DNA of 22,900 bases from a virus, in the IMG/VR virus record IMGVR_UViG_3300037189_007653, positions 1 to 22,900 of that record, one strand, 5' to 3'. The position numbers and the translations under genes were made by a program. Below, piece after piece: positions 1 through 22,900 of the stretch. The notes beneath the pieces are model-generated. The model ran no database searches, was not told the DNA's origin, and saw only the letters and a list, made by a program, of their open reading frames with translations. The stretch's first letter is position 1. The number at the start of each line of letters is the position of its first letter.

Positions 1-1458
1 AAAATTAGGGCCTTTGTACTTAACTTCAGCGTCTGTCATTTGCTGTACAAAGCGCTTATGAAGGCGTAAACGCCTAGCATTGTAATGATTAGGGTAAGTT
101 AATGCACGACGTTGAATCAAGGCTTGTAGATGCTTAAAACGACTTGATTGCTCAGTAGGACTGGATGTCAAAGGAATAACCTCTGCTCTACCCATTAGAA
201 TTTTTAGACGCTGAGCTACAGCATCTCCTACTCCATTTGAGTCAACCCCGATTGCAAGTACGTCATAGTTTGAGAGGAAGTTAACAATCTGGAAATACTG
301 TTCTTCCCAGTCATCGCCCTGCAGTTCAAGCCAGTTGAGAATTCGATGGTCGAAATAGCCAAATTCATCTGGTCTATCCCAGTCAACCCAGACAACGGTT
401 ACAACTGTGGAGTCCATCTTACGGGCGGGGTCAATGCCAACTACCACAGGTGTACGGTGCCACGCCTTAACGGTTTCTTGTGAGGTATCACCAAGCTCAT
501 CCATAATGGTAGAGGTGACGAACATGCCTCGCTCAAGAAGCCACTTGCAGCTATATGACATCTGGAACTCATCTGAGTCCTCGCCAATGCGCAGCATCTC
601 TTTCTTGATGAACTTACCGTAGTTCTCGTTAACCTTAGCGACATCTCTCCAGTCCCACTCAAAGTGGTTTTTACGGGAGTTGCTACCAGTCTGTCTACGC
701 TTGTTAAGCTGGATGCTCTTATAGAAGTTGTTCTTGTGCGTTGTAGGTGTGCCTGTCTTCACCATCGTTCCTGAGTAGTACGCAAGCATAGGGGAGATGG
801 ATTTGGAGACCACGAAGTCATCTGCCTCTTGACACTCATCAATAACGATGAGATGGAAGGACTTAGATTCAATCTTAGCTCTAGGGTTAGCTGTCATCAT
901 CATCAAGCTACTGCCTGAGTTTTTAAGTTTAATCTGTCGAGTTACGCCTGGCACCTTGCCTAGGGAGTCGTCAATCTCAGGGTCGCCTAGAATCTCAAGT
1001 GCCCGCTCAGAGGTGAGGCGGTTAACCGTACGACCAAAGAGTGTTTCTACCTGGCCCTCAACTGGGGCAAACATACCAATCCAGATGCCGTCTTTGAACT
1101 TGCCTAGAAGGTCTGGGTACATCTTGGCTAGGCGTGGGAGTAGTACCATAAGCGTAGCTACTGTATTAGCAATGGTCTCTGACTTGCCTGACTGACGTGC
1201 GGCAAGGGCGGTGATTTCTTCACCGTCGTTAATGATTACTGACTCGATAACCCTACGCGCCAATGGCATCTGGTAAGGGTGGAGCTCATGGCCTACAAGG
1301 GCAGTCTGGAACTGGATGCAACGGTCTACAAGCTTTTTGACAAACTCTTTAGAGAGCTCATCAAGCTCTTCTATCTCTTCTTCGGGAGCCAGGTCCTCAT
1401 CTTCATAGTCGTCTGGTAAGAACTGCTCTTCGTCGTAGTCGTCTATTAGTTCAGTCAT
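1..1458 (-). CDS. terL: Terminase large subunit (DNA-packaging ATPase/nuclease), 3' end cut by window edge
   Basis: The motor that pumps phage DNA into the prohead and cuts the concatemer. The reading frame is open from ATG at 1458 to base 1 (486 codons, C-terminus missing). After an acidic N-terminus of about 35 residues, a Walker A motif (ARQSGKS, residues 87-93) and a Walker B (LIVIDE, Asp207/Glu208) mark the ATPase. The RNase H-like nuclease follows, with Asp343 in VVGIDPA and Asp406 in IGVDSNGVGDA. The start has a modest AGGG Shine-Dalgarno. A terminator-like hairpin lies only about 30 bases upstream of the start codon, so expression may be attenuated relative to upstream genes. Portal and capsid genes would be expected further left, outside the window. 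The identity is secure from the motifs. Confidence 0.97.
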   Translation of the reverse strand, partial: MTELIDDYDEEQFLPDDYEDEDLAPEEEIEELDELSKEFVKKLVDRCIQFQTALVGHELHPYQMPLARRVIESVIINDGEEITALAARQSGKSETIANTVATLMVLLPRLAKMYPDLLGKFKDGIWIGMFAPVEGQVETLFGRTVNRLTSERALEILGDPEIDDSLGKVPGVTRQIKLKNSGSSLMMMTANPRAKIESKSFHLIVIDECQEADDFVVSKSISPMLAYYSGTMVKTGTPTTHKNNFYKSIQLNKRRQTGSNSRKNHFEWDWRDVAKVNENYGKFIKKEMLRIGEDSDEFQMSYSCKWLLERGMFVTSTIMDELGDTSQETVKAWHRTPVVVGIDPARKMDSTVVTVVWVDWDRPDEFGYFDHRILNWLELQGDDWEEQYFQIVNFLSNYDVLAIGVDSNGVGDAVAQRLKILMGRAEVIPLTSSPTEQSSRFKHLQALIQRRALTYPNHYNARRLRLHKRFVQQMTDAEVKYKGPNF

Positions 1459-1477
1459 CGTAACCCTAAGTTTAGAT

Positions 1478-1512
1478 TAAAACAAAAAGCCTGGGCGTTT
1501 AAACCCAGGGCT
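1478..1512 (-). terminator. Rho-independent terminator or attenuator just upstream of terL
   Basis: On the minus strand an 8-bp stem with one bulged G (arms at 1504-1512 and 1488-1495, loop of about 8) is followed by TTTTTGTTTT. It lies between the upstream small gene and terL, with no room for a normal promoter between it and the terL start. It may therefore act as a partial terminator that lowers terL expression. Confidence 0.7.
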
Positions 1513-1578
1513 CCTTGTTGCCACTACGGGGAGAGGAAGAGAGGCGGTATTAGTGTATCACAAAGTCGACAAATCTAT

Positions 1579-1821
1579 TTACGGGCGTGTCGAGCGCCGA
1601 TTCAACTCATCTACAACTGCGTGAAGAGCCTCAGCTCCTAACAGGGCTTCGTCTAAGTAAACCTGTTCTCTGTTCTTGCCATAGGCACTCATACAACGGC
1701 CTACCTCATAGATAGACTGTTCAATCCACATCTCAAGCTCTGCTGTAGGAATCTTGGCTACTCTCTTAGATACCTTTTCTGAGAAGGGCTTTATCCAAAT
1801 AGTTTTACTTCTCCCGAACAC
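1579..1821 (-). CDS. Small conserved phage protein upstream of terL, unknown function
   Basis: 80 residues starting at GTG 1821, preceded by a good GAGGAAGGGG ribosome site. The start overlaps the end of the previous gene by 17 bases, which suggests translational coupling. The N-terminus is basic (MFGRSKTIW). The rest looks helical, with a core around residues 27-75 (ELEMWIEQSIYEVGRC and ALLGAEALHAVVDEL). I recall similar short proteins near terminase genes in actinophages, but no function is known to me. A role in packaging is only inferred from position. No transmembrane segment or metal-binding motif is seen. Confidence 0.8.
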   Translation of the reverse strand: MFGRSKTIWIKPFSEKVSKRVAKIPTAELEMWIEQSIYEVGRCMSAYGKNREQVYLDEALLGAEALHAVVDELNRRSTRP

Positions 1822-2092
1822 GGGCTACCCCTTCCTCATCTGTTCTAGCTCGCATAGCTTTGCTAATAATCTCATCAACCTCTTCGTCAGTAAGCCACTC
1901 TGGGTCTTTAACTGTCTTGAAGAGAAGGCCTACGTAATAGCCTGGGATGGTGAATGGTACGCGAAATACCAAACAGTGCCCTACTCGATAAGGCATATCT
2001 GTCTCTTGGGTTTTACCTACCTCTACGATAGGTAAAGGCTTTCTATGGTAGTAGTTTAGCTTTCCTACGTATAGTGGTCCGAATGTTTTCAT
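1805..2092 (-). CDS. Hypothetical protein, 95 aa
   Basis: I chose ATG at 2092 (MKTFGPLYVGKL) because GGAGTAAG sits directly in front of it and it begins just after the previous stop. The same frame is open further upstream (to 2221), but that stretch overlaps the neighbour and has no ribosome site. The protein has a beta-like, aromatic N-terminal half (NYYHRKPLPIVEVGK, VFRVPFTIPGYYVGLLF) and an acidic helical tail (DPEWLTDEEVDEIISKAMRA). I do not recognise the family. It sits in the string of small genes leading into terL. Confidence 0.78.
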   Translation of the reverse strand: MKTFGPLYVGKLNYYHRKPLPIVEVGKTQETDMPYRVGHCLVFRVPFTIPGYYVGLLFKTVKDPEWLTDEEVDEIISKAMRARTDEEGVARVREK

Positions 2093-2093
2093 C

Positions 2094-2642
2094 TTACTCC
2101 TGGGGTCCGAAGAATATATCTGTCCAAGTCGGTACTCGAGGTAACGGCTCTTTGTTCTGTATCCTACTAGCTTGAGATGCGGAATAGCTAAATCGCTCTT
2201 TTGTGCCACCTGATAAAGCATCCGTGTTGGCTGGGCCGTGAGATGAGCAAGCCTGCTCCAGGATTGGCAGATACTTATTGGTTGAGCTGCTGTTCTTTAG
2301 ACCCATCCATACTTCTACGGATACGTCTTCATACTGCCACCAAGCGCCGCTTCTAAAGACAATGATGACGGTGTTGGTGTTGTGGTTGTAGCCAATCGTG
2401 TAAGCGCGTGGCCTGACTGGGTTTGCAGTAGGGGCGGTTAATACCTCAGTCCCTACATCCTTGACTTCATTAGGGAGCTCAATAGACCAATCTCCAGGGT
2501 TATCACTGGAGACTTGAGCCTCAGGGTTGTTATCAGAGGTGTTACGTTCGTAAGCATTTAAGTTCTGTTCTCTGGCACTGGTAAGCTCCTGCATAGCCTC
2601 TTCAAGGCTTCTACGCAGCTTATCCCGATTGCTGTTAGCCAT
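2094..2642 (-). CDS. KTSC-domain-like phage protein, 182 aa
   Basis: Residues about 78-127 follow the KTSC pattern: a YTIGYNHNTNTVIIVF strand pair, then SGAWWQYEDVSVEVWMGL and a Ser-rich NSSSTNKYL segment, matching the family's 'igYd...L.v.F.sG..Y.Y..Vp......l..a.S.G.y'. KTSC domains are small, often found in phages and sometimes fused to other proteins; their biochemical role is unclear. The N-terminal 30 residues look like a coiled coil (KLRRSLEEAMQELTSAREQN), followed by a polar linker. The ATG overlaps the previous stop as TAATG. A virion or packaging accessory role is inferred from location only. Confidence 0.8.
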   Translation of the reverse strand: MANSNRDKLRRSLEEAMQELTSAREQNLNAYERNTSDNNPEAQVSSDNPGDWSIELPNEVKDVGTEVLTAPTANPVRPRAYTIGYNHNTNTVIIVFRSGAWWQYEDVSVEVWMGLKNSSSTNKYLPILEQACSSHGPANTDALSGGTKERFSYSASQASRIQNKEPLPRVPTWTDIFFGPQE

Positions 2643-2902
2643 TATTCCTCACAAACGTGGTCTTGTGTCTCCGTCTCAAGTACTTTAACAAAACAGAGAG
2701 AGCAGCGCAAGTAACGTGGCGGGTTATAGTCATTCTGAACTGTAGCCCCTAAAGGCATATCCCCGCCATACTCAGACGTGTCGTAGCTATCCGTAATGAG
2801 CTCTGGCTCCTGCAGTATCTCCTGCGGGAAAGGGCCCTTAGGACTCATAGCCATAGAGGGCACTGGGTGCACCTGTACGGCTTGTCGTTGAGTTATTCTC
2901 AC
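2642..2902 (-). CDS. Small protein with C-terminal zinc-finger-like motif, 86 aa
   Basis: Starts at GTG 2902, two bases after the previous stop, with a weak GAG ribosome site; internal ATGs have no better site. The first 60 residues are Pro-rich and look disordered. The C-terminus carries CSLC, then 11 residues, then HVC: a Cys-x2-Cys-x11-His-x-Cys arrangement that should bind one zinc. I do not recognise a family. It ends in a TAATG overlap with the KTSC-like gene. The protein upstream of it is also a small Zn-ribbon protein, so two of these stand side by side. Confidence 0.75.
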   Translation of the reverse strand: MRITQRQAVQVHPVPSMAMSPKGPFPQEILQEPELITDSYDTSEYGGDMPLGATVQNDYNPPRYLRCSLCFVKVLETETQDHVCEE

Positions 2903-2904
2903 GA

Positions 2905-3117
2905 CTACTCAGCTGGGGTTTCTTCAACCTCTACTGGCTCAGCGGTCTTCTTAGACTTTGCTGCCTTTACTGGCTCAGCTACTGGAATCTCAAACTGGCC
3001 TTCCGCAGCACGTGTGCTGAGGGATGCTGGTAGGCAATCTCCGCAATAGCTGACAGGGTTAGCGCCTGGGTCAGATACAAGGTACATAGCGTCGTTAACG
3101 CAGTTATCGCATTTCAT
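2905..3117 (-). CDS. Small zinc-ribbon protein, 70 aa
   Basis: The N-terminus has CDNC and CGDC (Cys3, Cys6, Cys25, Cys28), a Cys-x2-Cys-x18-Cys-x2-Cys zinc ribbon around DPGANPVSY. The second half is a disordered Lys/Glu/Pro tail. I recall this ribbon type in many actinophages, function unknown. AGGAGG eight bases before ATG is one of the best ribosome sites in the window. This is the first gene after a strong terminator (3152-3181), yet no clear promoter is seen in the 30 bases between. It may depend on read-through or on a promoter inside the terminator region. Confidence 0.85.
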   Translation of the reverse strand: MKCDNCVNDAMYLVSDPGANPVSYCGDCLPASLSTRAAEGQFEIPVAEPVKAAKSKKTAEPVEVEETPAE

Positions 3118-3151
3118 AAAAACCTCCTATAGGTGACTAACAGTATAGACG

Positions 3152-3181
3152 AAAAAAGGGGGCAAGGTTACCCTTGCCCCC
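3152..3181 (-). terminator. Strong Rho-independent terminator
   Basis: A perfect 10-bp GC-rich stem (GGGGGCAAGG at 3158-3167 pairing with CCTTGCCCCC at 3172-3181, 4-base loop) is followed on the minus strand by TTTTTT. It ends transcription of the small membrane-protein gene just to its right. The plus strand lacks a T tract after the stem, so it works in one direction only. Confidence 0.92.
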
Positions 3182-3194
3182 TAGTTTCAGTAAG

Positions 3195-3389
3195 TTACTT
3201 GGAAGCGCCAACTCCGAATGCGCCGTCCTTTGGGTTAAGTGCGCGGAGTAGTGGGCCTGCTACTGAAGCGATAGCCGCGCTACCTAGGGCCTTACCATCA
3301 TGGTTTCCAGCCAAGTACATTGCAAGAACAGCTGAAACAGCGGTACGGGCATATGATGCCGCTGCTGCTTGAAGTGCCTTTGAGTTCAT
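3195..3389 (-). CDS. Small membrane protein, candidate holin
   Basis: 64 residues with two moderately hydrophobic segments (about 10-27, TAVSAVLAMYLAG; about 35-50, LGSAAIASVAGPLLRAL) and the C-terminal signature LNPKDGAFG. I associate that signature with small actinophage membrane proteins often annotated as holins. AGAGGAAAT precedes the ATG. It is followed directly by a strong terminator and preceded by a second membrane protein, so the two may form a lysis-related pair separate from the endolysin cluster near 11 kb. Function as a holin is inferred from size and topology, not shown. Confidence 0.75.
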   Translation of the reverse strand: MNSKALQAAAASYARTAVSAVLAMYLAGNHDGKALGSAAIASVAGPLLRALNPKDGAFGVGASK

Positions 3390-3449
3390 ATTTCCTCTTT
3401 CGTAGATGAATCCCCGTTAGGGGCCATTTAAATAATAGCAGACGTTCTG

Positions 3450-3761
3450 TTAGCCGTGCTCTTTTATGTGTTGCTCGAACGCGCCCTCTAGCTTAGAGAG
3501 CTTGTCGCCTATCTCTACCTGGCGCTCAGTCAAGTTCTCGAGCATAGGGATAATCTGTAGGCTAATCTTATCGTGCACTGAACCACCGCCATTAGGAGTA
3601 AGCTCGTGGATTGCTGGTGCCATTGTCTTCTTCAGCTCTTCAGACTGTTCTTGTAGCACGTGATGGATAGCCTTCTTTGCTATGAACCAAATCACACTGC
3701 CGAGAGCGCCTGTAACGAAGGTATATGAGTAAATGACTGTTGCCCAGTCTGATGATGACAT
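3450..3761 (-). CDS. Membrane protein with one TM segment and a coiled-coil tail, 103 aa
   Basis: I prefer ATG at 3761 (MSSSDWATVIYSYTF), with a weak GGA ribosome site. The frame is open to a GTG at 3902, but those 47 extra residues lack a ribosome site and would occupy the whole divergent promoter region. One transmembrane helix (about 10-28, TFVTGALGSVIWFIA) is followed by KKAIHHVLQEQSEELKK and a second amphipathic helix (MLENLTERQVEIGDKLSKLEGAF), probably a cytoplasmic coiled coil. This layout resembles small actinophage proteins found near lysins. It could be a holin partner, antiholin or membrane anchor. Confidence 0.7.
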   Translation of the reverse strand: MSSSDWATVIYSYTFVTGALGSVIWFIAKKAIHHVLQEQSEELKKTMAPAIHELTPNGGGSVHDKISLQIIPMLENLTERQVEIGDKLSKLEGAFEQHIKEHG

Positions 3762-3832
3762 CGAATGTCCATTCTTAATTGTCGCTAAGGTTACGCTTAG
3801 TAAGAATGGTTGTCCGTGTGTGAGCTCAAGAA

Positions 3833-3861
3833 TTGCTGATAGATAAAGTTTTACACATAAT
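3833..3861 (+). promoter_or_regulatory. Candidate plus-strand promoter for the transglycosylase-WhiB island
   Basis: TTGCTG (3833-3838), 17 bases, CATAAT (3856-3861), about 120 bases upstream of the first plus-strand gene. A second -35-like TTGACA lies at 3896-3901 but has no good -10. The non-coding stretch 3762-3979 separates divergent genes and must hold start signals for both sides. I see no other feature in it. Confidence 0.35.
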
Positions 3862-3979
3862 AATCGTCTTTTCTCCCTAAACTCGACGTTATAACTTGAC
3901 ACACGCCGTAACTCTTTGGTTTGCTAGTACATGACAGAGGCTCCAGCAATGGGGTCTTAGCCAACTGAGAGGAGCAGCG

Positions 3980-4516
3980 ATGCTCAATATCAGACTTAAT
4001 CTAACGATTAATCTACGGAAAGTGGGGGCGGCAGTAGCGGCAGGGTTTATCTTCCTATCGCATCTAGTCTCTCCTGCGTATGCACTAACCGCAGTAACTG
4101 TACCTACAGAGAAGACAGTGACAGTCTCCCTTACGTACCTAACTGTGAAGACAACAAGAACCCAAGCCCAACAGGCTTTGGTTAGCGGGTACTCGAAGTA
4201 CTTTGACCCAGAAGCCTTAGCGTTTCTGACAATGTATGGTTCAGGTCAATCCATGACTGAGTGGAAGTGCTTGCGTAACATCTGGCAACATGAAAGCCAT
4301 TTCAACCCTAAAGCCCGTAACATGCACTCTGGGGCTTTGGGCATAGCACAATTCTTGCCAAGCACGTGGGGTAACTATAAGGTTGCCCAAACGACCGACG
4401 CTGGTCTACAAATTAAATACGGGCTACATTACATCGAAAAACGATATGGGAGTATCAGTGACAAGTCAGGTACATGTAATGCTTGGAAGTTTTGGCAAAA
4501 GCACGGGTGGTACTAA
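3980..4516 (+). CDS. Secreted lytic transglycosylase (SLT fold)
   Basis: 178 residues. It cleaves the glycan strands of peptidoglycan outside the membrane. A Sec signal peptide is clear: basic start, hydrophobic VGAAVAAGFIFLSHLV, and an Ala-x-Ala site at AYA/L near residue 35. The SLT domain spans about 90-178: catalytic Glu105 in WQHESHFNP, the SGALGIAQFLPSTWG motif, and a C-terminal AWKFWQKHGWY typical of actinobacterial proteins. Cys97 and Cys166 may form a disulfide. GAGAGGAGC precedes the ATG. Being on the plus strand among minus-strand virion genes, it looks like acquired cargo. It could help lysis or remodel the infected cell wall. No tail domain is present, so I do not read it as a virion lysin. 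Confidence 0.9.
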   Translation: MLNIRLNLTINLRKVGAAVAAGFIFLSHLVSPAYALTAVTVPTEKTVTVSLTYLTVKTTRTQAQQALVSGYSKYFDPEALAFLTMYGSGQSMTEWKCLRNIWQHESHFNPKARNMHSGALGIAQFLPSTWGNYKVAQTTDAGLQIKYGLHYIEKRYGSISDKSGTCNAWKFWQKHGWY

Positions 4517-4748
4517 CGCCCCTTACTTTGACGGCACCCAGCCGTGTGCGGAGACTGACCCAGAGATATTCTTCCCTGAAAAGGGTTGTAACGGCTCTGA
4601 GGTGCGTCTAGCGATAAATATATGTAAACGATGCGAGTTCCAGGCTCCGTGCCTGGAATACGCCCTTCAGGAGCCTCAGGAAGGCATCTGGGGCGGTACT
4701 ACGTACCAACAACGTAAAAGACTCAGGCGACTTAGAAGAGCTAGTTAA
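4479..4748 (+). CDS. whiB: WhiB-family iron-sulfur transcription regulator
   Basis: From ATG 4479 the protein has 89 residues with Cys23, Cys49, Cys52 and Cys58, giving the WhiB pattern Cys...Cys-x2-Cys-x5-Cys that holds a [4Fe-4S] cluster. It also has the GIWGG turn (69-73) and a basic C-terminal helix (QQRKRLRRLRR) that contacts DNA. An additional Cys37 is unusual. The frame is open upstream to 4383, but the chosen start fits the family length and has AGGT in front. It overlaps the end of the transglycosylase gene by 38 bases. WhiB is confined to actinobacteria and their phages; phage copies (for example TM4 gp49) are known to interfere with host WhiB proteins. It probably rewires host transcription or blocks superinfection. 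Confidence 0.93.
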   Translation: MLGSFGKSTGGTNAPYFDGTQPCAETDPEIFFPEKGCNGSEVRLAINICKRCEFQAPCLEYALQEPQEGIWGGTTYQQRKRLRRLRRAS

Positions 4749-4783
4749 AACAGAAAAGCCCCCGCGTGAGCGGGGGCTTTTTT
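4747..4783. terminator. Bidirectional terminator between convergent genes
   Basis: GCCCCCGC (4758-4765), GTGA loop, GCGGGGGC (4770-4777), followed by TTTTTT on the plus strand; on the minus strand the stem is followed by TTTTCTGTTTT. It serves the plus-strand whiB gene and the minus-strand virion gene that converge here. Confidence 0.95.
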
Positions 4784-4796
4784 GCTTGTGTAAGAA

Positions 4797-6095
4797 CTAT
4801 GCCCAAGAAGTCATAGTGATTGTTGTACCAAGTGCGATTGAAGCTGCACCTGCTGCAACAGACTGTGTCTTTACTGTGCCAGAAGCACCAGTGAGCTTTG
4901 TACCAGGTGTGATTGCGCCTGTGTCTGCAACAGTCCATCCTGAACCAGCGATGACGAGTGTGCTGCCTGAGCCACCAGTTACAGTCCAAGTACCAACGAG
5001 TGCTGCTGGGATACCTGTACCTGTAGCGATTGTTACCTTTGTACCTACAGGCCATGTGCTTGTTCCACCAGAGACAGTCACTGTAGCTGCAGTAGTTGAG
5101 GTGACGTTAATCTGGGTTGGCTGTGTAGCGGTATTAGTCACACCAGTTGTATTGGTGATGTTAGCTGCGATGTAACCAGCATCCTTAAGGGCGTCAAGAC
5201 CGAGAGCGGTTGTGAGACCAAGGATTGAAGGGATTGTCATGTAGGCAGTTCCACCAACGAATGAACCATCAGCTGCTGTTAGAGCATCTGAACGCTGTAC
5301 GATACCGTTGTTGATGTTGATGAGTGAGCCAGCTGTGCTGTTGGTTACTGTGAAGTAATCACGAGTAGCCTTAGCAACTGTAGCTGAAGTGAGGTTGAAG
5401 CCGTTGCAGCCTGTGATGTCTACAGTATCTCCAGCACTAAGTGTGTTGAATGCCTGGTAGGTAATAGTTGTGCCATCGCCATCAACCTGTGTGATGTTGA
5501 ACTTACCTGTAGCAGCGATGAAGCCTGGGTATCCAGCCCAACCAGTTTCTGCACGGACATGGTTGTCTGCAGGAACTGTGGTGCTTAGACCGTTCCACAA
5601 AGACTTAGAGATGTCTGTGAAGCTGAGGTAGGTTGAAGCCTTGTCAGTGGTTGTTGAGTATCCTGTGTCAGCGCCTACGCCTGGGATAAGGCCGATTACG
5701 CCTGTAGCAGCAGCGGTTGCGCCTGTAACAGCAGAACCTGTAGCTGCGTTAGTTACTGTGAAACCTGTGTAGGCTCCAGCTGAACCTACTAGTGAGGCAA
5801 CGCGTACGTTGGTAAGGTTGAAAGCAGAAGTTGAAAGACCTGTGATTGACACAGTCTCGCCAACGGTGAATGTGTTAGCGGCTGTGTAGGTTACGGTTGT
5901 GCCATCAGCAGATGCAGCTGTGACTACAGCTGACTGGTTCTGGACAACAGTTGAGCCTGTGGTTCCGCCTGTAGCATTGAAGCTAGATGTTTCTGAACGA
6001 ACATCGTTAGGCTGTAGTGGGAAGTTACCCCACACGAAATCTACGGCTACGTTGCCAGACGAATCTAGCAAGTGACCATCGTTATTTGTTGCCAT
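4797..6095 (-). CDS. Repeat-containing virion surface protein, 432 aa
   Basis: A Thr/Ala/Gly/Val-rich beta protein. After an N-terminal VDFVWGNFPLQPNDVR motif that I recall from actinophage structural proteins, three related beta-sandwich-like modules occur at about 55-125, 200-262 and 327-395. The first two share TYxAxNTxxxGxTVxITG, FNLT and FTVTN. A central non-repeat domain (about 140-200 and 265-320) contains SLWNGLS and a helix LGLDALKDAGYIAANI. It is probably a capsid decoration or tail-associated adhesion protein; the sequence does not decide which. It has its own promoter (6149-6178) and terminator (4747-4783), consistent with high-level single-gene expression. AAAGG precedes the ATG. 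Confidence 0.85.
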   Translation of the reverse strand: MATNNDGHLLDSSGNVAVDFVWGNFPLQPNDVRSETSSFNATGGTTGSTVVQNQSAVVTAASADGTTVTYTAANTFTVGETVSITGLSTSAFNLTNVRVASLVGSAGAYTGFTVTNAATGSAVTGATAAATGVIGLIPGVGADTGYSTTTDKASTYLSFTDISKSLWNGLSTTVPADNHVRAETGWAGYPGFIAATGKFNITQVDGDGTTITYQAFNTLSAGDTVDITGCNGFNLTSATVAKATRDYFTVTNSTAGSLININNGIVQRSDALTAADGSFVGGTAYMTIPSILGLTTALGLDALKDAGYIAANITNTTGVTNTATQPTQINVTSTTAATVTVSGGTSTWPVGTKVTIATGTGIPAALVGTWTVTGGSGSTLVIAGSGWTVADTGAITPGTKLTGASGTVKTQSVAAGAASIALGTTITMTSWA

Positions 6096-6148
6096 TAGTG
6101 ACCTTTTTCTCTAGAGAGGTGAGCACCTGATATCGGGGGTGCACCACT

Positions 6149-6178
6149 ATTATCTCTATGAAATACTGCAGGTGTCAG
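6149..6178 (-). promoter_or_regulatory. Strong sigma70-type promoter for the 432-aa virion gene
   Basis: On the minus strand CTGACA (6173-6178), 18 bases, GATAAT (6149-6154): five of six matches to each consensus box. The predicted start near 6142 leaves a leader of about 47 bases, which contains short inverted repeats (GCACC/GGTGC, AGGTG/CACCT) before the ribosome site. It is the best promoter match in the window. Confidence 0.6.
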
Positions 6179-6180
6179 GC

Positions 6181-6486
6181 TTAACCTTGGGTAGTTGTGT
6201 CCTCGGCTGGAGGTGTGGTGACTACTCCAGGGGTAGTTGATGGGGCTGGGTGGAATGTCCGTGTGTGCTCATCATAGGTGCCGTTTAGCTGAACAGATTG
6301 AGGGTCGGCTTCCAGCAGGTCAGTAATCTCGATAATCTTAGGCTCGCTAAGAAGAACCGCTGCCAGGCGTGGGTCTGTGTGCATGATGTCGATTACAGTA
6401 CCGTCAATGATAAAAGCCAACTTATGCGGCGGAAGTACCTCAGGCGCGTTGTAGTCGCTATGGTCGCGGTTGATTTCGTCAGTCAT
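6181..6486 (-). CDS. Small conserved phage protein, 101 aa
   Basis: Residues about 20-60 form a conserved core (KLAFIIDGTVIDIMHTDPR, LAAVLLSEPKIIEIT) of a kind I recall in small structural-region proteins of aquatic phages. The C-terminal third is a Thr/Pro-rich disordered tail. GAGGAGC, lying inside the end of the previous gene, precedes the ATG, and the two genes abut exactly. Function unknown. It is the last gene before the promoter of the repeat virion protein. Confidence 0.8.
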   Translation of the reverse strand: MTDEINRDHSDYNAPEVLPPHKLAFIIDGTVIDIMHTDPRLAAVLLSEPKIIEITDLLEADPQSVQLNGTYDEHTRTFHPAPSTTPGVVTTPPAEDTTTQG

Positions 6487-6732
6487 TTATTGCTCCTCTG
6501 TGATTGAGACTTTAACTACTTCCCACTTGTGCAATGGGCAATAGGCATTAGGTAGCTTAACCTTAGCGGTCATAAAACACCCGCATTCTTTACAGGTCTT
6601 TGTTGCTTGAACTAGCTCAGGGCAGCTCAAGCAGATGGCGTATCGCTCGTCTGCTATATCTGTCTGAACTCGTCCTAGGTTCTTGTTAAAGAGGTCCCAG
6701 GGGCGAGCTGGTCTGTCAAATGGGTCTGCCAT
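6487..6732 (-). CDS. Cys-rich metal-binding protein of the 'SCPEL' type, 81 aa
   Basis: Six cysteines at 34, 37, 47, 50, 52 and 65 plus His68 (CLSCPEL, CKECGCFM, then LPNAYCPLHKW) give a compact zinc site. I recall this layout in short proteins of T4-like and pelagic phages, encoded among tail genes. It starts two bases after the upstream tail gene, which suggests coupling. Its place among fibre and tail genes hints at a role in tail assembly, but no function is known to me. Confidence 0.85.
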   Translation of the reverse strand: MADPFDRPARPWDLFNKNLGRVQTDIADERYAICLSCPELVQATKTCKECGCFMTAKVKLPNAYCPLHKWEVVKVSITEEQ

Positions 6733-6733
6733 A

Positions 6734-8077
6734 TTATGCTCCTGTTGAGAAGTTGTCGACGGTAGAACTTTGTAAGTTGGGACTGTAGGCCTTAACTATA
6801 CCAAAGTTAGTGCCCTTTGTGCCAGTGTTTGTTGCGGTTTGAGCTGAGCCAAGAGAAGTAGTAAGACCCGTATCTGAATAGGCTTGAGAGGTTAGGGTGT
6901 TACCAGAAGTCGTGACCTTAATAGCTGCCACTGGGGTAGTAGTAGATAAGTCTGGGGAAGTAGAGTAGACCGTATAGCCAGCTCCTGTGCTTGAGGAGTA
7001 GATAATTTGGGTGTAATAGTGGTTGGTATAGGTGGTACCTGTACAGGTTTGATACGCTGTATAAGAACCTCCCCCAGTATATCCACTTGGGCAAGAACAG
7101 GCTGATGGCGCAGGGTAAGAGTATCTAATGTACAAACCGCCCCCTGTGTCTGGTGAGTTACAGGTACAACTGTTTAGAGCTGGGGTATACGTACTTGAAG
7201 TAGTTCCACAGTTACAGTTACTAGGTGCTGTTCCTGGGTCAGGTGTGTGAGAACAAGTAGAGCTAGCGCCCCCGCCAGTGTCCCCAGAATTACAAACATA
7301 GATATAACAGTTAGTACCAGATAAATGATAGGGTGAGTCGCAGGCATAACAGTTAAGGCCAATTTGCGTTCCAGTTGTACAGGCTGATGAACAGGCGTTA
7401 CCTGTAGCATCTGCTTTACACACACCTGAGTAGTTTGTATACGGGCAGCTATTGCTAGGATTTGCTGCGTCTGAAGCGGTGCAAAAACGAGTAGTCACTA
7501 CCGCAGTTCCTACTAAACCACTAAAGGCATATTGGTTTGTAGCGGAGTAAGTGGTAGTAGCACAGGCAGTACAGGTAATATGAGTACAGTCAGCGCAATA
7601 GTACTGTGAGCAGCTGTAGCAAGCGGTATACGGGTTGCAGCTATAAGTATAAGTTGATGAGGTTTGAGTAGAATAGGCGATACTTCCCCACCAACTACCT
7701 GCGGCAGTAACCCAAACAGAAACACCAGTTCCTGGATTTACACTTGCTGAGGTTGTAGTATCTGATAACCCTAGTGGAACATACGCTACAGCTCCAGCTG
7801 TGGTAGTAGATATTGAGTTATCCGATTGTGCTTGGCTACCGTTTGCAAAAAAAGCACCAAAAAGGTTAGCCCAAGCAATACCTGAAGGTGTCTGACCTAA
7901 AGAGCCAGTTGTTGTTCTTGTGAAGGCATCAGTAATTAAAGATACAAACCACTGGCGCCAGGTACCACCGACTTTTACCTGTGCTGTAGAGGCATAACGC
8001 CATACCCCACCGACTTTTACCTGAATGCTACTTATTGCTTTTGTAAAGTCACCAGCAACTTTTACTCTACCGCTCAT
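6734..8077 (-). CDS. Tail surface protein: LamG-like fold with a 24-cysteine insertion
   Basis: 447 residues. The N-terminus has two copies of a VKVGGxWR motif (about 20-41), common in actinophage tail proteins. Residues about 50-145 (DAFTRTTTGSLG, WANLFGAFFANG) and about 350-447 (IKVTTSGNTLTSQAYSDTG, NFGIVKAYSP, ending VDNFS) look like the first and last halves of a jelly-roll LamG/ConA-type domain. Between them, 147-345 hold 24 cysteines in short motifs (CYSC, CADC, CNC, CTC, CSC) spaced by Gly/Ser/Thr turns, unlike neighbouring genes. Probably a receptor-facing tail protein. The cysteines may bind metal or form disulfides after release. GGACGG precedes the ATG. Confidence 0.85.
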   Translation of the reverse strand: MSGRVKVAGDFTKAISSIQVKVGGVWRYASTAQVKVGGTWRQWFVSLITDAFTRTTTGSLGQTPSGIAWANLFGAFFANGSQAQSDNSISTTTAGAVAYVPLGLSDTTTSASVNPGTGVSVWVTAAGSWWGSIAYSTQTSSTYTYSCNPYTACYSCSQYYCADCTHITCTACATTTYSATNQYAFSGLVGTAVVTTRFCTASDAANPSNSCPYTNYSGVCKADATGNACSSACTTGTQIGLNCYACDSPYHLSGTNCYIYVCNSGDTGGGASSTCSHTPDPGTAPSNCNCGTTSSTYTPALNSCTCNSPDTGGGLYIRYSYPAPSACSCPSGYTGGGSYTAYQTCTGTTYTNHYYTQIIYSSSTGAGYTVYSTSPDLSTTTPVAAIKVTTSGNTLTSQAYSDTGLTTSLGSAQTATNTGTKGTNFGIVKAYSPNLQSSTVDNFSTGA

Positions 8078-8090
8078 TGTTCACCGTCCA

Positions 8091-9737
8091 TTATACGTAT
8101 GTAATCCAGATGTCCCCATCAATTCCGCCTGATGCGGTAGTGCTAGTTGATACAAAGATGTTACGGACAACGCCAGAAGCTGTTGAAGCTGTGGTAACTG
8201 TGCCGTTTGTTTGAGAAACATAAGAGGTAGTAGGTGCTACCCAAGTTGCAGTTGTACCGTTACTTGTAAGCACTGTGCCGTTAGAGCCTATACCGATACG
8301 GCTAACTGCTCCAGCGCCAGTTCCAACAATCAAGTCTCCAGCTGTTGTGACAGTATTTAGAGGAATCTTGGTGGTATCTGTAGGAGTAGCCCAGGAAGCT
8401 GTGGTGCCATTGCTTACTAGGGCGGTGCCAGAAGAACCAATACCTAGACGTGTAACAGAAGAGGCGCCAGAGCCTACGATAAGGTCTCCAGCTGTAGTAA
8501 CTGTTGAGAGCGGAATCTTTGTAGTATCGGTAGGTGTTGCCCAAGCAAGGGTAGTTCCGTTGCTGGTTAGAGCCTGACCGTTAGTTCCAAGTCCCAAACG
8601 GGCTGGAGTGTTAGCAGATGACGCGTAAAGAAGGTCACCTGTTGTAGTAAGGATATTAGCAGGAGAGTTCTGCCAAGAAGCAGTAGTTCCGTTGCTTGTA
8701 AGAACCTTGTAGTTAGCGCCGATAGCAAGGGCTGAGTTAGTACCAGAGCCAGTTCCAATAAGGATATCGCCAGCTGCGGTGAAAGATGTTTGAGGAATGC
8801 TTGAAGCTGCGGTAGTCCAAACAGCTGTAGTTCCATTACTGGTTAGGTAAGTTCCATTGGCGCCAATACCTAGGCGGCTAACGGTGCTAGAGCCTGTTCC
8901 AACAATAAGGTCGCCTGCGGTAGTAACTGTAGACAAAGGAATCTTTGTTGTATCAGTTGGGGTTGCCCACTTGACACCTGAGGTCTGAGCGCTATCTGCA
9001 ACCAAAGCCTGCCCATTAGTTCCTACAGCTAGGTTGGCTGGAGTGCTAGCGGCAGTTGCTACAAGGATAGAACCTTTAGCAGAGTATGTTGTTGTAATGC
9101 TGTTAGTTCCAGTGATAACACCTGCGGCTGTGATATAGGCAAGAGGTGTGCCTGTAGAGTCTTGCCACTCCTGAAGGTTAGAGGTCTGGCTAGCGATAGC
9201 CTTAATAGATAGCGGCTTAGCGGTTGTGCTACCTACAGTAATAAGGTTAGTGGTTGTATCAGAGATAGAGGTTCTGATGAACTGGGTGTTTGAGCTCGAT
9301 ACAGTTCCAGCCCATGTGCCGTAGTGGATACCTGCAGGGTCTACATAAGAAGCTACTGTGCCATCTGAGAGCTGCCACTCTTGTAGGTTAGCTGACTGGC
9401 TAGCTGCGGCTTTGACAACAAAGCCTTTTGTAGCCGCAGAAGCTGGGGTTACAACGTTAGAACCGTCAGAGGTCTTCTTAAGATACTGGGTGTGAACATC
9501 AGCAACTACGCCGATTTCAATGTTGTTTAGGCGGCTTACCAAAGACGAGAAAGCATAAGAGGAAGACTGATAAGTACCTGAGGAGGCTGCTCCACTAGAC
9601 TGAGCTAGGTTAGTGCCGAGCGCTAACTCAATAGCATAAACCTCATCTTGAAGCGCATTTGGGTGTGATGCGTCAATGATGTCAGTAGTATTAGAGTGAG
9701 AGCTGAAACTAACTAAACTGGATGGAAACGAGGCCAC
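8091..9737 (-). CDS. Tail fibre protein with six ~45-residue repeats, 548 aa
   Basis: Starts at GTG 9737 after AAAGGATTACC. The N-terminus has a fibre-attachment motif (ASHPNALQDEVYAIELALGT, 23-42). Two modules share SQxxNLQEWQ (113-122, 183-192), a known fibre repeat associated with trimeric beta-helical shafts. Residues 217-505 are six repeats of the form TTAGDLIVGTG...SRLGIGxNGxxLTSNGTTxxW, some joined by TPTDTTKIPLSTV. The C-terminus ends GGIDGDIWITYV, a common phage fibre ending. It most likely binds the host surface. Repeat number can change by recombination. Two adjacent palindromes lie just upstream. Confidence 0.93.
   Translation of the reverse strand: MASFPSSLVSFSSHSNTTDIIDASHPNALQDEVYAIELALGTNLAQSSGAASSGTYQSSSYAFSSLVSRLNNIEIGVVADVHTQYLKKTSDGSNVVTPASAATKGFVVKAAASQSANLQEWQLSDGTVASYVDPAGIHYGTWAGTVSSSNTQFIRTSISDTTTNLITVGSTTAKPLSIKAIASQTSNLQEWQDSTGTPLAYITAAGVITGTNSITTTYSAKGSILVATAASTPANLAVGTNGQALVADSAQTSGVKWATPTDTTKIPLSTVTTAGDLIVGTGSSTVSRLGIGANGTYLTSNGTTAVWTTAASSIPQTSFTAAGDILIGTGSGTNSALAIGANYKVLTSNGTTASWQNSPANILTTTGDLLYASSANTPARLGLGTNGQALTSNGTTLAWATPTDTTKIPLSTVTTAGDLIVGSGASSVTRLGIGSSGTALVSNGTTASWATPTDTTKIPLNTVTTAGDLIVGTGAGAVSRIGIGSNGTVLTSNGTTATWVAPTTSYVSQTNGTVTTASTASGVVRNIFVSTSTTASGGIDGDIWITYV
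8223..9089 (-). repeat. Six diverged tandem repeats inside the tail fibre gene
   Basis: Repeats of about 135-150 bases encoding the GDLIVGTG...SNGTTxxW units. Some stretches, such as those for ATPTDTTKIPLSTV, are nearly identical between copies, which makes length changes by recombination or assembly collapse likely. Confidence 0.85.
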
Positions 9738-9758
9738 GGTAATCCTTTCAGACTATAC

Positions 9759-9787
9759 GCTCTACAGTAGAGCAAATAACGTTATTT
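9759..9787. promoter_or_regulatory. Two adjacent perfect palindromes before the tail fibre gene
   Basis: GCTCTACAGTAGAGC (9759-9773, 7-bp arms around one base) directly touches AAATAACGTTATTT (9774-9787, 14-bp perfect palindrome). A TATAGT -10-like box on the minus strand (9752-9757) borders them, without a good -35. They could be an operator or an RNA processing hairpin ahead of the fibre gene. Confidence 0.45.
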
Positions 9788-9800
9788 TTCCGCCTAAACG

Positions 9801-9956
9801 TTAGCTCTGATGCTCTCCGTTAGGCCCTCTACCAGGTTTTGCGTAGGTTTTGATACGTGGCTTCTCGTCTGACAAGAACATCTTTCTAATGCCAAAGCGA
9901 GAATCATTTACGGTAAGCGGCTTAGGGTTAGCTGCTTTGAACTCTTTTTTTCTCAT
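9801..9956 (-). CDS. Microprotein, 51 aa, basic
   Basis: An open frame that reads MRKKEFKAANPKPLTVNDSR and ends GRGPNGEHQS. Its ATG overlaps the stop of the preceding small gene as ATGA, a typical coupled junction and the main argument that it is real. It is rich in Lys/Arg and Pro, with a possible short fold around NDSRFGIRKMF. I know no family. It sits between small basic genes and the tail fibre. Short-ORF cutoffs would miss it. Confidence 0.65.
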   Translation of the reverse strand: MRKKEFKAANPKPLTVNDSRFGIRKMFLSDEKPRIKTYAKPGRGPNGEHQS

Positions 9957-10123
9957 GGAGACCAACGACCCCACTGTTTACCTTGAGTGTCAACGCCTTT
10001 GATAGGCGACTTAACTCTTGTCAATCTATCGCGCCCAGCTGCTCCAACATTAGAAGATAGCTGTGCGGCTAGCTGTGTTGTCTTAGTCTCCGCTAGAAGA
10101 GAATGCTTCTTACGCCTCGCCAC
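9953..10123 (-). CDS. Microprotein, 56 aa, basic
   Basis: Starts at GTG 10123 with AAAGG in front, overlaps the previous gene by 14 bases and ends in an ATGA overlap with the next. The sequence begins MARRKKHSLLAETKTTQLAA, has a helical first half and ends GKQWGRWSP. Net charge is strongly positive. No recognised family. The two coupled overlaps make a chance frame unlikely. Confidence 0.68.
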   Translation of the reverse strand: MARRKKHSLLAETKTTQLAAQLSSNVGAAGRDRLTRVKSPIKGVDTQGKQWGRWSP

Positions 10124-10538
10124 CAGAAGGGCCTTTGAATTGACGAGTGTGAGTCATTCCAGGAAGAGCTGGCTGTTTCCAGGCAGGAGGGCGTGTGTCT
10201 CTAGTCTTAGGTGCAGCTGGAGCCTTAGGTGCAGCAATTCCTTTTGCAGGAGCTCCAATAGCGCGTTGTGGAATAACATGCCACTCTGCATCAATGATTT
10301 CTGGCTCTGGACCTGGAAGACCACCAACTGGTTGCCTATCAACAACTTCACCATTGAGGACTTCTTTATCTTTACCGTGACCAGTAACTTTATCCTCAGA
10401 AGAGTATCCCAAACCGCCGCCACCGTTTTTTTTCTTGCCATATACCTTTTTAGACTTAGGCTTTTTAAACTTAGGACCATGCTTCTGGTTAGGCAGACGC
10501 TTTGCTATGTTTTGGGAGTTAGCTAGTTCTTGGCTCAT
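10110..10538 (-). CDS. Basic disordered protein with an LPGMT motif, 142 aa
   Basis: Low-complexity protein: a Lys-rich N-terminal third (HGPKFKKPKSKKVYGKKKN), GGGGLG, then a Pro/Ala-rich segment (GAPAKGIAAPKAPAAPK). Near the C-terminus it carries QPALPGMTH; the same QPxLPGMT string ends the 280-aa protein encoded at 19.3-20.1 kb. A run of eight A residues in the coding strand (around 10426-10433) is a possible slippage site. The start has only a weak AGAG site and overlaps the upstream zinc-finger gene by 20 bases. Function unknown; nucleic-acid or virion binding is possible from charge alone. Confidence 0.8.
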   Translation of the reverse strand: MSQELANSQNIAKRLPNQKHGPKFKKPKSKKVYGKKKNGGGGLGYSSEDKVTGHGKDKEVLNGEVVDRQPVGGLPGPEPEIIDAEWHVIPQRAIGAPAKGIAAPKAPAAPKTRDTRPPAWKQPALPGMTHTRQFKGPSGGEA

Positions 10539-10632
10539 ACTCTAATTCTAGGTGCTTTCTCTCGCAGGAACGTGCTAAAGAGGGAACGACAAAGGACCTG
10601 CCACATAAGTCGCAGGTCCATCTGTCAGCCAT
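10519..10632 (-). CDS. C2HC zinc-finger microprotein, 37 aa
   Basis: From ATG 10632 the product reads MADRWTCDLCGRSF and continues to a TAA at 10519. Cys7, Cys10, Cys23 and His27 give Cys-x2-Cys-x12-Cys-x3-His, the exact spacing of a classical C2H2 finger with Cys replacing the first His, and Phe14 is in the usual core position. It begins three bases after the endolysin stop, with GGAG about 12 bases upstream, and overlaps the next gene by 20 bases. An 8-bp hairpin (10594-10619) lies within the coding sequence. It may bind DNA, RNA or a protein partner. The gene is below usual length cutoffs. Confidence 0.75.
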   Translation of the reverse strand: MADRWTCDLCGRSFVVPSLARSCERKHLELEYEPRTS

Positions 10633-10635
10633 TGG

Positions 10636-11379
10636 TTAAATTAGCTCCATAAGAGCTGCCCATGTCTTAGGCCCTACGATTCCGTTAGAGTCTAGGTTGT
10701 CATGGTTATCTTGGAACGCGATAACTTTTGCCTTTGTAGCTGGACCAAAGTCACCGTCTTCAACAAGAGTCAAAGCATGCTGAATAGCTTTAACTGCTTC
10801 TCCCTTATCTCCAGGCTTAATCTGACCAGGGAATGCTGGCTTAAGCGCTGGAACTGGGTCTACGTGAACTTCATTGCCCACATAGTTAGGGCGGCCGAAG
10901 CCAACGATAAAGACTGGAATGCCCTTAGCATTGCGCTTGTAGGCACGAACCTTCTTTACAGCTTCTCCACCATTTGCCTGTGAACCAGACTTCTTCTTAT
11001 CTCCGCCAGTGTTACCTTCAATAGTAGTCACTGTGCCGTCTCCATTGTCCTTTACAACAATACCGACGTGCTCAATAGGGGCTCCACCTGTTACAAAGTC
11101 GAAGTAGACGATGTCGCCAGGCTCTGGCTTAGCTACTGCTGCGTCTGTCCAGGTGCCGAGCTTCTTAAAAGCTGCTGCGCCTGCCATTGTTGAAACAGTG
11201 TTAGGAATCTTTACGCCCGCTTGGTTCGCTACCCACATGCAGAACGAGCCGCACCATGGGAGGAAGTTAGCCTTAGTAAAGGCACCGTACTTAGTTTCGT
11301 TGTCTTTTGGACCTTCTACATAGCCTTCTTCTTTGAGGGCAATCTCTACCATCAAAGCGGCTGTGCCTTTGTCTGCCAT
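10636..11379 (-). CDS. Endolysin: CHAP amidase/peptidase plus peptidoglycan-binding domain
   Basis: 247 residues. The N-terminal CHAP domain cuts peptidoglycan peptides: catalytic Cys43 in LPWCGSFC, His104 in PIEHVGIV, and Glu121/Asn123 in TIEGNTGG. GDIVYFDF before the His is typical. The C-terminal 60 residues are a PG_binding_1 domain (LKPGDKGEAVKAIQHAL-like core, DGDFGPATKAKVIAFQ, GIVGPKTWAAL). No signal peptide is seen, so it should need a holin to cross the membrane; two small membrane proteins are encoded directly upstream. AAGGAG precedes the ATG. The identity is firm. Confidence 0.95.
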   Translation of the reverse strand: MADKGTAALMVEIALKEEGYVEGPKDNETKYGAFTKANFLPWCGSFCMWVANQAGVKIPNTVSTMAGAAAFKKLGTWTDAAVAKPEPGDIVYFDFVTGGAPIEHVGIVVKDNGDGTVTTIEGNTGGDKKKSGSQANGGEAVKKVRAYKRNAKGIPVFIVGFGRPNYVGNEVHVDPVPALKPAFPGQIKPGDKGEAVKAIQHALTLVEDGDFGPATKAKVIAFQDNHDNLDSNGIVGPKTWAALMELI

Positions 11380-11389
11380 TTGTTACTCC

Positions 11390-11719
11390 TTAGTTATAGT
11401 GTGGGTCGTTTTCTTTAGCAACTGGTGCAATTGTAATGGCTGTGCCTGTTTGATTGGCCTCAACCTGTAGGTCAGCTGCTGTCTTTGAATTGACGTCGAC
11501 TGCTGCAAAGGCAGAGTTGATTTCATCTAGAGAGAGCTTGCCGTCGTTCATAAAGCCACGAGCTAGCTTTTCAACAACTGCAGCTACTGCAGTGAGACCA
11601 GCTACTGTGACAGCCTTTAGTACTGAGATGCCTGCGATAGAGCCAGCACCAATAACGCCGAGTCCGCTAGCAGCAAATACTGCGACGATTCTTAGTAGGA
11701 TGTTTCCTGTTAATTTCAT
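11390..11719 (-). CDS. Membrane protein next to the endolysin, holin candidate, 109 aa
   Basis: The N-terminal 50 residues contain two hydrophobic segments (ILLRIVAVFAASGLGVIG and about 30-48, ISVLKAVTVAGLTAVAAVV). Then comes an amphipathic soluble part with DGKLSLDEINSAFAAVD, which resembles a single EF-hand-like loop (DxxxSxDE). AAGGAG precedes the ATG. It lies 10 bases before the endolysin and follows another small membrane protein, the usual order for a lysis cassette. The calcium-loop resemblance is weak and not a claim of binding. Confidence 0.82.
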   Translation of the reverse strand: MKLTGNILLRIVAVFAASGLGVIGAGSIAGISVLKAVTVAGLTAVAAVVEKLARGFMNDGKLSLDEINSAFAAVDVNSKTAADLQVEANQTGTAITIAPVAKENDPHYN

Positions 11720-11721
11720 TA

Positions 11722-11913
11722 TTACTTCTCCTTAGGGTTACGGATACGAAGGGTCACAATCCAGATAACGAATGAAACGAGGGTCACTTGACCGATAACG
11801 GTTTTAGCCGAACCAGTCAGGACTAGCCAGGCAGAGAAAAGACCGACAAAGGTCCAAATCTCGCTGAAGAAGTCAGCTGATACGTCCTTGCAGAACTGCC
11901 ACATTCTTTTCAT
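11722..11913 (-). CDS. Small two-helix membrane protein, holin candidate, 63 aa
   Basis: Two transmembrane helices (about 17-34, EIWTFVGLFSAWLVLTG; about 39-55, VIGQVTLVSFVIWIVTL) joined by a short loop, with a basic C-terminus (RIRNPKEK). This size and topology is that of a class II holin. Its ATG overlaps the previous stop as TAATG, and it is translated just before the second membrane protein and the endolysin. I recall similar EIWTFxGLFxAWLVLTG proteins in actinophage lysis regions. Confidence 0.82.
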   Translation of the reverse strand: MKRMWQFCKDVSADFFSEIWTFVGLFSAWLVLTGSAKTVIGQVTLVSFVIWIVTLRIRNPKEK

Positions 11914-14759
11914 TAGTTTCCAAATCTCCTTCTCACGATAGCTCCAACTGCGACAGTTAGAACCAAGATTTTTTTAGCTTTCTTACGGGTTACTGGACTC
12001 ATATCATTGCCAATGTTTGACATAGCAACGAACGCATGGTTTAGGGCCTGGACGCCTGGGACTACCGCAAGAGCCCCATCAACAGGGGTCTCAATAACGG
12101 GTACGGCAACGTCAGGTGCATTAAATGTTGTTCCGCCTGGTTGCCCAATAAATGTTTCACTTAAGGTTACCGCATCAGGTGGAATCTCAAGCCCTGAACC
12201 TGGTGGAGGGGCTGGAGGGGTTAGGGTTCCATCTTCAAGAACAACCTGTGGTGAGGTCTGAGTACCAAAGAACTGAATACCGCCATTCTCCACGCCCTTA
12301 ACGTCTACCTGGACGTGAGGCACAAGAATCTCCACAGGCGCAGGCTTAGGCTTGTCTGTAGGTAGCTGAGCGGCATTATTAGGGACAATGCCAATCTCTT
12401 TAAAGACTTGAATCTCTGCAGGCTTCATGTAAGTTTCTGGTGCAACAGCTGGCTTCCAGGTCTCAGCTGTAGTATCTTTAGTCACTACAACAATAGGAGG
12501 TGGCGGTGGAGGAGTCGGACCAGGAGCTGGAGTTGGCGGCTCAGAAGGCTTTGGAGAAGGCGAAGGTTCGATGGGCGGCGTTGGCTTTTGAGAGTCAGCC
12601 AGTGCCTGAGCAGCAGCTGCATCCGCAGCAGCCTTAGCATTAGCTTCTTCTTGAGCTAACCTTGCAGCTTCATCTTTAGCACGTTGCTCTTCATCAGCTT
12701 TCTTTTGAGCTTCTAACGCAGCATCTGCTGCCGCTTTATCAGCAGCTGCTTTCTCAGCTGCAGCAGCGTCTGCGGCTGCTTGTGCATCTTTCTCTGCTTG
12801 AATACGAGCGTCTTCCTCAGCTTTAGCCTTAGCTGCGTCTGCTTCTTTAGCAGCTTGCTCTGCAGCTATACGTGCATCCTCTGCAGCCTTAGCTTCGGCA
12901 GCAGCTTTCTCATTAGCCGCTTGCTGCGCGGCAGCTGCAGCCTCATCTTTGCGCCTCTGTTCAGCGATAGCTGCATCTCTAGCTGCTTTCTCTGCAGCAG
13001 CCTTCTCAGCTGCAAGTTTATCTGCTTCAGCTTTAGCTTTATATGCAGCTGCCTTTTCAGCCGCAGCCTTAGCTTCAGCTGCAACCTTCTCAGCGGCTAT
13101 ACGTGCTTCCTCAGCTAATCTTGCAGCCTCAGCTGCAGCAGCTCGCTCAGCGGCAATTCGTGCAGATTCAGCCGCATCTACTGTAGTTTTAACAATGTCT
13201 ACTGCAGTCTCAAGAGCAGCCTTAGCATCGTTAGCCTTAGTGTTAGCCACATTAGCTAGGTCTACAGCAGTAGCAACGGCGGCTGTAGCTGTATCAGTTA
13301 ACTGTGTTAGGTTTTCTTGAGCATTGGTTAGGTTTGCTTGAGCAGTAGTTAGGTTTTCTTGGGCAGTAGTTAGGTTTTGCTGTGCTTGGTCATAAGCAGC
13401 TTGTGCTGCAACAGTAGCGGCAGCATTATCGGAAGCAGCATGAACAGCAGCTGTGTAGGCATCCCAAGCCGCATTTCTCTCCGCAAGCTTTGTATCATAA
13501 GCAGCCTGAGCGGCTACAACGGCTTGGGCAGTAGTAGGAATAGCGGCCTGAGCTGCGACTGCTGCCGCCACTAATACTGGGTCTTTAGTGGTTGTAGTAG
13601 TTCCAAAGTTAGGCGCTGTAGGGCTTGTAAAGTAGCCAGTACCATCCGCTTTAGTGATACCCCAACCTAGGGTACAAACGGCGCCTCCACCGTTCTCGTA
13701 GTACCAAATAACAAAGCTATGCGACTTGTCAGTAGTCACGTCGTATACGGGGCTACGGTTACTCCAAGTAGGGCCCTGGTCTCTCCAGTTATTAATAGCA
13801 AGGTTTCCATTGACATACATAATGGCGCCATCGTCTGAATAGACTTGATAAAAGATATTTACAGCATCGGCTGGGACAGTGACTGTTCCTTCAAACTTTA
13901 CAATCACACGGTCGGAAGGCCCATTAAGAACAGAACCGCTGCCCCAGTTATAGATAACCTGTGGGACAGTTGTTGTAAGGATAGGCGTGGAGTTAGCGGT
14001 AGGAAGGGCTGGTGTACGACCTGTGCCGTAATAGAGTGTTGCTGTTACCCCATTAGTTGTAGTGGTAACTGTGGAGTTATCCGCGGCAGCTTGAGCTATA
14101 GGTGCTGCAGTTACTGCTGCGTCTGCTGCTGCTTGAGCTGGAGCAATTTGGTCATGCAAAGGACCTAGCTCAGCGTTGGTGTTGTAGAAGTGAACGCAGG
14201 CAGAACCTTCTGTGCAAGCTGCTGCTGCGTCTAAAGCAGGCTGTGCCTCTTGTAAAGTAGTTAATGCGGTTTGGGCAGTAGTAACGGTTTCCGTGTCTAT
14301 TGTGACTGCATTTTGAGCGAGGGCAACAACTGCAGTTTTGTCTTCTACTACTGAGGTTTGAGTAGCAACAGCTTGTATAGCAGTTACTGCTACTGCGGTG
14401 GCTGTGTCCGCAGCTTGAATAGCACTTACTGCAGCTTGAACCGCTGTAGTAGATGCTGCAACAGCTGCTTGAACTTCTGGGCTGCTCTTAGCTTCTGTTA
14501 ACTTAGTTGGGGTATTAACAATGGTAGTGACGGCGGTCTCTGCCGCGGCGGATGCTGTGCTAACTGTAGCTGTGGCGGTATCTATAGTTGATACGGCAGA
14601 AGCTAGAGCATCTGCAAGGCTAGTGGTTGCCGTAGAGGTATCTAGGGCAGGCGAAATAGCTACCTGTTCGGTAGTGCTATCTGCGTGAGCATGTGATTGT
14701 CCAAACAAAAAAAGGAGTGTTGCAAGAAATAGTGCAGCGAATAGACGCTGTGCTTTTAT
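11913..14759 (-). CDS. Exported PA14/coiled-coil surface protein, apparent ATA start, 948 aa
   Basis: I place the start at ATA 14759. GGAG lies five bases upstream, and ATAA overlaps the previous stop just as ATGA junctions do elsewhere here. From there the protein has a full Sec signal peptide: MKAQR, hydrophobic LFAALFLATLLFLFG, and cleavage after AHA at residue 26. A TTG start at 14708 would destroy it. Domains: Ala/Thr-rich helical region (27-235), PA14 carbohydrate-binding-type domain (about 237-379, with SDDGAIMYVNG), a long TolA-like Ala/Lys/Glu coiled coil (about 540-750), Pro-rich linker (PSPSPKPSEPPTP), and a C-terminal KKILVLTVAVGAIVRRR anchor. It is upstream of the holin-like and endolysin genes. 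It may span the cell wall for lysis, exclusion or attachment. A virion fibre is the alternative. Confidence 0.85.
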   Translation of the reverse strand: MKAQRLFAALFLATLLFLFGQSHAHADSTTEQVAISPALDTSTATTSLADALASAVSTIDTATATVSTASAAAETAVTTIVNTPTKLTEAKSSPEVQAAVAASTTAVQAAVSAIQAADTATAVAVTAIQAVATQTSVVEDKTAVVALAQNAVTIDTETVTTAQTALTTLQEAQPALDAAAACTEGSACVHFYNTNAELGPLHDQIAPAQAAADAAVTAAPIAQAAADNSTVTTTTNGVTATLYYGTGRTPALPTANSTPILTTTVPQVIYNWGSGSVLNGPSDRVIVKFEGTVTVPADAVNIFYQVYSDDGAIMYVNGNLAINNWRDQGPTWSNRSPVYDVTTDKSHSFVIWYYENGGGAVCTLGWGITKADGTGYFTSPTAPNFGTTTTTKDPVLVAAAVAAQAAIPTTAQAVVAAQAAYDTKLAERNAAWDAYTAAVHAASDNAAATVAAQAAYDQAQQNLTTAQENLTTAQANLTNAQENLTQLTDTATAAVATAVDLANVANTKANDAKAALETAVDIVKTTVDAAESARIAAERAAAAEAARLAEEARIAAEKVAAEAKAAAEKAAAYKAKAEADKLAAEKAAAEKAARDAAIAEQRRKDEAAAAAQQAANEKAAAEAKAAEDARIAAEQAAKEADAAKAKAEEDARIQAEKDAQAAADAAAAEKAAADKAAADAALEAQKKADEEQRAKDEAARLAQEEANAKAAADAAAAQALADSQKPTPPIEPSPSPKPSEPPTPAPGPTPPPPPPIVVVTKDTTAETWKPAVAPETYMKPAEIQVFKEIGIVPNNAAQLPTDKPKPAPVEILVPHVQVDVKGVENGGIQFFGTQTSPQVVLEDGTLTPPAPPPGSGLEIPPDAVTLSETFIGQPGGTTFNAPDVAVPVIETPVDGALAVVPGVQALNHAFVAMSNIGNDMSPVTRKKAKKILVLTVAVGAIVRRRFGN

Positions 14760-14953
14760 AGTCTCTCCATTACAGATTCGGGGTCGAATAACTGTATTGC
14801 TTTAACAATGATACTAGCTTTTAACTTTTTTGCGTGGTGACCGCAGAACATTAATTCACCATTGATAAATGTAGCTACAACCTTAGCGGCTGCGCTACAC
14901 GCGTCACAGCGGTCTTGGGCCGTTAGTTCTCTGCCGTCAACTACTGTTTGCAT
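14756..14953 (-). CDS. DUF7455-like zinc protein, 65 aa
   Basis: The pattern LTAQDRCDACSAAAKV, then GELMFCGHHAKKLK, matches a small zinc-binding family found throughout actinobacteria. Metal ligands are likely Cys16, Cys19, Cys37 and His39/His40. The host versions are often encoded near housekeeping sigma-factor genes; their function is not established. AAGGAGAG precedes the ATG. The stop TAA shares four bases with the apparent ATA start of the next gene. This is one of the clearest indicators of an actinobacterial host. Confidence 0.87.
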   Translation of the reverse strand: MQTVVDGRELTAQDRCDACSAAAKVVATFINGELMFCGHHAKKLKASIIVKAIQLFDPESVMERL

Positions 14954-14965
14954 CTCTCTCCTTAG

Positions 14966-15169
14966 TTAAAGTCGCTCCCCGCGTGAGCGCTTAGAGTTCT
15001 CAATATCCTGACCGTTATCTGATAGAGGCATGACTCTATGGCGTTTTTCTAGCTCAGCTTGAGCCCGTTCATCTTGAGACTCAGACGTCCAAGACCAATC
15101 AACGCCCTCTAAATCCAAGTCTGGTTGGCGATGAGAGTCATGCTCTCTACGATGTGGTACGTGAGACAT
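14966..15169 (-). CDS. Small His/Arg/Glu-rich protein, 67 aa
   Basis: Starts with a TAATG overlap on the previous gene and AGAGG as ribosome site. The N-terminus is His-rich (MSHVPHRREHDSHRQ), followed by an acidic segment with DLEGVDWSWTSES and a charged helix (DERAQAELEKRHRVM). It is strongly hydrophilic throughout and probably disordered. No family recognised. Confidence 0.72.
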   Translation of the reverse strand: MSHVPHRREHDSHRQPDLDLEGVDWSWTSESQDERAQAELEKRHRVMPLSDNGQDIENSKRSRGERL

Positions 15170-15819
15170 TACCAGCCTCTGTATGTAGGAATAACAGGCT
15201 TTAGAACGGTTCCAGCTCCAGGCGCTGACTTAACAGTAGAGCGTGGGCTAGGAACAGATGATGGAGAAGCTTTTGGTGCTGGTTGTGCAGCGCTGTGCGA
15301 TGTTGTAGGTGTAGGGGAAGCAACTACACGACCGCGTCCTGGAACAACTGGAACTGCGTGGTACTGTTCGTTGCGTTGGCTATCAATAGCCCCAGTCATG
15401 TTTGGAATAGCGTGAGATTGCTCGTTGAGTTGGCTTGCATAACCAGGAGAAGCTGGCCCTACGCCTCCACCATTACCTGCTGCTGGACGAAGACGAGGAG
15501 GAGTTTCATTACGTGTTCTAGGGGTCTGAGGGGCAGCAGACCTTGCTGCTGGGGCAGGGGTTGCTTTAGCTCCATACTGCTTAGCATAGACATCACCTGT
15601 AGTGCGGCCTCTGCTATTAGAAGCATCGTTTCTTGCTAGAGATTCGGCAGCGTGGGCTCGGAGGGCGTATTCATCTCCAGGAAGAGTACCACTCCCTGTT
15701 GTTGGAGCAGCAGGAGCTGCAGCAGGTGCAGCAGGAGCTGCATCAGAGACGTCTGCTGCAGGTGTAGAATCTGGCTCGTTACCGCCATCCATCTGAGACT
15801 GTCCTGGGTTGTAAATCAT
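15169..15819 (-). CDS. Disordered Pro/Ala/Ser-rich protein, 216 aa
   Basis: Low complexity, with an N-terminal MIYNPGQSQMDGGNE motif; the 89-aa protein at 16.1-16.4 kb also begins with PGQSQ. A central ordered stretch is possible at about 48-85 (LPGDEYALRAHAAESLARN, GDVYAKQYGAK). Two near-copies (QLNEQSHAIPNM and QRNEQYHAVPVV) follow at about 130-157. AGGAG precedes the ATG. It overlaps the HNH-type gene by four bases (ATGA). It may be a virion-internal or assembly protein; this is only a guess from composition and neighbours. Confidence 0.78.
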   Translation of the reverse strand: MIYNPGQSQMDGGNEPDSTPAADVSDAAPAAPAAAPAAPTTGSGTLPGDEYALRAHAAESLARNDASNSRGRTTGDVYAKQYGAKATPAPAARSAAPQTPRTRNETPPRLRPAAGNGGGVGPASPGYASQLNEQSHAIPNMTGAIDSQRNEQYHAVPVVPGRGRVVASPTPTTSHSAAQPAPKASPSSVPSPRSTVKSAPGAGTVLKPVIPTYRGW

Positions 15820-16109
15820 TTCTCATTCTCCTTCTTGCCTGCTCGGCGCTTGTTCTCTTTAGCAACGTTCTTCTTACCAGAGATGGCCCGCAGGTTGCCT
15901 TTGGAGTCGTTGTTCTTATTATTATCCTTGTGGTCGACGTGTTTGTCTTTGCTTAACTTGCCGTTCTTTGACTCGTAATCGGCCCTGGCTTTGTTCTTAG
16001 ACGTCGTATGCCATTTGCCGTCTTTACCCTTAGTCTTGTAGACATAGATAGGGCGCCCGCCGTTCTCAGCGGAACCCTTGTACGGTCCAAACTTCTTAGT
16101 CTCAGACAT
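15816..16109 (-). CDS. HNH-type protein with Lys/Asn-rich tail, 97 aa
   Basis: The stretch KARADYESKNGKLSKDK, then HVDHKDNNKNNDSKGNLRAIS (about 40-78), fits the HNH endonuclease pattern: first His in HVDH, NN in the loop, and NL with a following Asn. HNH proteins nick or cut DNA with a divalent metal; in phages they can be homing enzymes or packaging partners. This copy is short and very basic and lacks the Zn-cysteine cluster of larger HNH proteins. No ribosome site is seen at the ATG, so it is likely coupled to the upstream gene. Confidence 0.75.
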   Translation of the reverse strand: MSETKKFGPYKGSAENGGRPIYVYKTKGKDGKWHTTSKNKARADYESKNGKLSKDKHVDHKDNNKNNDSKGNLRAISGKKNVAKENKRRAGKKENEK

Positions 16110-16111
16110 GA

Positions 16112-16381
16112 TTAACCAAACGTAAAATCTCGACGACCAGCGCCGCCACCAGAACCACCTAACATACCTCCACCTAAAGGGCCCCCACCAACATATATCT
16201 TTGGTGTTGGCTTAGGTGCGATTGGTGTTGGCTTAGGGGCCATTCTAGGAGTAATAGGCGTAGAAGGTTTAGCAGTAGGAGTAGGCGTCGCATACGTCAC
16301 TTTATTCTGCCAACCTGGTTCAGGCATACCATCGGCTTTAAAGGTATTCCGCATAGGGAATTGGGACTGTCCAGGAATCAT
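16112..16381 (-). CDS. Pro/Thr- and Gly-rich small protein, 89 aa
   Basis: Begins MIPGQSQFPMRNTFK, sharing PGQSQ with the 216-aa protein two genes downstream. The middle is TPTPTAKPSTPITP and APKPTPIAPKPTP, and the C-terminus is Gly-rich (GGGPLGGGMLGGSGGG) ending RRDFTFG. Fully low-complexity. ATGA overlap with the preceding gene and an AAAGG ribosome site. No function recognised; the Gly tail could be an assembly or adhesion segment. Confidence 0.75.
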   Translation of the reverse strand: MIPGQSQFPMRNTFKADGMPEPGWQNKVTYATPTPTAKPSTPITPRMAPKPTPIAPKPTPKIYVGGGPLGGGMLGGSGGGAGRRDFTFG

Positions 16382-16554
16382 TTAGTTTTACCTTTCTTCT
16401 TCTTTGCCATAGCCATGTTGTCAATAAGGTTAGGGTAAGGGCGTCCAGCAGCTTTAGCCCGTGCCTTGGCGGCTGACTTCTTCTTAGGAGATAAGGACTT
16501 ATGTTTACCGCCATCAGGGTCTTTTTGGTCCCAGACTGGTTTCTCTTTAGCCAT
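16378..16554 (-). CDS. Lys-rich phage microprotein, 58 aa
   Basis: Reads MAKEKPVWDQKDPDGGKHKS, then LSPKKKSAAKARAKAAGRPYPNLIDNM in two blocks, and ends in KKKKGKTK. The segment SLSPxxKxxAKxxAKAAGRPYPNLxDNM is one I recall from conserved small proteins of several aquatic phages, function unknown. It overlaps the upstream gene by eight bases and ends in ATGA with the next. Very basic; a DNA- or capsid-interior partner is a guess. It is under 60 residues and easily missed. Confidence 0.8.
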   Translation of the reverse strand: MAKEKPVWDQKDPDGGKHKSLSPKKKSAAKARAKAAGRPYPNLIDNMAMAKKKKGKTK

Positions 16555-16735
16555 TCTTCTTATGCCAATCTCTAGTCGCCTTTACGCCAGCCTTGATGGT
16601 CTTGGCGCCTGCCTTTTTAGTAAGGTTAATTTTATCGTACTTGCCCTTGTTTCCAGCGTGGTCAACGATAACTTCGCCCTTTTTGTTCTTCTTGATTGTA
16701 TGACCTTCGCCTGCAACCTTAATTGTCTTTGCCAT
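16547..16735 (-). CDS. Basic phage microprotein, 62 aa
   Basis: I take ATG 16735 (MAKTIKVAGEGHTIKKNKKG), which forms TAATG with the previous stop; a GTG four codons earlier is less likely. Conserved-looking features are GEGHTIKK, VIVDHAG, YDKINLTKKAGAKT and DWHKKNG. I recall close relatives in aquatic phage genomes without known function. Net charge is strongly positive with a likely small beta-alpha fold, unlike its disordered neighbours. Confidence 0.82.
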   Translation of the reverse strand: MAKTIKVAGEGHTIKKNKKGEVIVDHAGNKGKYDKINLTKKAGAKTIKAGVKATRDWHKKNG

Positions 16736-17010
16736 TAACAGTCCCACTTTCGCAAAGACTTGTTAATGCGTGAGTTAGGGTCTTTGGCTGTCTTAGCAGA
16801 AGTATTAGCCTTCTTCATGCCTTCCATACGTGCGCAGAAAGATTTACGACGAGCTGCAGACTTAGGGGACTTAGCAGCCTTCTCCTTAGAGACAGGTGGC
16901 TTTAGATTAGAACCAGGGTGTGACTTCTCGTAGGACTTGCGCCCCTTCTCGTTCAAACCACCCTTAGGATTCTTGCCCTCTTTCTTTGTCCAAGCTTCTG
17001 ACTTAGCCAT
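16735..17010 (-). CDS. DUF6321-like phage protein, 91 aa
   Basis: The start at ATG 17010 is set by AGAGGAGG five bases upstream. The protein follows a pattern I associate with DUF6321: WTKKEGKNPKGGLNEKGRKS, SNLKPPVS, RRKSFCARMEGMK, SAKTAKDPNSRINKSLRKWDC. It is common in large aquatic phages and its role is unknown. It is basic, with a conserved Cys in FCARM and one near the end (KWDC). It belongs to a run of four overlapping small genes. Confidence 0.88.
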   Translation of the reverse strand: MAKSEAWTKKEGKNPKGGLNEKGRKSYEKSHPGSNLKPPVSKEKAAKSPKSAARRKSFCARMEGMKKANTSAKTAKDPNSRINKSLRKWDC

Positions 17011-17114
17011 TATGCCTCCTCTGACGTAGTACAAACACAGTTGCAAAGATTAGATACGCATACAGTCATATCCATCTCGTGGTCACACTTCTTACAGTAT
17101 TTAGTATCAGCCAT
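17010..17114 (-). CDS. Cys-rich microprotein, 34 aa
   Basis: MADTKYCKKCDHEMDM, then VCVSNLCNCVC: six cysteines at 7, 10, 19, 24, 26 and 28 and one histidine (His12) in 34 residues, enough for one zinc site. It starts just after the stop of the long Pro/Thr-rich gene and ends TAATG into the next. The ribosome site is weak, so it is probably coupled. No family recognised, but the compact Cys pattern and both junctions support a real gene. Confidence 0.68.
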   Translation of the reverse strand: MADTKYCKKCDHEMDMTVCVSNLCNCVCTTSEEA

Positions 17115-17115
17115 G

Positions 17116-19029
17116 CTATACCAACGAACTTGGGTTCCACTTGTCATTGTATGACTTAGTGGTAGGTAGTGGCATGAATGGGATTGTAGTTGGGGTCTTG
17201 GTAGGCGGTTTAGTAACAGTAGGAACATCTGTAATAGGTGGAGCAATCAGGGGAGTGCCTGTTGTTGTACCTGTTTGAGTTTGAGTTTGAGGTTTAGTTG
17301 GCGTAAATTGTCTAGCACGTGGTTGAGGGTGAGGCACATGTGGGTGTGTTATCGGTGTGCGCGTAGTAGGTGGGGTCCCTACCTTTGGCAACGGTGCTAG
17401 GCCTGGTCCTGGTGCTGTAATTGGACCTGGCGCAGTATCTGGACCTGGCGCAGTATCTGGACCTGGAGCTGTCTTTGGACCTGGTTGTGTCCCTGGTCCT
17501 GGCTTAGTGCCTGGTCCAGGTTTAGTTCCTGGCTTAGTGCCTGGCTTAGTGCCAGGTGTTGGCTTTGGTGTTGGCTTAGTAGTAGGTTTTGGAGTAGGGG
17601 TAGTAGTAGGTTTTGGAGGAGTTGTAGGCTGCGTTAGTGGAGGTACTGGAGTCCAACCAGGAATAGGTTTAGCAGGTTTAACTCCTGGGAAAGTATCTGG
17701 AACTGGAATAGGGTTAGTCTTAGGGGCTGGTTGAGGACGTGCTGGACGCACTGGTGTGCTTGGAATACGAGATGGGCGAGACGGAACCTTTGGAGCAGGA
17801 GCTGGCGCAGGTGCAGGTTTAGCAGGTGCGGGCTTAGCAGGCGCTGTCTTTGGAGGAAGTGTTATAGGCTCAAATGGTGGAATCTGAGTTGGCTTTTCAA
17901 AAGGATTAGGCATAGTTCCAGGCTTAGTAGCTGGCTTTGTGATAGTGGCTACAGCAGAGTTTTTACCAAACCTGTCGATAGCGCTGGCAGCATTTGTCCC
18001 TTGAGGAGTAAAGAAATTACTTGCGGATGGAAAACTAAACTGGTTTCCTGCTTTTGCTGATGGGGCTGCTACACCTCTAAAAGCGCTGGGTGTAGTAAAA
18101 GCTCTAGTAGGAGGCGTAACAGTTGGAGCAGCTGGAGCAGCTGGGGCTGTTCCGCCTGAAGGAGGATTAGATTTTGGCTTCGGAGGAGTTCTAGTCGTTG
18201 ATGATGTAGAACGAGCTCGTGGTGGAACCTTTGAAGCTTTTGATGCAAGAGCATCTGCACCTACGGTTGCTACTTTAGCGGCCTGTGCACCAGCTTGAGC
18301 TGCTTTAGCTTCAACGGGTCCTAATTCTCCAACACCAGGTATAGCTGCAGCAACTGTTAAGCCAACTGTTCCAATACCTAGAGCTGCGTCACCGATACCA
18401 GCTAATCCTTTTGTTACGCGTCCCATAATGCTTAATGGTTTACCTGAGCTGTCTTTTCCAGAGGCAACCGCACCTAGGTTACGACCAGCGCTTCCAAAGT
18501 CAGCTGCACCCCATAATACGTTTGCAGCAGCGTTCTTGGTAGAGTTAACAACTCTGGAGGTTGTAATAGGACCAGGACCGATACCAAGTGTGTCTTTGAC
18601 AGCGCCTGTAACACCAGTATTTTTTGCAGGTGTAGTTGGCTTTGGGGTAGCAGTAGCTTTAGGTGTTGGAGTAGCAGTAGCCTTTGCTGCTGGGGTAGTT
18701 GTTGCCTTAGGCGTTGGTGCAGCAGTAGCTTTAGGTGCTGGAGCTGTTGCCTTAGGTGCTGGAGTAGCAGTAGCTTTAGGTGCTGGCGTAGTTGTTGCCT
18801 TAGGCGTTGGTTTTAACGCTGGGTCAGTTGCTTTAGCAGCTGGGGCAGTAGCTCTTGGTGCTGCAACAGGTGGAGGGGTCGCTACCTTAGGTGCAGGAGC
18901 AGCCGCTTTTGTAGGCGCAGGTGCAGCAGCTTTTGTAGGTGCAGGAGCAGCCGCTTTAGTAGGCGCAGGTGCAGCAGCTTTTGTAGGAGCTGGTGTTGGT
19001 GCCTTTGCTGGAGTTTTAGCGGTAGCCAC
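17116..19029 (-). CDS. Long Pro/Thr/Ala-rich low-complexity protein, 637 aa
   Basis: Starts at GTG 19029 with GAGGTAAGA in front. Residues 1-136 are repeats: four PAPTKAAA units, then PKATATP-like units. A more ordered part at about 137-265 has NTGVTGAVKDTLGIGPGP, VLWGAADFGSAGRNLG and two Gly/Ala-rich hydrophobic stretches (GIGDAALGIGTVGLTVAAAI) that could be membrane-active. A linker follows, and the C-terminal 280 residues are Pro-rich (KPTTTPTPKPT, then GTKPG and APGPDT repeats). No catalytic motif. The middle segment suggests a virion-internal or membrane-interacting protein, but the repeats hide any homology. The reverse strand is also open, which is a composition artefact. Confidence 0.82.
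   Translation of the reverse strand: MATAKTPAKAPTPAPTKAAAPAPTKAAAPAPTKAAAPAPTKAAAPAPKVATPPPVAAPRATAPAAKATDPALKPTPKATTTPAPKATATPAPKATAPAPKATAAPTPKATTTPAAKATATPTPKATATPKPTTPAKNTGVTGAVKDTLGIGPGPITTSRVVNSTKNAAANVLWGAADFGSAGRNLGAVASGKDSSGKPLSIMGRVTKGLAGIGDAALGIGTVGLTVAAAIPGVGELGPVEAKAAQAGAQAAKVATVGADALASKASKVPPRARSTSSTTRTPPKPKSNPPSGGTAPAAPAAPTVTPPTRAFTTPSAFRGVAAPSAKAGNQFSFPSASNFFTPQGTNAASAIDRFGKNSAVATITKPATKPGTMPNPFEKPTQIPPFEPITLPPKTAPAKPAPAKPAPAPAPAPKVPSRPSRIPSTPVRPARPQPAPKTNPIPVPDTFPGVKPAKPIPGWTPVPPLTQPTTPPKPTTTPTPKPTTKPTPKPTPGTKPGTKPGTKPGPGTKPGPGTQPGPKTAPGPDTAPGPDTAPGPITAPGPGLAPLPKVGTPPTTRTPITHPHVPHPQPRARQFTPTKPQTQTQTGTTTGTPLIAPPITDVPTVTKPPTKTPTTIPFMPLPTTKSYNDKWNPSSLV
18898..18993 (-). repeat. 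Four tandem 24-base repeats (PAPTKAAA)
   Basis: Four nearly identical 24-base units encode PAPTKAAA four times at residues 13-44 of the Pro/Thr-rich protein. Exact-period repeats of this kind expand and contract by slippage. Confidence 0.85.
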
Positions 19030-19031
19030 TC

Positions 19032-19271
19032 TTACCTCGTCTTCTTATTAATAGACCTGTTTAAAACATCTTGTGCTTGTTCGGATACATTATAGCGTCC
19101 ATAGGTAGGCCTTGGCCCAGAGAACATGCCGTTGTTAACGTTACGTACCTCGTTAGAGACACTACGTGGCTTCTTTAGAGCAACCTTCTTCTTTTTCTTT
19201 GGTGGCTCTTTACCTTTGTCTGGTCCAAATGCGCGCTCAGCGCGTGAACGACCTACCGCTGGGTCTTTCAT
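19032..19271 (-). CDS. Small basic protein with a poly-Lys stretch, 79 aa
   Basis: MKDPAVGRSRAERAFGPDKG is followed by KEPPKKKKKVALKKPRS, then a more polar part with MFSGPRPTYGRYNVSEQAQ and a C-terminal helix (DVLNRSINKKTR). It begins directly after the previous stop (TAAATG). The ribosome site is weak, so it is probably coupled. No family recognised. It shares the strong Lys/Arg bias of the neighbouring small genes. Confidence 0.75.
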   Translation of the reverse strand: MKDPAVGRSRAERAFGPDKGKEPPKKKKKVALKKPRSVSNEVRNVNNGMFSGPRPTYGRYNVSEQAQDVLNRSINKKTR

Positions 19272-20114
19272 TTATCTAAAACTCTCAGGAGGCAGAGTCA
19301 TCCCTGGTAAGTTAGGTTGGAAGTTCTCTACACGAGATTCACCCTTGCCTTTAGCAGTAGCTAAACCAAAGGTAGCTGGGTTTTGAACAAGAGTACTTTC
19401 GTCGGTTCCTTTTTGCGTTAGCCCTCTTGCCTTCTCTGCAGCAAATAAGCGCCTTGCAAAAGTTCTTCCGCCTTGTGAGAAAGTCTCAGGGTCTATCTGT
19501 GTCGTGTCAGATTCATCCCAATAGCGATGTCGGTCGTCTAATGCGCTTTGAATAGTGTTGTGTGCTGTGTCCCAATCATACTGGTTTCCTGTGTTTTGAA
19601 TCTCAGGACCATTAGATAACCCAGCCCTAATCAAACGATTAACTAAAGGTCGGCTATGCGAAGAAAGATTATCTGAGTGTTGAACGTTCTGTCCCCATCG
19701 ACTTTGCGACTCATTGTTTGCAGCTTCTAACAAAGAAGGGACTGTGTGCGTTACGTCTTTAGTAGACGCCATCAGCTCTACTTTAGGTGGTTGGCGAGTG
19801 TCTTCAAATAGAACACCCTGCCTAACTGCGCTTCTATTACCGTACTGGTCTGTTTCGTAGATGGTGTTGCCGTCTTCATCTCTTACTCTTGGGAACGCAC
19901 TATCATTGTTTGTAACATCACCACTGTAGTACTCGGCCTCTTTATGCAGTCTATCAAGGTCTTTAAAATGCCCTTTAGGGCCTTCTACTTTAATAAGAGC
20001 TCCTGACTGGGTACCGACTACATTTTCTCCAGTGCCATGAAAAATCGTAAAAGAGTTATTGCCTGGGTCATTGAGATAAGTTCCATTTACGAACTCTCTT
20101 TTGCTTCTACCCAC
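19272..20114 (-). CDS. Hypothetical virion-region protein with C-terminal LPGMT motif, 280 aa
   Basis: A soluble, polar protein of mixed composition, unlike its low-complexity neighbours. The N-terminus has REFVNGTYLNDPGNNSFTIF; the middle has helical parts (SLLEAANNESQSRWG, RPLVNRLIRAGLSNG, YDWDTAHNTIQSALDDRHRY). Near the end are GRTFARRLFAAEKARGL and NPATFGLATAKGKG, then FQPNLPGMTLPPESFR. The QPNLPGMT end recurs as QPALPGMT in the 142-aa basic protein. No catalytic motif recognised. It starts one base after the previous gene. A head or assembly role is inferred only from context. Confidence 0.82.
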   Translation of the reverse strand: MGRSKREFVNGTYLNDPGNNSFTIFHGTGENVVGTQSGALIKVEGPKGHFKDLDRLHKEAEYYSGDVTNNDSAFPRVRDEDGNTIYETDQYGNRSAVRQGVLFEDTRQPPKVELMASTKDVTHTVPSLLEAANNESQSRWGQNVQHSDNLSSHSRPLVNRLIRAGLSNGPEIQNTGNQYDWDTAHNTIQSALDDRHRYWDESDTTQIDPETFSQGGRTFARRLFAAEKARGLTQKGTDESTLVQNPATFGLATAKGKGESRVENFQPNLPGMTLPPESFR

Positions 20115-20612
20115 CTAGACCTCCAAGTAAAAAGGTAACTCCATCTGGACTGCTTCGCCCGATAGGACCTGAAGGACAAAGTCTTTGCCTTGTCGCAAAA
20201 GGTCTAGGTCTAGAGTATCTGATTTCTTGCTGTTAAAAAGGCTAGACATCTCACGGATATTTCTGATACTAGAGAACCAGTTCTCCTTATTAAGCACAGC
20301 ATCGTGCGGAAGCTGACCAAGAAGAGGAGCTAGCTTATTTTGGATGCGGATGCTATGTGCGGAGAGGTCGGCAGAGCCTACAGGAAGTTCACCATATGTA
20401 TTAAGGGAGTGAAGCCCCAAGACGCCCAACATCGCGGGAACATAGTGCCGTGACTCTTTAGTTGCATAGAGCATCATTAGAACGCCTGGTTGGTTCTTGG
20501 TAGGAACCGTATAGTTGCACCATACGCCAGCAGAACCACCTAGTTTGGTAGTTCCAGTCTCAAGCAAGAAGTTATGAGTGCCGTAGCTGAGGGTATGTCG
20601 TAATGTTGTCAT
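20115..20612 (-). CDS. Hypothetical protein, 165 aa
   Basis: The first 75 residues look like a beta-rich domain (MTTLRHTLSYGTHNFLLETG, GGSAGVWCNYTVPT, GVLMMLYATKESRHYVPAML); the rest is helical (DLSAHSIRIQNKLAPLLGQL, DLDLLRQGKDFVLQVLSG). AGGGTTCAGGT precedes the ATG. A palindrome and a possible promoter lie in the 36 bases upstream, so this may head a transcript covering the disordered-protein cluster. I do not recognise the family. Confidence 0.8.
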   Translation of the reverse strand: MTTLRHTLSYGTHNFLLETGTTKLGGSAGVWCNYTVPTKNQPGVLMMLYATKESRHYVPAMLGVLGLHSLNTYGELPVGSADLSAHSIRIQNKLAPLLGQLPHDAVLNKENWFSSIRNIREMSSLFNSKKSDTLDLDLLRQGKDFVLQVLSGEAVQMELPFYLEV

Positions 20613-20620
20613 ACCTGAAC

Positions 20621-20647
20621 CCTATACTACCCGTGGGTAGCGGTCAA
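20621..20647 (-). promoter_or_regulatory. Possible promoter with palindromic operator in its spacer
   Basis: On the minus strand TTGACC (20642-20647), 15 bases, TATAGG (20621-20626). The spacer is almost filled by the palindrome CTACCCGTGGGTAG (20627-20640). The spacing is short and the start point would be almost at the ATG, so the promoter is doubtful; the palindrome itself is exact. Confidence 0.3.
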
Positions 20648-20648
20648 T

Positions 20649-20915
20649 TTACTTAGAGACGCCGCTTCCAGCACAGTTAGTGCAAGATGCACCTATGTGA
20701 GTTCCGCCTACGCCTAGCTTCAATCCGATACCGTACTTGTTGTAGTGGGACTCGGTGTTGCGTTGGTTCATAGGAACAAGGTCAGTCGCGCCATGCCCGT
20801 TACAGGTCTTACAGGTTGTGCGTGGTGCTGGACCTGATTCTGTTGGAGCAGCAGCAGCCTCTGGCTTTGCGGCAGCCTTCTTACGTGACTTCTTTGGTGC
20901 GCTTTCTTCTGCCAT
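20649..20915 (-). CDS. DnaJ-like CxxCxGxG zinc-finger protein, 88 aa
   Basis: After a disordered Lys/Ala-rich N-terminus (SRKKAAAKPEAAAAPTES), Cys35/Cys38 (CKTCNGHG) and Cys78/Cys81 (CTNCAGSG) form the paired CxxCxGxG motif of the DnaJ zinc centre. About 40 residues lie between them, and there is no J domain. In DnaJ this region binds unfolded protein; phage mini-versions are common and uncharacterised. AAGGAGC precedes the ATG; TAATG overlap with the preceding gene. The nearby hsp20 raises the possibility of a protein-folding pair, which is inference. Confidence 0.87.
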   Translation of the reverse strand: MAEESAPKKSRKKAAAKPEAAAAPTESGPAPRTTCKTCNGHGATDLVPMNQRNTESHYNKYGIGLKLGVGGTHIGASCTNCAGSGVSK

Positions 20916-21142
20916 TACTGCTCCTTTGTTTTTTCTTTCTTATACTCTTGAAAGGCTACTATAAGTCTAGCGCTAAGCTTATCGGCAGTCTCGTTATGCT
21001 TCTCCGCGAAGTGATGTAACCAGTCGCTTGCCGAAAATTTGGTTGAAGCACACCCATTATTGATGTCAGACCAACAGACCTTGCCAAACTCAGCTTGTGG
21101 TCCTAGGTCGTCTATCTGGTCGATGAGCCATGCGGTAAACAT
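20915..21142 (-). CDS. YozE/SAM-like small protein, 75 aa
   Basis: FTAWLIDQIDDLGPQAEFGK, then WSDINNG, FSASDWLHHFAEKHNE and LIVAFQEYKKEK resemble the four-helix YozE_SAM_like arrangement (short domain beginning with FxxWL and ending with an aromatic F..aw..Y helix). The match is from memory and weak. No clear Shine-Dalgarno precedes the ATG. The 75 bases upstream contain AT-rich -10-like strings (TATACG, TGTATCT) but no convincing promoter. Confidence 0.72.
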   Translation of the reverse strand: MFTAWLIDQIDDLGPQAEFGKVCWSDINNGCASTKFSASDWLHHFAEKHNETADKLSARLIVAFQEYKKEKTKEQ

Positions 21143-21217
21143 TGGTCAAGTATGGCAAGAAATTTTTAGATACACCGTATAAAAGGGGCAGTTTAAAGTC
21201 GTGCCCAGGACAGGGTG

Positions 21218-21721
21218 TTACTTGATTTTGATGGTCTTTGGTTTGAGCTCTTCTGGAAGCTGACGCTCTACGGTGATGGTGAGTAGACCATCCTTCATAG
21301 TTGCGCCTGTTACCTCCATATACTCCCCGAGGAAGAACTTCTGTGACCATTGACGCTCGGCAATGCCTTGGTGAATCATGGTCTTGTTCTCTGTCTCGGT
21401 CTCCTTGCTGGAGACAGTGAGCTGGTCTTTCTCAAGGACGATGTCGATATCTTCCTTGGTGTAGCCTGCCACTGCCAGTTCTACCGTGTACTCAGTATCA
21501 CTGACCTTAATGATGTTATACGGTGGGAAGGAGGTCGGCTTCTTTACGTTAGTAAGAGCCTGCCAACGAGATAGTTGGTCTTGGAAGCCCAGAAAGAACA
21601 TATCGTTAAATAACGACGGTAGTGTTATCTGGGTGAAGGTAGTTGGTTCTTGTTTAGCTTTTTTTAAGAAAGGTTCCTGATGCCAGTCGTGCGGGGAACC
21701 TTGAGGGTAGCCTGATGCCAT
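21218..21721 (-). CDS. hsp20: Small heat-shock protein (Hsp20/alpha-crystallin family)
   Basis: 167 residues. An ATP-independent holdase that keeps unfolding proteins soluble. The alpha-crystallin domain runs from about 65 to 153 (FPPYNIIKVSDTEYTVELAV, AGYTKEDIDIVLEKDQLTV), with the signature MKDGLLTITV and a C-terminal IKI motif (164-166) used for oligomer assembly. The N-terminal arm of about 60 residues is polar and Phe-rich. AAGGAG precedes the ATG and can be enclosed in a leader hairpin (21724-21744). Hsp20 genes are known in cyanophages and other T4-like phages, where a scaffolding or protection role has been proposed. Confidence 0.95.
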   Translation of the reverse strand: MASGYPQGSPHDWHQEPFLKKAKQEPTTFTQITLPSLFNDMFFLGFQDQLSRWQALTNVKKPTSFPPYNIIKVSDTEYTVELAVAGYTKEDIDIVLEKDQLTVSSKETETENKTMIHQGIAERQWSQKFFLGEYMEVTGATMKDGLLTITVERQLPEELKPKTIKIK

Positions 21722-21723
21722 AA

Positions 21724-21776
21724 TATATCTCCTTAGACGATATAAGTTAATTGAGACCCATTCGGCGTCTCGTCTA
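21724..21776 (-). promoter_or_regulatory. Structured leader of hsp20, possible RNA thermometer
   Basis: In the transcript UAUAUC (21739-21744) can pair with GAUAUA (21724-21729), placing the ribosome site AAGGAG in a 9-base loop and stem edge. Further upstream GAGAC/GUCUC (21753-21757 with 21767-21771) forms a hairpin, and UAGACG (21771-21776) can pair alternatively with CGUCUA (21734-21739). Weak A-U stems over the ribosome site are the hallmark of thermosensors. Confidence 0.4.
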
Positions 21777-21787
21777 TAAGTATATAC

Positions 21788-22282
21788 CTAGAAACCGTAT
21801 TTTTGGCACTCTTCGTCTAATTCGTACCAAGGCTTACCCCAACTGAACCCAGCCGCCTCTACCGATGTAAAACCCTCCTTGAGGAGTTGGTGCACACCGA
21901 GCATCTTCATTCTCTTTTTAAGGATGGCGTTTTCCTTGTTCTCCTCGGCAATCATGCCTCCATAGAGGATATAGAAGATTCCTTCCGCCTCCCACGGCGT
22001 AGGGTACTTCTTAGCAATCGCCTTGATGTTCTTCAGGACGTTTTCATCAATTTCCGCAGTCGTAGCCTCAAAGATAGAGACGAAGTCGTCATAGACCACA
22101 TCACCCAGGAACAAGGCGAACTTCTTGAGCTTCTTGAAGTACCACTCGTCTTTCGGGTACTGAGGCCAATCCGCCACACTCACATGCACAGCCCAGTCAT
22201 CAAAGCGTCCCGTAGCGAAATGAATCTCACCGCGAGAGAACTTAACCAGCAACCGCGCATTCTTCACACCGAACGGTACCAT
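21788..22282 (-). CDS. DUF7004-like conserved phage protein, 164 aa
   Basis: I chose ATG 22282 (MVPFGVKNARLLVKFSRGEI) because it begins seven bases after the preceding gene ends; the frame stays open upstream only by overlapping that gene. Recognisable blocks are FATGRFDDWAVHV, YFKKLKKFALFLGDVVYDDF, ILYGGMIAEENKENAILKKR and LGVHQLLKEGFTSVEAAGFS, ending in CQKYGF. I recall this architecture from a family in large aquatic phages (DUF7004, from memory). Function unknown. The ribosome site is poor, which implies coupling to the upstream gene. Confidence 0.82.
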   Translation of the reverse strand: MVPFGVKNARLLVKFSRGEIHFATGRFDDWAVHVSVADWPQYPKDEWYFKKLKKFALFLGDVVYDDFVSIFEATTAEIDENVLKNIKAIAKKYPTPWEAEGIFYILYGGMIAEENKENAILKKRMKMLGVHQLLKEGFTSVEAAGFSWGKPWYELDEECQKYGF

Positions 22283-22289
22283 AAAAAGG

Positions 22290-22517
22290 CTACTGTCTAG
22301 TAATCTCCTTATGAATTTTATTAACCTCGTCCAAAGAAGCCTCATCGACGATAGTTCTAATCGAGATGCCACCATGGCTTATCTTTGCCATCTTAAGCGC
22401 CTCCTTAACCCCTTTTCTAGCAACACTAGCAAACTTGTCTAGTTGGTCAGGATTAATCTCTTTATCCGTTAGCCCGACAATCTCGACCTCTAACGTTATC
22501 TTCTGGTACTTTCTCAT
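22290..22517 (-). CDS. Small hypothetical protein, first gene of the leftward unit, 75 aa
   Basis: Alternating pattern: an initial strand (KYQKITLEVEIVGL), a helix (NPDQLDKFASVARKGVKEALKMAK), a short strand (GGISIRTIV) and a helix (LDEVNKIHKEITR), a small beta-alpha-beta-alpha unit. AAAGGG lies about 11 bases upstream of ATG. No family recognised. It stands next to the control region with phased repeats and may be the first gene transcribed leftward. Confidence 0.75.
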   Translation of the reverse strand: MRKYQKITLEVEIVGLTDKEINPDQLDKFASVARKGVKEALKMAKISHGGISIRTIVDEASLDEVNKIHKEITRQ

Positions 22518-22587
22518 AACCGCATCATACCCTTTCGGCTACTGCCTGCCAATTCACCCTCTACCTATGGGGATTACCTGGCCCCTT

Positions 22588-22678
22588 TCCTGAGAACTGG
22601 CTGAGTTAACCCTGGGGGGTGGCTGAGAGGGGGCTGAGTAGAGCCGTTCACCTGCTGTTCATCTACGATTCATCTCTT
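22588..22678. repeat. Two adjacent arrays of 11-base-spaced repeats (putative protein-binding iterons)
   Basis: CTGRG occurs at 22590, 22601, 22612, 22623 and 22634, exactly 11 bases apart (CTGAG four times, CTGGG once). It is followed by a second set, (G/A)TTCAYCT, at 22646, 22657 and 22668, again 11 bases apart. Helical phasing points to a protein bound along one face of DNA. Confidence 0.7.
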
Positions 22679-22708
22679 ATTAACCGTCAGTTTGCTCCTA
22701 GTTAATTT
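22677..22708. promoter_or_regulatory. Putative bidirectional promoter in the divergent control region
   Basis: Plus strand: TTAACC (22680-22685), 17 bases, TAATTT (22703-22708). Minus strand: TTAACT (22700-22705), 17 bases, TAATAA (22677-22682). Both arise from an inverted repeat ATTAAC...GTTAAT. The rest of 22518-22767 holds only the phased repeats and no gene that I can support. Confidence 0.35.
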
Positions 22709-22767
22709 AATGCCCTAGATTACTCCTTGTAAGCGCCGAACGAGCGGTTACAGATTAGGAACACAGA

Positions 22768-22900
22768 ATGTCACAGGAACGCATACACACGAACAACACC
22801 TACGACGTTGCACAACTAGCGGGCGTAGAAATGACTATCCGCCCACTCACCGCAGAAGGTGAGCACTATATCGCATTTAGCGCACATAAGTACCTTGCTG
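22768..22900 (+). CDS. Start of a rightward gene, unknown product, cut by window edge
   Basis: ATG at 22768 with AGGA eight bases upstream opens a frame to the window end (44 codons). It reads MSQERIHTNNTYDVAQLAGV, then EMTIRPLTAEGEHYIAFSAH. Divergent from everything to its left except the whiB island. Too short to assign; it may begin an early or middle gene block on the other strand. Confidence 0.7.
   Translation, partial: MSQERIHTNNTYDVAQLAGVEMTIRPLTAEGEHYIAFSAHKYLA

Follow-up and report, generated by a model that had tools for sequence, protein, structure and literature searches.

Does a large exported protein of an uncultured phage really begin with ATA, and if so, what does such a start do? 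The question is raised by a locus in an IMG/VR fragment (record IMGVR_UViG_3300037189_007653), of which we analysed a stretch of 22,900 nucleotides, referred to here as the window. On the minus strand the upstream 65-residue gene ends ATG GAG AGA CTA TAA. The same bases, read onward in another frame, give ...ACT ATA AAA GCA CAG CGT CTA TTC GCT GCA CTA..., so that the ATA shares bases with the upstream stop TAA (the overlap is ATAA). GGAG (14768-14765) ends five nucleotides before the ATA, and translation from it yields a signal peptide, ahead of whose cleavage site the sole ATG, GTG or TTG is a TTG at 14708, 17 codons in. The initial annotation had described the ATA, the GGAG, the signal peptide and the overlap correctly in every detail, and had proposed either true AUA initiation through stop-start coupling, with lowered expression, or a sequence error or SNP. 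The features of the locus are listed in Table 1.

Table 1. Features of the locus in the window, with the evidence for each.
Feature	Position	Strand	Evidence or remark
Exported protein gene, 948 aa, ATA start	11913..14759	minus	Translation
AUA start codon	14757..14759	minus	AUG near-cognates at the same codon in relatives
Signal peptide IKAQRLFAALFLATLLFLFGQSHAHA	14682..14759	minus	Cleavage before D27, predicted by eye
Shine-Dalgarno GGAGAG	14763..14768	minus	Sequence; duplex energy comparison
Hairpin CAGCG-TCTATT-CGCTG, +10 to +25 from the start codon	14735..14750	minus	Covariation, conserved codons
PA14 domain, residues 236-370	13650..14054	minus	Pfam PF07691, E=4e-10
C-terminal motif NIGNDMSPVTRKKAKKIL, hydrophobic stretch, RRR tail	11916..12017	minus	C-termini of complete relatives
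Upstream gene, 65-aa DUF7455 protein, ATG start	14756..14953	minus	Pfam PF24254, E=2.5e-18
Downstream gene, 63-aa membrane protein, ATG start	11722..11913	minus	Context and control
109-aa membrane protein, holin-like by position, ATG start	11390..11719	minus	Control gene
CHAP / peptidoglycan-binding endolysin, ATG start	10636..11379	minus	Control gene

A search with the DUF7455 protein retrieved 80 viral contigs, and almost every one that carries the cassette has the same large exported gene after the DUF7455 gene. Further members were retrieved by DNA patterns and by protein. The relatives have a strong Shine-Dalgarno sequence between the upstream stop and the exported gene, and the codon three before a conserved CTG-CGT is ATA, ATT, ATC, TTG or, in a few, ATG. 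Our census comprises 103 distinct ORFs with the signal-peptide motif, taken from loci carrying the neighbour genes and unfiltered by start codon: ATA 31, TTG 25, ATG 19, ATT 13, GTG 6, ATC 5, CTG 1 and TCA 1. Two of the 103 rows are unrelated ORFs, and ATA, ATT or ATC occupies the aligned start codon in 49 of about 101 genuine family rows. The single TCA row (L006) probably has a displaced CTG start three codons earlier. Given this displaced CTG and the unfiltered counts, all genuine members in this census begin with AUG or with a codon one or two bases off (UUG, GUG, CUG, AUA, AUU or AUC). UUG and GUG are ordinary start codons. Aligning homologues, as the initial annotation had suggested, places ATA, ATT, ATC, TTG, ATG or GTG at this codon in related phages, and because the same codon is AUG or a near-cognate in relatives, an ATA at precisely this position is far beyond chance. 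A sequencing error or private SNP concealing a real ATG can be dismissed: the G-to-A change would preserve the upstream stop (TGA to TAA) and MKAQRLFAAL would be a textbook signal peptide, but the 31 ATA, 13 ATT and 5 ATC members are distinct and spread across the family, and several of them recur unchanged in contigs of separate metagenome samples (L013/L014, L003/L004).

On a tree of the three neighbour proteins the start codon has changed at least 23 times, and the ATA label must have switched at least six times even when supported branches alone are counted. The distribution is therefore not one frozen accident. A separate oddity is a member (L163, minus strand, start near position 240) whose initiation region is almost identical to that of its close relative L201 but which has GTA in place of the ATA start codon. 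GTA differs from ATG at two bases and recalls the GTC start of sigR, described below.

Could translation begin somewhere else? At the same loci a canonical start lies within reach in 96/96 DUF7455 genes, 74/74 holin-like genes and 90/90 endolysin genes, by a control method that picks canonical codons only (ATG, GTG or TTG, on or close to the codon where the first residue aligns). Comparing the exported gene with these controls gives a Fisher p of about 5e-32, on rows that are not phylogenetically independent. For 81 of the 90 endolysins, ATG already stands at the first aligned codon, and the 63-residue downstream membrane gene likewise shows a canonical start when nearly all its homologues are inspected. 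Elsewhere in the window, the ORF list offers an ATG or GTG opening for the tiling genes, the exception being one listed TTG. For the exported gene, 25 of 32 ATH clusters (starts ATA, ATT or ATC) contain no in-frame ATG, GTG or TTG from the upstream stop through codon 26. Codons 10-26 have a dN/dS of about 0.19-0.27, against 0.50-0.68 in the stretch of this frame that immediately precedes the start; the pairs behind both ranges are not independent. With no canonical start and a low dN/dS, the signal peptide must be made, and must therefore begin at a non-canonical codon.

These results make a start at an internal canonical codon, giving a protein without a signal peptide, very improbable. In the window that codon would be TTG 14708, the first start in the frame that is common in the translation table. 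It sits within the hydrophobic core of IKAQRLFAALFLATLLFLFGQSHAHA/D with no Shine-Dalgarno sequence nearby, most ATH relatives have no canonical codon before codon 26, purifying selection acts on the signal-peptide codons, and the ATG members begin at the homologous position. Two further candidates were rejected: the conserved CTG of the hairpin described below, which is CAG in the window, L005 and L018, and a fusion to the upstream gene by read-through or frameshift, as in-frame stops lie between the two genes in most relatives. In a search for a phage-encoded initiator tRNA able to read AUA, no tRNA gene with a UAU or CAU anticodon turned up in the window or in 30 loci, the genomes being incomplete.

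True AUA initiation, as proposed in the initial annotation, is supported by the recurrence of AUA, AUU and AUC at this codon in dozens of independent contigs, by the strong Shine-Dalgarno sequence and by the purifying selection on the signal peptide; the lowered expression proposed along with it is a suggestion that the initiation site invites. The coupling to the upstream stop fares less well. Use of AUA solely through termination-reinitiation with the upstream gene, to which the ATAA overlap of the window points, is very improbable as the general explanation: the overlap is peculiar to the window among the relatives inspected, in most relatives ~10-50 nt separate the upstream stop from the start, and the ATA relatives with such a spacer have a strong Shine-Dalgarno sequence of their own.

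How strong is the ribosome-binding site that accompanies each codon? Our main Shine-Dalgarno tests exclude loci found only through a Shine-Dalgarno pattern. ATH starts have a median anti-Shine-Dalgarno duplex energy of about -7.3 to -8.5 kcal/mol, whereas the ATG members of the context-selected set have a median of 0.2, essentially no Shine-Dalgarno sequence (Mann-Whitney p=0.001 against other starts). Over all sets assembled without Shine-Dalgarno selection the same comparison gives p=7e-8, and a fair Shine-Dalgarno sequence is present in 5 of 15 ATG clusters. The swap can be seen between close relatives whose signal-peptide DNA differs by 10-13%: L088 has ATG and a weak Shine-Dalgarno sequence where L172 and L298 have ATA and AAGGAG, and L034 and L041 have ATG with none where L045 has ATA and AGGAG. 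In the neighbouring control genes an AUG start comes with a strong Shine-Dalgarno sequence, so that an AUG lacking one is unusual at these loci. When phylogeny is considered, five supported independent contrasts are obtained, of which 2-3 are concordant and none opposite, which is not significant. With so few supported contrasts, compensation between start codon and Shine-Dalgarno sequence is suggestive, not proven.

A mild excess of structure around the Shine-Dalgarno sequence is seen in none but the non-AUG groups (mean z -0.8 and -0.7, versus 0.0). An upstream hairpin with the Shine-Dalgarno sequence in its loop is plausible in several groups; because the stem test is not significant (p=0.12 for ATH starts) and the folding-energy signal is mild, we do not claim one. 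Four members (L007, L023, L047 and L006) carry, 5' of a CTG start, a perfect inverted repeat, GTTGTC-GAGGGAGAA-GACAAC, which places the Shine-Dalgarno sequence in a hairpin loop.

Downstream of the start codon lies a second conserved element, absent from the initial annotation. This is a hairpin with a stem of five base pairs. Its onset is nine bases past the start codon's first base, and no other hairpin of its type occurs in the window, where 0.03 would be expected by chance. The family form is CTGCG-N6-CGCAG. When loci are selected by nothing but the upstream gene, 36 of 38 have all five pairs, and pairing stands at 97.5%. Double changes affect three of the five pairs: a U-A to A-U exchange (CAGCG/CGCTG in place of CTGCG/CGCAG) in the window, L005 and L018, with L019, a close relative of L018, retaining U-A; a C-G to U-A exchange (TTGCG/CGCAA) in L026; and a G-C to A-U exchange (CTACG/CGTAG) in L052, a locus found through the neighbouring membrane gene. 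G-U pairs occur in several lineages, and none of 500 shuffles reached the covariation score. Synonymous differences in the hairpin codons, measured in close pairs, run at roughly a quarter of the level in the adjacent codons (0.07 vs 0.28). The two codons between start and hairpin are free to vary while their number is constant. The loop is not conserved, and the hairpin is missing from the two members of the CTG group that were checked (L006 and L007). It accompanies ATG starts as well, so it is not tied to a non-AUG codon. We regard both the start codon and the hairpin as well supported.

What is the hairpin for? It is unlikely that the inverted repeat is an element of the DNA, for example an exchange hot spot for the variable part of the protein. 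Such a role would suit L030 and L031, which share the upstream region and the signal peptide and differ in protein sequence right after, but the fixed spacing, the site in the initiation region and the G-U pairs of several lineages fit an RNA better. A regulated translational operator has a better chance, although we still hold it to be distinctly the lesser possibility. Here a phage or host factor would bind the hairpin, or shifts in IF3 availability would be felt, so that synthesis is timed and not merely limited. The hairpin is fixed two codons past the start although both codons vary freely, its pairs covary and include G-U, and the structure excess around the Shine-Dalgarno sequence is confined to the non-AUG groups; against this, the loop is unconserved and Rfam reports no known element in the window at gathering score.

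We think it likely, then, that this is a genuine AUA start, a weak codon kept by selection within a family-wide weak initiation site with a hairpin, and that few copies of the protein result. The initiator tRNA would read AUA, and weakness would be achieved by either of two designs, one that sets AUA, AUU, AUC or UUG behind a strong Shine-Dalgarno sequence and one in which the start is AUG but the Shine-Dalgarno sequence is poor or missing. In the first, the ribosome would be recruited by the strong Shine-Dalgarno sequence onto a codon imperfectly matched by the initiator tRNA, and IF3, by analogy with known cases presumed to discriminate against the non-AUG start, would reject most of these imperfect initiation complexes, so that few proteins are made. 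Lying at +10, the hairpin would be encountered where mRNA enters the initiating ribosome, and may serve there as a brake, an aid or the target of a regulator. The outcome would be a large exported protein, scarce in vivo, whose gene stands just before the lysis genes.

Several known systems resemble this one. The AUU or AUA start of infC, which encodes IF3, the AUA of Staphylococcus aureus ccpN and the AUU of cvfC1 are alike in having a conserved start with a strong Shine-Dalgarno sequence (PMC13009471). Reporters with AUA and AUU starts in S. aureus reach about 10% of AUG, a figure that for ccpN rises to as much as 30% in rich medium (PMC13009471). The genes concerned are cellular regulators whose start codon stays the same (PMC13009471), whereas the phage family encodes an exported protein, switches its start among AUA, AUU, AUC, UUG and AUG, and conserves a hairpin downstream. 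Experiments in Streptomyces have shown that IF3 holds down expression from the GUC start of sigR (PMC5472188). It shares with our gene an actinobacterial setting, a non-canonical start and an extended ribosome-binding site; it differs in its codon, in belonging to a sigma factor gene and in that its IF3 dependence has been demonstrated, while that of the phage gene is presumed. A study of compensation between start codon and Shine-Dalgarno sequence likewise found the weaker codon with the stronger Shine-Dalgarno sequence, but among AUG, GUG and UUG and under selection for a high initiation rate (PMC5622118); the common AUA, AUU and AUC of the phage gene suggest selection for a low one. The best reading is probably an initiation site that is deliberately throttled, like that of sigR (GUC) or ccpN (AUA), plus an unexplained RNA hairpin.

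What kind of protein would be made in this way? The 948-residue product consists of a signal peptide, a PA14 domain (found in the window and in some relatives), an Ala/Lys/Glu-rich helix, a Pro-rich part and a C-terminal hydrophobic stretch followed by RRR, and is probably membrane-anchored. Members of the family have long Ala/Lys/Glu-rich stretches, Pro-rich stretches and a strongly variable middle. Complete members with very different middles share the C-terminal GxDMSPxxRxxAxK, the hydrophobic stretch and a basic tail. This motif region matches nothing in NCBIfam at the curated cut-off, and may act as an anchoring or sorting signal. The mature part seems to be exchanged between phages, as the pair L030 and L031 suggests. 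An exported protein held in the envelope and needed in few copies is a natural inference from this layout and from the gene order, in which the DUF7455 gene and the exported gene are followed by a cassette of two small membrane proteins and the CHAP endolysin. The 109-residue product of this cassette (11390-11719) matches PHROG 26427, which is labelled a nuclease; the label may be wrong, as the protein is hydrophobic and lies beside the endolysin.

The host is probably an actinobacterium, given that the terminase is 53% identical to those of the Streptomyces phages LuckySocke and BRock and that the DUF7455 matches in cultured phages are all in phages of actinobacteria. Matches in cultured phages are limited to a weak PA14, the DUF7455 protein and the terminase, with none to the cassette genes; by annotation, the phages closest by terminase have no counterpart in their regions, and the genome contigs searched contain no relative.

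IF3-limited non-canonical starts are already known in cells (PMC5472188), and our literature searches, of partial coverage, returned no phage gene family with such starts. What is new is the combination, within a single phage gene family, of recurrent AUA, AUU and AUC starts and a hairpin at a fixed place downstream. Documented native AUA, AUU and AUC starts are few, and here they are common and recurrent. The family offers a naturally occurring set in which start codons are paired with different Shine-Dalgarno strengths, and with which the setting of initiation rates can be tested. It also has a lesson for annotation: ordinary gene finders miss the true start of the exported gene, and gene callers limited to ATG, GTG and TTG drop the signal peptides of these proteins and thereby hide their export.

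It is a rather doubtful idea that the non-AUG start and the +10 hairpin together form a translational switch, sensing the state of the host's initiation factors or binding a phage regulator; if true, it would time production of the exported protein before lysis. On our preferred reading of a weak initiation site, this family of uncultured phages, whose hosts are probably actinobacteria, apparently uses a non-AUG start to keep a large exported protein scarce.
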